Below are positions 1 to 64,000 of a DNA stretch of 64,000 bases, piece after piece. A model generated the notes under the pieces. The model ran no database searches. It was given only the letters and a program-made list of their open reading frames with translations, and was not told the DNA's origin. The stretch's first letter is position 1; the number at the start of each line of letters is the position of its first letter. The position numbers were made by a program, and so were the translations under genes. Source of the DNA: Thraustochytrium sp. TN22 (Eukaryota > Sar > Bigyra > Thraustochytrida > Thraustochytriidae); the NCBI GenBank assembly GCA_013306675.1, contig JABLUY010000117.1:1-64000 (forward strand), in the 5' to 3' direction.

Positions 1-587
1 GCCGGAGCCCAGCGCGGCCGCGGCGGCCGCGCCCGCCGCCGCCCGCCGCCGCCGCCCGCGCCGCTGCCGACGTTGGCTCTCTCTCTCTCTCTTGCCAGGC
101 AGGGCTTTTTTCGCGCAGCCGGCCGCCGCGCCCTCGCCGCGGCGTGGGCCGGATCGCGCTGCTGGGTCGGCGGGACGCGCGAGCGGGGCGGGCGCGGGAG
201 CGCGACCTCGCCGTCCAGGCGCGCGCGGAGGGCGAGCTCTTGCCTGGCAGCGAGGGCCTCTGCAATCGAGGCACCGTCCCACGTGAGCACCGGAGGGTTC
301 TGGCGCTGGAGCGGAGGATTCCGGGCTCGCGGGCCGTGGGGAAGACCCGTGCGCGAGCTTTGAGCGAGCTTTGCGTTTGCAGTTAGAAGATAGGGTACAA
401 TGCGCTGGTCAGTCAGATTGAGGTGGGCTCGCCAGGCGGCTTGCTCAGCAGTGCAGGAGCGGCGAGAGCTGGAGGGCGATGGACGGTGCTTGGTGCTGTA
501 CAGACAGCCCGGATTTGGCCGGGGCAGCGAATGCGTGTTGGACGTGCGGCGCGTGGCGGCGTGCACGCAGTCGCAGATGCCGGTCGC
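1..587. other. GC-rich left edge, no supported gene
   Basis: The first 60 bases are a CCG/GCC-rich tract, followed by a short CT run and mixed GC-rich DNA. Reading frames here are short and Arg/Ala/Gly-rich, as expected from composition alone. The stretch lies downstream of the transporter gene (minus strand, stop at 588-590) and probably holds its 3' flank plus part of a neighbour outside the window. Confidence 0.5.
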
Positions 588-2024
588 CTAATGTGCGCGG
601 GTAGTAGGGACGGGAAGAGGCTTGGGCGAGGCCTTGGCGGCCTTGCTGTTCGTGGAGGGCTGAGCCTGCTGCTGGGCCTTGGTGTAGGCGTAAAGGATGC
701 CTGCGAAGAGCGAGATGGTGATGAAAATGCCAGACTTGAGCGTGACCGGGGTGCGGAAGATGAGCGCGCCGACGATGGAGAGCGGGATCTTGTTCATGGA
801 GCCTACCATGGCGTAGGTGGTCGGGGAGGTCTGGCGCACGCAGTTGAAGGAGGCGAGGCTGATGAAGAGGCCGATGCAGCCGCTAAAGACGAGCGTGGCG
901 AGGAAGGTGAAGTTCATGTAGGGCTCGTAGGCGCTGGGTGTGGAGAAGAAGGTGACGAAGTCGCCGAAAACGTAGACGTCGAGGAGCACGACAAGCGGCA
1001 GCGAGAGCGAGCTGTTGTAGTACACCTTGCCGAAGGAGCTGAGGTTCGTGCGGCCCATGGCCTGCGGCATGTAAAGCACGTATCCGGCCGAGGCGACGCA
1101 GTTGCTGAGCGCCCAGGCGATACCGAATTTGTCGAGCGTGAGGTCATTCATCGCCGCAAAGGTGGCGGCGCCCACCATGAGCGCGAGACAGGCCATGACA
1201 GACTTGTTGACCGTCTGGCCGTAGAGCAGGTAGTCGCCCAGCGTGATGAGAAGGTTGGCGGAGTTCTTGAAGATGGTGATCATGGGCACACTGAGCAGCT
1301 GCAGGCTGTAAAACCCGGTCAGCAGCATGGCCACGAAGAAGAAGTTGAGCGGCAGCCAGCTGAGCGCCTTGCTCATCTCGAAGGGCTCGAAGTCGCACCA
1401 GCCCAGCGCGCGCGCGGTGCGCAGCAGCAGGAGAGAGATCAGATTCTGCGCGAAGACGAGCACCATCTCGTACCTGAAGTCGAAGGTCGTGAGGATGAGC
1501 TTGTTGCCCAACACCATGGAAATGGACGAGATGGCGTACAAGGTGCATGCCAAGAGCGGTCGCCTGCCGCCTCCTGTGCCCTTGGCTCCGGCCGCAGCTA
1601 GGCTCTCGCGGGTGCTGGGGGTGGTGCCGGAGCCGGCACTGGCACTGGTGCTCAGGAGTGGCCTTTGTGCCGCTGCCGACGATCTCTTGACTCCGCGCAC
1701 CGACACGGACCCGTCGCTGTGGAAGCTCTCCGAGTCGCTGTTCTCGTCCTCTGGGTCCTCCACCGTCACCTTGATGAGCTGCGATGCAAGCGCGCCGCCC
1801 ACGCCGCCCGCGCCGCTTCCGCTGCTGCCGCGCCCGACCTGGTTCGTCGTCATCGTTGGCCCAAGGTTCGACATGGGCCCCGGCGCCGGCGCCGCGGCCG
1901 CCGCGCGCCCATCCGCGTTCTGCGCAGGGAGCAGCCTGTTGGCCACCGGCGCGCTCTTGGTTGCCGCGTCCTGGCTCGCGTGCTGCTCCACGCCGAGGGC
2001 CCACCTCAACGCGTCCGGGAGCAT
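588..2024 (-). CDS. GDP-mannose transporter-like nucleotide-sugar transporter
   Basis: A 478-residue member of the drug/metabolite transporter superfamily, closest by eye to Vrg4/GONST GDP-mannose transporters, which exchange cytosolic GDP-mannose for luminal GMP in the Golgi. Residues 1-150 are a low-complexity cytosolic tail rich in Ala, Gly and Ser with an acidic patch. About ten hydrophobic segments follow. Family landmarks are the first helix after the tail (SSISMVLGNKLILTTFDF), FKNSANLLIT in the middle, and YAMVGSMNKIPLSI near the C-terminus. The last matches the GALNK-type nucleotide-binding motif, with Ser-Met replacing Ala-Leu. The C-terminal tail has Lys residues. The ATG at 2024 is the first ATG in frame; the frame stays open upstream to about 2258 with no ATG. 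GDP-mannose specificity is inferred from the motif; GDP-fucose or another nucleotide sugar is possible. Confidence 0.85.
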   Translation of the reverse strand: MLPDALRWALGVEQHASQDAATKSAPVANRLLPAQNADGRAAAAAPAPGPMSNLGPTMTTNQVGRGSSGSGAGGVGGALASQLIKVTVEDPEDENSDSESFHSDGSVSVRGVKRSSAAAQRPLLSTSASAGSGTTPSTRESLAAAGAKGTGGGRRPLLACTLYAISSISMVLGNKLILTTFDFRYEMVLVFAQNLISLLLLRTARALGWCDFEPFEMSKALSWLPLNFFFVAMLLTGFYSLQLLSVPMITIFKNSANLLITLGDYLLYGQTVNKSVMACLALMVGAATFAAMNDLTLDKFGIAWALSNCVASAGYVLYMPQAMGRTNLSSFGKVYYNSSLSLPLVVLLDVYVFGDFVTFFSTPSAYEPYMNFTFLATLVFSGCIGLFISLASFNCVRQTSPTTYAMVGSMNKIPLSIVGALIFRTPVTLKSGIFITISLFAGILYAYTKAQQQAQPSTNSKAAKASPKPLPVPTTRAH

Positions 2025-2537
2025 GACCGTCTCCGCGGCGGCGACAGTGAAGGACGAAGCCTCTGCCCGCCGCTCCTTCCTTCGCGTCTGTTGCCGAGCC
2101 CGCTCGCGCCCGTGCTGCGCCGCGCGCCGCCGCTGCCCCGCGCCGCGCCGCGCCGCGCCGCTTGACTCCTCGTTCCTGCGCAACCTGCCGCGCTCGCGCC
2201 GGCGATCTGCGATTGGACTCTCTTTCCTCTGCTGCGCGGGCGGGGGCGCCCGTCTCACTGACGTGCCAAGGCTCGCGAGTCAAAGTCTCACATTCAATTT
2301 GTTGGCGCCGGCACATTGTCTCACAGTCAAGACTGCGCCTCGGTGCGCGTGCCACGTAACTAGTTTGCCTGGCGGCTAGAGCCATTGTGCACTGCACAGG
2401 CTGCACACAGCAGCCAGGAATTGGTGTTTCACAGATTCTTCTTTGATCAGCCAGCCAGATGACTCCCGTCCGGAGCTGAAGGTACACTTCCGTCATTGAG
2501 ATGATGGTGAGGGCTTGTAAAAAAGTAAAGGCAGGCA
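2025..2537. promoter_or_regulatory. Intergenic region upstream of the transporter
   Basis: About 510 bp separate the transporter start from the stop codon of the CEP295 gene, both on the minus strand. It should hold the transporter promoter and the 3' end of CEP295. The part nearest the transporter (2090-2165) is a GCC/CGC-rich run; the rest is less GC-biased than the neighbouring genes. I see no TATA box. Confidence 0.4.
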
Positions 2538-5500
2538 TCATCGCTGCTGAAACAGCGCTCTGCGACGCGCCTCCTCCATGTCCTTGACGCGACGGCGCCT
2601 GGCCTCTGCCTGGCGACGGTCGGCCTCGTCGCGCTCGCGCTGGCGAACCTCGGGAAGGCGCTGGTAGAGGCGCTCTGTGCGCTCGCGCTGTTCACGGCGC
2701 GCGACGGGGACGCGTTGGCCAAAGGTGGCGCTGCGTCGAGGGGACGATGAAGTAGAGCCCTGAGACTGCGATAAACGAACGGTGTCCTGGTTCCCGCGTA
2801 GCTGCACGGCAGCAGCAGCAGCAGCACCAGCAGTGATGGCAGCCTCGCGACGGCGTGCACGAGCCTGCGCCTCTGCAGCTCGCTGCGCAGAGCGTTCTTC
2901 AAAGGCGCGCGAGCGCGAGCGCGAGCGCGCCTGCAGCTGCGCATCGCTGAGGTTGTCGTTCTCCTCCATGTTACTAGCGTTGCCAAAGTCCACGTCGAAG
3001 GCGAGAGCGCCAGAGACGGTCTCCGTGGGCCTCGCGCGGAGAAGGTCCGGCGTCGGTACGGCCGTGGCTTCCATCTCGCGCCGCAGGTCAGCGCGGCGCG
3101 GGCTCGGCGGGCGCAGCTCTCGCAACGAGGGCTCCTCAGAGCCGAGGTCCACGGTGAAGGCCAGGGGCTCCCGCGGGGGCGCGGGCGGCGACGCCGATAG
3201 CTCTGCCGGCACATGCTGTACATGGTGATCGTCCACGGAGAGAGGCGTGCGGCCCTCTTCCTCGTGTGGCGTGCGTCCTGAGGCCGGAGTGGAGGCTTGC
3301 TCTTGGCTCTCCTCGTGGTGGTGCTCGTGAGCGTGCTGGTCCACGTGGCCGGCGAGAATGTCCGAGACCGAGTCGCCGAAGAGCTCGCCCATATCAAAGC
3401 CAGCCTGTGGCTGCGGCGGCGCCCGAACCTCCTGCTCGTCCGCGGAGTCGACTGCGGCCTGGCGAACAAGCGCTTCAAAGCCGGACTCCGCGAGACTGCC
3501 AAAGGTGAGGTCCGTGGGCGACTCATGCAGCAGCGCAGCGGCGCGGAGCTCCTCGCGCGCGGCCTGCAGGGCGCGCTGCACTTGCTCCAGGGAGTCGAGG
3601 CTGGCAGGGCGGTCCGAGTCAGTCGTGGGCGGCCGCAAGTCAGCGTGCTCGTCGCCAGCAGCTGGCGACGGGGGCACGTCGACCTGGAGCGGCGATGCGG
3701 CGAGCTGACTGCGGCGTGAAGCGGGCGAGGCTGCCGGCTGGGCACGGGACCCAGGCGACACATTTGATTCGGAGTGCGTCTCCAGCACGAGGATGCTGGC
3801 ATCGTCTTGATCGTTGAGCTCGTCCAGAGGGGCCGAACCCTGGGCTAGGCGTGCCGCGGAGCGCAGGCGCGCCTCGAGCTCGTCGAACTGGGCCTCGATG
3901 GAAGGAGAGCGGAAAGTGTCCTCGTCGCCCGCTTCTCGACGACGCGTCCGCGCGGTGGCAGGCGTCCGCGCGGTGGCAGGCGTCCGCGCGGTGGCAGGCG
4001 TCCGCGCGGATGCGGAGGCCGGCGTAGCCTGCGCCAGGCTCGGGCTGGATGCCTCCAAGTACCGCGCAAGGTTGTCGTTGACAGCAGCGAAGTTCGCATC
4101 GTCCTTCCAACGCTCGTCCTCCACAATGAGACCCTCGTCGTCCTCATCCTCGTCCTCCATGCCGTCTTCCCTTCGCTTGCGACCCGGCGTCGCACCGAAA
4201 CGCGCGGCAGAGCGAAGATGCGCCTCGAGCTCGTCAAACTGCGCTTGAATGGACGGGGTTTGCAACGCGTCTTGGTGACGACCGCCGCGCCGGCTTTGGG
4301 CTGTGGTCGGGGTCGTCCTTGTTCGGACGGAGGCAGGTGTGGACGCCTCGAAGTAGCGAGCAAGGTCATCGGCGAAAACGGCGAAGTTGGCGTCCTCCTT
4401 CCAGCCGTCGTCCTCCACGATGAGGTCGTCAGGCTCGCGCGGCGGGTGCCGGCGATCCTCATTCTCCTCCTCATTCTCCTCCTCGTCGTCGTCGTTGTCG
4501 TCATCGTCACCCCCCAACGCCGCCGACGCCTTTGCAACTGCCTCCCCCTGCTCCTCGGCGAGTATGGCGCCCTCGACCTGATGTAGCCAGCTCGCAAAGG
4601 CGGCGGAGGCCTTCCAGCCGTCGTCCCGCACGACAAGGCCGTCGGCCTCGTCCTGGTCAGCTTCGATGTGCGAGCCACTAGGCGATAGCGGCTGCGGGCG
4701 AAGCGAGGAGACCTCCGAGGAGGCGACAGAGAGCGAGGAGCGCGGCACGCGGCCAAGGCGCGCGGCGGTGCCGGGCTGTCGTTCGAGGTCGCGAAGGACG
4801 GAGAGCGCCAAATCGTTGAGGGCGCCAGCGCGCTCGCCCGCGGCGCGGCGCGGCTCCCAAGAGCGACCGCTGGAGGTCGAGAAGAAAGACTCACGCAAGG
4901 CGCGGAGGTCATCTTCATCATCGTCCCCGTCGTCGCTCTCGGTAAAGTCCTCCCTTCGCTCTTGTTTACGCCCGTGCTCCTGCTCCTTGTCCATATCCTC
5001 CTCGTCCTCTTCTTCGGAGGCGTACAGGTAGCGTGTGATGGACTGCTCAAGCTGCTCGCGCGTGGGGAAGGAGGAGATTTGGTTGCGCGCCTCCTGGGAG
5101 GCGGCCACGACGGTAGCACGCGCGGCGGCCGATGCGGCTGCCGCGGCACGCGCGTGCAGCGAGAGGTCCGAGGTTGCGACGGAAATGGAGGCGGGTGATG
5201 ATGATGATGACGAGGAGGAGGAGGAGGAGGAGGAATTGGTGGTGGTCTGTTGCTGGCTAGGTTGCGTAGACGAGAGGCGGGTCGCGGCAGCGTCCGAGGA
5301 CGAGTCGAGCAGCGATTGGCCCATGCGCAGGATAGCCTGCACGCTCTCGTTGCTGCGACGGCGCGCCTCGCGCGAGGCTTCAATAAGCTCAGCTGCATGC
5401 GCATCGTCCTCATCTGCCTCGTCCTGCTCCTTGCGTACCGTTGGGATGGCAATGGCCGGACTGTGCTGGTAGTCCTCCTCCTCCTCCTCCTCCTCCTCCT

Positions 5501-7187
5501 CCTCCTCCCCGTCTTTTTTCAGGTTTCCTTCTCCTCCGGCAAGCGATCCCTCGTCTCCGAGGTCATGGTCGTCCGGATGTGGGCTATCTGGCGGTGGAAC
5601 GCGCCGGCGCGAGGGAGGCCGATAGTCGTGGTGCACGAGACGCTCGCCCTCGTCGGCGCCTGGAAGCTCGGAGTCACTGGTCCCCAGGCCGAGGGCTCCA
5701 GCCCCCTCTGGTTCATTCTCGGTGCCGCCAAGAATGGCTGCAGCGGACGCGGCATCCTCAGAGGCCTCCTCGGGGATGACGTGGAGGACCTCATCGGGCC
5801 GGGCCGAGAGCATAGCGTCCGGCGCGGGCTGGTCAACGAAGGCTTCCTCGAAGGCGCGCTGCTGCAGCGCGGCCTTGTGCTTGTCAAGCGCGGCGCGTGT
5901 CTGCCAGGACTTGCGCAGGCGGCGCAACTTGTCGTCGACGACGCGCTTGTTGGAGGCAAGCTCCTCGGCGCGCAGGGCCGCGAGGCCCTCCTGGAGCGCG
6001 CGCTGCTCGTGCTCCATCCGCACAGCATGCATGGCGGAGCGGCCGCGGTCGGTAGCGCGCTGGTCGTCGAGGGCATGGCGCTGGTCATCGCGGTCGGCCC
6101 GCTGCGCGCGCAGCTCGTTAAAGTCCTCGGCGGCAGCGGCCGCAGCGGCGACAGGTGGGTCGGAGGCGGGCGCCGCTTCGGGCGGCGGCGCATGGCGCGT
6201 AAGTGAGGCGTGGAAGTGGGTGTGCGCGAAGTCCTGGATGCGGACGGCAGCGCGCGGCACGGTGGCGGAGATGTCCACGTGGACATCGCGCGCCTGCACG
6301 TCAGCGGCGCGCTGCTGGGCAACTTGCTCTTGGGCCTGCTCTTGGGCCAGGCGATCGCGCTTGGCTGCGGCGGCGCGGCGGCTGGCGCGTTCGCGCTGGT
6401 GGTCGGCGATCTCGTCGCGCGTCGCGAGGCGTCGCTCGCCCTGTGCCTTGGCGACGAAAAAGGGCTGGGCGGCGCGGTCGGCTTGCTGCTGTCGCAGCGC
6501 CGCCTCGTGGCGCGCCTGCTCGCGGAGGCGGTTACGCGCGATGCGGGCCTGACGGCGCGCGTCAAGCGCGGCGCGATCGCGCGCCGCGTGCTCCGCCTCG
6601 CGGTGCGCCGCGCCGATGTTGGCGAGCGAGGAGCGGTAGGCGGAGCTGAGGCGGTCGACATCTGCGGCGCGCTGCGCCTCCCAGGCATCGCGGCGGCGGC
6701 GCAGGACGGCGGCGCGCTTGCGCTCCACCATGTCTTCGTAGCGCTGGCGGCGCGCGATGGCCAGCATCTTCTCCTGCTCGCGCACCTGAATGAGGCGTAG
6801 CTGCTTGCGCTTGGCAAAGTCCTCGCGGCGCAGGCGTTCCACCTCGCCTGAGCTCAGCGGCACGCCATCCTCGTTTTTGTCCGCCGCGCCGCCGTTGTAT
6901 GCGCGGGCCACATCCTCTAGGTACTCCTCAATGTCTGCGCGGCGCACCCGTCAGCCTACCCCGCGCTTCGCAGATGCGTCAAGTGTCTCTTCTTCGCGAC
7001 GGCGGCCGCGCTGCGCGCGGCCCGCGCGGCGTGCAACCGGCGGGCGCGGCCCGCCCGCATCACCTCGGCAGGCTTCGATCCAGTCGAACCTACCTTGCTT
7101 GCACCGGAAGTCGCCGCCGCCTAGCGCCGCGTCAGCGCCGTCACCGGCGCCGGCGCCGGCGCCGGCGCCGCGCCGCGCCAGCATCAT
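2538..7187 (-). CDS. CEP295: CEP295/Ana1-like centriole protein, two exons
   Basis: CEP295/Ana1 drives centriole-to-centrosome conversion and centriole elongation. The N-terminal part aligns closely with animal CEP295: an LSSGEVERLRREDF start, then RKQLRLIQVREQEKMLAIARRQ and a conserved LSSAYRSSLANIGAAHREAE stretch, followed by Arg/Gln-rich coiled coil. The last 50 residues contain an ALMS-type motif (ERLYQRLPEVRQRERDEA), the C-terminal domain shared with ALMS1. The middle is acidic and Ser-rich, with three copies of a V.DDGWK-containing unit and a four-fold 18-bp repeat at 3943-4014. The main frame (2538-6934) has no ATG before the conserved block. A likely first exon is 7187-7094 (ATG ATG at 7187), ending AAG|GTAGGT. 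The intron is 6935-7093, 159 nt, ending GCAG. Its phase (1) matches exactly and gives 1,496 residues. The family call is strong; the splice model is inferred. Confidence 0.85.
3943..4014 (+). repeat. 18-bp tandem repeat inside the CEP295 gene
   Basis: Four near-identical copies of GGCGTCCGCGCGGTGGCA lie in tandem. On the coding (minus) strand each encodes a six-residue Thr-Pro-Ala-Thr-Ala-Arg unit, so the array keeps frame and can vary in copy number without breaking the gene. Confidence 0.9.
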
Positions 7188-7286
7188 GAGCTCCTGCCGC
7201 GCCGCGCCGCGCCGCGCCGCGCCGCGCCGCCCGCCTGCTCTTCTCCATTCTACCTCGCCGGCGCGGCGCGCGTATTTTTCCTCTCC

Positions 7287-7293
7287 TTTTATA
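7287..7293 (-). promoter_or_regulatory. TATA box of the CEP295 gene
   Basis: On the minus strand the sequence reads GTATAAAAGGAGAGG, a good TATA box in an otherwise GC-rich region, 100 bp upstream of the proposed CEP295 ATG at 7187. It supports placing the first exon at 7187-7094. Confidence 0.5.
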
Positions 7294-8965
7294 CGCGGCG
7301 CGGCGGTCCCAAACCCGCTTCGTCCGCGACGCGTCCGCCACTCGTCCGCGACACGTCCGCGACGCGTCCGCTCCGTCCGCGACAACGTCTGCGTCCTAGC
7401 TTCCCTGTTCCCCAGTACCGCTCTTACTAGCAACTTAGGGGCCTGCCTCTCTCTAGCTAGCTAGTAGTACCAGGGCGGCCCGCGTCCCACTTTCGTCACT
7501 GTCACGGCCTCTCAGCATGAGTCAACTACCTACAAGCTCAAGTCAACGTCACGGGCAGTAGAGCATTTCGGCGCAACTTGATCTTTCCAAGCCCGCCCCG
7601 GGCCAAGTCAACAGAACAGCCTGAGTAAGGCAAGGAAGGGCAGGCGGGCGACCAGGAGTCCCGGGTGCCTGGAAGCAGGCGCAGCCTGGGGGGCAAGCGC
7701 CGAGTCCGCCGGCCGGCTGCAGCTGGCAGGCACGCAAACAAGGCGCAGCGCGAGGGCGCAGCGCCGCCGAGGTCACGACGCGACGGCCGGGCCCGGGCCA
7801 GCCTCGCCTGCCCATAGTTACCTACGCAGCTAGGCCTAGCTGTGAGCGCCCTGCGGCGGCTGCAGGCGGCCTCGTAGGCAGACGCACGGCCTCGGCTCCG
7901 AGTCGAGAGTCGCGCGGGTTCCACGCTCGGGCGCCGGGCGCGCGACCGTGACGGCCGGCCAGCAGCGAGTGAGCCGGCCACAGTGCCAGTGGCACCAACC
8001 AGCCTCTCCAGCCAGGCTGCAGTGCAGCAGTCAGTCCGAGTCCGAGGCGGGCAACTGCCAGTGCCAGTGGCAGTGAAAGAGTCCGAGTCGCGCGCGCCTG
8101 CGAGAGACCTCCAGACTCGGACTCGGACTGCGACTCGCCGGCGGGAGAACTTCAGGACGGGGAAAAGGGACTGGGACTAGCAGGGAGCGCGGCGAGGCAG
8201 GGCGATGCCACTGCAGGGCTGGCCGCTGGCAGCCGGCAGCTGCCGTGGGCTGGCTGGCTGGCTAGCTGGCTGGTGGCTGGCCGGCTGGCTGGCTGCCAGT
8301 GGAGCTCGCCCGCCGTCGCGAAGGCGGGACGCTCTGCCGCTCATCTTGGCCCCACTGGGGCCAGTGGCAGTGTGCTCTGCTCAGTTTGCTCCGCTTCCGG
8401 CGGAGGCGGCCGGACTGGAAGGCAGCCAGCACGCACTGGCAAGGGTGGCGATGTTATTGTCAAATTTGAGTTCGTACCACGAGCCGCCGAAGCCAAAGCA
8501 GCGCAGCGCAGGGCAGCGCAGCGCAGCGCAGGGCAGCGCAGCGCAGCGCATCTCGCAAGCCAGGCTGGCAGGCGCTACTGGGCCACGGCGGCTCCCCGCG
8601 GCCAGCACCGCGCCGCGGCGGCGTGCGCCACTGGCGGGCCGCCGCGCAGGCTGCATGCAATATGCACTGCAATCGACTCCGGGCCGTGACAAGCTGTAAC
8701 AGGCTAACAGAATCATAGCTGGTACCATTGAGTCACCCGCCGGCCAGGCTGGCGGCTCGAAGATAATCAATGCCGTGGTTTTCACACGCGCACAAACTCG
8801 TGCTTCGGCGGTGGCGGCTGGGACCGGGGTCACTCCTTCAGGCTAGGCGGCGCGCGCTTCAAGGAAGACGCGACGCTGCAATGCCCAAGACTCGGCTGCA
8901 CAAACGGACCCACTCGGAGGCAGCCGCCTGCCTCGCCTCGCCGCCTCGCCAGTCGAGTGGACGTA

Positions 8966-9055
8966 ACTCGACTCGACTCGACTCGACTCGGCTCGACTCG
9001 ACGCGACTCGACTCGACTCGACGCGACTCGACTCGACGCGACGCGACGCGACGCA
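8966..9055. repeat. GACTC pentanucleotide tandem repeat
   Basis: About eighteen 5-bp units of ACTCG, with interspersed GACGC variants, run in tandem for 90 bp. Confidence 0.9.
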
Positions 9056-10839
9056 ACTCTGTGCGCAGGAGCCGCCCGCGCACGCGCGCTCCTTTCCAGC
9101 TGCGCGGCGCCGCTTCACCTCAAGGCTTTTAATTAACGTTTGCGTAGGTTAGAGCGCACCCGCCGGTCCGAGAAGCTCTTTTCCCAGCCTGCCCTCAGGC
9201 TCTGGGCCGTCTTGAAGCGGCAGGCTGTCGCACGCGTGCCGCGGCCACGCACGCACCCACCTTGCGACAGCGTGTTCTTTTGCGCGGCCGCGCGCTGGCG
9301 CAGCCTGAGCCCGCGCTGGCCCTTGAGCAGCTCCAAGTTCGCGTGGAGGGCCATCGCCAGTCTGCGTCCGGACCCAGCGCGGGTCCGGCCAGGTACCAGG
9401 GTAGTCGCGGCCGGGCCTCTTGTCCATGAGTCCGGACCCTGCTGCTGCTCACCTAGCGTAAACCCTAGGTGCGCCGTGCGCCAATGCTGACGACTCGCCT
9501 TGCTACATCCAGCCGCCGCTCGCTCAGCTGGCCCAGCGCGCATCTCTCCAACTAACTCTCAGCTCAGGGCGCCGTGGCGCGGTCTGCGACGCTGCGCCGC
9601 CGCAGTGGTGATGGCTGGCGGCCAGGCAGCGCAGCGAGCGCGCAGCGAGCGGCGTGCTTGCCACGGCCGGCTGTGCCGAGCCTGGGTCGGTCTCACAGTC
9701 AGTGAGCAGGCTGGCTGCTTGCTTGGCGGCCACGGCTGCTTCGCGAAGCTGTGTGCGCTGTGGGATCGGGGGCAGCGCTAGCAGGAAGCGGCCAACCCGG
9801 CCACTGGAGCTAGCTGGGGGGGGCAGCCACGGTGGCGTGATGGCAGTGGCAAGTTGCCAGTGCTAATACCGGTAACGGCCGGGTCAGTGGCCGTGCGGCG
9901 GCGGCGCTGACATGTGACGGAGTCGCGGCGGCGGCCAGCGGCGCGGCGCGGCGACGATGACCGCCCGCGTCGCGACCCTGGGGCCGCTGGTGTGCCACGC
10001 GTTGGAAGCCCGGGGGCCGCTTCGAGCGGACCCAGGGCCGCCGGGCCCAAGCCGGCTGCAGTGGCCGGCCAGCGGCGCAGCGCCGCCACTGCATCGGCCG
10101 TGAGCGGAGGCGGCGGCGCGGCCAGCCAACCGGCGCGCCTGCGACTGGCCGCTGCCTCCGCGCCGCGTGGGCCGGCACTGCAGCACTGCAGCGACTTGAC
10201 AGCCTGTGAAAAAGAAAGCAAGCTGCTGTTGCTGAAAGTGCCTGCCTGCCTGTCAGTCGCAGTGGGCCGGGGGGTGCACTGGTGGGACCGCACTGCAGGC
10301 TGCGGCAACTCCGACTTGAAGGCAGCCTGTGGCCCGCCCGCCCGCCCGCCGCCCGCCGGGCCGGCAGGCGAGGCAGCAAGCAGGCTGAGAGCGCCGAGCC
10401 GAGCCGCGCGGCCCTTGCTTGCTGGCTAGCCCAGGGCCAGTGAGCGATCGATGCACGGCGCGCTGGCGAGTTGCGTGCGCGCGCTGGCGCGGCCAGGGGT
10501 CAGCACAGGCTGCACAGTATTGTCTCGTCAGCGGCAACCAGCCGCGCGCGGCACGCCGCCAGTCACTGCGCCGCTGGAACTGGGCATCGGACGCACGGAA
10601 CCAGCGGGCCAAGCCGGCCCCACCGACCATGAGCACAGCTGGCTTATGCCTGCCACGTGAGCCGCGTGCGATCACGAGCGCCTCGGGCCGGGGCTCGCCG
10701 CCTCCTCGCAGTGCCGCCGCGCCCCGGCGGGCGGCTCAAGGCCAGGCCGGCCGCGGGATCCGCGGATCTTGTCCTGGTCCTGTCCGAGTCCTCATCGTCG
10801 CTAGGCTAGCTAGCTAGGGGGAGCAACGGAGCGACGATG

Positions 10840-11029
10840 AATGCGATGCGATGCGATGCGATGCGACGCGACGCGCACCCTCTGCAGGCTTGCCAGCGCA
10901 CCTCTCCTGGCCGATCCATCGTCCAGGCCGCTCGCTCGTCGGCCGCTCGCCTCGCCTCGCCTCGCCTCGCCTCGCCTCGCCTCGCCTCGCCTCGCCTCGC
11001 CTCGCCGCGCCGCGCCGCGCCGCGCGCGC
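10840..11029. repeat. GATGC and CTCGC pentanucleotide repeats
   Basis: Two separate 5-bp arrays: GATGC grading into GACGC at 10840-10875, and CTCGC grading into CGCCG at 10945-11029. Because 5 is not a multiple of 3, they stay open in several frames and create spurious reading frames. Confidence 0.9.
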
Positions 11030-12041
11030 TGGCAGGCGGCCCCGCTGGAGCGGAGTGGCAGCACGTCGCAGGCATGCCGCGAAGGAGGGCCCGGCGGATG
11101 GGCCAGGGCCGCAGGCGACAACGTGACGGTGACGTGCCGTCAGTCAACTGCGAGGGGGGCTCTTGCCAGTGGCACCCGGCCGCATTGCTGGCACGAGGCG
11201 CACTGGCACTGCAGGCCGGGCAGGCCGCCGACGCTGCCGACCGACCCGGCGGCGGCCGGCGGCGGCGACTTGGCGCTGCGCAGTACCTGGTGGCGAGACG
11301 AAACGAGGCGGAACTGCCTGAGGGAGGCCGCAGGCGGGACTTGGCCGGCAGAAGTTGCCAAACCCGATTCGAGTCACGTGTGTCTCCTCTTCTCGCTCGC
11401 CTCGCCTCGCTCGCAGCGACGCAGCCTCGCGCTGCGCTGCGCAGCTCGCGCGGCGAGGTCGGGACGGAGAAGGCGGCGCCGCGGCGAGCGAGCAGCCGCC
11501 GGGCGAGCTGCAGCAGCCGCCGGGCGAGCTTGCGCGCGAGCGAAGCTAGCGAGGCAGCGAGGCGAGCGAGGCGAGCGAGGCGAGCGAGGCGAGCTCGCTT
11601 GGGAGTGGGCGGCGGCGAACTTACTGCGCGTCGGGAGCGGAGCTAGCGCGACGCGAAGAGCACGCGCTGGGGGCGGCGGGGGAGTCCGAGGGGGGCAGCG
11701 CGCGAGAAGAAGGGTGGAGCTGCCGGAAGAAGGGCGCGGGGCAGCCAGACCCGTAGTCAAGCAAGCGGCGGCGCGCGAGACCCCGCACGGTCGCAGCGGC
11801 TGGCCAGGCGACTTGGGCGCGCCGCAACGGGCTGAGGCGGCGGGCAGCGCGCGCGACGGCACGAGGGCCGGCGGGCAGGGCGGTGCCTGCGAGCGTACGC
11901 GAGGCAGGAGCGGCGGAGACGAAGGAGGCAGCTGGCGCAGGGCTCCGTCAGGGTCGACTCGGGAGGCCCCAAGTTGCGCGTTTGTGGCGTCACGCTCGGA
12001 CCACGACGAGGATTGCCTAGCCCAGCCCAGCCAGCGTCTTG

Positions 12042-12091
12042 ATGGCCGAGCAGAACCAAGCGGATAAATCGCAGTCTGCATCGCCGCCGCC

Positions 12092-12127
<36 letters not shown>

Positions 12128-13925
12128 ACATCAGCATCCGCTGTACGCGCAGTTCGCAGGCGGCCTGCCAATGAACAGCAACATGCTGGGCAACCTGGGC
12201 GGCCAGCAGCCAAGCGCGGAGGCCGCGGCGGCGGCCGCGGCAGCGCTCAACGCCAACCTGACGGGCCAGGGACTGCCGGGCACCGCCGGACTCGCGCCCG
12301 GCGGCGCGCTGGCGCTGAGCCAGCACCCGCTGCTGATGCAGCAGCAGCGCGTGCCGCGCGGCGTCATGGCGCAGGCCACGCAACAAGGCATCCCGCTGCC
12401 CATCGCGCTGCTCTCGCAGGGGTCCCTACACGCGCTCCTGCGTGAGCGCCTCGGCGCCGCCCCGCACTACGACAACGAGAGCGAGGCCCCTTTCGACGCC
12501 ATTGAGGTCGGCAAGGCCGCCATCGGCTTCTCGTCTCGCCTCGCCGCCGAGGCTGCCTCGGCGCGCACGCGCTTCCTCGAGCTCTACGCCGAGCCGGGCC
12601 TCGACGAGAGCCACCTCAGCACCGCCAACGCGCTCATCATGCTGCAGCTTTTTCCGCACCCGCGCGCTGACGAGTTCCGCGCCAAGTACCGCGACTTGCT
12701 CGCCGTGCTCTGCACGAGCATGCGCGTCGTCCTACCCAAGCCCAAGGGCAAGGGCAACGACGGCTCGATGCAGCTCCAGCATCAGCAGACGCTCATGATG
12801 CGCCAGCAGCGCCGTCGCAAGCGGCCCTCGCCCGAGATGGAGTCCATCAACGCGCAGAGCGTGCGCTCGCTCTTCAGCAAGGTGCGCATCCACGAAGACA
12901 CTGGCGAGTTCTCCGTGCGTGACATCATCGAGCAGCTTACCGGCGAGGTCGACTCCTCCAACCTCAACCGCCGAGTCAAGTGGTACCGCAAGAAGTACCC
13001 CGAGGTCGCTGTCGACTTCCGCTCCGTCCAGCTCAACAACCAGGGCACCTTCACCGATGTCGTCAGCTTCCGTGGCGTCGTGCGCATGATCATGACCATC
13101 CCTTCGCGCAAGGCCGACGCTCTGCGCATCAAGATCGCCGACTACCTCTTCACCCAGGGCGGCGACAAGGGCGAGGACTTTCTCGTCAGCGTGCTCGAGC
13201 GCGGAGAGACTGCAGACCCGCAGAACCAGAGCGCGCAAAACCTGGCGCAGACCCCGCAGGCGGCCGCCTCGGCAGCGGCAGCCGCGGCACACGTCGCGGC
13301 GCACACCGCCGGCCTTCCCGGCCAGTCGCAGCAGCAGCAGCAGCAGCAACAGCAGCAACAGCAGCACTCCAAGGCGCAGCAGGAGCAGCTCCAGCAGCAA
13401 GCGCAAGCGGCGGCTGCCGCCGCCGCCGCCGCGCATCAGCAGCATGCGCAGCACGCGCAGCACGTGCAGCAACACGCGCATGCGCAGGCACAGGCGCAGG
13501 CGCCCCATCCGCCTTCAGCGGCCGCCCAGGCACCGCACATCCAGGCCATGACGCAGGCCTACCTCCAGGCTATGCAGGCTCAGGGCATGTTCGGCTCGCT
13601 CAACCCGGCCGCGTTGCAACCCAAGTTCATGCAGCAGCAGCTCGCCGCCTTCGTTCAGGCCCAGGCCCATATGCAGCAGCAGGGCCAGCAGGGCCAGCAA
13701 GCTCAGCAAACTCCCTTCAAGGCCGAGCCAGGCCAGCCCCAGCAGGACCAGCCCAGCCCTGAGCCCCAGCAGTCTGCAGGCAAGTCTGGCACGACGAACC
13801 AACACCAGCAGCAGCCCTCGCCGCAGCCTGGTGGCCCTTCACCCCAGCCGCAGCAGAACCAGCAGCAGTCCAACCAGCAGTCCAACCCAGTCTCCCGGCA
13901 ACCTTCTCCGCCGTCCTTGAACTGA
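12042..13925 (+). CDS. Q-rich protein with a possible KilA-N/Bro-N-like domain
   Basis: A 627-residue protein with the ATG at 12042. Low-complexity parts are polyQ near residue 20, Ala runs, and Gln/Ala/His/Pro-rich sequence from about residue 395 to the end, typical of transcription regulators. Two ordered parts are visible. Residues about 120-235 are a helical segment starting PHYDNESEAPFDAIEVGKAA. Residues about 270-385 begin SVRSLFSKVRIHEDTGEFSV and end in FRGVVRMIMTIPSRKADALR. The order strand, RDIIEQL helix, N.NRRVKWY, then a TF.DVVSF.G..R.IM segment with a helix of R.K.DAL..KI resembles the KilA-N/Bro-N DNA-binding fold found in viruses and, as APSES, in fungi. That match is by pattern only. 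It is an intact host-style gene. Nuclear DNA binding is inferred. Confidence 0.75.
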
Positions 13926-14409
13926 TATCAAGACGGCGAACGAGAGGAAAGGTAGTCAGTGAGAGCGGCGGGAGGTCAGAGAAGCATAACATTCCGGGCT
14001 TTATGCCTCTCCTATAACCGTCTCAGTAGTGACCATGACGTGTACCAGTCTTTTCGCGCCTCGCACGGCTCCCCTTTTCTTCCCTGCACGGATAGCCTGA
14101 CCTTCTGAGTCTTCTTCGTTTTACGTTTCGTTTCATTGCCTTTTCTTACTGGCTGGGTGGTACGGGTACCACCCACTGCTCGGCAAGCTTCGCAGTCACG
14201 CCTCGCGTTGCCTAGCTACTCTAGCTGGCTAGCTAGCTAGATAGAGCACGTCTCTCATTTTGACGGAGAGAATGCTCCAGCTCGGGCCTGCTACAGCTAC
14301 GTTCGTTGCTTCCTGTGCTTCAGGTACACTCTCTGTCTCTCTCAGCTCTCTCTCTCTCTCTCTCCGAGGCTCCTTCTCGTTCGAAGCAAACCGGCGTAAC
14401 CTGACCTCC
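13926..14409. promoter_or_regulatory. Intergenic region upstream of AP endonuclease 2
   Basis: About 480 bp, less GC-rich than the genes, between two plus-strand genes. It contains an AGCTAG tract (14212-14246) and a CT-repeat (14337-14364) just before the APE2 start, which probably lies in the 5' leader. No TATA box is obvious. Confidence 0.4.
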
Positions 14410-16410
14410 ATGGACGCCGCCAGCGATGGCACCACGCACGAGGGCGCCAGTCGCTCGGGCGCGGCCACGAGCGGCGGGGATGCTGCGCGCGCGCGCGCGA
14501 GCTTCGTGCACGTCGTGAGCTGGAACGTGGCGGCGTGGCAGACGACCTTGGAGCTCCTGGGCTCGAGCGCCGGCGACTTCTGGACCAAGCACGACGCCGA
14601 CGTGGTCTGCGTGCAGGAGGTCAAGGTGGCCTCGCCCGTCATCACGGCTCAGGCGCGGCGCCTGGGCGCGCTCGACACGGGCTGGGAGACCTTCTGGGCG
14701 CCTTGCTTCGAGCGCGACCCAAACCGCAAGGGCATGCAGGGCGTGGCTACCTGGGCGCGCCAGGGCCTCACGCTGCGCGCCGACGCGCAAGTGCTGCAGG
14801 ACGCGGCGCTCGACGAGATGGGTCGCTGCCTTCTCACCGAGCACCAGGACTTCTTGCTCTTCAACGTATACGCGCCGGCTGGCGCCAACGGCGTCGACCT
14901 GCGCATGCGCTTCTACGAGGCGCTGCGCGCCGCCATGCGCCGCGAGCGCGAGCGTTCCGGCAAGCCGGTGCTACTCTGCGGCGACCTCAACCTTGCCGCT
15001 GGCCCGCGCGACGTCCACTACACCAGCTGTCGCGTCGACGTCGCTGCCCTGCTCCGTGGCGACCTCCCTTGCGCCTGCGGCGCCAAGGCGGCCGCCGCCT
15101 CCGAGCCGCGCTGCTGCTGCCGCGTCAAGCAGGACCTCCGCGACTGGTGGCCCTCCGTGCTGCGCGCGCTAGAGACACGCATATACAAGGAGGAGACCAC
15201 GCGCAGCACCGTCACGCGCGAGGCGCGCCAGCGCTGGCGCATGCTCATCCTTGTCCCCGTCGCCGACGGCGCCGGCGGCTCGCGCCAAGTCAAGGTCGGC
15301 AAGCTGCGCGATGCCAAGGAGTACTTCGACTGGGTCTACAACTTCACTGACCGCGACCCTGCCATCGCGGACATCGCCGAGCTCCTCGAGGCCGTCGGCG
15401 ACGTTCATTGGGACTGGCGCGACAAGCTTGCGCTGTCGCGCGCTTGCGGCCGCTCGCCCAACGACAAGCGCGTCCTCACCTGGTTCAATGACGACCTGGG
15501 CGCTCGCGACGGTATGTTTGACACCTTCCGCGAGCTCTACCCACACGCAACCAGCCGCTACACCTGCTGGGACCAATATACCAACTGCCGCTACGAGAAC
15601 CGCGGCGCGCGCATCGACTACTTCGTCGCGGACGCCGCCCTCCGTGACCGCATCGTGCAAAAGCAACTTCCGCTGCGATGCGGCTGCGACCGGCCCGACG
15701 CGCACCCGGGTGGCCTGATGAGCAATGCCGCCGCCAAGTGCGCCGCCACTGCCGGCGGCCGCTTCCAGCCCGCCGCCTTTTCCGGCGGCGGGCTCCAGCT
15801 TGCCACTGAGAACGCCACCAGCACCCAGTTCGGGCCTCCGCACAATGGCATCATCTACACGCCACCAAAGTACAGCGACCACGTCGCCGTCTCGCTCTGC
15901 CTCGCGCTCCTCGACCCGGTCGTCGCGCGCGCCTGCTCCGTCGATGCCAATGACCGTGCCACCCGCCGCGCGCAGCCCCACAAGAAGCAGAGTCAGATCA
16001 CCAGCTTTTTCACCGCACCGGACCCAAACGCCATTGTCGAGGCAGACGCGGCGCCCACGCTCAAGCTCAAGCGCCCCCGGCCAGAGGAACTCGAGCCGCC
16101 AGACCTCGCACTTGACGCCAACGATGTCATCTGCATCGACGATGATGACGACGACCGAGACGACGACGAAAATGAGGACGAGGAACAGGCGCGCTCGCTG
16201 CGCTCATCTTCGGAGAAACAAGCGCGCGCCCCAGCACCGCCCTCGGACTCCGCGCCACCCGCCACCTCAAAGACCAAGAGGAAGAAGACGGCCGGTAAGC
16301 CCACAAAACAAAAGGCCACCAAGGCCAAGAAGGCCCCGCCACCGCGACCCAAGGACCAGACCACCCTCAAAGCCTTTTTGACTCGCAAAGCCGAGGAGTC
16401 GATCGAATGA
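14410..16410 (+). CDS. APEX2: AP endonuclease 2 (exonuclease III family)
   Basis: A 666-residue DNA repair nuclease of the EEP fold, cutting 5' to abasic sites and removing 3' blocks, coupled to PCNA. Catalytic motifs in order: SWNVA, VCVQEVKV (Glu metal ligand), GDLNLA (Asp, Asn), ARIDYFVAD, and YSDHVAV (Asp-His pair). APE2-type landmarks are GMFDTFRELYP and TCWDQYTNCRYENRGARIDY. Between GDLNLA and KRVLTWF there is an insertion of about 150 residues with a Cys cluster (CACG...RCCC). Two PCNA-binding (PIP) boxes are visible, QSQITSFF near residue 527 and QTTLKAFL near residue 650, with a KRKK-rich basic tail between them. No GRF zinc finger is seen. The ATG at 14410 is preferred because the frame upstream encodes a CT-repeat; an in-frame ATG at 14260 would add 50 residues. 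Confidence 0.92.
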   Translation: MDAASDGTTHEGASRSGAATSGGDAARARASFVHVVSWNVAAWQTTLELLGSSAGDFWTKHDADVVCVQEVKVASPVITAQARRLGALDTGWETFWAPCFERDPNRKGMQGVATWARQGLTLRADAQVLQDAALDEMGRCLLTEHQDFLLFNVYAPAGANGVDLRMRFYEALRAAMRRERERSGKPVLLCGDLNLAAGPRDVHYTSCRVDVAALLRGDLPCACGAKAAAASEPRCCCRVKQDLRDWWPSVLRALETRIYKEETTRSTVTREARQRWRMLILVPVADGAGGSRQVKVGKLRDAKEYFDWVYNFTDRDPAIADIAELLEAVGDVHWDWRDKLALSRACGRSPNDKRVLTWFNDDLGARDGMFDTFRELYPHATSRYTCWDQYTNCRYENRGARIDYFVADAALRDRIVQKQLPLRCGCDRPDAHPGGLMSNAAAKCAATAGGRFQPAAFSGGGLQLATENATSTQFGPPHNGIIYTPPKYSDHVAVSLCLALLDPVVARACSVDANDRATRRAQPHKKQSQITSFFTAPDPNAIVEADAAPTLKLKRPRPEELEPPDLALDANDVICIDDDDDDRDDDENEDEEQARSLRSSSEKQARAPAPPSDSAPPATSKTKRKKTAGKPTKQKATKAKKAPPPRPKDQTTLKAFLTRKAEESIE

Positions 16411-16500
16411 CCACTATCACATGTCTCTGCTGGTTTTCTTACAACACGCGCCTGCAAGACGCGACCACCTTCGGCCTCCGCACCTTCTCTACTAGGCTAC

Positions 16501-17781
16501 TTACAAACCGGGGCGCGCGAAAGTTTGTAGCGCCACGGCCGATGCCTGAGCCCAGGCCTCAACAACGCCTTCGCTCTCAGGGTGCTGCGGGCCCGTCTGC
16601 TCGTGCGGCGTCGCGCGCAGCGCAAGCACCAGCGCCGCAGGCACGGCCTCGCCTGCCGCGCGGTAAAACGCGCGCGCCATGTGCATGATGAAGGCGCGCG
16701 CGCATCGACGCTGCTCCGAGCTACGCGTGCACGTGGCATCGCGCGCGCACGCCAGCGCCAGCCGGAGCTCCGCGCAAAAGTACGCCTGCGCGCCACCCTC
16801 GCGCGGCTCCAAAGGTCCTCCCACCTCCAGATTCAGGTCCAGGTCCAAGTCCTCCTCCGCCACCGCGTCAATGTGGGCCATGGCGGCTTCGTCATCTTCC
16901 TCCTGCTCGAGTGCGCGCGCTGCGTCACCCGCAAGAGCCTCGCGCCCGGCCTCGCGCTCCTCGCTCGAGAGCGCCGCCAGGACGAGCGAGAACAGCGCGC
17001 GCTTGTAGCGCCAAAGCGCGGAGTGGCCCGGATACCGCACTGCCAGCCGCGACGCGAGCGTGGCTTCTTCCCGAATCGTGCGCGAGTCGGCGCGCATGGC
17101 TGCCAGCACGCGAAGCATATGCGACATGGCAGAGAAGTCCGAGACGTGGCTATGCAGCCAGCGCCGCAGGCGCGTGCGCTCCGAGCGCAGAAGCGCGGCG
17201 TCCTGGTTGGCATCCATGTACGCGCACACCTCGGTGCGATAGCTCCACGCGTTGTAGCAACGGGCGTAGCTCTGGGCCACGCGAGCGCAGGTGTCCAGCT
17301 CCAGGCCGAGCGCCTCGCTGCGGGCCTCGGGCGTCAGCAGCGGCAACGCCATGCGCAGGCACCAGCTTCGGTGCGCCCATGTAGGCGCGCTCTTCGGATG
17401 TTTGCTGAGCACGAGACCGGTGTAGGCGATCTCCTCGCGTAGCGTAGCCGCCGCCGCTGCCCCTGCCCCTTGCAGCGCCCGTTTGCGCAAGTTCCAGATG
17501 CTCTCATTGTCCGCTCCGAGCAGGAGCACGACTTTGGCTGCGTCGAGGCGCGCGGCATCGTCCTCCGCGCGCTTCAGCAGGCCGCGCGCCGCGCGGTACA
17601 GCGCGGCGGCCTGCCGCAGGTCAATGCCCAGCTTGCGGCCCTCGCCGTCCACGAACCACGGTTCCTGCGCGGCGCTGTCCTCCGCGGACGCGGGCGCCGC
17701 CGGCACCACCACGCCCACCTCGTCCAGCCGCGCCGCGCCGCGCTGCAGCTCCAGCGCCAGCGCGCGCACGGCGGCCTCCAT
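16501..17781 (-). CDS. PTAR1: Protein prenyltransferase alpha-subunit repeat protein (PTAR1)
   Basis: A 426-residue protein made of prenyltransferase alpha-subunit (PPTA) repeats. Units visible include IWNLRKRAL, HPKSAPTWAHRSWCL, CYNAWSYRTEV, DFSAMSHMLRVL and YPGHSALWRYKR. In animals PTAR1 pairs with the Rab geranylgeranyltransferase beta subunit to form GGTase-III, which geranylgeranylates the SNARE Ykt6. The spread of repeats and the single large helical body fit PTAR1 better than farnesyltransferase or RabGGTase alpha. The ATG at 17781 (CC ATG GAG) is preferred; the frame stays open upstream to about 18756 only because it runs antisense through the next gene. The stop lies 90 bp from the APE2 stop (convergent), and the start is 118 bp from the divergent glycosyltransferase start. 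Confidence 0.85.
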   Translation of the reverse strand: MEAAVRALALELQRGAARLDEVGVVVPAAPASAEDSAAQEPWFVDGEGRKLGIDLRQAAALYRAARGLLKRAEDDAARLDAAKVVLLLGADNESIWNLRKRALQGAGAAAAATLREEIAYTGLVLSKHPKSAPTWAHRSWCLRMALPLLTPEARSEALGLELDTCARVAQSYARCYNAWSYRTEVCAYMDANQDAALLRSERTRLRRWLHSHVSDFSAMSHMLRVLAAMRADSRTIREEATLASRLAVRYPGHSALWRYKRALFSLVLAALSSEEREAGREALAGDAARALEQEEDDEAAMAHIDAVAEEDLDLDLNLEVGGPLEPREGGAQAYFCAELRLALACARDATCTRSSEQRRCARAFIMHMARAFYRAAGEAVPAALVLALRATPHEQTGPQHPESEGVVEAWAQASAVALQTFARPGL

Positions 17782-17899
17782 GCCGGCCCGGCCGTGGCCA
17801 GGAAGGTTAGGCGGGGCGGCCCTCTTCGGGGTCTGCCGGCCGGGCGGCTCATCAGTCGCCACTGCCACGGCCAGGGCCGGCAGACCCGCGAGCAGAGCT
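17782..17899. promoter_or_regulatory. 118-bp bidirectional promoter region
   Basis: The start codons of PTAR1 (minus, 17781) and the fucosyltransferase-like gene (plus, 17900) are only 118 bp apart, so both must be transcribed from a shared short region or from start sites inside each other's gene. Confidence 0.5.
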
Positions 17900-19933
17900 A
17901 TGGTCATGCGGCAGCGGGCGGCGCCGCACCCGCGCAGCGCGCAGCCCGGCCGCCGCGGCCGCGGCCGCTCCGCCGGTCGGCCTTCTCCACGCGCCGCGGC
18001 GGCGCTAGCAGCGGCGCTGGCGCTGGCGCTCGTGCTCGCGGTGCTCCTGCAACGCGACCTGCAGCGCGACCTGCACGCGCAGCAGCAGCAGCAGCAGCAG
18101 CAGCCCGCGAACTCGGAGCTCAAGCCTGGAGATGCAGCAGAGGAGCTGACAGCGCAGCCGCATGGCAGCCTTCTGAGCCCCGATGCGCTGCCGCTTCTGG
18201 TTGGCGAACCCCGGGAGCGACTCGAGGAGCACCTGCGCGAAGCGCTAAACGCGTCGCTCGCCTTCAAGAAGCGCCTGCGCGCGCAGCACGCCGCCTTCGA
18301 GCCGCGCGCCGCGGAGGCCGCAGCCAGGTCATACATCCGGCAGCGCCTCTTGTGCAGCAGCGATCGCCGCCTCGCCAAGGTGAGCGTCGTCACGGACGGC
18401 GGCATTGGGCTCACGCTCTCGCAGGTCCTCGTCGCAGTCAACGTCGCCATCGCGCGCGGTCTCACGCCCACGCTCGATGACTCGCAGAGGCTGCTCTGGT
18501 TCTCCAGCGCGGCCATGCGGATCCGGGACGTTGTCAGTCTGCCCTGCATCCAGCCGCCGCCCGGCTCCAGGGAACTGCGCGGGTCGCTCTCGCTACAGCC
18601 CAAGCGCGTTTCCTGCCAGGACGAGCCCTGCGATCGCAAGGGCGCACGCGCTGCAGTCAACATCCCAGAGCCCTTCGCGCACCTGCCGCTCGCCTGGTGG
18701 TGGCGCCAGCTCGCACACGTCGTCATCCAGCCAAGCGCCGCGCTGCTACGGCGCATGGCCGCCCTCCCAGCGCTGCGCCAGTCGCCCTTGGCACGCCGCC
18801 CGGGCGCAGGTCCGTCCGAGCCCGCGGACCTCGACGCAGAGGACTCGCCCTTCTCGACCCTCTTCGACCTCTCCAGTCAAAGGCGCCCCATCATCGCGCT
18901 CCACTTGCGTCAGGGCGACTCATGCATTCGTGAGCGACCTGCCTGCATTCGCTCAGGTCGAGAGGTCCTCAACCTGCTTCTCCAGAATGGCCTTCGCACC
19001 GGCACTCTCCTGGTCGCCACGGATGGACCCGACCTCCTCCAGGATCTCCAAGCCCTTGTCGCTCGCGATGAGGCCGCAAACGGCTTCTCAGTCCTTGCGC
19101 TAAACACGGACCGCGCCTTCTACCAGCGCGCGTCCTTTCGCCGCGGCCACGCCTACGAAGACCTGCCTGACACCGCCACGAAGATCAGAGGCAGCAACAT
19201 CGCCATTGAAGCGCTCCTTGATCTCGCCCTTCTCGCCGAGGGCGACATCCACATTGGATCCTTCTACAGCAACTTCATCCGCAACGCCATGAACCTCAGT
19301 GGCCGGAACAAGGGTGCCCGCCACCTCAGCTTCGACGCGCCGTGGTGCCCGTTCGAGATTTGCTCCACGGGCTGGACCACCCCCCAGCGCTGTTCCGTCT
19401 GGTACCGCCACATCTGCCAGTGGCGTCCGCCACACGCCTGCAACGCCACGGCGCTCATGCACAAGTGCAGCCGCTACGCTGGCACCTTATGTTCGGACCA
19501 GTGCATGCTCTTCTCGCAGAGCAAGGACGCCGTGCGTCTTGCCTGGCTCGACGACCGCATGCTTCGCGCCGTGTCCCCGTTGCTTGCTAATTTCGCCAAG
19601 CTCTCCGCACGTGGCCTGTACGATATGCCGTGCTCTGTGGAGGCCTTCGACAAGGCAGCCGCCGCCGCCGAGGTGGGCGACGTCTCTGTCTGTGCTTTGC
19701 CGAGCCGCTGGCTTGACGCCGCCGCGCACCTCAACAGCCCCGAGTCCGTTTGGCACGGGTACACGACTCTGAAAGGTTTTACTCCTGCCCTCCTGCGGCA
19801 TCCCCGCCACGACTACTTTCCTGTCCACCGCGACGCCCAGGAGCGCCTCGCTAACCTATTGCGCATTGCGAACAATGCAGCATCCAATGCAGCCGGAGGG
19901 AGCTCCCTGCAGCGAACTGCCGAGACAAGCTAG
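17900..19933 (+). CDS. Fucosyltransferase-like type II membrane glycosyltransferase
   Basis: A 677-residue protein. The Arg-rich cytosolic N-terminus is followed by an Ala/Leu transmembrane anchor at about residues 33-52, a polyQ stem (about residues 60-68) and a luminal domain, the layout of a Golgi glycosyltransferase. The key motif is ALHLRQGDSCIRERPAC near residue 334, matching the HxRxGD/T donor-binding motif of the GT23-like fucosyltransferase group, followed by a TLLVATDGPDLLQDLQ Rossmann strand and a GDIHIGSFYSNF segment. Paired Cys residues in the C-terminal third suggest disulphides in the lumen. Start: ATG at 17900, with a second at 17906; upstream frame is antisense to PTAR1. The next gene carries a related C-terminal domain. 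GDP-fucose as donor is inferred. Confidence 0.75.
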   Translation: MVMRQRAAPHPRSAQPGRRGRGRSAGRPSPRAAAALAAALALALVLAVLLQRDLQRDLHAQQQQQQQQPANSELKPGDAAEELTAQPHGSLLSPDALPLLVGEPRERLEEHLREALNASLAFKKRLRAQHAAFEPRAAEAAARSYIRQRLLCSSDRRLAKVSVVTDGGIGLTLSQVLVAVNVAIARGLTPTLDDSQRLLWFSSAAMRIRDVVSLPCIQPPPGSRELRGSLSLQPKRVSCQDEPCDRKGARAAVNIPEPFAHLPLAWWWRQLAHVVIQPSAALLRRMAALPALRQSPLARRPGAGPSEPADLDAEDSPFSTLFDLSSQRRPIIALHLRQGDSCIRERPACIRSGREVLNLLLQNGLRTGTLLVATDGPDLLQDLQALVARDEAANGFSVLALNTDRAFYQRASFRRGHAYEDLPDTATKIRGSNIAIEALLDLALLAEGDIHIGSFYSNFIRNAMNLSGRNKGARHLSFDAPWCPFEICSTGWTTPQRCSVWYRHICQWRPPHACNATALMHKCSRYAGTLCSDQCMLFSQSKDAVRLAWLDDRMLRAVSPLLANFAKLSARGLYDMPCSVEAFDKAAAAAEVGDVSVCALPSRWLDAAAHLNSPESVWHGYTTLKGFTPALLRHPRHDYFPVHRDAQERLANLLRIANNAASNAAGGSSLQRTAETS

Positions 19934-20261
19934 CTTCGTAGAGCTTGACACATGCATGCACCTTGCTTTCTCTCTCCTTTTGAACTCTTTCCTCTAATCC
20001 TGTCTCAACGTCTCGCTTCCGTCCCTGCGGGAGTCCTTGTGCCAAGCAAGGTGAGCTTGGCACCTGCATACACAAAGGTGCCGGCAAACAGATCCCCACA
20101 TGCCAGACTGACTTAGACTTCACAAGCACCACCGTGGCGCTGTGCCAACAGAGCCTATTCCAAAAGTGTGGGAAAGGGGGGGCGAGTAGGCCTTGGCAGA
20201 GAACCGTATCCACTGCTCAAACGACGACGGCTTCGCCGCCGCCCTCTTGGTTTCTTGGTTT
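19934..20261. other. Convergent intergenic spacer
   Basis: About 330 bp between two convergent glycosyltransferase genes, less GC-rich than the coding DNA. It should contain both 3' ends. No gene or repeat is seen. Confidence 0.4.
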
Positions 20262-22047
20262 TCAGCAATAGAAACGCTTTCCGTCCATGCCCCTACCAGA
20301 CTGGACCATGAAGTCAAAACACCAGTCCGCGTCAAGAGAGACCATGGGCTTGAGACATGTCCCAGCCTCATTGCCCGTCGCGACGCCGAGCGCTGCGACG
20401 ATGCGGTCCATATTGGAGGTGAACTTGCCCACAAAACCGCTCGCGAGAACCCCCAAAATGTACACGTCGACAAGAAAGTCCGTCATCTCGCGCGTTTTGG
20501 AAAACCCTGCCTTCGTGAGCCGCGGGTCGCCGAAGAGAACGCCCTCAATGGTGATTTCATCCGTCTTGGAAGCACGCGCAAAGACATCGTAGCGACGGCG
20601 ATCCACCCGATCGTTGACGAGCCAGGTGATCTCTGGGTACTGTAGGGTAGCGTTGCGCACGACCACTGCCGAGTCTGTCGCCAGATAGACGCTGCGAAAG
20701 CCGTACGTCTTCATGAGCTCGCGGACCGAGCCCATGTAGGCCTTGAGTGGGTCGCATCGACGACCCTTCTCGTCGATTCGCGGGTCGCTGCAGGCGTCGC
20801 CAAGGCGCACGTGCAGGCCCAGAATAGGTTGGACGTCAGCCCGCTCCAGGCCGAGCGAAGCCACGACGAGGTCCACTTCGTGCTGCACCGCCCGGGAGGG
20901 CCGCAGGAGGTTCTTTAGAACCTGACCGACATTCCACATGACGCCAAGGTCCTCGTAGCCCGGCGCCGCCCTGGGGAGACGCTCGGAGCCTGTCCACTCG
21001 CCGTTGTCGTCCTGGCCGATGCGCCGCCAGGCGCCGCGCTCGCTGTCCAAGCGCGGGCCTTTGTCTTTGCGGCAGCTCGCCTGCGCATCGTCACGCTTCG
21101 CGAAGGGCTGTAGAAAGCATGCCAATGTGGCCGACCCGCAGTCCGTGCGGCTCGCCCACAGTGACTCGGGCGTCAGGAGGGCCTGCTTGGACGCCATGGC
21201 GTGCAGCAGGGGTGACACCAGGTAGTTGATGGTGCAGCCCGCGCCGCACTCGGGCGGTTCCACGTAGATTGAGCTCGTGGCGCCCCTGCAATGACGCGTC
21301 TTCTCGAAGTCACGATCGAAGCGCCGCGCCGCCTCACGCACGGAGACGGAGGCGGCTTGAGCGTCCAGGGTTGCACCCGTGACGAAGGACGTCTTGGGTC
21401 CGGACACCCGGCGAATGTGGTCGCGCGCGTCGTTGTGCAACAGGTCCCGACACATGGGCGCCCCGTCCGGGCTGGCGCTCCGCAGGATCGCGCCGTCACT
21501 CCTGGCGGAGCTTGGTCTGGAAGCGCTCTTTCCGGTGCGGTGAAAGTTCACGGCAAGGTCGGCGAGGTAGTTAGACTTGTCGCAGTACAGCGCATCAGCG
21601 CCCAGCGACCTGGAGCGCGCGCGCACGCGCAGCACGTTCGCGTTGCGCGAAGCAAGGTCAGCCACCAGGTCGTCCACCGGGCCCGATTGCATGTCGGCGC
21701 TACCTCGCACCACGGCACCCCATTCGCAATGGCTCCCCGACACATGCGCGTAAGACCAGTCGGTGAACTTGTGCACCTTGCTCTTGGGCATGTACAGCTG
21801 CACACTCAGAGACTGCACGACCAGGTCATTCTCACGGAAGAGGAAGAACCCGCCAGTCCAGTCCACGAAGCTAAAGAGCCTGCGCACATGCGGCTGCCGC
21901 CAAAAGCTCGTCTTGGTAATGAAGAAGTTGTTGTAGTACCCGTAGCTGGTGTACGTGCTGGTGGTCTTGTCCCAACAGCACTCGTCTAGAAAGCCCTCCT
22001 TGGCCCTGGCCTGCTCGCCCTTGTTGATCTGCGCCAGGTATGACGCA
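20262..22047 (-). pseudogene. 3' part of a GT15-fucosyltransferase fusion gene, cut by a transposon
   Basis: This is the C-terminal two thirds of a gene whose N-terminal part lies at 26730-27625. The first 100 residues complete a GT15 (KRE2/MNT1-type) alpha-mannosyltransferase domain: YGYYNNFFITKTSFWRQP, then VDWTGGFFLFRENDLVVQSL and KSKVHKFTDWSYAHV, matching the family's SNFEI, DRAGGFYYERWGDAPVHS and IHFFDDIGY blocks. A second luminal domain follows with GLHVRLGDACSDPRID and FRSVYLATDSAVVV, related to the domain of the gene at 17900-19933. No stop or shift is seen within this half. With the transposon in place, the nearest ATG for this frame (22094) lies inside the inserted DNA. The disrupted allele is probably not functional as a whole, though a truncated product is conceivable. 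Confidence 0.8.
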
Positions 22048-22051
22048 ATAT
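22048..22051. repeat. Target-site duplication ATAT, left copy
   Basis: ATAT at 22048-22051 and 26730-26733 flank the whole insertion. Removing the insertion and one ATAT joins the flanking gene in frame as CGC TAT ATT GCG. A 2-bp TA duplication with one more terminal base on each side fits equally. Confidence 0.8.
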
Positions 22052-22500
22052 CCCAATCCCATCGCCCTAGACGGAGTTTAATCAGGATAGCCATATCCCA
22101 ATCACACCTCTATGCTTACTCGTATCCGCCTACCACGCGGGGGTCCCTCGGTGACGCCCGGCACAGGGGGCACTAAAGCGTATTAAGAGGGTACTTTACT
22201 CCCGATTTGCTCCAAAAAAGTGGCCTAGAGTCTGGCGAAGTTAGTTCCGCATTCGATCAAAAACGCAGCGATGGGGCCGAGCTTGAAGAGGCCCACTCGA
22301 AGCGACCCAAGGCTCCTGCCCCCTATTCATTTTGGCCGAAGGCGTGGTGGTTAGGATGAGATGAGCTCGGCAGTTCGCCCAGAGCGGCTTTGGGGGGAGC
22401 TCGCGCGCGACTTCGTCGCGGAGCGCGCTGGAGCCGCAGGCGCTGCGGCGCGCGGCTGCAGGCGGCCCTGGCGGGTGCCTTGTGCCTGCTCTCAGCTCGC

Positions 22501-23165
22501 ACGCCCCTGCCGCAGCGCTTGGACGTGGAGTCGGGCCCGCACTGCGACATCATGGCATCGGCGAGGCCTAACCACCGCGTGGAGGACGACAGCGACAGCG
22601 ACAGCGACAGCGAGTTCGTGCCCCTGGACAAGCGGGACCCAGGGGACGAAGACGAAGAAGGAGAGGAGCTTGGCGACGAGGATGCTCGTGCTGAGGCCGC
22701 TGCGCAGCAAGACTTCGAAGACATACTTGCGTTGGTCGACGAACCGACGCGTGGTGCGAGTGCATGTTCGAGGTCGGCCTCATTCAGCACAAGACCGTTC
22801 CGGGGCTCGCAGTCTCGCCGGATGGAGTCGCTCGCGTCCGGCTTCCAGGCGCGGAGTGCGACGCATCGTCAGTACTATGCAGCGTCGAGATCAAGACGCG
22901 CGTCGCGCCTGGAGGCGCGGTAGACGCACGTATCGTGAGCACCCAGATGAACACGTGGGGGACGAGACTTGGTGGAAGGCCATACCTGCCGAGCACCGCG
23001 CGCAAGTCTTGCACCAAGCTGTGGTCCTCCAAATCGATCACGTGCTCTACGTTGCTGCCAGCACGAGTTCGTGTTTGTACGCCTGCCTCGTTGAAGTGCC
23101 TCCGGACGCCCGGCTCGCCATGGAGCGCGCTCTGAAACCGTGGGCGGACAAGCTCACGACATGGG
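22501..23165 (+). pseudogene. YqaJ-type PD-(D/E)xK nuclease segment of the inner transposon
   Basis: An acidic Ser/Asp/Glu leader (about 22501-22745) is followed by a segment with YqaJ/lambda-exonuclease hallmarks: GLAVSPDGV (catalytic Asp), VEIKTRV (the E-x-K pair), then WWKAIPAEHRAQVLHQAVVL with the conserved Gln. These blocks lie in three different frames, with shifts near 22750-22765 and 22935-22945 and another before 23175. The same shifts are in both copies, so they predate the pair. No convincing introns are seen at the shift points, so decay is likelier than splicing, but splicing is not excluded. YqaJ-like domains bind DNA ends and act as exonucleases in phages; a role in this element is unknown. 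Confidence 0.6.
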
Positions 23166-23174
23166 CGCACCAGA

Positions 23175-24227
23175 GCATCGACAGCGGGTGCGCCGCCCAA
23201 GCCACCTGCCATCTTCGGCGAGGAGGAGGGGGCGGTGCTGAGCTCGCACTTCCGGCTGTGGCGCGCCATGCGCAAGCTTGTCGCTCTGAAGGGGCCCATG
23301 CGGCCCGTGCATGTCATCAAGTGCTTACCGCAGGAGCTATACAACGTCGCAAAGGGCGGCGTCGACGGAAGCACACAGTACGTGGAGCAGATCACCAACA
23401 CGCAGTGCATGAATCTGAGCTGCGACCAGAACATCGCGTTGCGCACGTACAAGCAGCTCGTTGTCAACGCCATCGTGGTCTACCGCTACTTACAGGCTGC
23501 GAGGAAGAGCAACCTCGAAGACAGCGACGGGCTAAAGGCCCTCCGCGACAAGGTGAACCGCTCTGAAGCGCTCAGCACTGTCTCGTTCCGCCTCACTGTC
23601 GACATGGTCCGTCACGTCTACAGGAGCAGGCAGCTCGATACGGCGCAGGTGGAGTTCAACATGCAGCCAAGCATGCCCAAGCCCACTGGGCTCACCAGGG
23701 AAGCGGCGAGGGACCTCGTGACCGCCGGTAAGCGCAAGCGAACCCCCGAGTTGCAGAAGTTCTTCAACCACGGCCAAGCCCGCGACATCCGCCTCGATGC
23801 CGCACTGCAACATGACTCAGAGGCAGCGGGAAAGGCATCCTTCAACGCCAACAACAAGAGGATTCCCGCCAAGCGGCTCTGCGTCATCTGCGGCAAGCAA
23901 ACGCACCGTCGTTGCACCATCTGCGGTGTGCCTCTGCACGTGTTCATGAGAAAGAATGAACGCACAACCTGCTTTTCCAAGTGGCACACGCGCGTGCGCG
24001 TCGAGCCTCACGAAGGCTTCAAGAAGCGCAAGACAAACGTCAACGGAACACCTTCGCCCATTTGCCTCGATCATGTCGATTCGAGCAGCGCCAGTGCCTC
24101 GTCCGGTACCCCTACAGCGCAGAGCAGGAACGACCACGTAGCCCAAGCCAGCTACACCGACACCCCATCAAGCCATAGTTCAAGATCCTCTCGCAGCAGC
24201 CTCAGCACGAGTCCATCGTGCCCTTGA
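23175..24227 (+). CDS. piggyBac-type transposase C-terminal segment with cysteine-rich finger (inner copy)
   Basis: An open frame of about 350 residues whose first part reads GAPPKPPAIFGEEEGAVLSS, with no initiating ATG of its own before 23268. It contains LPQELYNVAKGGVDGSTQY, the YN..MGGVD block that carries the last catalytic Asp of piggyBac (DDE_Tnp_1_7) transposases. This is followed by a helix with NAIVVYRYLQ, like the NAYILY segment of the family. The C-terminus has a zinc-binding pattern CVICGKQ...CTICGVPL...CF.KWH, like the piggyBac cysteine-rich domain that reads terminal DNA. The upstream two thirds of a normal piggyBac catalytic core, with the first two Asp residues, is not visible in the 2.3-kb element. 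The copy is therefore probably moved in trans. Confidence 0.65.
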   Translation, partial: ASTAGAPPKPPAIFGEEEGAVLSSHFRLWRAMRKLVALKGPMRPVHVIKCLPQELYNVAKGGVDGSTQYVEQITNTQCMNLSCDQNIALRTYKQLVVNAIVVYRYLQAARKSNLEDSDGLKALRDKVNRSEALSTVSFRLTVDMVRHVYRSRQLDTAQVEFNMQPSMPKPTGLTREAARDLVTAGKRKRTPELQKFFNHGQARDIRLDAALQHDSEAAGKASFNANNKRIPAKRLCVICGKQTHRRCTICGVPLHVFMRKNERTTCFSKWHTRVRVEPHEGFKKRKTNVNGTPSPICLDHVDSSSASASSGTPTAQSRNDHVAQASYTDTPSSHSSRSSRSSLSTSPSCP

Positions 24228-24388
24228 TGCAGCCCAAGTTGGCCTCAGCATCCGCACAGGCCAGTCGGAAGTGACCAACACTTTACGCTTCCATACAAAC
24301 CCAGTAGTTGAAAGTTCCAAAAATGATTAGAATCATGATAGCAACAGGTCAGTCGAGCGCAAGCAGGAGAGCCGATTTACTAGGGATA

Positions 24389-24437
24389 ATATGGCTATCC
24401 TGATTAAACTCCGTCTAGGGCGATGGGATTGGGATAT
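24389..24437. repeat. 49-bp palindrome loop duplicating the left terminal piece
   Basis: The loop is the reverse complement of the segment at 22048-22096. It is the terminal 45 bp of the inner element plus its flanking ATAT, while 22052-22096 is the same terminal 45 bp of the outer element. This is what separates a nested insertion from a simple fold-back duplication. Confidence 0.85.
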
Positions 24438-24598
24438 TATCCCTAGTAAATCGGCTCTCCTGCTTGCGCTCGACTGACCTGTTGCTATCATGATTCTAAT
24501 CATTTTTGGAACTTTCAACTACTGGGTTTGTATGGAAGCGTAAAGTGTTGGTCACTTCCGACTGGCCTGTGCGGATGCTGAGGCCAACTTGGGCTGCA

Positions 24599-25651
24599 TC
24601 AAGGGCACGATGGACTCGTGCTGAGGCTGCTGCGAGAGGATCTTGAACTATGGCTTGATGGGGTGTCGGTGTAGCTGGCTTGGGCTACGTGGTCGTTCCT
24701 GCTCTGCGCTGTAGGGGTACCGGACGAGGCACTGGCGCTGCTCGAATCGACATGATCGAGGCAAATGGGCGAAGGTGTTCCGTTGACGTTTGTCTTGCGC
24801 TTCTTGAAGCCTTCGTGAGGCTCGACGCGCACGCGCGTGTGCCACTTGGAAAAGCAGGTTGTGCGTTCATTCTTTCTCATGAACACGTGCAGAGGCACAC
24901 CGCAGATGGTGCAACGACGGTGCGTTTGCTTGCCGCAGATGACGCAGAGCCGCTTGGCGGGAATCCTCTTGTTGTTGGCGTTGAAGGATGCCTTTCCCGC
25001 TGCCTCTGAGTCATGTTGCAGTGCGGCATCGAGGCGGATGTCGCGGGCTTGGCCGTGGTTGAAGAACTTCTGCAACTCGGGGGTTCGCTTGCGCTTACCG
25101 GCGGTCACGAGGTCCCTCGCCGCTTCCCTGGTGAGCCCAGTGGGCTTGGGCATGCTTGGCTGCATGTTGAACTCCACCTGCGCCGTATCGAGCTGCCTGC
25201 TCCTGTAGACGTGACGGACCATGTCGACAGTGAGGCGGAACGAGACAGTGCTGAGCGCTTCAGAGCGGTTCACCTTGTCGCGGAGGGCCTTTAGCCCGTC
25301 GCTGTCTTCGAGGTTGCTCTTCCTCGCAGCCTGTAAGTAGCGGTAGACCACGATGGCGTTGACAACGAGCTGCTTGTACGTGCGCAACGCGATGTTCTGG
25401 TCGCAGCTCAGATTCATGCACTGCGTGTTGGTGATCTGCTCCACGTACTGTGTGCTTCCGTCGACGCCGCCCTTTGCGACGTTGTATAGCTCCTGCGGTA
25501 AGCACTTGATGACATGCACGGGCCGCATGGGCCCCTTCAGAGCGACAAGCTTGCGCATGGCGCGCCACAGCCGGAAGTGCGAGCTCAGCACCGCCCCCTC
25601 CTCCTCGCCGAAGATGGCAGGTGGCTTGGGCGGCGCACCCGCTGTCGATGC
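24599..25651 (-). CDS. piggyBac-type transposase C-terminal segment (outer copy)
   Basis: Mirror image of the segment at 23175-24227 and identical in protein sequence as far as I can compare, including YNVAKGGVD and the CVIC...CTIC...CF.KWH finger. It belongs to the outer, older insertion. Confidence 0.65.
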   Translation of the reverse strand, partial: ASTAGAPPKPPAIFGEEEGAVLSSHFRLWRAMRKLVALKGPMRPVHVIKCLPQELYNVAKGGVDGSTQYVEQITNTQCMNLSCDQNIALRTYKQLVVNAIVVYRYLQAARKSNLEDSDGLKALRDKVNRSEALSTVSFRLTVDMVRHVYRSRQLDTAQVEFNMQPSMPKPTGLTREAARDLVTAGKRKRTPELQKFFNHGQARDIRLDAALQHDSEAAGKASFNANNKRIPAKRLCVICGKQTHRRCTICGVPLHVFMRKNERTTCFSKWHTRVRVEPHEGFKKRKTNVNGTPSPICLDHVDSSSASASSGTPTAQSRNDHVAQASYTDTPSSHSSRSSRSSLSTSPSCP

Positions 25652-25661
25652 TCTGGTGCGC

Positions 25662-26325
25662 CCATGTCGTGAGCTTGTCCGCCCACGGTTTCAGAGCGCG
25701 CTCCATGGCGAGCCGGGCGTCCGGAGGCACTTCAACGAGGCAGGCGTACAAACACGAACTCGTGCTGGCAGCAACGTAGAGCACGTGATCGATTTGGAGG
25801 ACCACAGCTTGGTGCAAGACTTGCGCGCGGTGCTCGGCAGGTATGGCCTTCCACCAAGTCTCGTCCCCCACGTGTTCATCTGGGTGCTCACGATACGTGC
25901 GTCTACCGCGCCTCCAGGCGCGACGCGCGTCTTGATCTCGACGCTGCATAGTACTGACGATGCGTCGCACTCCGCGCCTGGAAGCCGGACGCGAGCGACT
26001 CCATCCGGCGAGACTGCGAGCCCCGGAACGGTCTTGTGCTGAATGAGGCCGACCTCGAACATGCACTCGCACCACGCGTCGGTTCGTCGACCAACGCAAG
26101 TATGGCTTCGAAGTCTTGCTGCGCAGCGGCCTCAGCACGAGCATCCTCGTCGCCAAGCTCCTCTCCTTCTTCGTCTTCGTCCCCTGTGTCCCGCTTGTCC
26201 AGGGGCACGAACTCGCTGTCGCTGTCGCTGTCGCTGTCGTCCTCCACGCGGTGGTTAGGCCTCGCCGATGCCATGATGTCGCAGTGCGGGCCCGACTCCA
26301 CGTCCAAGCGCTGCGGCAGGGGCGT
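25662..26325 (-). pseudogene. YqaJ-type nuclease segment of the outer transposon
   Basis: Mirror image of 22501-23165 with the same three-frame arrangement. It carries the two coding substitutions relative to the inner copy (Thr for Pro and Ala for Asp in the acidic leader). Confidence 0.6.
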
Positions 26326-26729
26326 GCGAGCTGAGAGCAGGCACAAGGCACCCGCCAGGGCCGCCTGCAGCCGCGCGCCGCAGCGCCTGCGGCTCCAGCG
26401 CGCTCCGCGACGAAGTCGCGCGCGAGCTCCCCCCAAAGCCGCTCTGGGCGAACTGCCGAGCTCATCTCATCCTAACCACCACGCCTTCGGCCAAAATGAA
26501 TAGGGGGCAGGAGCCTTGGGTCGCTTCGAGTGGGCCTCTTCAAGCTCGGCCCCATCGCTGCGTTTTTGATCGAATGCGGAACTAACTTCGCCAGACTCTA
26601 GGCCACTTTTTTGGAGCAAATCGGGAGTAAAGTACCCTCTTAATACGCTTTAGTGCCCCCTGTGCCGGGCGTCACCGAGGGACCCCCGCGTGGTAGGCGG
26701 ATACGAGTAAGCATAGAGGTGTGATTGGG

Positions 26730-26733
26730 ATAT
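26730..26733. repeat. Target-site duplication ATAT, right copy
   Basis: Partner of 22048-22051; host gene sequence resumes at 26734. Confidence 0.8.
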
Positions 26734-27625
26734 AGCGCTGCCGGAAGCCTTCATCGCAGCATGGCTCAAAAGCGTCCACGCGGTACGCGTATTCGAGCCC
26801 ACGGGCGCGCATAAAAGCGAAGAGGTCGTAGCCAATCGGCGAGAGCAGCTGCGAGTCCTCGTCCATGCGCATCACGTACGTGTAGCCGAGCTGCCCCACG
26901 AACTCGAAAAGACGGCCAGCGTACCAGCGGCACATGTGCCGATAGCCTTCGCTGAAGCCGTCATCGGTCCATCTCGTGGCGTCTGCGCGGTCCAAGAACC
27001 CGGGCAGCTCCCAATACCGGGAGCCCTGCGGGATCTCGACCAAATAGATCTCCTTGCGCTCACCTTGACGACGCAAGCGTGACTCGTCGGCGGCCGAGAA
27101 GTCTCCTGTATGGAAGATGAGCACGTCCTGCCGGTACTGCGAGTTGTAATTCGCGTACAGCAGATCGAGCGAGTGCTCCAGCATCGCGAGGCTGTCCCGC
27201 TGATATGAAGAGTGCCGCTTCTGGGCGAGGTAAACAATGCAGCCCAGCCGGTCCGGCAGAGGCCTTGCGATGCGCGCGTTGATGGCGCCGAAGTCAACGC
27301 TCACCTTGGCGCTGTGGCCGCAGCCTTCTGGGGGCACCTCCAGCAGCCCTTGCTCGAAGACTGCGTCCACGGCTCGAGCGACGGCGCCCGCTCGGTCCCT
27401 GACGTGCACTGCGGAAAACCGCTCATCGCACGCTGCTGCGCTCACCGGTACGCCCGCTCGCCGGAGCCCGGCGCTGCCCGCCTCGGTCGTGCTGCGCACA
27501 GTCTCGCGCTCCTCGCGCAGCGACGGCAGCAGCACCATCACTTGCACCATGGCCACCGCTACCAGCGCTGCAGCCAACAGCAGCAGCGCCAGCCTCCGCC
27601 GCGGCCGCCGCCCTTTGCCGCACAT
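26730..27625 (-). pseudogene. 5' part of the transposon-cut GT15-fucosyltransferase fusion gene
   Basis: The ATG at 27625 begins an Arg-rich tail and a transmembrane anchor (LALLLLAAALVAVAMVQVMV), then a GT15-type mannosyltransferase N-terminal half: KRHSSYQRDSLAMLEHSLDL, then GYRHMCRWYAGRLFEFVGQL and YTYVMRMDEDSQL, matching the SYRHMCRF.SG and YWR.EPD blocks of KRE2/MNT1 enzymes. GT15 enzymes add alpha-1,2-mannose from GDP-mannose in the Golgi. The 896 nt here plus the 1,786 nt at 20262-22047 give exactly 894 codons with no stop, so the gene was whole until the insertion. In the present DNA this half reads 19 codons into the transposon and stops at 26672. Confidence 0.8.
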
Positions 27626-28253
27626 CGTCGCAGCGGCAGCCGCTGCCGCCGCCGCGCGCGACGACGGACTCTCAGAGGCGAGTTCACCAACGAGACGATC
27701 CCGCTTTGCCGCGTCCTCGCCGCGCGCAACGCTTCTTCATCGAACCTCGAATCAGCCTGCCAGTGAGCAACACGCCAAAATAAAGTAATAACAGAATGCC
27801 TCGGCTCCCGCGCCGTGGCAGCATCGAGCGTGTTGGTGGTCTTGTGTCCTGCAGACTTTCTCCATGAAGCGGTCAGCGTCTTGAATGCGAGCCCGAGAAG
27901 CTTGCACCGCGAACCACCTCTCACGCAGTGCTTGCATCGCATCGCATCGCATCGCATCGCATCGCATCGCATCGCATCGCATCGCATCGCATCGCATCGC
28001 ATCGCATCGCATCGCATCGCATCTCGCATCACATAGCATAGCATCCACTTGGAGATGTCACTCTGCGAAGATCCGTTCGACCCATGGCTTGCTAGCTCGT
28101 GCTCAACCTGGAGTACGGTCCGCACGCGCTTTTGGCGCAATGGCCTCGGCATCAGCGGCAGCGTCAGCATCGTGGCCAGCTCCAGGAGCAGCGCCGACAT
28201 CTGCATCGGCATCAGCATCGGCGGTATCGACGGCGCGAGGAGGGACAGCCGCC
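27626..28253. promoter_or_regulatory. Divergent intergenic region with GCATC repeat
   Basis: About 630 bp between the disrupted glycosyltransferase (minus) and SPEF2 (plus). It contains a GCATC pentamer array and probably both promoters. The open frame that runs from about 27885 into SPEF2 through the array encodes a repeated Ile-Ala-Ser-His-Arg unit and is not accepted as coding. Confidence 0.5.
27934..28030. repeat. GCATC pentanucleotide tandem repeat
   Basis: About eighteen perfect ATCGC/GCATC units in tandem, 220 bp upstream of the proposed SPEF2 start. Confidence 0.95.
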
Positions 28254-30518
28254 ATGGCAGCTCAGCTGATCCGGTGGGCGCAGAGCCTGGGGCTGAGTAG
28301 GCCGGTGGAGCAGCTGGAGACTGCCTTCGCGGACGGCTGCCTGGTGGCCGAGGTGCTGGCCAAGCACGGGGCGCTGCGAGCTGCCAAACTGCGCGCGGTA
28401 CGAGCTGCAGAGCGCGGCGACCTGGAGACCGCAGCGGCCAACTATGAGGACATCGTGATGCCTGCGCTGGAGGACCAGCTGGGCATGGACGTGCGGCGTG
28501 ACGACCTTGCCAAGGTCATGCTCGAGGAGCCGGGGGCGGCCGCGGCGCTTCTGTTTCGTATCAAATGCAAGCTGCAGCCGGAGGCCGCGCCGCGCGAGGA
28601 GGCGCGCCTCTCGCTGGAGGAGAAGAACCGCAAGGAGCGCGAGGCAGCCTCCTTGCGCGCCGACACCTCGGACCAGCCGCGGGAGCCGATGCCGAACCGC
28701 GCGCTGGAGCGCGCTGCACGGGGCCTACTCACCAAGAAGCAGCTTGGCAGCGCCCTGCACCTGGCAGGCTTTGAGGATCACCGCATGGCGCACGAGCGCC
28801 ATGTTGACGCCGAGGAGCGCCGCGAGGCTGCGGAAGTAGCACAGGGGCGCGCGGCGCGCCGCGAGGCGCAGCGCGAGCGCCTGCGGGAGAGCCGCGTCTT
28901 CCTGGACCAATGGGTGAATGAGGGCGTCAAGAACTGGCGCGCCAGCCAGCGCATCAAGCGCGACCGCGTGCGGCGCGAACTGCAGTTCGAGCTTACCTGC
29001 CGTGCGCGGGACATGGCACTCGCCGAGGCGGCCCGTGCCGACCACGCACGCACAGTGCTTCAGAGCACCGAGGCGTTTGAGCGCAACATGAAGCGTCTCG
29101 GCGTGGGCGAGAATGCGTCCCCTGACGTTGGGCTCTCGGACCCGGCGGACCTCGAGGCCACCACGCGTGAGGCCGCGGCCCGGGACGAGGCAGAGGTGGC
29201 CCGCTACTTGACGCGCATTCGACGCCAGCGCGAGGAGGCCTTGGCGAGCCGCAAGTCGCGTGAGCAGCGGCGCAGGAAGATGCTCGCCGACCAGGACAAG
29301 GCGCAAGTTCAGGTACAGGTCGCCCTGCAGCGCGAGGAGCTCCTGCGCAAGATCCAGGCCGAGTCGCGCACCGAGCGCGAAGCGGCCGCCGCGCACCGCC
29401 GCAGGTCGGCGGTGCGTCGTGCGCGCAACGAGGCGGGCCGCTCCCACGCACAGAGTCTCCATGCCGAACTGCACTCCGGCTTCCAGGACAGAGTGCAGGC
29501 GCTTCGCCAGACGTACCAGGCCGCAGTAGCGGAGGGCCCGAGCGAAGCCGCCTTGGAGAAGACGGCCGAGCGGTCCATGCGCCAGGAGGAGGCTACCACG
29601 CGGCATGCTCTGCGGCGCGCAGCCAAGAGCGAAGAGGTTGCCAGCGAGACCATGCACCTGATCATCGGCCTCGTGGAGCAGACTCTGGACGCTTTGGACC
29701 TCGAGAAGGACCGCCGACTGCACCCGCGCTCGTGGCGGGCCCTGAAGAAGGCCTTCGTCGCCGCCCAAACACATCCGGCGCCCACCATGCCGGCGGATGG
29801 CGACCTCCCGAAACTTTCCGCGGAAGAAGCCGCCTTTTGCGAGGGTAATTTTGCCCGTAGCGAAGAGGTCGTCGCCGTTCTTGGCCTTGGCACGGAGCCA
29901 CCCACTGCTTCGCTGGTCACGGTGCTGCAGGACGTGCTTCAGGACGCGAGATCGCTGCCCCCGGTGGAGGCGCCGCCGTTGCGTGGCGCGGTGCTCTTCG
30001 GTCTGGACTCCGACGCGGAGCGCCATTTCGTCGCGTTGCTTACGCAGCGCTATGGCTGCCGCGCTATATATGCCAAGGCATATCTGAACGAGGCCGAAGC
30101 GCAGCGCGTGCAGGACGAGACCGACGGTGTCGACCCGGCCCCGGCCAAGGCGGCCAAGAAGTCCCCCCCGCTAGTCGAAGAGGATCGAAGGGAGCTGCTG
30201 CGCCGCGTGGGCGCGGCCGCGCGGGCAGGCGAAGGGGAGGAAAAGCAAAGCAGTGACTACTCCGCGGCACTGACAAGGCTGGCCGCCTTTGACCTGATTA
30301 CCAACGTTGACGTCCACGTCAAGGCGCCGGTGCTCCTCGTCAATATCGCTTCGTCGCTGGAGGACATCCAGGCGTTAGAGAGTGCGTGCGGTGATGTTTG
30401 GGAAGAGTCACTGCATGTAGACGAGGAGACCCAGGCGGAAGAGGGCGAGTCGGACACAGAGCGCAACCGGTTTGTCAAGCTCGTGCTGGCGCCAAAGTGC
30501 AAAGAGGCCAGCCACGGC

Positions 30519-30578
<60 letters not shown>

Positions 30579-31754
30579 AAGGAGGGGAAGAAAAAGGAGG
30601 ACGAGGCCGAAAGCTGTGCGCCGGATCCAGTCGTCGCTGCACGCTGCGCGTGGCTTGCAGCACGAGGAACGAAACTTTGCGAGAGCCCTACGCGCCTTGT
30701 TGACGTTTGGGCACCACCGGCTCTCGACGGCTGGTCCCTGGGGCAGAAGCTCCTCCTGGACCACGCAATAGCCCTGGAGGCCGGCCTTGGGCACGGGACG
30801 CTTCCCCTCGAGGAGTCGCGCACGGTCCTTGTCGAGTGGGAGGCGCGGGAGCGGAACTTCCTCACGTTTGTGCGGCCGCTCTTGCATAGGGCCCTTGAGG
30901 CAGAGGCGGTGCTCGCTGCGCACGGCGGCGCGGCCCTGGGTACAGCAGTGGACCTGCTCGAGGGCATGGTGCCGTTTCCTGGTGAGCGGCGCTCCATCTG
31001 CGACGAGCAGCTGCGACACATTAAGGCTTTCGTGTACTGCCCGCCTGACTTGCGCCCGGCGCTGGACGAGGTGGCCCACGAGCTGTGGCAGGCGAGCCTC
31101 GATCACACGAGACGCGCCAAAGCGCACATGATGGCGGTCTGGGCCCGTGGCGACGACACCCCGCCCGGCGCCTGGCGGCGTGAGATCGCGCAGCGCTACG
31201 TGCCGGTCGTGGACCTCCTCGTGAGCTCACTGCGGGACGCGCGCGCCTTCGTGAATCGATTCCACGAGGTGATTGGCCTTGACCGACTGGACAACGACTT
31301 GTCCTGGGGCCCCAAGGAGGAGCAGGTGGCTGCCGACGCAAGCTCGGCGCTCGACGCAGCAATCGAAGCCCTGAGTGATGGCAGTCCTCCACTAGGTTCA
31401 CGTCTCAGGCAGGCGGTCCGGTCCCTGGAGCTGCGCGCGTTGGACAACCCGGAGCCGGACGCCACACAGGTTCTGCTAAAGCGTCTCAGTCTGCGCGTTA
31501 AGGAGGCCTTGCTTCGCGTGGGCCAGTGTGCGCTGCAGGGCTTGGGGGCATGCGATGAGCAATGGCGATTGGTTCAAGATGCCTGGGAGCACTCGTGCAA
31601 GGCTCATCTGCAGCAAGAGGACGAGCGCACGCGAGCGTTCCGTCTTCGTGGGGCTGAGCATCTGGCCGCGACGGGCTCGTACGAGGAACTGCTTCCATTG
31701 TACGAGGGTCTGTCGACGACCCTGCATCGTGCGGAAGGAGAGGAAACAGAGTGA
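28254..31754 (+). CDS. SPEF2: SPEF2/CPC1-like axonemal central-pair protein
   Basis: A 1,166-residue homologue of SPEF2 (KPL2) and Chlamydomonas CPC1, components of the C1b projection of the flagellar central pair. Residues 1-110 form the CH-like (DUF1042) domain, with SLGLSRPVEQLETAFADGCL and LVAEVLAKHG. A long Arg/Glu/Ala coiled coil runs from about residue 115 to 480. An adenylate-kinase-like region begins near residue 575 (RGAVLFGLDSDAERHFVALL), but its P-loop lacks the GxGKT signature, so catalysis is doubtful. A polyAsp run (residues about 758-776, from a GAC repeat at 30528-30578) interrupts a region that is variable in the family. The C-terminal helical part continues to the stop. It is shorter than human SPEF2 (about 1,800 residues). 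The ATG at 28254 (GCC ATG GCA) is chosen because homology begins right after it. Confidence 0.85.
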
Positions 31755-31780
31755 TTTTGTGTTTGCTAAAGTAATAATCG

Positions 31781-34700
31781 TCACGCCCGGCCCTCGGCTC
31801 GGTTTCGCCACATGTCGCGTTCCTGCTTGAGCGCCTTCACTTCCTGGAGCGAGCGGGCCAGGGTCTGCTTCATATAGGACTTGTAGTTGTTGAGCTCCTC
31901 CTCCGCGATGGTGGCGCGTGTGAGCAGGTCGGCATACTGGCGGCCGGACAGTTTGGAGGAGGCGCCGCCGGGCGAGGCAGCGCCAGCGCTGGAGCTGCGC
32001 TGGGCGTATAAATGGCGGAGCTTCTCGTTCTCTTCACGAAGTCGACGGATCTCGTCCTGGTCGGCGCTGGGCGGAAAGGGTGATGCGGCGCGGCGAGCGC
32101 TGTCAAGCTGGCGACGGTATCGGTCGACCTGATCGCGCAGTTCTCGATTCGTTTGCTCCAGGTCAGCGAGACGAGCTGTCGAGGCCTGGGTAGCCCCGGG
32201 AACGTGCGGCGAGATGCTGGAGCGCGCCGGCGTTTGCTGATGTGGTTGTGGAGGTTGTTGCTGTTGCTGCTGATGTTGCTGCTGAAGCTCCTGGATCTTG
32301 GCGAGCAGATGCTCCTGCATTTCCTGCATGCGCTTCGCGGTGTCGGCGTCGAGGCCGCCCACCCCGGCGCCCGCGCCGGCGGCCCCTCCCCGCTGACTGA
32401 GATGGTGGTTCTCCTCCTCCAGATTGGCCTTTTGGCGCTCCAGCATCTTAATCTCCGCCTGGAGGTCGCCGACGCGTGTCTCATTCTCGCGGTGCAGGCG
32501 CTTGATCGAGGCCGCAAGGGCAATATTCTTCTCCTGCGCGGCATGCAGGTCGGCAGCGTTCTTGTCGAGGCGCTGCTTGAGCTGCGCCTGCTCTACGCGC
32601 AGGTGCTCCTCAGCCTGGGAGGCGTCGACGCGCAGGTCTGCGTCTTCGGCCTTGGCGGTGCTCGCCATGAGCTCAACCTTGTCGGCGTCGACCTCCATGT
32701 CTTGGAGCTTGTAGCGCAGCGCGGAGTAGCGCGAAAAGAGTGTGCGATTCTTGTCGACGATGCGCTGGTTGGTCTGCTGAAGCGCGCGCAAGCGCTTGTC
32801 GAGTTCGTCCTCGCGCGCCTTGAAGGTCTGCACGAGCTCGGATTGGAGCTCCTCTCGCTCTCGGTCGGCCGCCTCGAGCACGGCGGCCGGGGTCAGATGG
32901 TCGTCGCCGGCGCCGACGCGCTGCCGCGGGTCATTGACCGAGTCGGGCGGAGCCGGACGCAGCTGGTCCAGAAGCTTGGCGCGGTAGTCGTCGGTGATGG
33001 TGGCGATACGCTCGTGGAGCTGCGAGTTCTCAACGCGAAGCTGAGAGAGCTCGTCGGCGCGGTCGGCAAGTTGCGCCTCGAGGTCCTTAATGCGCCGCGA
33101 GGAGGCCTTGTAGGAGGCGCGCAGCTCGCGCAGCTCGGCGTCGAGGTGCTCGCGCTGCGCTTCGTTCCGCTTGAGCTCGGCATCGAGGCGCGTCTTGAGC
33201 TGAGTGACCTCGGAGTCGCGCTCGCGGTTGTAGTCAGATGCATTCTTCTCAAGGTCGAGCTTGCGTGTCTCGAAGTCGACCTGCGTGCGCTGCAGCTCGA
33301 GCTGCACCTTAAGTTTCTCGGCCTTGAGCTCCTCGCAGGTTTGACGCTCGGCTGCGAGCGTTTCCTCGAGCGCGGTGCGGTCCGCGGAGGCCTTGGCTGC
33401 GCGTGCGTCAAGGGCTTCGTTCGACTCGAGGAGGGCGATGCGCTCCTTTCGCAGCTGCTCAGCCTCCTGGGAGAGTGCGTTCTTCTGGTTCACCAGCGTG
33501 AGAAGCTCGACGCCGAGCTCCTCGTTCTTGGCGAGCTCCTCCTTGAACTGTGACTCGATGCGCGCGTATGCTTCTTTGAGCTGGATGAGATCGGTCCTGA
33601 GCTCGCCAGCGCTCTTGTTCGCGTCGTGGAGTTCCTGCTTGAGCGAGGTGGTGGTCTTTTCGTGCGCCTCGTGTCGCATCTCGTGCTGCAGCACCTCGTT
33701 CTCGGCGTTGAGCAGCTTGGTGACGAGCTCGTACTTTTCCGCCTCGGCGCGCTCGACGAGCTTGTTGTTCTCGATGCGCAGGTCGAGGAGCGCTTTGGAG
33801 ATCTTGAGCTTCTCCTCCTCACCCTTGATGGAGGACGACTGCAGTGAGGATTTTTGCTCCACGAGCTTGTTGTACTTTTCGCGGAAGTCAACGAGCTTGG
33901 CGTAGATCTTCTCCTTTTCTTCTTTGATGCGCAGCTTCTCGAGGTTGTCGCGCACCACGCGACCCTCCAGCTCGTGTAGCTTGATGCTGAGCTCCTGTGC
34001 ATCCTCGCCAGCATAGTTGTTGCTCCTCCCACCCCCACCGCCGTCATGGCCCCCGGCGCCCCCGCCGCGGACCGAAAGCTCATCGCGTAGCAGGTTGATC
34101 TGCATGCGAAAACGACGCACGAGGCCCTGCACGCGCTCATCGTTGATGGTAGGGAAGGTCTCGCCGTGACGCAGGCCTTCAAGCAGCTGCAGGGTGGCTC
34201 CGGTTGCCTCGGGCTCGGCTTGGCGCACGAGGGCGAGGCAAAGTGTGATGCAGTTGCCGGCGAGGGGGTTTTCAAGGAGGCGTGTGAGCTTGGACTCACT
34301 GTAGAGCGCGAAGTCGTGCTCGTGGCGTTGCAGCGCCTGCGCCACGGACTGTAGCGTCAGGAGCGACTTGCCCAGCGTCGGGCCCTCTCGCGCACGCACC
34401 GCGGAGCGGTCCTCCGCTAGCTTGTCCGTGCCAGCGACCTCCACGACCAGGAGACGCGAGCGAATCTGCCGCTGCTGCACTTGCTGCTCGACGTCGAGCT
34501 GCCACACGGTGCTAGCGTGCCGACTGGCTGGGCCAAAGTCGGTCATGGCTGCAGTGCGCGCATTAAAGGAGTCCACGAGGACGTCCAGGACGTCGTCCGC
34601 ATTGCGGTACGGGCCGCGCGTACTGGCCTGGCGCACCACGTAGCCGTCCATGGGATCATGATCGATGCCGAGGTCTCTGTTCTCAGCATTGAACATATCC

Positions 34701-35146
34701 TGGATGACCTCGTCGCAGATCTCGAGCGCTTGCACCTTGACGTTGAAGCCGCCGCCGCCGTGCTTAGCCCCATGGTGCATGCGCTGAAGGGTGGAGAACA
34801 TGTCACGCGTCATGTGCGGTAGAAGCTTCTCTACGAGCGCGGCCTTGTCGCCTCCGCAGGATCCTAGTACGAGAAAGGCCCCGGAGACGCCCTCGCAGAG
34901 CGCCTTGACCAGCGGCTTGAGCGAGCGCTCCAGAATCTGCGCCGGGCCTGCATCAGGCCCGAACACGAAGTCCACCTCGTACTCGCGCCCGCCGGCCGAC
35001 ACGCGGTTCTTGCTGAACCGCACGTCCGTCGCGCCACCGCCTCCGGACACGCGCACGAGCGCCTGCACGGGCAGCCCCGGCGGCGCGCCGCCAGAGTGCT
35101 GAAGGCCGCCGCTCCCCGACGGGTACACGCGCTTCTTGGAGCCCAT
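31781..35146 (-). CDS. CCDC78: CCDC78-like coiled-coil protein with degenerate kinesin head
   Basis: A 1,121-residue protein. Residues about 15-340 have kinesin motor landmarks in order but worn: GAFLVLGSCGGDKAALVEK at the P-loop position (no GKT), FGPASRHAS at switch I, VVEVAGTDKL at switch II (normally DLAGSE), LGKSLLTLQSVAQAL, and YSESKLTRLLENPLAGN. The nucleotide site is probably dead. At about residues 440-490 the stretch KLKISKALLDLRIENNKL and following matches DUF4472, the defining domain of CCDC78, which in animals acts in deuterosome-based centriole assembly. Heptad coiled coil continues to about residue 950, then a Gln-rich part and a final coiled coil. The ATG at 35146 precedes the motor-like domain; upstream frame has only a weak extension. 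Its stop is 26 bp from the SPEF2 stop (convergent). Confidence 0.8.
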   Translation of the reverse strand: MGSKKRVYPSGSGGLQHSGGAPPGLPVQALVRVSGGGGATDVRFSKNRVSAGGREYEVDFVFGPDAGPAQILERSLKPLVKALCEGVSGAFLVLGSCGGDKAALVEKLLPHMTRDMFSTLQRMHHGAKHGGGGFNVKVQALEICDEVIQDMFNAENRDLGIDHDPMDGYVVRQASTRGPYRNADDVLDVLVDSFNARTAAMTDFGPASRHASTVWQLDVEQQVQQRQIRSRLLVVEVAGTDKLAEDRSAVRAREGPTLGKSLLTLQSVAQALQRHEHDFALYSESKLTRLLENPLAGNCITLCLALVRQAEPEATGATLQLLEGLRHGETFPTINDERVQGLVRRFRMQINLLRDELSVRGGGAGGHDGGGGGRSNNYAGEDAQELSIKLHELEGRVVRDNLEKLRIKEEKEKIYAKLVDFREKYNKLVEQKSSLQSSSIKGEEEKLKISKALLDLRIENNKLVERAEAEKYELVTKLLNAENEVLQHEMRHEAHEKTTTSLKQELHDANKSAGELRTDLIQLKEAYARIESQFKEELAKNEELGVELLTLVNQKNALSQEAEQLRKERIALLESNEALDARAAKASADRTALEETLAAERQTCEELKAEKLKVQLELQRTQVDFETRKLDLEKNASDYNRERDSEVTQLKTRLDAELKRNEAQREHLDAELRELRASYKASSRRIKDLEAQLADRADELSQLRVENSQLHERIATITDDYRAKLLDQLRPAPPDSVNDPRQRVGAGDDHLTPAAVLEAADREREELQSELVQTFKAREDELDKRLRALQQTNQRIVDKNRTLFSRYSALRYKLQDMEVDADKVELMASTAKAEDADLRVDASQAEEHLRVEQAQLKQRLDKNAADLHAAQEKNIALAASIKRLHRENETRVGDLQAEIKMLERQKANLEEENHHLSQRGGAAGAGAGVGGLDADTAKRMQEMQEHLLAKIQELQQQHQQQQQQPPQPHQQTPARSSISPHVPGATQASTARLADLEQTNRELRDQVDRYRRQLDSARRAASPFPPSADQDEIRRLREENEKLRHLYAQRSSSAGAASPGGASSKLSGRQYADLLTRATIAEEELNNYKSYMKQTLARSLQEVKALKQERDMWRNRAEGRA

Positions 35147-35769
35147 GCCGGCCGCGCTTCGCGGCGCGGCACGGCGCAGCGCGGCGCAGCGCGGTGCTGC
35201 GTGAGCAATGCTTGAGCTCGCGCGCCCGCGGGCGCCCTCGGGCGAGGGCAGTGTCGTGCGCAAGCTCGAGCGCACAACTAACTCATGACGCCGAAAAGTA
35301 AGCACGTGGCCGTTGGAGAACTTCGGGACATCTGACAGGTGTCGCTGCTGACATTTGTCTGTGCGCAGGTCGGTCTCACAGTAAATGTGAGAGGAATGAA
35401 GCCCATCGCAACACACGTGGGTTGTCGGTGGGTACGCGTGCTACTGAGGATGAGTTCCGGACTAGGGCCTAGCTCGAGATGGCTGTTCTGAGAGAGCGAG
35501 CGAGCGAGCGAGAGAGAGAGAGAGAGAGAAAGAGAGATACAACAAGAGAGACACGATGAGTTGAGTTGACAGCTAAAGCTTCTCTTTTTTTTTCTTGGTA
35601 GATAAAAGGAAAGCGATGTACACAGGAGCGAGCGGGGCTCAGCAGCGCATAGCTCGTGGAAGCTACGCAAGGGTGCCGAGGAGCGGACAGCAAGAGGCAC
35701 ATCGCAAAGGAAGTGCTACTGGACTTGAAGTGTGCAGTGCAGAAAGGGACTGCATGAGGAGAGGCTTGT
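35147..35769. promoter_or_regulatory. Intergenic region with GA/GAGC repeat
   Basis: About 620 bp between the CCDC78-like start and the alternative oxidase stop, both minus. It contains a GAGC/GA repeat (35496-35536). It should hold the CCDC78 promoter and the oxidase 3' end. No gene is seen. Confidence 0.4.
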
Positions 35770-36729
35770 TCAAGCCTGCGCCGGCTTGACGTCGGCCTTC
35801 TTGGCAGCGTCAGCCTTCTCGGTGGCCTCCTTCTTCATCTCGGCGACCTCCTCAATCATGTGGATGGGGTGCTTGTCGATGCCACCGTCCTCGATGAGGC
35901 TGGAGAGGTGATGGTTAAAGTCGCGGTGCATGCACTCATCGGCGCGCACGTGGAGCACGACATCGCGGAGCATGGCGTCGTCCGGGAGGTGGTAGTAGTT
36001 TTTGGCGATCTTGAGGGCCGGGACGTTGGCGATCTTGCCCTCGTCGATGGCCTCGAGGAAGTCATTGTAGGCGCGATGCGCAGCCTCCTCGAGGTAGCCG
36101 ACGGTGCGGTGCGCGGTCTTGGGCGAGACGGCGTACATGCCGGCGTAGAAGGTGGTGAAAGAGGCCTGGGCGACCATGACGAAAAGGCGCTCAATGAAGG
36201 TCGGCTTGGTGTGCTGCATCCAGATGAGCAGGTGCAGGCGCTCGTTCTCGGCCTCCTCCTGCAGCGGGTTGATCCAGCCGTGGTCGCGCTTCATCGTGCG
36301 CAGCGAGCGCAGGTGACGGTGCATGGAGGCGACGACGCCTGGCACGGCGGCCACGGTCTCGAGGCAGACGGCGTGATGATCGTACTTCTCGCGGAAGAAC
36401 AGGAACATGAACTTCTCCAGCACCTGGACGGTGGCGAAGGCGACCTTGTCCTTGATGTCCTTGGGCTCGTAGTGGTACTCCTTGCCGAGCGCCTCGAGGT
36501 CGGTGCACGAGAGCGCCGGCGGGAAGCTCGAGCCGACCTTTTCATACTGCTTGTGCCGCTCATACGCCTTGGCGATGAGCTCCTCGGCCTCGATGGGCAC
36601 CCATGCGTACGCGCGTTCGCGCAGCATGCTCAGCTGCCGCGTGCGCTGCTGCTGCAGGTGCTGCAGACCGACGCTGCGCAGCGCCGTCGCGCTGCGCAGC
36701 CCACTCCTGGCCAGCTTGCTCGCGAGCAT
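35770..36729 (-). CDS. AOX: Mitochondrial alternative oxidase
   Basis: A 319-residue di-iron ubiquinol oxidase that passes electrons from ubiquinol to oxygen on the matrix side of the inner mitochondrial membrane without proton pumping. The N-terminus (MLASKLARSGLRSATALRSV) is a typical Arg-rich transit peptide. All iron-binding Glu/His blocks are present: LETVAAVPGVVASMHRHL, EEAENERLHLLIWM, YLEEAAHRAYNDF and LRDVVLHVRADECMHRDFNH. The C-terminus is Lys/Ala-rich. Length is normal for protist AOX. The start is the first ATG in frame. It gives cyanide-resistant respiration and limits over-reduction of the chain. Confidence 0.97.
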   Translation of the reverse strand: MLASKLARSGLRSATALRSVGLQHLQQQRTRQLSMLRERAYAWVPIEAEELIAKAYERHKQYEKVGSSFPPALSCTDLEALGKEYHYEPKDIKDKVAFATVQVLEKFMFLFFREKYDHHAVCLETVAAVPGVVASMHRHLRSLRTMKRDHGWINPLQEEAENERLHLLIWMQHTKPTFIERLFVMVAQASFTTFYAGMYAVSPKTAHRTVGYLEEAAHRAYNDFLEAIDEGKIANVPALKIAKNYYHLPDDAMLRDVVLHVRADECMHRDFNHHLSSLIEDGGIDKHPIHMIEEVAEMKKEATEKADAAKKADVKPAQA

Positions 36730-37397
36730 GCTTGGGACTTGCTGCTACTGCTATTGCTGCTGCTGCTGCTGCTACGAAGCCTGCTTGATCTTTTGGCTCT
36801 TGGCTCTTGGCTCTGGTTGCAGGTCTGCTGCTGGCTGGCGTGCGGCCGCGCTCGGCTGGCTCGCCCGAGGGAGCAGGGAAGTTTATCAGGGTTGCCGGTT
36901 GGCTCACCTCCCTCGCCCGCTCGCCTGTCTGGCCGCCCCCCCGACGCGCGACGGCTGCCGCCAGGACTCCGGCGGCGCCCGGGCGGCGGCCGCGGCGCTG
37001 GCCAGCGCTGGCCGCGCGAGGACCATGGCGCGAGTCCCGAATGCCCGCTGCCAAATGGCCGCGCGCCGCGGCTCGCCCGCGAGGCGCTCGGAGGCGCGGC
37101 GCCGTACGCGGCGCGTTGCGGCATCGATGCCTCCAGTTCCGGAGAACCCAGGTTGCCAGAGGCTACGCCGCGTGCAGTGCAGCGCGGCCAGTACCCGTGG
37201 CTGCCGTCTCGCCGCGCGGCAGGGCTGCGCTGCGCGGGCGCCGCGCTGCGCTGCGCTGCGCCGGGTGGCGGCAGAGGCCGCCTCGGCCGCGCGCACGGAG
37301 AAAGAACTCGAAGGGAGGGGAGGCGTTGAAGCAGGAGGCAAGCTTGACACGTTGACACGACCATCATCAGGGCCACCCGCGCCAGGGCCAGACCAGG

Positions 37398-37526
37398 CTA
37401 GAGCTAGCTGGCTAGCTCGGCTAGTAGCTCTAGGACGCCCGCTGGCCGGTGGGCGTTGGACGCTGGAGCTAGCTAGCTAGCTAGTAGCTCTCTCTCCTAC
37501 TAGCTAGCTAGCTAGCTGGCTAGAGC
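37398..37526. repeat. AGCTAG/CTAG palindromic repeat tract
   Basis: Two perfect runs of AGCT units (GAGCTAGCTAGCTAGCTAG and TAGCTAGCTAGCTAGCTGGC) lie within 130 bp, with further degenerate copies. This is the largest of several such tracts in the window's intergenic DNA. Confidence 0.9.
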
Positions 37527-37941
37527 TTGGCTCAAGCAGCGAGCAGCGCCGAAAGGCTTGCCAAATGTCCGTGGGATGACGCGCCGACGCCGAATTAGCA
37601 ACGCCGGACCACGGAGGCGTGCGCGGCTGCGTGTTCCAGGAGCTAAACTCCGAGCCAAAGCGAGAAGCCACGCCTGGCTGGCAATGCCCGTGAATCTAGC
37701 GGATAGCACTACCACGGTAGTTGGGACGCGGCGAAATTCGTGAGCAGCCACCCGCGGCCAGCCAGCTTCGGAGCAAGAATCTCGGGAATTGTAAACCAAA
37801 TCAGCGGCGATCAGCCGCCGTCACTGGCCCCACGGCCACCGTTAGAACACCAGCTACGGAGCTTGGTCTCGGCAAAAGTGGTTGAGGCAATCTCGGGGTG
37901 CGACCTCGGCAAATGTGCCGAGAAAAATACCGTGAGGTAAG

Positions 37942-38075
37942 ACAGTTTGCTGGTCACCAGGGCAGTTTGCTCACCAGGGCAGTTTGCTCACCAGGGCAAT
38001 CTGCTCACCAGGGCAATCTGCTCACCAGGGCAGTTTGCTCACCAGGGCAGTTTGCTCAGTTTGCTCACCATGGCA
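37942..38075. repeat. 17-bp minisatellite
   Basis: About seven tandem copies of CAGTTTGCTCACCAGGG, with CAATCTG variants in the middle units and a truncated last unit. No spacers lie between units, so it is not a CRISPR-like array. It lies 140 bp downstream of the armadillo-gene stop. Confidence 0.95.
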
Positions 38076-38214
38076 ATGGCGTGCCATCGCCAGTGCCAGC
38101 AAGGCCTTGGTAGGCGGGACGAGCAGGGCAAGATACTTTGCAAATTGTTCACACGGTTGACACGTCATTTTCATGAGTCATGGCCGCCACACGTGGTTGT
38201 TGAGTCCTCGAAAA

Positions 38215-41200
38215 TCAACAAGCGGCGTCTGCGTCAAGGTCGCCGTCGTCGTGGGTAAGTTCGTGGCCAACCTCAATCTCCAGCAGTCGGTCCTGCACGG
38301 ACTGCACCTGGTCGCGGCCGGGCGCGGGCACGGCAATGAGGGCACCGCCGCGCAGGCTCTTCATGACCTTGCCCTGGGCAGCCTCGGAGGCGAGGAGGTT
38401 GCGCAGCGTGGTGGCGGCCTCGCGCTTGAGCGTGGCGTCGCCCTGGCGAACCATGCGCACGAGCGGGTCGAGCGCGATCGCAGCAATCTGGGGCGCGTTG
38501 TCAGCGGACTCTGCGAGCGCGCCGAGCGCGCCGGCGGCGCGAAGCTTGGCCGGATCAGAGCCGGAGCGCAGCACGTGAACCAGCAAGGGGATGGCTGCGG
38601 CGAGCTCGACCTTGTTGGCGTCGCTGTCGTGGACGAGGCCCCAGATGGCCTCGGTGTAATGAATTTGGATGAGGGCGTCCTCCTCGCGGAGGGCGTCCAT
38701 GAGGGGCTTGGCGGCGCCGGCTGTCATGATGTCCGGTTTGTTGAGCGGGTTCTGCGCGAGCGTACGCAGGCAGAGCGCCGCACGCACGCGCATGCTAAGG
38801 CTGTAGGTCTTATCGAGCATGCGCACGAGCGGGACGACGGCGCCCTCGACGACGAGCAGGCGCTGCGTGTCGGCGTCGTCGAGCGCGAGGTTGTGCAGTG
38901 CGCCACTGGCATTCTCACGGCTAAGCAGTGAGCCAAAGGCTAGAAGCTGCACGAGCGCCGGGATGGCTCCAGCGCAGGCCTTGACGCGGTCGCGGTAGCG
39001 CGGCACGAGAGAGATGTGCAGGAGCGCACCAGTCGCGTTCTCCTGAGTGACGGAGGTGCCGCGTGTGATCAGGCGCGCAAGTTCGGCGACCACGTCGACC
39101 TTCTTGCGTCGACGCATGATCTCGGCGAGGCCAGAGGTGTCAAAGGAGAGATGCCAGATAATCCCGACGAGGTTCTCCTGGGTGAAGTCGGTGGCGTCGC
39201 AGGTCTCGGTGAGATTGTGCAGGATCGGGCCCACGCCGCGATGGCGCAAAATGGCGGCGCGGCCCTCGGGCAGGTCGGCGAGCGTCCAGAGCGCACCAGC
39301 CGCCTCCTCCTTGGCAACGTCCGAGGTGCGCACGTCATCGGAACGATGTCGGAGCAGGTTGAGGAGCAGCGGGACGGCGCCCGAGGAGATGATCTCCTCG
39401 GCCGCGTCCGGGTCGTCCGAGAGGTTCCACAGGATGCCGGCGGCGTTCTCGCGCACAACAATGCTGTCCAGAGAGCGCAGCGCCAGCACGAGCGTGCCGA
39501 CCATGCCGGCCTGCACAAGCGTCTTGACATTGTGACTGGAGGTGGCCATGTCGAGAATGGCCTCGAGGGCGTCCTCCTGGACCTCGACGTCCTCGCAGCG
39601 TGCCATGTCAATCAGCTGCATAAGCCTTTCGTGCCTGGGGTCGAGCCAGGCGGCCACGCGCTTGCGCGCCCAGGCGGCGCAGGTCCAGGGCCCGATGCAG
39701 AAGGAGCGGCCCCCGCCGCTGCTGCCCCGGTCGGCGACCTCGAGCGCGTCGGTCGGCGGCGCCGTCTCGCGCCGCTTGGTGGCGCGCTGGAGAGTGCGAC
39801 CCATTGCACCCTGCATGCGCTCCACGCGCGACTGATTGAGACGACCAAAATGCAGGCGCGAGCTGAGGGCGACCTCGTCGCGGCGACGATGGTCCTGGTC
39901 GACTTGATCCTGGTCCCAGTCCTCGGCGTGAGCACGCGGCGGGAGCGCGCGCGCCGCCTCGTTGGCCTCGTCCTCCTCGTTGGCCTCGTCCGTCTCGCTG
40001 GCCCCGTCCGCCTCGTTCACCTCGATCGCATCAACGTTGGCATCCTCGGCCGGCGCCGTGTTGATTCGGCGCGAGAGGCCCGGCGGCGCGCCGATGACCG
40101 GGACCGGGGTCAGGGCCTTTTGGAGCTGCGCCTTCTTGCCCGTGGCACCGAGGCCGGGCGGTGCGGGAGGGACAGGGCGAGCGGGGGGCGCGATGGGGCC
40201 GCGATCCAGTGCGAGGTCCCTCTGCGCCTCCCTGACGAAGTCTTGCACGGCCTGATCGACCTGCTGCTCGATCTGGAAAGACTTTTGGATGGCAGAGAAG
40301 AGGCGGCTCTGCAGGCCGCGGTAGCGGCTAAGCTGGCGCGAGGCGGCGCGTGAGGCGTTGCAGACGTCGCTCTCGGCCAGGCTGTTGAGCCTGGACGGGT
40401 GGCCGCCGCGCTGCTGGCTCTGCGCGCCGGGCGGCTGCGGAAGCTTGCGGCGGCGCGACGGGCGCGGGCCCTCATAGCCAGGCGGCAGGCCGGCGGCGGC
40501 CTCGAAGCCAAGTGGCGTGGGCGACGGCGCGGCGGAGGCCGAGGCCGAGGCCGAGGCCGAGGCGGAGGAGGCGGCGGAGGACCCGCGCACACTGCCGTCA
40601 CCGGAGCCGCCAAGGTCCTCATTTCCGCCAGCGCCGCTCATGCCGCCGTACAGCGGCTGCGACTGCGGCTGCGAGCCGAAGCGGCCAGGGGGGGGCTGCG
40701 CATGCGAAGAGCCGTAAAAGTAGGGCCCAAGGCGGCGGCGCATGGCGAGAACGGAGGTGGGCCCCGCGCCCGCGCAGGCGTCGTCGTCCTCAGGGCTGGG
40801 CCAGCTGGGTCCGCCGGCGTCGCTGCGCGACGCGCCCGCGGCCAAGTGCTCCATGTAGCGCAGCTGCGCCGAGAGGTCGCCGGGCTTGCCGAAGGTGATA
40901 GTGAGCGGGCGCGCGGCGTCTGCAATGAGGCTCTTGACCTCGTGAGAGGAGCGCCCGACGACGGGGACGTCGCCGATGGAGACGACAAAGTCGCCGCGCA
41001 CAACGCCGCGCGCCGCGGCGGCGCCGCTCGCCTCGACAGCGCCCACCATGGTGCCATCGGCGCAGTCGGCGAGCGTGATGCCGAGGCGAAGCTCGCTGAA
41101 GGAGATTACCTTGAAGGTGCGAATGCGCTTGGAGCGCGAGGTGGCGCCGCTGCCCAAACGCGATGGCGCATCTGAAGCACGTCCGGGCGCCAAGGCGCCA

Positions 41201-41997
41201 AGGTCGGAGATGGACCACTCGAAGGTCTCGTGGTTGATGTTGTACTGCACGGTAGCCAGGATGGGCGAGGCGCGGTGAAATGACTTGATCCAGCGTGCGA
41301 AGTCGACGACGCTGGGCACGGCCAGCACCCACTTCTCGTCGTGCTCGTCGACAAGCTCGAGGCAGAAATGGCGGTCCGGCTTGGGCACAGTGCCCTCATA
41401 AGGGCGAATCTGCGAGACGCCGAGCAGGTTGATGCTGTCACTGGCTTCGCGGCGGCGCTTGTTTTTGAACTCGTGCTCGAAGGCGTCGTTGCTGCACGGG
41501 CCGAAGGCATAGAGGCAGAGGCTGGTGTCGATCATCATGTAGTAACGCAAGAAGGCGCCGGTGAAGACATCGAGCTTGCGCATGAATCCGCTGTCCTTGA
41601 TGTCGGCATCGAGCGCCGTGGACGCGGGCGTGCCGCGCGCTCGCTGGCGCGGCACCTCGAAGCTCATCATGGCGGGTCGCGACGGGCCGAGGCCGCCGCG
41701 CAGCGCGCTGCGCCAGCGGATGGTGACTTTGAGCTCTGCGTTGTGCTCTCGCGCCACAATCTCCTCGGGCCGCACGGACGTCTCCTGCACGACCGGGATG
41801 CTCTCCTTGTCGCGCACGAAGACAAAGTCCCGCTGCAAGAGGTCGCCCAGCTCCTCCTTGATGCGCGCGCGCAGGTCCACCAGCGACGCCAGCGCCTCCA
41901 AGGCGCCCTTCGCCAGCATCACCACGCCCACCACCTTGCGGAACCTCCGTCCCCCATCGTCCGTGTCCAGCAGCTCCACGTACAGCTCCTGGTCCAT
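38215..41997 (-). CDS. PH-PDZ-armadillo repeat scaffold protein
   Basis: A 1,260-residue protein not matched to a named family. Residues 1-100 form an ordered N-terminal region beginning MDQELYVELLDTDDGGRRFR. Residues about 134-244 look like a PH domain (DSGFMRKLDVFTGAFLRYYM at the start and a final helix with FARWIKSF). Residues about 293-372 are a PDZ domain (RLGITLADCADGTMVGAVE and RGVVRGDFVVSIGDVPVVGR). A Ser/Ala/Pro-rich linker to about residue 700 has acidic and coiled parts. The C-terminal 450 residues hold about nine armadillo repeats with NAAGILWNLS-, NASGALHNLA- and RAAGALGALA-type helices. The layout suggests a membrane-proximal scaffold. The ATG at 41997 is chosen because the upstream frame is an Arg/Ala run from a CGC repeat. 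Confidence 0.85.
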   Translation of the reverse strand: MDQELYVELLDTDDGGRRFRKVVGVVMLAKGALEALASLVDLRARIKEELGDLLQRDFVFVRDKESIPVVQETSVRPEEIVAREHNAELKVTIRWRSALRGGLGPSRPAMMSFEVPRQRARGTPASTALDADIKDSGFMRKLDVFTGAFLRYYMMIDTSLCLYAFGPCSNDAFEHEFKNKRRREASDSINLLGVSQIRPYEGTVPKPDRHFCLELVDEHDEKWVLAVPSVVDFARWIKSFHRASPILATVQYNINHETFEWSISDLGALAPGRASDAPSRLGSGATSRSKRIRTFKVISFSELRLGITLADCADGTMVGAVEASGAAAARGVVRGDFVVSIGDVPVVGRSSHEVKSLIADAARPLTITFGKPGDLSAQLRYMEHLAAGASRSDAGGPSWPSPEDDDACAGAGPTSVLAMRRRLGPYFYGSSHAQPPPGRFGSQPQSQPLYGGMSGAGGNEDLGGSGDGSVRGSSAASSASASASASASAAPSPTPLGFEAAAGLPPGYEGPRPSRRRKLPQPPGAQSQQRGGHPSRLNSLAESDVCNASRAASRQLSRYRGLQSRLFSAIQKSFQIEQQVDQAVQDFVREAQRDLALDRGPIAPPARPVPPAPPGLGATGKKAQLQKALTPVPVIGAPPGLSRRINTAPAEDANVDAIEVNEADGASETDEANEEDEANEAARALPPRAHAEDWDQDQVDQDHRRRDEVALSSRLHFGRLNQSRVERMQGAMGRTLQRATKRRETAPPTDALEVADRGSSGGGRSFCIGPWTCAAWARKRVAAWLDPRHERLMQLIDMARCEDVEVQEDALEAILDMATSSHNVKTLVQAGMVGTLVLALRSLDSIVVRENAAGILWNLSDDPDAAEEIISSGAVPLLLNLLRHRSDDVRTSDVAKEEAAGALWTLADLPEGRAAILRHRGVGPILHNLTETCDATDFTQENLVGIIWHLSFDTSGLAEIMRRRKKVDVVAELARLITRGTSVTQENATGALLHISLVPRYRDRVKACAGAIPALVQLLAFGSLLSRENASGALHNLALDDADTQRLLVVEGAVVPLVRMLDKTYSLSMRVRAALCLRTLAQNPLNKPDIMTAGAAKPLMDALREEDALIQIHYTEAIWGLVHDSDANKVELAAAIPLLVHVLRSGSDPAKLRAAGALGALAESADNAPQIAAIALDPLVRMVRQGDATLKREAATTLRNLLASEAAQGKVMKSLRGGALIAVPAPGRDQVQSVQDRLLEIEVGHELTHDDGDLDADAAC

Positions 41998-43060
41998 GGC
42001 CGCCAGCGGGTCACGCCGCGCCGCGCCGCCTGTGCTCGCTGCCCCTGGCCTGCCTGGCGCCGCCCGCGCCACCCGCGCGGCGCAGCACCGCCGTGCGCGC
42101 CCGAGCCGCCGCCGCGCCGCGCCTCGCGCCGCGCCTCGCGCCGCGCCTCGCGCCGCGCCGCGCCGCGCCGCGCCGCGCCGCGCCGCGCCCGGGCCGCGCG
42201 CGCTCTCCCGGTCTGGTCTGCCGCGCGCGCGCACGTGCCGTGGTGAGAGGCGAGCTAACTAGCCTATAGGCCTAACCTGCAGGGTGCGTCAGTGACTGAC
42301 TCGGACATACTGCAGTGAGAGAGCTAGTTATCACTACTAACTAGCCAGGGTGTGCTGCGGTGGCAGCGGTGCCCACTGGCAAGCGCCAGCGCGGCAAGTG
42401 AGTACATCGACAGTAGCTTTACAAAGGTTAACTGACTGGTGGGTACACTGGGTAGTCAACGCCGAAAAGTTGACTTGGGGCAAGGGGGCCGGGAGCGGCG
42501 CACTTGAACGACTCCGTGGCACGACACGCAAACGTCGACGGCCTTGAGGTCAAAGTCATCGAGCGCTAAGAGTGCGTCGCGCGCCGAGCGAGTGGATGGG
42601 CTTGCCAACACGTGAGCGGTAGCGCCGCTTAGAGCCAGGCGAGCGCCTGCGAGACGCAGACGAGAGCGGGAGGCGAGCGGGAGCGCCGGATGAATGGGTT
42701 ACCCCGCCACTGTACATGCCCACCTTTCGGATGAATTATGCGTATTGCCGTAGCGAGCGCGAAGTGTGGGGGATCCTGTCCTGCCGCCAGCCGGTCCAAC
42801 AAGATGCGGCGGTGCGGCCATCATGATGGCCACCAGGAGGACGGTTCTTACCGACGACTTCGACTTGTCCACTCGACGACAATTGCTTGTAAGAGGATCT
42901 AACGTTAATTAACCCAACGTTGAAGGAGAGTGTAGGATTGGCTCGCAGGGAGCGACTCAGGGCCTTGATCGTGCTTCGTGAACACAAGGCCTGGCATGAA
43001 GTAGGCAAAAGCAGTTCGCTGTACAGAATTGGGTCGAAACTAGCTGTTGGCTGGCCACGG

Positions 43061-43406
43061 CCACCATTGGGCCAGCAAGCCAGGCCACCAGCCAGCCACA
43101 AGACTCATAGGCAGACAGATTCGGCCATCCAGCTAGCTAGCTAGAGCCGCCGCCACTGCGGCGTTCTCTCCTCTCCTATCAACGCGCGTTGGCTACCAGT
43201 GGGAAGCTCCGGAGGTCTGCACTCGTTCGGAATCGATCGACAACTTTCGCCCAAGCACCTGGGTATGAAGATTGGTCACGATGACCACTGGGCCAGCCAG
43301 CCAGCCAGCTACAAGGCAGACCGGCAATGCGGCGCGCCTTTCTCTCCTTTCAGCGCGCATTGGCTTGAGAGGGGCTTCGGCGGTCTGCACTCGTTCTGAA
43401 TTGATG
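43061..43406. repeat. Imperfect direct duplication of about 180 bp
   Basis: 43061-43241 and 43283-43406 share, in the same order, a CCA(C)TGGGCCAGC block, an AGGCAGAC block, a CTCTCCT(T)TC..C.GCGC(G/A)TTGGCT block and GGTCTGCACTCGTTC. The copies differ by indels and substitutions, so the duplication is old. Confidence 0.75.
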
Positions 43407-43425
43407 ACTTCGTGTGGGACACACC

Positions 43426-43461
<36 letters not shown>

Positions 43462-46133
43462 TACGCACGCAAGCCACGTCGTTTGCCCTGCAGCGAGGCT
43501 AACAGTAAGTTTTGACAAACGGACCGCCATGCTGGCGGGATTCAATCTGACCATCTTTCCAGGCGAGCTGGTCCTTCGCACCACCTGCACGCCTGTTGCG
43601 GCCCAACGCGTCCAGCTGGTAGATGTGGCGAGTTTGCGTCGCGCTAATGGCAGTTGTGCGACCGGCGATGATCTAGCGACTCGGAAGAGAGCGTGCGACA
43701 GCATGGCTGGATGCAGCCAATCGTTAGAAAAGACAAAACGCTGAGGCGCGACGCGAGCCAACGACGTGCAGCTCACGCGCTCAAGCATGGCCCCAGCGTT
43801 CCAGCTCGCGAAAGTCGTGCTCCAGCGTGGCTCGTGCGCCAGCCAACCTGAATCCTTCACCAACCGGAATGGCCATGGTAAAGGTTGGTTCTCAGAACAA
43901 CGTAGCGTTCGTGGCTACAGGCCTGCTTCTGAGCCACTCCTTCACGACGCAGGCGCCTTGCTAGCTAGCTAGCGACGCCACAGTCGCGGCCACACGACGC
44001 GCGCTGCCATCAGCTGCGTGCGTCGGCCAGCCGCCAGGCTGCGTTGCGCAGTGCTGACTGTGCTGACTTACTTTTTTAGTCACAGTGAGTACGCACACGC
44101 CCGACGACTCGGAATCTCGTGCGTTCCAGCCGCCAGCCCGGCCGCCAAAGCTTCACTCATCAAAGATCATCAGCCACTGCAGAGCCTGGACAACTTGAAC
44201 TACGTCTCCTTACCCACCCACCCTCCTGGCTGCTGGCTGGCTGTGAGTGCTGCAGCGGCTCGCAGTGCGCCTTGCGCCGGCTTCGAGTTCGTACTCACGC
44301 CGGGGCGGCCGGGCCAGCCTCGGGCGCCCACGCCGTGCAGCCTCTCAGCCTGGCTCGCGGAAGGCGACTGGCCCCGTGCAGGCTGTGCAGCGCCATCCAA
44401 CAGTCAACCAGCTGGGCCAGCCAGGCTGAGCCACCAGCCATGCGCTGCGCTTGACTGTGAGGCCGCGTGAGCCGCTGAGGCCGTCCCGCCCGGGCCCGTC
44501 CAGGCCCCAGGCTGAGGAGCACGTGCGGCAATGCGCGGCAATGCGCGCCTATGGGCTCGGCCCGTGGCAGCTCGTCGTCGACAGCATCAACCAAGTCCGC
44601 CCACGACGCGGCTCGCAGCCAGGCCGCGAGCAGGAGGTGGCGCGGTGCATGACACGCACGTTGCGCAACACAGCACCGGCGAGCAAGGGGCGCGCGCCCA
44701 TCCTCTGCCAGTGCCAGCGCGTGGCCACTTGCTCCATCCAGCCAGTTGAGAGACCCGCCGGCCCGCGTGCCAGCCGCGCTCGCACTCCAGGCTCGCGAGC
44801 CCGCGCGAGGGCGCGAGTCTCGTCTCGTCTCGCCGCGCCCGTTCCTCGAAGCTCCCCAGCCAGCTAGCTTCTTGCCTCGCCACGCCTCGCCGCGCGCAGC
44901 TAGCCGATCGAGGCGCTTGGCCGCCTTGGCGCCCACGCTCCCCGCGCACAAGCTGGCGCCGAAGCGGGCAGCTTCGGTCAGCTTGTAGCAGCTCACCAGC
45001 TGCTTGTCCCAGCGCGCCTCGCTGGACCGGTGCGAGCCGCGCGGCGCGCCACTGCAGGCCGCGCGGTGCCGCCGGGCAGGCTGAGGCTGGCCGCGCGCGA
45101 GGACGTTCGTTACCGCGGGAAGGGGAGGGGGGGGCGAAAGGAGGCACGGAGCGCGCGGAGCGGGGCGGAGCGGAGCGAAGCGCCGTTGCACCGGCGCTGG
45201 TGAGATAGATGAGCTGGCTGCTACTAAGAAGCGAGCTAGCTAGCTAGAGCAAGTAGGCTCTGGCTGGCAATAGGGAGAGAGCCGCCGCTGGTGGCCGCGG
45301 CGAGACGAAGCGGGCGCAGGCTGGCTGCGGCGCTCGCGCGCCGTAGACAGACGCGCGGCGCTCTTCACCCGTCACCGTTGGTCTTGCGGTCGAGACTGTG
45401 TCGCGTCGCGTCGCGTCGCGCCGAGCCACGTCTTGTGGCGGCGTGCCGCAGCGGTTTGCCGGCCTTGATGGGCGGCGCGCGTCGGTCGAGCCGGGCCTCC
45501 CTACCTACCTGCCAGCACGTCGTCGTGAGCGAGGCGAATTCGAGCCGCGGGCGTGCCTTGTTTTGTTCGGCCGGCGACAATCATGGCACACGTCCGCGAC
45601 GCGGCGGCCTCCACGACGGCTGCCGGCGCCGGCCTCGTCCGCATGGCGCCGGCGCTGTCGGCGGCGCCGGCTGGCTGCCAGTGTCACTGGCGGCCCGCCA
45701 GAAAGAATGCAAGGAGAAAGGGCCGGTCCAGGGTCTGGACGGTGGTGGCCGCGGCGGCCGCGCCCAAGTGTATGCTCGCCCACACTTCACCTCGCCTCGC
45801 TCGCCGTTTGGCTTACGCCGCTACGCGTCTTGACTCGCTTTCTTCCTTGCCTCCTCCTCTTTCCGCCGCGGACACCCGTGGTCGACCGCATCACGTGCCA
45901 TGCCACGCCATGCCATGCCTATCGGCCGCCTTGTGCAAAGCAGCGGCGTTCACGCCTCACTCAAAGCCGCGCGCGGGGGACTCGACTGGCCGCCGCCCGG
46001 TGAGTGAGACGCCAGTGTGCGCCACCTCGCGCGCCGCCCGCGCGCCTGCCTGTCACGGAGCGGCTCTACCATAGGTCCACCAAGCAACCGGGAGCTGCGA
46101 GCTCCCTCACCTGTCAAAGGAAAGCTTACTTTT

Positions 46134-46195
46134 AGCCAAGGCAAGCCAAGCCAAGCCAAGCCAAGGCAAGCCAAGGCAAGGCAAGCCAAGACAAA
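46134..46195. repeat. AAGCC pentanucleotide repeat
   Basis: Tandem GCCAA units with GGCAA variants over about 60 bp. Confidence 0.85.
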
Positions 46196-49100
46196 GGCGC
46201 AAGACGAGGCAACCCGAGGCGAGCCAGCTGGACCAGGCCGGGCCAGGTGGGCCAGGCCGAGCCAGGCTGCTTGCAATCCCCAGCTGGGCTGGCCCGGCCG
46301 ACGCGCAGCAGGTCTGGTCCTGGTCCTTGTCCTCCTCCGCCGCCTCCTTCCCCTCCTCCTCCCCCCTCCTCCGCCTCCTCCGCCGCCCCATCCTCCAACA
46401 GGCTCCCACTCGGCCTCAGGCTCCCACTCGGCCTCTGCGCGCCGCAGCCAGGAGGAAGTCGTGGTCGCTCTCGGTGTGGCTGGAGCGGCGCTCGCCGTGC
46501 CCGACTCGACGCTCTGCGACGGCGCAGCAAAACCCCGTCCTGCCGCGCTGCGCTGCGCAGCGCCGCGCAGGCAGCGCCGCGCCGCGCCGCGCCGCGCCGC
46601 GCAGCGCAGCGCCGCGCCGCGCCGAGGCGAGCGCGAGCGCGAGCGCGAGCGCCGCGCCCTTGCCCCACGACTAGCGCAGCGCGGCGCAGCGGCACGTCGA
46701 GGCGGCGCGGGCCTGCACGTGCGGCGCCCCGGGCATTCATCCATCCCATCCATCCCAGCGCGAATCACCGGCCGGGCCCTTGCGCGCTGCGCGCCGCGAC
46801 CCGTGGCCCGCGCTGCGCGGGGCGCGCGCTCGACCGCTCGCTCGCCCGCGGCCTCGCTCGCTCGCTCGCCCGCTCGCTCGCTCGCTCACGCGGTGGCAGA
46901 GGCCGCGGCGGCGGTCGCGGCGGCGCGCCCGCACGCCCCAGGCCATCGCGGCAAACGGCGGCGAGCGGGGGCGAGGCTGGAGTTCGCTCTTGGCTGCCAG
47001 TGGGCGGGCTCCTCTTTCCAAGTCGCGCGCCACGCCCAGCGCCGCGGCGCGCGAGCCGGGTCCTGTCGCGGCGTCCGCGCCGCCGCCGCCGCCAGCCGCG
47101 CCGCGCGCCGCGCGCGACGCAGCTCGCGGCAAGCAGGCAACCCGCGAGCTCTCGAATTGGAGAGCAAGCAAGCGAGCGGGCAAGAAAAGCGAGCAGCGCG
47201 CTGGGTCAGGTGGGGGGCGCGGCCGTGGCCGTGGAGCGGCGCTTCTCGTCTCGCGCGCGCCTTTCGGCGCCGCGCAAGCCGCGCAGGCCGCTGCTCGTGC
47301 GGCCGCCGCCCAGGACAGCTCTCGAGCGAGCTCTCGAGCTCTCGAGCGAACTAGAGCCGCCGCGCGGCTCCAGCCGCGCGGACGCACGCAGGCGGGCAGG
47401 CAGGCTACGCGGCAGGCGTCCGGGCCCTGCAGTGCTCTTCTCTCGCTCTGGTGAGTGGCCAGAGCCGGGCTGTGTGAGGAGGGGGTGAGGGGCGCTCGCT
47501 GGCTGGCAGACAGACAGCCAGCCACCAGTGGTTACCGGGTCGCGGGCCAGCGCGCACGCGACGAGGAGGGCGCCGCGAGGCGCATCCAGGCTCCGCTCAC
47601 GAACTCGCAAAGGAGCGTGCGGAGCGTGCTCCAACGCTCTGACCTTCTTTCGCTACTGCTCTGCTCTGCACCGGGGAGGACGGGAAGCTCCAAGCGGAGC
47701 GAACTGGCGTCCCGCGGTTCGCCGAGGGAAATTTGTTTGCTCGTTCGGGAGCGTAGTCTTGGCGCAAGCCAACCGCGAGCTCCCCCATCGTCGAGCGGTG
47801 CATCTACCCGACCGACCGCCGCTCCGAGCCTGAAGAGCGCAAGCAGCAGCATCGAAGAGCGCACGCTGCAGCCCTGACTGTGAGATCGCCAACAGACCGA
47901 ACGACGTGCAAGTGAGAACATAGTCGTCACGTTACGAAGCAGACCGCGCAGCCGGGCAGCGAGCGAGTGCGCAGCAAACCTTCATCGGCAAACCGACCCG
48001 ACCGATCGGTCGATCCGAGCGATCGGACGAGCGCTCCCGCGCCACCTCGCCTGCGCAGCCTCACCTCTCACCTCTCGCACTTCAAACTCAAGACTTCCGC
48101 TCTTGCGCTGTGCCGCGCCGCCGCGCCGCCTCCGGTCGTGCACTGTCCGGTTGGTAGCCGCCGCGGGCGCCTCCAAACCCATCCTGCACAGTAGTAGCTA
48201 GAGCAGTGCTGCGCCGCGCGTCCTTCGTCGCGACCCGCCTGGAGCGGCAGAAACCTAGCCTAGCCCAAAGGCCGTGGCGCCCTTGGCTCGCGAGACAACT
48301 CGAGCGAGGCGGGAGAGACGAAGGAGACAAGAGAGAGAGAGGGAGCTCGGAACCGGCTCTTCGACGCGCCCCCCTCCCCCCTTTCCCCACTTTCCCGCCG
48401 CCGTCCCGCTGCGGGCCTGCTGCGGGCCGGCTGGCTGTCTTTCAACAAGGCACAGGTTGCCTGCTAGCTAGCAAGGCGAGCAAGCATCCCACGGACCCAC
48501 GGGCAGTAGCCGAGAGTGGCTCGCGAGCGCGCCGCTGCCGCGTGCGAGCCGCACCTCTCCGTCGGTTTCGAACGCCAGCCCAGAGTCTGCTGGCCGCCGC
48601 ACGCGCCCGGCACGGGCCGCGGCTTCCTTTGCTTCCCCCAATTACAGGCGCGCCGCGCCACGGAAAGGCCGCCACATCTCCAAGGCGCAGCGCCGCGCCG
48701 CACGTCTCGACGCGGCCCGACGCGAAGCGACAAGGCAAGACAAGTCCAGACTGCAGCGAGCGCTACGCGCAGACCGCCGGCGTCCGTCCACGCGTCAGTG
48801 CACCCACCCAACGCGCTTCAGTTGGCAAGCGCTCCGTCAGCTTCTCCTATTAGCAGCTGCAGGCAGCACCGACCGGTGAGCGGCCTTCGGTGTCGAACGC
48901 GTCCTCGGCCCGTGCGCGCAGCACGACAGGCAGGCAGACCCCTTCGCCCCGCGCCACCGCCACGCGTGCAGCACAGCGACAGCAACAGCGCGCCGCGCCG
49001 CGCCGCCGTGCCGTGCCGTGCCGTGCAGCAGCCGCTCGCCGCGCGCAGGAGCCACGCGCGCGGTTCGCGCTGCGCGCCAGCGGCACGTGTGTCGCCACAT

Positions 49101-49375
49101 CAGCGCGGGCGTGCGATCCCCGAGCCAACTCGTTTACGCGGGACTTTCGAGTGCTGCGTGCAGTACCTGCACCTGCCTGTCTGCCTGCGAGCGCGGGACG
49201 TGAGTAGAGCTCGCGCGACTTCGCGCGCTTCGCGCGGGACCACGCGGACGTACCCGACCCAACAGCAACCATTCCAGCCCAGACGCTTCTACCGGTCATT
49301 GACCTGCCCGGCTTGGGCAGCCTGCAGCGGCTGCTCCTGCACCGGCACCCCTACGTCCACGAGGGCGCGGTGGCC

Positions 49376-49435
49376 ATGGACGGGAGCTCTCGAGAAGATC
49401 CCTACGCGGGCCGACACTTGCACAGGCAGAACCGT

Positions 49436-49481
<46 letters not shown>

Positions 49482-50832
49482 TCCTGCAGACACCCAAAAG
49501 TGAGCCCGGCGAAGCGCCCAACCCGCCCAACCCGCCTGAGCAGGCGACGGCGAAGCGGCCAATATGGACGCAGGCCGCCGCCGCGACGGCCCCGGCCAGC
49601 GGCTTTGTGACGCAGCTCGGGCATCGCTACCAGCGCAACAACAAGGACACCGGCCAGAAGAACCTCCGCTGCTTCCCCTCCTGCGACGAGACACGCGGCC
49701 ATGTCGAGCATGGCTTTTGCGGCTCTGTGGTTGAGATTTGGGTGAATGACCCTCTGCCGGACACCAACCTCCACGCCTGGGCCGTCTTCTCGCTCCAGGA
49801 AGAAGACCTGGAGGTCGACCTTGGCGGGCATGTGCTCCTCTCCGACGTCAGGGTCGCTAAAGAGCGCGCGCGTGGCCAGCCCAGCCTCCCGTGGATCCCT
49901 GGCGAGCGCACGGCCGCTGGCTTTCAGTTCAATCGCAGCCGTCAAGGCTGGCACTATGCATGGTCTTCTAGTGTTCACACGAGCACCTCCATGCACGTGC
50001 TCCGCGCCTACCTTTTTCGCGAGGTGCCCGACATCCCGGGCGCCCTCCAATGCGTCTCCATTGCCACATCTACGCCCTTTCAAATCTTCTGCAGCCGTCG
50101 GCGCCATCGGGCAATGGCACGCGTCGCTGCCGGCGCCAAGAAGACCAGCAGCGCAAGTAGCAGTTCGACCTCGGTATCTTCCTCCTCGAGCGCTGGGCCG
50201 CCGGCGCCGCCCGTCGTGGCTGCCAGCTCCAGCTCCAGTTCCTCGCTCGGTATGCTCCACCACAACCACCACAACCACAACGACGGCAGCGCGGAGGCGC
50301 GCCGCGACTCTACGCTCTCACTCTCCCAGTTCTCCACGTTTTCCTCTTCCTCTTCCTCCTCCTCACTGCCGCCCTCGCGGACCTCCTCGCCGAACATACC
50401 GGCCGGCCTTGACCCGGCCGCCGCGCTCTTCGCCAGCGCCTCGTCTTCTACTGGCGCCCACATATTCGCCAACCAGAGGCTTCCGCAGCAGCTTCCGCCG
50501 CCGCCGCCGCCGCCGCAGCTGCAGCACGCCACCTCGACACGCCGCGATAGCCTCCTCACCGACGGGGCGGCCATTGGCAGTCGCAACCTCAAGCGGAGCC
50601 GCTCTTCCATGCAGAGCGTCCATTCGGAGGGGTCTATCGGAAGCGCCTCTGACGCGGCCCCGCTGCTCCCAGCTCTGCCCTCGCGCAAGATGCCGCGCAG
50701 CGCCGACACTGCCGTCTGGTCGTCGTTGGCACCCTCGTTGCAGTCACTCTTTCAGCAACAGCAGGATGCAACAGCTCCTCCTCCGCTGCAAGGGTTCACC
50801 TCCGTGCAAGATCAGTTTCGCGCATTGCTGCA

Positions 50833-50887
<55 letters not shown>

Positions 50888-51163
50888 CTTCAGGAGCAGC
50901 AACACATTTTGCAGCAGCAGCAGCAACAGCAACAACAACAAATTCGGCAGCAACCACAGCAACAGCATCAGCGGTATCAGCACCATCATCAGCTCCTTCC
51001 ACAGCGCCAGGACTATCAGCCGCAGCCGCCGCACCAGCGGTTTCTGCAGCCTGGGAGTGCGCAAGTCGCCATGTACTCGTCGCGATCACAAACGGTGGAC
51101 GTTTGCAACCCGAACCACGGCATGTTCTTTGCCAGGACCATTTGCTCGCTGCAACCTTCGGCT

Positions 51164-51198
<35 letters not shown>

Positions 51199-51517
51199 GA
51201 TTCCACAGCGACAGCAGCAGACGCTTCCGGTCCCGCCGCCTATGCAGGTGCCCAGACTGTACTCGGGAAGCGCCGCGGCTTCACCAAATCAAGAGGAGCC
51301 GCTCTTCGATAGCAAGCAGGAGCTTGCGCTCCAACTCAACCAAATCGGCTCGCCGACGGTCGCGCCGGTGCCGCAGGACGTCTCGACAGCGCCATCGCCC
51401 GCCGACTCGTTGCTTCCGGACCTCGGCTCGTATCGCCTCTACATGGAGCCCTCGGGGGGCATCAAGTCAGGCAACGCTGGCAACTCCAAGACAGAGTCCA
51501 CTGAATATGAAAGATGA
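49376..51517 (+). CDS. Gln/Ser-rich protein with one ordered domain, function unknown
   Basis: A 713-residue protein. A polyQ run (residues about 22-36) and a Pro-rich linker precede an ordered block at about residues 75-225. That block begins GFVTQLGHRYQRNNKDTGQK, passes through HAWAVFSLQEEDLEVDLGGH, and ends CVSIATSTPFQIFCSRRRHR. Its alternation of short hydrophobic strands suggests a beta-sandwich, and the closing F.I.SRRR pattern is like that of some beta-sandwich transcription factors, but I do not recognise the family. The rest is Ser-, His-, Pro- and Gln-rich, with polyQ at 50829-50889, 50910-50943 and 51164-51198. A nuclear regulator is a guess from composition. The ATG at 49376 is the first in frame; a 5' exon before the acceptor-like site at 49320 is possible. 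Confidence 0.75.
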
Positions 51518-51597
51518 TGACATCATAGGAGCTTCGGCTCACCTTATTGGCAAGCGAACATGTTGAACAGATTCCAAGTAGAGGCTGTCAGGCTGTG

Positions 51598-53252
51598 ATG
51601 CCTTGGAGGCTTGACCCGACGCCCTTGCTCGAAGAGGAGGCTTCTGCTTCAAGGGCAATCGCCATCGCTGGTCCGATTCGTGACCCGGTGTCCGAATCCT
51701 TCGAGCCGCGTCGCAGGCGCCTCTCCGGGTCGCCGTGTGATAATCAAGGCCAGTGGCACTGGAATCTTGAGCTTCTTAAAAAAAAGGTAAGTCAGCCTGC
51801 ATTTGCCGCGCGGCCTTCAACTTGCAGTGCCACGCGGCGCCGTGGCCCCCCTGGCCCAGGGTCACGATGGACTCGGGGACTCCGCCAGTTGCGTGCACTG
51901 CTGGTGGCACGGCACGCCTGGTCGTTATGCAGCAGGCTGCAGGCCGGCTGCAGCAGAAAGCCCCAACCTGCTGCCGCCGCGAGGGCGCGAGGCACGAGGC
52001 GAGGCGCGGGGCGCGGGCGACGGGGCGCAATCTGCCCCGGGAGCCCGTCAGGGAGCCCATGTCAAGCTGGCCGAGGTTGCTCGCCGAGGACGAGGCGGAG
52101 AACGATGACTTCGCCGCCGAAGTCTTGGTCGTGGCGCAGCGGACGGGGCAGAGCGGCAGTGCGGAGCGCCGGGACGCCCTGGCCAGCCGACTACACCAGT
52201 GGACAGCCTGCGGCGCGGCTCGCGCGGCGGATGAGCACGCATGGAAGACTGGGCCAGCGGCGCCGGTTGCTCTGCACCATTTCTTGAGGCTCGGAGCGCT
52301 GGACCACAAGGTGGCGGCCATCTACGCGGCCGACCAGGTGAGCTGGCTCCAGGCTTGCGTGGGTGCCGTCATGAACGTGGCCGCCCCGCGCCGCGCCAGG
52401 CCCATCAACCTCGCGCGTACTCTGGCGGTCTATCTGGTGGTGGACGAGGCAACCTCTGACGCCGTGCGCGCGACGCTCGCACCAGCGCTCGACGGCCTGG
52501 CGTCGCGCTTCGGGCTTCGCGCCGCCGTCCTTGACCTTGCCGCGAGCGAGCCGGCCGCTTGGCGCGGCGCGCTGCGGCTCCAAGCGCCCGAGCTCGCGGC
52601 AAGCTCGCCAAGTACTGGCACCGCGGGCCCAAGGCGCGCCCTGGCCGGCCTGCGGCTCCGCGGACAGCGGCCCGAGTCTGCTGCACGCTTCCGCAAGGAG
52701 GGCGCCTGGCTCGTAGCACGTGGGGTCGTGGACGCCCGCTCTTTCCGCGACGACCGCAAGCTGGCCGTCGCCCCGCACGACTCGTTCGTCCTCGAGGTGG
52801 AGCTCGAGCTGCCGCACGCCTCGACGGTGTTTTGCCAGTGGCGCGCCGTGCTCGCGTCGCCAAACGACGCGATCCTCTGCGTCTTCGAGCACTCGGGTCG
52901 GCACGCACTCGTGATGGCGGGCGCCGACGAGGCAAGTTTTGCGGTATGGCTCCTGCGCCCGCCGCGCCAGCTTCAGGCGCTCGTCTCCGCGCAGATGCGC
53001 ACGCGCAAGGCCGCCTCCCTCGCGCCCCGGAAGCGGCGCAAGCTCGTCTCCAAACCAGAGGAAACCGACGCCCACTCGGTACCTGAGCTTCCGAGGCTCG
53101 ACGCGTCCTGGCTCGAGGCCGTGCGCCGCGCTCACCACGCCGTGGAGGATGTGGTCCGCGCGGAGCAGACCGACCCGTTGCCAGTGCCCGAGTACGCCGC
53201 GCTGCTGCGCCGCCACCGGCCAGCCCTGCCGGCCCTCCTGACACATACATAG
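51598..53252 (+). CDS. Unrecognised protein, probably spliced
   Basis: The main frame encodes about 397 residues from the ATG at 52059 (MSSWPRLLAEDEAENDDFAA), or more if extended. It is largely helical with a middle alpha/beta part (TLAVYLVVDEATSDAV, then FVLEVELELPHASTVFCQWR) and a basic KRRKLV stretch. I do not recognise it. An upstream exon is likely: the ATG at 51598 opens 63 codons ending NLELLKKK at AAAAAG|GTAAGT (51786/51787). The nearest in-phase acceptor, CAACTTGCAG at 51827, would give a 41-nt intron; later in-phase acceptors (for example the CTGCAG before 51955) would remove sequence that looks non-coding. Exon 2's start is therefore uncertain. It lies only 80 bp after the preceding gene and 300 bp before MED31. 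Confidence 0.6.
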
Positions 53253-53262
53253 AACAAGAAGA

Positions 53263-53320
<58 letters not shown>

Positions 53321-53555
53321 CACCAAGATGAAGAAGAAGAAGAAGAAGAAGAAGAAGAAAAGGAAAACGAAGTGTACTGCCTTTCCGGGCTGGGACCACC
53401 TGCGAGCTGACGCAGAATTTGAGCTCGTGCTCTCCGTGTTCGCCGTACCACCTCCATGTCGGCGCTGTGTTACGCGGCCCTGCTGCCGGCCCCCGAGTCA
53501 GGCTCGGCGAACGAGAGCAGACCCTTCAAACAACGACGCTTGGCGCGGGGCCGCC
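53253..53555. other. Spacer with GAC and AAG repeats, MED31 promoter
   Basis: 300 bp holding a pure GAC trinucleotide array (53263-53322) and an AAG array (53330-53364), then the MED31 upstream region. The frame stays open through the array, but translation from it is not accepted; MED31 has its own well-placed ATG. Confidence 0.6.
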
Positions 53556-54203
53556 ATGGCGGAGGACGCTACAGCGGCAGGGGCGGCGGCGGCGGCGGCG
53601 ACGGCGGCGGGCGCGCCCGCGCCCACGCCCACGCCAGACGGCGCTGCGGCCCCGGCGCCTACGGCGGGCCCGGCGGCGCCTGGGGGCGGGGAAACTGATG
53701 CCATGGCGGTGGACGACGGCAACGACGCCGCCGCCGAGGCCGAGGCCAGCAAGGGCGCTGGCGACGGCGGCGACGGTGGCGACGGTGGCGACGGTGGCGA
53801 TGGCGACCCGGAGGTGGACGAGAAGGAGCGGCTGCGCTTCGAGGTGGAGCTGGAGTTCGTCCAGTGCCTGGCCAACCCGAGCTACCTGAGCCACCTTGCA
53901 CAGACGCTTGTGCTGGAGGACGAGAACTTCTTGGCGTACCTGGAGTACCTTCGGTACTGGAAGGACCCAGACTACGCCAAGTTCGTCGTCTACCCACACT
54001 GTTTGTACATGCTGGACCTCTTGCAGGACAAGGCATTCCGTACGCGGCTCAAGGATCCTCAGGTCGCCGAGCTCATTCACTCACAGCAGTTCTTTCATTG
54101 GCAGTATCATCGGGCTGCTGCCTCCCAAGCGCCAGAGCCTAGCGTCTCGGCCGCAGAACCAGCAGCACCAGCAGCACCTGAGGCAATGGACACGAGTGCA
54201 TGA
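53556..54203 (+). CDS. MED31: Mediator subunit 31 (SOH1)
   Basis: A 215-residue protein. The conserved core is residues about 92-180: RFEVELEFVQCLANPSYLSH, LVLEDENFLAYLEYLRYWKD, YAKFVVYPHCLYMLDLLQ and QQFFHWQYHR, all diagnostic of MED31, a small helical subunit of the Mediator middle module that links RNA polymerase II to regulators. The N-terminal 90 residues are an Ala/Pro/Gly/Asp-rich extension not typical of the family, partly from GGC and GAC repeats; the C-terminus is Ala/Pro-rich. The ATG at 53556 has a GCC ATG GCG context. Confidence 0.95.
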   Translation: MAEDATAAGAAAAAATAAGAPAPTPTPDGAAAPAPTAGPAAPGGGETDAMAVDDGNDAAAEAEASKGAGDGGDGGDGGDGGDGDPEVDEKERLRFEVELEFVQCLANPSYLSHLAQTLVLEDENFLAYLEYLRYWKDPDYAKFVVYPHCLYMLDLLQDKAFRTRLKDPQVAELIHSQQFFHWQYHRAAASQAPEPSVSAAEPAAPAAPEAMDTSA

Positions 54204-54294
54204 TAAGGAATGATGATTGATTTTGACCAACAGAGCTGCTTCTGCGATGGGCGAGCATCACCATTTCGAGGCGAATGAAAACACTTCGATGAGA

Positions 54295-54825
54295 TCAAAT
54301 CGCTCGGCGATCGTGAAGAGGCTTGAGCGCGGTGAGGTAGCGGCGCGCGGCCTCCATGTCGTTGCTGAGGTTGGAGTGGGAGCTGCCGAGGTTGATCCGG
54401 CCATGGGAGTACTCGGGCTTGACAGTGCGCTCGAGCGCGCGATGCTAGACGGCAAAGGCCTCCCCCAGAGCGCTGGTTGTTGCTGAGAGTAGCACTGAGC
54501 CTAAATAAAACGAGGAAAGAAACCATCACCGATAGTCGCCAAGTGAAAGAGGACCCCAAGTCGAACCGCATCGTGGCGCTCTTCGGATGTGTGCCAGGCA
54601 CGCAATTCAAGCAAGTCAGATGCATCAGGTCAGCTTTGGCGACTTCCAGCTCTGCTCCGTCGGGGCGCTTCCGGGCCCGTGTCCGTTGCCCTCCAAAGAG
54701 AGCGACCTCAAGCGCAACTGCGCGCTGAATGCAAACCGTGCCATGATAAGACAAAGCTGCATCGCCTGCCTCACGAATCGAGAACTGATTGGGCTTGAAG
54801 AGCAAGTCGTAGAGCCCTGGAATTT
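54295..54825 (-). pseudogene. Possible spliced TPR-protein fragment
   Basis: Two stretches on the minus strand read like protein. The upstream one (from 54825) encodes IPGLYDLLFKPNQFSIREAG and AVALEVALFGGQ. The downstream one (54444-54295) encodes HRALERTVKPEYSHGRINLG then SHSNLSNDMEAARRYLTALK, a good tetratricopeptide repeat like those of PEX5 or kinesin light chain, ending in a stop. Each is preceded by an acceptor-like sequence (TTTATTTTAG at 54826; TTTGCCGTCTAG at 54445). No start exon is found before the Mpv17-like gene, so this is either the 3' part of a broken gene or a small multi-exon gene with unseen first exons. Confidence 0.3.
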
Positions 54826-54920
54826 CTAAAATAAAGAAGTGCTCGTATCAGATGTTCCGCTTTGACCACTTGCTCTACTTGCTCTAGAGAGCTACCAGGA
54901 GCTTCAGTGGCTCTTGGCTT

Positions 54921-54993
54921 CAAGAGCGAGCTTGAAGATGCCTCTCGCTTGCTGGTAAGTCAAGAGCGAGCTTGAAGATACCTCTCGCTGGCT
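54921..54993. repeat. 33-bp direct repeat
   Basis: CAAGAGCGAGCTTGAAGAT followed by CCTCTCGCT occurs at 54921-54953 and again at 54961-54993, with one or two differences, separated by GGTAAGT. Confidence 0.85.
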
Positions 54994-55146
54994 AGCTCGT
55001 CAGCCACGCGAGCCACCAGTGCTCGCCTAGGCCTAGCTTCAAACGTTTTGAAGCGACTTGGCCGAATCGTAATCCTCGCGACTTTTGGGGTATAACGATG
55101 TCGGAATAAAGAGTAAGACAGATGCAGGTTTTTTTGTTCATCAGAT

Positions 55147-55833
55147 CTATGAGGACACAGCGAGCGCGGGGGCCGGGAGGGCCTCAACGACGGATTGAGC
55201 GACGATTGGCTCGGAGACGATGGAGGAGGAAACGTTCACGGTGTTGTGGTGCGCGTTATCGTGGAGGAGGCTGTGGGACTGAAAGTCGAGGATACAGTTC
55301 CACATGAGGTTGCAGACACAGACGAAGAGAACGCGATGCGAGGCCGGGACGAGGGCAAAGTTGATGGCCTGGATCGGCACCCAAATGGAAATGAGCGAGG
55401 TCATGATGGGCTTGAACTGCTCCTGGTAGGTCGCCAGGCTCTCGCGAATGCTCTCGCCGCGCCAGGCGCCCGTGTACATGTAAAAGCAGGGCAGGTAGGA
55501 CAGCGGGCTGTGGATGAAGCCGTCCATGAGGCTGCACGCGATGCCGGACCGGAGCGGCGTCTTCAAGAGCGCCGCCGGCAGCACCCGCGGGTACATTTTG
55601 TACAGGTTGAGCTTGAAGAGCGAGTAGCCCGCCGCGAACGAGCCGAGTCCCCAGAAGCGCGCCTGGTCGCAAGCCTCCCACGACTTGCCCTCCACGACGA
55701 ACTGCGCCAAGCAGTCGCTCGCCAGGCCGAGCATGCCGCTCAGCACAAAGTTGGTCGTCAGTGGCCTCTCGCGCAGCATGCGCGACAGCAGGCCCGAGTC
55801 CACCGCCACACGGCGAGCCGCAGCGGCCGCCAT
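55147..55833 (-). CDS. Mpv17/PMP22 family membrane protein
   Basis: A 228-residue protein of the Mpv17/PXMP2/Sym1 family, four-helix proteins of the inner mitochondrial or peroxisomal membrane thought to form small-solute channels. Signature blocks: LRERPLTTNFVLSGMLGLAS, LAQFVVEGKSWEACDQARFWG, GIACSLMDGFIHSPLSYLPC, QEQFKPIMTSLISIWVPIQAI and NFALVPASHRVLFVCVCNLM then WNCILDF. The last two blocks (W.P.Q..NF..VP...R) define the family. The C-terminal tail (about 30 residues) is unusually Ser/Val-rich. The ATG at 55833 is followed by an Ala-rich start. Mitochondrial versus peroxisomal location cannot be decided here. Confidence 0.93.
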   Translation of the reverse strand: MAAAAARRVAVDSGLLSRMLRERPLTTNFVLSGMLGLASDCLAQFVVEGKSWEACDQARFWGLGSFAAGYSLFKLNLYKMYPRVLPAALLKTPLRSGIACSLMDGFIHSPLSYLPCFYMYTGAWRGESIRESLATYQEQFKPIMTSLISIWVPIQAINFALVPASHRVLFVCVCNLMWNCILDFQSHSLLHDNAHHNTVNVSSSIVSEPIVAQSVVEALPAPALAVSS

Positions 55834-58569
55834 TCTTGCCGCCTGTCTGTTTCCCGGCGCTACAGCCGGTCGCCGCGCCTTTTGTGTGCTAGGCTTCCGC
55901 GCGCTCCTCGCTGCGCTCCGACCGCCGCGCGCCCGCGGCGGTCCCTCTTTGCGTCGCGCGCAGCGCTGCCTGGGCCGCTACTCCGAGCTCCGCCTGGTCG
56001 CCGCCGGCCGCCCGCAGAGACGAGACTTCGCAGCGCAGCAAATGCAACCTGTGCGCCAAAGACCCCGGGACGCGAGCTCGCTGCAGGCTCCAAGCACTTG
56101 CGGCCGCTGCTCGATCGATCGAGGACTGCTGCTGCCGGCCGCCGGAGGACGACTCTGGCCGGCCGCTGCGGCCGCAGGCGCACGGCGGCCTGCGCCGGAG
56201 GAGTCGCGCCGCCGCAGCTTTTTCTCGCCAGCAGTCAGCCGCCGCGCGCGCAGGCAGCCTGGCTGGCACCGCGGCAAACCCGCTTCGCGCTCTGCTTTTT
56301 CCCGCTCGCGTGCGCGCGCAGAACCGCGCCCCGGGCGGCGCGGCGCGGCCCGCGCGCGACTTGCGCGCCGCGGCGCCCACTTGCGCGGCCGCGGCGCCCA
56401 CTTGCGCGCCGCGCGCGCAAGGGCCGCGCCCCACTTGCGCGCCGCTTTGCCGCCCGGAGTCGCCCTCGTGCGCGCGCCGCTGCGACTTCACGCGCCGCGC
56501 CCTGCTGCGCGCCCTCAGAGAACGGCCAGAACCCGAGTGGCGAGTGGCGCGCGAATCAGTGCGGGGCTGTGCGCGGCACGGCAGCGCCGCCGCCGCCGCC
56601 TGACTTCAAAGCCGCGCGGTCACGTGGTGGTGGGTGGGTGAGAGGAGGAGGAGGAGGAGCGCGGGGAGGACTCGGAGGAGGCGAGCGCGATCGCGCGGGC
56701 CGGCGGCCAACTTTTGCTTCGTTGCACCACTAGCTCGCTAGTTGGCTATGTCACGCCGTAATGCCGGAGGCCGAGCGAACGCGGCAGTCGCGGCGGACCG
56801 GGGCGGCCGGAGTTGAACGACGCGATGAGGATGAGCCCGGCCATGATGGCAGGCGAGCTTCGGCTGTGTCTGCCCGCGTGCGTCACTTCAAAGTTCTCGC
56901 GGCGCGAGGCCCACTGACTGAGCGGTTCCAGCGACGGTTGCCAAGGCCGGCGGCTGGCTTAGCGGGAAGCGGAGCCTTCTTCAAGCCTTGCTTCAAGTTG
57001 CAGCTTGCACTGTCCTAAGGTTAGTACACTCCTACTACGCCTCGCCCCAGTCCGAGCAGTGGTGGGTGGGCTTGGCGCTGGCTGCGAGCGCGTGGCGCTG
57101 CCAAACCTTCAGCTTGCTTCTTGCTGCTTGCCAGAGTGAAGGTGCGGGTCAGAACCTCGAAGTTCGTGCCGGGCCCGAGACTGCGCCGGTGCTAGGTTCA
57201 CACAACTTGGAAAAAGATGCGCCATCCTCACCGTCCTGCTAGAGTGCTAGTAGCCTGCGCAGGCGAGTGCGTCGTCGCGTCGACAACGACTGTGAATGAA
57301 CCCGGCCTCACCGTCTGGGCTCCGCCCAGGCCTACTACGGCCGCGCCCGCCCAGTGAGGGAGGGCCAAAACGCTCGCGGGTTGTCTGTCAACCGACGGCC
57401 ATCGGTCTCGCAATGCCATGGCACAGGCCGCCGCGCTGCAGTGCCTTAGGACCGGCGGCCCACCACAACACGCGGCCAGCGAGGCACGGCCAGCCACCAC
57501 TGCGCATGGCATCGCAACGTCCAGCGGGACGAGGCAGTAACCGTCCGCCGTGGCCGTGATCGCCATGATCAGCTCGACCAGCCACCCGCGGATGGGTCCG
57601 TAGAGTTCCGCAGCCACATTGTCCGGCCGGGTGCAATTTGGCGCGCGCTTCCCCTTTTTTTCCCACGCCTGCTTCGTGCAGCTAAATGAGAGCGGAGGCC
57701 GCGGAGCCTCCACCGAGGCTCCAAGAGCCTCCGTGCTGGAACCCGTTCCGGCTGGTCCCGTCAGGCGCGCGCTCCGAGCAGGTCGCTCGCTTTCTCACGC
57801 CTTGTCAGTGAACGGTGAACCGCGTGGCGCTGAAGTTGACGGGGAAGCCTCTCGGTAACTGGTACTATCTATCTATGGATGGCTGGCGGGCTGGGCCCGG
57901 CTGGCTGCAATGCGGCAGACGGCCTGGCGGGTGGCGACGAGCGGGTGGCGGCCGGGTGTCGAAGCGGCGCTGTCGGCCGGCCGGGACGGCGCCCCTCCTC
58001 GGCCCGGTTTGAAGAGACACCAGCCTCCGAGCGGGATGCCAATGCAAAACCAGAGACGATTCTGCATCGATCTGCATTGATGGCGAAGCGCGTGCCGAGC
58101 GAGCCTGCTAGCTAAGTATAGACCTTGCTTGCTTGCTGATGGGCTGGCTTGCTTGCTGGCTTGCTGACTGGCTGACTTGCTTGATGGCTTGCTTGATTGC
58201 TCCGTTGCCCTTTGAAAAGAACGGGCCGCCAGGGGCCGCTTGCCGCCGCTGGCTGCGCTACTACTAGTCGGGGTTGGGGTCGGTCGGGCCGCTTCCCGGC
58301 CTTGCGGCGCCAGCCGGCGCCTAGCTGACGCACAGTTCTATAATCTGGCCAAGGAGAGGCGCGCGCAGTGTATGGCGACAATTCGGAACCTTGCGCAGAT
58401 GGCGCGCGCTCAACAATCAAGCCGCCACCGGCCGGGCAGGTAACTTCGCATTCACAGCCTGCGCAGGCAGGGCCTTCCTACTGGTCGTTCTATCATCACA
58501 AAGGCTTCTGGAGGCCTGGTCTCTCGCCGCCTCACCAGCCTCGGCCACGGACCCCTCACGATGATGATC
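55834..58569. other. Gene-poor 2.7-kb region
   Basis: The first 900 bp are extremely GC-rich (GCGC-, CTTGCGCGCCG-type repeats near 56345-56440) and probably include the Mpv17-gene promoter. The remainder has moderate composition, with CTTGCTTGCTGG-type tetramer runs at 58125-58200. No reading frame resembles a protein family, and I see no tRNA-like B box. Confidence 0.45.
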
Positions 58570-61500
58570 TCAAATTATATACTTTCGGTCAATACACTGG
58601 AGCTTGACGCCGGGGAAACGGTCGAGAAAGTCGAGCATTGCGGACCGCGAGATCTCGTACACAATAGCGGACGACTTGCATGTGATGACATGGCGGGTTG
58701 CGACGTCCTTGGTGAGCGCGTTGATGTCGCCGATGAGGGCGCCGGGGAAGAGGTCAATGTTCTCGGTCTCCTCAATCTGCTTAAAGTCGCCCGGGGGCGC
58801 CTTGTCAAAGAAGTTGAGCACGCCGTTCGCGAGCAGGTACATGTGCGTCTGCAGCTGGCCGCTGGCGCAAAGCGTCTCGTGGCGCGCCAGCTCGCGCGGC
58901 GCCGCCAGCAGCCGCTGGAACTCCTGCCGCTGCATCTGGTTCAACGCGCGGTCCAGCGTGTAGTTGAGCCGCACAAGGGCCCACGTTGGCAGATTGCGCG
59001 CCCTGGCGATCACGCGGATATTCTCCAGGATAGACACGCCCAGGTCAGTCTCCCGAAGGTACGAGAGGAAGTCCTCGCGCGGCAGCTCGATCGTGTACAG
59101 GTTCGTCAGCGCCACCACGTCCGCGTCCACCGTGCGCGAGACCTCGTTTTCTCCCAGGTGCGGCGCGTCGGCGTCCTCCAGCAAGCTCTGCTCGCCGAAG
59201 ACGTCGCCCACAAAGTACCGCGACGGTTTGCGCGGCTGCTCCACCGACACCGAGTTTGCCTCCGTCATGCTTGCGTCGCTCCCGCGCGACTGGTCGCTAG
59301 CGTTGCTGCTGCGCTTCCGCAAGCGAGCGCCGCGGAATCTTTCCTCAGTGCGGGGTTCGCTCGTCGAGCTCGTCCTAGGGCCACCACCTGGCTGGACGTC
59401 ATCGATCTCCATAAGCCTTTCCTCCGTGCTGCGCTCCTCTGTCTTGCCGTCGATGCCTTCGCCTTCCTCCTCGTCCTCCTCGTCCTCCTCGTCTTTGCTT
59501 GTCTCTGCGACCACGGCCGAGCGCGGGTGGTGCGAAAAGGACGACGGGATCGGAGCAAACTTGTGGCTGTAAGTCCCGCCGTCAAGGCTCGCTACGCTCG
59601 CGCTCATACTCCTCGCAGCCGTGCGCTTGCGGTGCTCTGAAAGCGTGTGCACCACCACCACTTCCTTGGACGCCTCAGACTCATGCTCGTCCGTGCTGCT
59701 GCTGCTGCGCTCCGGAAGCGAGGTTGACGAGGCCGCCGGGTGCGCGGGGAGTGACTCCGAGGACTCCATCTCCGAGCCAGCGATGGATACGGACCGGTGC
59801 GAATACAGGGCGCCCTCAATCGCGACGCCCGCGCGCACAATGTAGAGCGACGACCACGAGTCCCCACGCCGGAGCAAGGTCGACCCCTTAGGGTAGAACT
59901 TGACGTTCACCATTCCCAGCAGCTTGGCCATCTGTCGTCGGTCGGCGCGCAGGACCCGGAAATAAGGGACAGTGCCAAGCAGCGCCTCCAACGAGTGCGA
60001 GCTCTCGTCAACGTCCGGCTGGTAGCTTGCCACGTCAATGCGCAGCGTCGCCCACTGTGGCAGCGACTTGAGTCGCTTCGCGAACTTCGCATCCGACAGC
60101 TGCTTCGCGTCCACGTGCACCACGAAGAGCCGGCTGCGGACATTCTCCGGGAGTCGCGCCAGGGCCTCCATGGGCGTGTGAATTGGCGGCACGCCCGCCT
60201 CGTGCAAAATATGCGGCCGATACGCCGGCGAAAAGCTCCCGTCCGCCTGCCTGCGCGGCGCGCGGTGCCGCGACACTGGCGAGTTGCGCATCAGGTCCGC
60301 GAAGCGGCCCGCGCCGATCTTCATCTCCCGCCGCATGCGCTCGAAGAGCTTGAAGTTCGTGCATGTATCCCCCGAGTACACCAGGCCCTCGCCCATGAAC
60401 TTGACCTCAAAGCCAATCGTCGGGATCACGTGCACGCTGTAGTGAAAACTCCACGACCCGTCGTGGATCACCTTGGTCTCGCCGATCTTGACCGGTTCGA
60501 ACACGAAGAGCCCGCGCAGGAAACTTGCGCTCAGGTTGGAAATCGCCTCGTACTTGCGGATGAAAGAGTCCATGATGGTCCGAGTCGTATAGATCTTGAT
60601 CGAGGTCTCCGCGAGGATCTTCTGGAAGGCGCCCGCATCATGGTCCGCGTGGCAGTGCGTCAAGATCATCCCATCGATCAAACCCACCGGGATGCCCATG
60701 TCGCGCAGCACATTTGCCGAGTCCGGCGGCGGGTCCACCATGATGCCGCGCCGGTTCACCCACACCACGAAGCCCGTCGTCGTGCCCTTGGGGTCGAACC
60801 CGTGTGAGGTCCCGAGCATGGTCACGCCGAAGAGCGGCACATCAAAGGGCTCGTATGTCACCCGCCGCCGGCTCGTGAACCGCGGCCGCAAGAACTCGTG
60901 GTCCACCTGCGCGATGGTGCGCTTGCCCTCACGCACCAGATACTTCTTCAGCATCGGATTGTACTTGACGTATGTTTTCGATTCCTCGTCCAAGACCACC
61001 TTGTGCAGGTCGCACAGTCGTGGGATGGTCTGTCGCCCCAGGCTCTCGCGGCTCTCCTGCCGCTCTGCTTCGTCGTTGCCTATCGAGTAAACAGGCTTGT
61101 CTATGTTGCAGAAGTTCAGCAGTGCGTCTACAGTGATGGTCTCGCGCTGCTTGTCGAGTGCCAGGCCTTCCTGCACAAAATCCGGCCAGTGCGTGTCCAG
61201 GTTGTTCCTTGTCAGCGGCCCGCCAGGCAGCGCGTCCGCAAAGTCCTGGCTCAGGTCGTATGTCCCCGGCTCAGGCCCAAGCAAAGTCTCCTGGAAGATG
61301 ATGCGCACACGCCGCTCCACGTCGCGGGTCGTGATGAGCGTCACGCGCTTGCCAAACACGAAGAAGTTGAAGTACGCCGGGAACTCGAACTCCGCGATAT
61401 TGATGCCCAGTTGCCGGTCGAACATCTCCTCGCCCAAGATGACGAAGTTCGTCGGCACGCTCAGGCCCCAATTCAACGAGTCCTTGATGGTTTCTGGTGG

Positions 61501-61776
61501 CAGTCCGAACTGCACCGTGCCTTTGCCGTAGTTCACCAGCACGCCTCCGCGCGGCAGGGCCACCACGGCGGCGTCCGTCTTCGACACCTCCACCTCTAAT
61601 CCGAGGTCCTCGCACTTGGCGAGCTCCACCGCGTAGCTTCCATAGCCCCCGAGTGCGGTGCCCGCGCGGCTCCCCGCCAGTATCGTCGAGCTCGTCGAGC
61701 TCGTCTCCGTTTGGACACCATTCTCGCGGGACCGCCCGCTCCTCGACTGCGGCCGCGCCGACGCGCCCGCACCCAT
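58570..61776 (-). CDS. Class II cyclic-nucleotide phosphodiesterase with cNMP-binding domains
   Basis: A 1,068-residue protein with the domain set of Dictyostelium GbpA/PdeD, cGMP-stimulated phosphodiesterases that hydrolyse cyclic nucleotides. The N-terminus MGAGASA fits the N-myristoylation consensus. Residues about 315-560 form a metallo-beta-lactamase fold with the metal signature THCHADHD (373-380) and a VYSGDT motif near 467. A first cNMP-binding domain starts near residue 605 (FYPKGSTLLRRGDSWSSLYI) and resumes after a Ser/Glu-rich insertion of about 200 residues at YFVGDVFGEQSLLEDADAPH. A second one occupies the last 130 residues (GALIGDINALTKDVATRHVI). Neither phosphate-binding cassette keeps the full GE..AL...R.A pattern, so ligand and affinity are uncertain. 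The ATG at 61776 is preferred; the open frame upstream lacks homology. Confidence 0.85.
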   Translation of the reverse strand: MGAGASARPQSRSGRSRENGVQTETSSTSSTILAGSRAGTALGGYGSYAVELAKCEDLGLEVEVSKTDAAVVALPRGGVLVNYGKGTVQFGLPPETIKDSLNWGLSVPTNFVILGEEMFDRQLGINIAEFEFPAYFNFFVFGKRVTLITTRDVERRVRIIFQETLLGPEPGTYDLSQDFADALPGGPLTRNNLDTHWPDFVQEGLALDKQRETITVDALLNFCNIDKPVYSIGNDEAERQESRESLGRQTIPRLCDLHKVVLDEESKTYVKYNPMLKKYLVREGKRTIAQVDHEFLRPRFTSRRRVTYEPFDVPLFGVTMLGTSHGFDPKGTTTGFVVWVNRRGIMVDPPPDSANVLRDMGIPVGLIDGMILTHCHADHDAGAFQKILAETSIKIYTTRTIMDSFIRKYEAISNLSASFLRGLFVFEPVKIGETKVIHDGSWSFHYSVHVIPTIGFEVKFMGEGLVYSGDTCTNFKLFERMRREMKIGAGRFADLMRNSPVSRHRAPRRQADGSFSPAYRPHILHEAGVPPIHTPMEALARLPENVRSRLFVVHVDAKQLSDAKFAKRLKSLPQWATLRIDVASYQPDVDESSHSLEALLGTVPYFRVLRADRRQMAKLLGMVNVKFYPKGSTLLRRGDSWSSLYIVRAGVAIEGALYSHRSVSIAGSEMESSESLPAHPAASSTSLPERSSSSTDEHESEASKEVVVVHTLSEHRKRTAARSMSASVASLDGGTYSHKFAPIPSSFSHHPRSAVVAETSKDEEDEEDEEEGEGIDGKTEERSTEERLMEIDDVQPGGGPRTSSTSEPRTEERFRGARLRKRSSNASDQSRGSDASMTEANSVSVEQPRKPSRYFVGDVFGEQSLLEDADAPHLGENEVSRTVDADVVALTNLYTIELPREDFLSYLRETDLGVSILENIRVIARARNLPTWALVRLNYTLDRALNQMQRQEFQRLLAAPRELARHETLCASGQLQTHMYLLANGVLNFFDKAPPGDFKQIEETENIDLFPGALIGDINALTKDVATRHVITCKSSAIVYEISRSAMLDFLDRFPGVKLQCIDRKYII

Positions 61777-62347
61777 GTTGGCGCCGCGCGCCGCCTCCCG
61801 AGCGCGCGAGCGAGCGGCCTCGCCGCAGCGGACTCGTAGGCTTGCTTGCGTGCTTGCTTGCTTGCTCGCTTTCTTGCTTCGTGCCCACTGGGACGCTCTT
61901 TGTGCTGGGACGGGGACGCAGCGCCACCCAGCAGCGCGAACGGTCAAACGCAGCAACTGACAGCGCACCGTGATGGTGACTCGGACTGCAGTGGGGCTGT
62001 CTCGGCCCAGGCTGGCAGTGTCTGGCAGTGTTTGGCAGCGCCTGGCAGCGAGCCTGCACGCTCCCTCGATTCTGGCGTTGTACCAATTGCGTTGAACTGC
62101 ATTTTGCGCCACAATGCATCGCTGGCGCCACGCCTGACGGCGCATCGCGGCGCGGTGCGTCTCGTTGTGCCAGTTACTTGCTGCGTTACTGCTGCGTAGT
62201 GGTGACCTGCGCGCGAGCGCTGTCACGAACAAAGCGCCTGGCCGGCCGGCCGCGACGCGCGCGCAGGCAGCCTGCGCGCACGTCGGAGCGCTCCTTTGAC
62301 CGCTCGCGTGTGCGCAGGCCGACGACGCCGGGGTCTGCCCTGCAACC
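61777..62347. promoter_or_regulatory. Divergent promoter region, phosphodiesterase / USP40
   Basis: 570 bp between the two start codons (61776 minus, 62348 plus). It includes a CTTGCTTGCT run (61843-61880) and a TCTGGCAGTGTTTGGCAGCG-type short repeat (62015-62050). No TATA box is seen. Confidence 0.45.
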
Positions 62348-64000
62348 ATGAGGGCGCTGGGCGAGGAGGATGCCTCACATTCGTCCAGGTCGCTCGGGTC
62401 GTCGAGGTCCTCGTCGGCGTCCACCTTCGCAAGCGACGACCTGCGCGGTGCCGGTGACAACAACGAGGAGGACCTGTTCGATGATGGCTCCGAGTACGAC
62501 TTCGCGCGGCACGAGCAGAGGCAGCGTGAGCTGGACGCCTTCGTGGCGGCCGAGGGCCGCCACGCGCTCGCAGCGTGCGACCGTCTCTCCACGGAGATGA
62601 TTGGCCTGCACAATCAAGGTGCCACCTGCTACTTGAACTCCTTGCTTCAAGCGCTCTTCTTCAACAAGGCATTCCGAGAGCAGATTTACGCCTGGCAACC
62701 TGAAGAGGACACCGACGAGGCGAAGAGCATCCCGCTGCAGCTCCAGCGTCTCTTCGCCCGCCTACAGCTCGCCGAAGAGACTGCCGCCACCACCAAGGGG
62801 CTTACGCGCAGCTTCGGCTGGTCTGATGCTGATGCTCTCGAACAACAGGACGTCCAGGAGCTCTCGCGCATCCTCTTCGACTCGCTCGAGCAAGTCCAGG
62901 ACGGCAAGAAGTTCACCGCGCCCTTCACCGGCTCGCTCGTCGACTACCTCACCTGTCTGCGCTGCCGCCGCCGCCGTGCCCGCCGCGAGGAGTTCCAGGA
63001 TCTCAGCCTCGTCGTCCAGAACGCCGAGTCTGTCGAGGATGCCCTGCATGGCTTTGTCGACGTCGAGCGCCTCGACGGTGACAACCAGTACATGTGCGAG
63101 CACTGCAACGCCAAGACTGACGCCGTCAAGGGTCACCGCCTCGTACGCCTGCCCTCCACGCTTATCTTGCACCTGAAGCGTTTTCAGTTCGACTGGGAGT
63201 CTGGCCGTCGCAGCAAGATCGCGCATGGCGTCGCAATCCCGCTCCGCCTCGACGTCAGTGACCTGGTCGGCCTCGACGATGTGAGCCCCGCCGCCGGTCT
63301 CGACAAGATGGACGATGACAATGAAGACAGCGGGGCAGGCCCGCTCAACAGCGTCGACGCGCAAAACTCGATCTCCGAGTCGCTCTGCGAAGACCTCGAG
63401 CACTGCAAGGCACTCCGTGGGCGCGCAAGTCCGACCGAGGGCTCCATCGAGGCCTCCGAGGCGGCGCCCACGGAGTATCAGCTCACCTCCGTCATCGTAC
63501 ACCAGGGCAGCGCCAACTCGGGCCACTATTACGCCGTGGCGCGCACTGGCGACGGCGTCTGGCACGAGTTCAACGACACCTTCGTCTCCAAGATTGATGA
63601 GGATGACGTTGCGCGCATGTGCGCCAGCGGTGGCTCGCTGGCCGAGGGCGGCGCCTACATGCTCCTCTACACGCGCGTCAGTGAGGCCGACGACTTCGCC
63701 AAGCGGATTCTCCCCACCCAGGACCTCATCGACTGGGTCCAGGAGCGCAACGAGCTGCGCAGCCAGCTGCGCCGTGTCCGTACCATGGACTCCCAACTCG
63801 CGCGCGTGCGCGTGCTCGCTTGCGCAGCGGTCCGCTCGGACCGCGCAGGCCTGGTGGACATGCCCCGCGAAGCCCTCGTCACGCTGCACGGCCGCAAGGC
63901 CACGGCCGCAGACCTGAAAAGCCACGCCTACCGGCAACTTGTGCCGCAGGACGCCATGGAAGCTTTCCCTCTTGTTCGCTGCCGCCTCCGCCATGTTCGC
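62348..64000 (+). CDS. USP40: USP40-like ubiquitin-specific protease, partial
   Basis: 551 codons of an open gene running off the right edge. The first 85 residues are Ser- and Asp/Glu-rich, then the USP catalytic domain begins with the Cys box LHNQGATCYLNSLLQALFFN (Cys about residue 94). IPLQLQRLFARLQLAEE and SFGWSDADALEQQDVQELSR match USP40 and the related USP47 closely. Later landmarks are a zinc-finger CLRC...CEHC pair, LPSTLILHLKRFQFDW, and the His box QGSANSGHYYAVARTGDGVW with the final FNDTFVSKID and GGAYMLLYTR. Human USP40 has about 1,235 residues, so more than half may lie beyond the window. The ATG at 62348 is the first in frame. It removes ubiquitin from substrates; specific targets are unknown. 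Confidence 0.9.
   Translation, partial: MRALGEEDASHSSRSLGSSRSSSASTFASDDLRGAGDNNEEDLFDDGSEYDFARHEQRQRELDAFVAAEGRHALAACDRLSTEMIGLHNQGATCYLNSLLQALFFNKAFREQIYAWQPEEDTDEAKSIPLQLQRLFARLQLAEETAATTKGLTRSFGWSDADALEQQDVQELSRILFDSLEQVQDGKKFTAPFTGSLVDYLTCLRCRRRRARREEFQDLSLVVQNAESVEDALHGFVDVERLDGDNQYMCEHCNAKTDAVKGHRLVRLPSTLILHLKRFQFDWESGRRSKIAHGVAIPLRLDVSDLVGLDDVSPAAGLDKMDDDNEDSGAGPLNSVDAQNSISESLCEDLEHCKALRGRASPTEGSIEASEAAPTEYQLTSVIVHQGSANSGHYYAVARTGDGVWHEFNDTFVSKIDEDDVARMCASGGSLAEGGAYMLLYTRVSEADDFAKRILPTQDLIDWVQERNELRSQLRRVRTMDSQLARVRVLACAAVRSDRAGLVDMPREALVTLHGRKATAADLKSHAYRQLVPQDAMEAFPLVRCRLRHVR

Follow-up and report, generated by a model that had tools for sequence, protein, structure and literature searches.

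Nested insertion of a DNA transposon into its own copy, and recurrence of such insertions near the element end, in Thraustochytrium sp. TN22

The window analysed here is a stretch of 64,000 nucleotides of contig JABLUY010000117.1. Its near-palindromic locus at positions 22048-26733 very probably arose by two successive insertions of the same transposable element, the second one into the first. Nesting, target duplication, repeated use of this self-insertion site elsewhere in the genome, and longer relatives that contain a long open frame are all seen in the assembly. The explanation that we favor as a whole, at a probability of about 0.75, is a nested class II transposon that has a 4-bp, mostly ATAT target and is steered to the ends of resident copies. 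The odds that this steering is an active end-directed targeting are about even.

Old genomic copies make it difficult to tell how transposons select targets and whether they seek or avoid their own kind. More than 100 near-identical copies with one diagnostic self-site each, together with empty sites and longer coding relatives, make self-directed insertion directly testable. They also point to an uncomplicated way in which a transposon could give rise to long palindromes and short tandem repeats.

Structure of the nested locus

The features of the locus are listed in Table 1. The two parts of the outer copy add up to 2,337 bp, the same length as the inner copy. The earlier note had described two copies of exactly this length, one split into 45 and 2,292 bp by the other, with ATAT at the bounds of each insertion and CCCAATC/GATTGGG ends. 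This geometry was re-derived to the base, and ATAT is present at all four boundaries. The termini share CCCAATC as a 7-bp inverted repeat, and nine of the first ten base pairs agree. A repeat scan reports the inverted arms as 22090-24400 and 24426-26736 (2,311 nt, identity rounded to 100%). The two arm differences that had been noticed before are the only ones, at element positions 543 (window 22639 and 26187) and 625 (window 22721 and 26105). A chance origin of the arms is excluded, because the 2,292-bp arm has at least 58 matches in the same genome.

Table 1. Features of the nested locus and its host gene. Mismatches are relative to the consensus of 57 ungapped copies fetched from the same genome.
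Feature	Position in window	Strand	Remarks
Host gene, downstream part	20262-22047	-	Glyco_transf_15 profile 248-324, then FUT8-like match
ATAT, left target duplication of outer copy	22048-22051		pairs with ATAT 26730-26733
Outer copy, right-terminal 45 bp	22052-22096	-	element 2337 to 2293; ends in ATAT 22093-22096
Inner copy, complete, 2,337 bp	22097-24433	+	CCCAATC...GATTGGG; one mismatch to consensus (element 543)
Segment matching part of the 998-codon frame of longer relatives	22764-23194	+	split over two frames here
330-codon frame, C-terminal remnant of element protein, inner copy	23235-24227	+	KGGVD motif and Cys/His cluster, by eye
ATAT, sole ATAT of inner copy (element 2293-2296)	24389-24392		self-site, unoccupied
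ATAT, right target duplication of inner copy	24434-24437		within outer copy
Outer copy, other 2,292 bp	24438-26729	-	element 2292 to 1; one mismatch to consensus (element 625)
Mirror of 330-codon frame, outer copy	24599-25591	-	
ATAT, right target duplication of outer copy	26730-26733		
Host gene, upstream part	26734-27625	-	Glyco_transf_15 profile 32-214

The host flanks joined over one ATAT give a single open stretch (898 codons in the joined piece), and both of them carry parts of the Glyco_transf_15 profile; therefore, the flanks are two parts of one gene, whose coding frame the insertion disrupts. They show no mirror match to each other. A search for an empty allele of the window site in the same assembly did not find one.

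Element family and copy identity

The assembly (37.9 Mb, 453 contigs) was searched with a protein fragment, and 112 short copies were listed genome-wide, the suspect copy at C37 counted in. Here C- and L-numbers denote loci and stretches of this assembly, the window locus being C19. The earlier note had suggested such a search for other copies, their flanks and insertion points; it revealed that the same self-site is reused elsewhere. Forty fetched stretches (L009-L048) contain 58 large copies, and substitutions were counted in 57 of them, the first copy of L032 being left out for an indel.

The consensus is matched exactly by 44 of the 57 copies, with 34 substitutions in 132,299 bp. All 34 are in clustered copies: a mismatch occurs in 13 of 32 clustered copies versus none of 25 solitary ones (split by eye, P = 2.1e-4). 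As classified by eye, two are transitions and 32 are transversions, versus an expected one third of transitions (P = 1.6e-4). Because the substitutions are confined to clustered copies and nearly all of them are transversions, the two window differences, as well as most other substitutions, are probably sequencing or assembly errors. The perfect identity of solitary copies possibly means that the assembler improved their sequences. The identity of copies was first read as a recent burst of transposition; this reading was dropped, since collapse by the assembler is equally likely, the mismatches being in clustered copies. Relatives were also sought in viral contigs and prokaryote genomes, and none was confirmed. 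The lack of relatives in the prokaryote library, the 37.9 Mb of the assembly and the glycosyltransferase gene suggest a eukaryotic genome.

Coding capacity and longer relatives

Four longer relatives were found, three with a 998-codon frame (C81, C109, C394) and one with a frame of 339 codons (C33). All four have the same self-site as the short form. The distance from the self-site to the start of the shared segment is 1,635 bp in each of them versus 1,616 bp in the window copy. Over this distance the short form is thus smaller by a net 19 bp, in agreement with its split frame. It is also without 979 bases that L053 has upstream of the shared part. A further relative, at C239, has 54% identity over the query.

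The window copy contains no intact gene and has sequence in common with the coding relatives. Since the longer relatives carry the 998-codon frame, which is split in the window copy, the 2,337-bp form is probably non-autonomous, as judged from these frames.

Inspection of L053 by eye suggested a DDE-like stretch and, after it, a YqaJ-like stretch. A 350-aa piece of the longer form matches DDE_Tnp_1 with E = 0.019 and 15.2 bits, below the cut-off of 23, and weakly matches an IS4-type NCBIfam model (E = 0.06); a sequence search of PDB with the piece from the longer form found nothing. The 330-codon frame has weak matches only in Pfam and PDB and none in NCBIfam. It was compared with the C-terminal cysteine-rich domain of piggyBac: a Cys/His cluster is read by eye, and the match to zf-RING_16 has an E of 0.29 only. 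Five PDB matches to the C-terminal frame (TnsB and zinc knuckles of retroviral proteins) have E of at least 0.68 and were taken as chance. Structure prediction from the single sequence of the 363-aa C-terminal frame gave a mean pLDDT of 35.8 and was not used. Comparison of the two protein pieces with the frames at L049-L052 yielded noise only.

Target site duplication

For 38 loci (L029 and L033 left out), we tabulated the outer 4-bp flanks. Identical 4-mers flank 30 of these loci (23 ATAT, three ATAG, three ATAA and one CTAT). The flank pairs of the other eight do not match, and six of the eight have ATAT on one side; donor bases may have been carried over, or one side may have been overwritten by the assembler. 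The mean GC content at used targets is 0.515.

At C79, a repeat has been hit by copies at two places, and six uninterrupted relatives of this repeat were found by position. Pieces of one of them, C125, were read. Its first site is a single TTAT, and C79 has TTAT on both sides of the copy. The 4-bp target duplication is genuine, as observed at this one paralogous empty site. The second site of C125 reads ATATTATAT and contains two ATATs, which can account for the C79 array, where ATATTATAT lies between the copies; the third copy of this array perhaps arose via recombination. Our prediction that the empty form of the second site would have one ATAT was wrong.

ATAT on both sides would also result if a site-specific recombinase acted on a circle. 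A Pfam search of the pieces that were read found no site-specific recombinase domain.

Recurrent insertion at the self-site

In the consensus, ATAT occurs once, at positions 2293-2296, 45 bp from the right end. About 1.6 ATATs are expected per element, and a single one is therefore ordinary. Exact patterns were counted genome-wide: the self-site is intact 99 times, and insertion junctions number 13 (inner) and 25 (outer) when C37 is counted in; with C37 removed, the inner junction is present at 12 exact places. The junction at C325 carries a changed base. This recurrent end-proximal self-insertion is the part of our results that goes beyond the earlier note.

Spacings of the short copies reveal seven direct nests, six inverted ones (C37 among them), three tandems with one common duplication, and ten other close pairs; pairs on contigs that were not fetched were classed by spacings equal to those of fetched cases. 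Nested or abutting copies constitute 24 of the 26 same-contig pairs closer than 12 kb (23 of 25 without C37), and what separates these copies is end unit or target bases of no more than about 50 bp. The two remaining close pairs, at C79 and C426, have ordinary DNA between the copies, and both share a 701-bp sequence. The next nearest pair of short copies is 16.6 kb apart. The nest at C177 is three copies deep. Positions alone point to five further nests, two in C426 and one each in C11, C423 and C429.

Self-insertions were also found at CTAT 14 (L047) and at CTAT 2299 (L037), the latter with the centre inverted relative to a simple nest. Among the copies fetched, there are no insertions at internal CTAT 227, 779 and 1241 or ATAG 2079 and 2242.

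The flanks of C37 mirror each other over 1,276 bp at 99.2%; this locus is a fold-back and was set aside. Mirrored flanks were sought in 11 other clusters, and none was found in those tested. The left flanks of 13 sampled loci have a full match only to their own locus; other matches, at C37 itself, C177, C99 and C105, are weaker or partial.

Outer junctions exceed inner ones by 12. In L017 and L030, a complete copy carries the 45-bp right end a second time. Two outer junctions are spaced by 45 bp at C189, and another one follows the longer copy at C81. Recombination between the arms of direct nests, movement of a composite with the inner left and outer right ends, or assembly collapse would all give such 45-bp units.

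Comparison with chance expectation

The density of ATAT outside the element, 0.32-0.42 per kb, was estimated from about 66 and 59 kb only. At this density about 0.8-1.1 self-hits are expected, and the probability of at least 13 is 4e-12 to 1.4e-10. The 13 hits comprise the 12 exact inner junctions without C37 and the C325 junction; longer copies were left out. For at least eight self-hits, P is 2e-6 to 2e-5. If 20% of the outside ATATs tolerate insertion, P rises to 2e-4 to 3e-3 for 13 hits and to 0.05-0.17 for eight; because of this rise, a large part of the bias could be due to purifying selection. Under a uniform 10-kb local-hopping null model, so many pairs with so little DNA between the copies have P of about 2.5e-10. 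GC content is 0.42 around the self-site versus 0.61 around 25 other ATATs of the window, and the AT-rich context and selection are the main rivals to end preference.

The earlier note had left it between chance and a preference for ATAT or for subterminal DNA why the insertion lies 45 bp from the end. The genome-wide counts favor an ATAT target together with nearness to the element end, to which selection may contribute. Recombination could multiply arrays without new insertions, and some nests may be artefacts, given the mismatches in clustered copies and the C37 fold-back.

Proposed mechanism and alternative explanations

We suggest that the element belongs to the class II (cut-and-paste type) DNA transposons; its inverted termini are 7 bp long (CCCAATC), and the target that it duplicates measures 4 bp and is ATAT in most cases. 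First, the outer copy would have inserted in minus orientation at an ATAT in the glycosyltransferase gene, and a second copy, in opposite orientation, would then have entered its only ATAT, 45 bp from the right end. Both orientations are possible because ATAT is palindromic, and both nest orientations were found. The 2,337-bp form would be moved by the protein of the longer form. Incoming copies may be steered to ATAT beside resident ends, perhaps being captured by transposase bound there; the motif CTAGGG lies next to the internal ATAT (position 2284) and is found again close to the terminus (position 2319).

That the locus records two successive insertions and not a fold-back duplication of one inserted copy, as the earlier note had argued, is supported by lone copies with 4-bp flanks elsewhere, the empty paralogous site and the non-mirroring host flanks. 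The palindromic shape would suit a fold-back, and C37 shows that fold-backs occur in this assembly. However, each copy in the window is complete at 2,337 bp and has its own ATAT pair, and the host flanks rejoin into one open frame; therefore, the window locus is no fold-back, an origin to which we assign hardly any weight. An assembly artefact, in which a single minus-oriented insertion became a palindrome when the assembler walked through a second copy, is improbable. It would yield the same outer junctions, the mismatches restricted to clustered copies with few transitions look like read errors, and, besides the C37 fold-back, the C111 array contains an N gap. On the other hand, the inner junction recurs at the 12 exact places, the sampled left flanks mark distinct loci, direct nests, which are not palindromic, match the inverted ones in frequency, and the window flanks do not mirror each other.

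Two further explanations accept the insertions and dispense with steering. Insertion over ATATs could be random, with selection purging most insertions elsewhere and resident copies remaining as harmless landing places; we consider this unlikely, while giving it real weight. The enrichment does become borderline when the count is limited to eight events and 80% or more of the other ATATs are taken as unavailable. Nevertheless, the insertion in the window interrupts a coding frame, the internal CTAT and ATAG sites, presumably as harmless, are unhit in the copies fetched, and few close neighbours lie in ordinary DNA. General local hopping, that is, reinsertion of a copy near its donor site, is very improbable. 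It would account for the existence of 26 short-copy pairs within 12 kb, but not for the fact that ordinary DNA separates the copies in only two of them (C79 and C426), nor for the gap up to the next nearest pair, and hops under about 50 bp would equal end-directed insertion.

Comparison with known transposons

The published systems are compared here on the basis of excerpts of the cited papers. A literature search returned no title or abstract opening describing the element among the matches listed.

The ends of piggyBac begin with CCC and end with GGG. The element resembles piggyBac in having CCC/GGG ends and a duplicated 4-bp AT-rich target, but its target is ATAT (also ATAG, ATAA, CTAT and TTAT) and not TTAA. 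TTAA is described as the piggyBac target (PMC5199201). Among the copies fetched, no insertion was found at the TTAAs at element positions 87 and 2308. The profile PF13843 (DDE_Tnp_1_7) scores above the cut-off at three other places in the same genome, and has no match at the element in the genome scan or in the two protein pieces read. In corals, MITEs with a link to piggyBac-like elements occur as tandem arrays, which the excerpt ascribes to replication slippage (PMC2872659).

In ISL2EU of the PHIS superfamily, a DDE protein is coupled with a YqaJ domain protein (PMC4482050), and the longer form of our element has a YqaJ-like segment, as seen by eye from motifs. In contrast, the target duplication of ISL2EU, as described in the excerpt, is 2 bp long (A|AT|T), and two ORFs are usual in this group; the element duplicates 4 bp and has one 998-codon frame. 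A 2-bp AT duplication within AATT was not what we found: the 4-bp TTAT is duplicated, and it is single in the empty relative. Pfam YqaJ (PF09588) matches only C78 in the genome, with no match at the element or in the pieces read.

The piggyBac transposon autointegrates at TTAA within its own sequence (PMC3952818), and P-element constructs self-insert (PMC4744444). Autointegration of Sleeping Beauty and piggyBac is an attack of one excised molecule on itself, whereas here the copy that was hit is a second, complete one, and the same site is used repeatedly. MULEs are known to form non-nested arrays (PMC5907723). IS30 chooses between two kinds of target, hot spots and the neighbourhood of its own inverted repeats (PMC9333248), and, as far as the excerpt describes it, insertion beside own ends is the feature shared with our element. 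IR-targeting by IS30 is stated there to generate exclusively IRL-IRR junctions, by a copy-out-paste-in mechanism (PMC9333248). Unlike IS30, the element is found in both orientations and has a 4-bp target, with insertion points at the flanking duplication or 45 bp inward from the end.

We tentatively raise the possibility, itself rather doubtful, that the element belongs to a lineage outside the families tested, with a 4-bp ATAT duplication and one long protein having DDE, YqaJ-like and KGGVD-zinc parts (by eye), which would be steered to its own ends and seed its own satellite. If this is true, one landing site per copy would suffice to produce nests, palindromes, tandem arrays and 45-bp repeat units.

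Interrupted gene and neighboring repeat

The gene split by the element and the tandem repeat next to it are listed below. The pairing of matches within the single frame of this gene appears to be an unusual combination. The repeat reads as RIASHRIASH in the frame of one strand and as DAMRCDAMRC in that of the other.

Features of the window outside the element
Feature	Position	Strand	Content
Host gene, split by the element	20262-27625	-	Glyco_transf_15 domain and FUT8-like match in one frame
Short tandem repeat	around 27885-28030	frames of both strands read	Located where a 1,289-codon frame begins

Related frames and atypical copies in the assembly

Three other frames, in contigs C398, C16 and C76 (stretches L049-L051), passed the cut-off of the piggyBac-type domain PF13843; similarity between them and the protein pieces of the element (the C-terminal frame from the window and part of the frame of a longer relative) was undetectable.

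A segment of 701 bp, including two insertion junctions, is common to C79:18099-18799 and C426:121949-122649; therefore, the genome is partly duplicated or both haplotypes were assembled. The entire locus C37:46600-54000 (L041) is a fold-back, with flanks mirroring each other over 1,276 bp (99.2%) and enclosing a nest with many mismatches in its second copy. This locus is probably an assembly artefact.

In C177 (L019), a minus copy is followed by the 45-bp right-terminal unit and a plus copy, without the remainder of an outer element. The same odd arrangement, as judged by spacing only, occurs at C431:172482-174457; the left flank sampled at C177 does not match C431. At C189:36769-36879, a self-site precedes two outer junctions that are spaced at 45 bp; the copy there carries two additional right-end units and could be the seed of a satellite.
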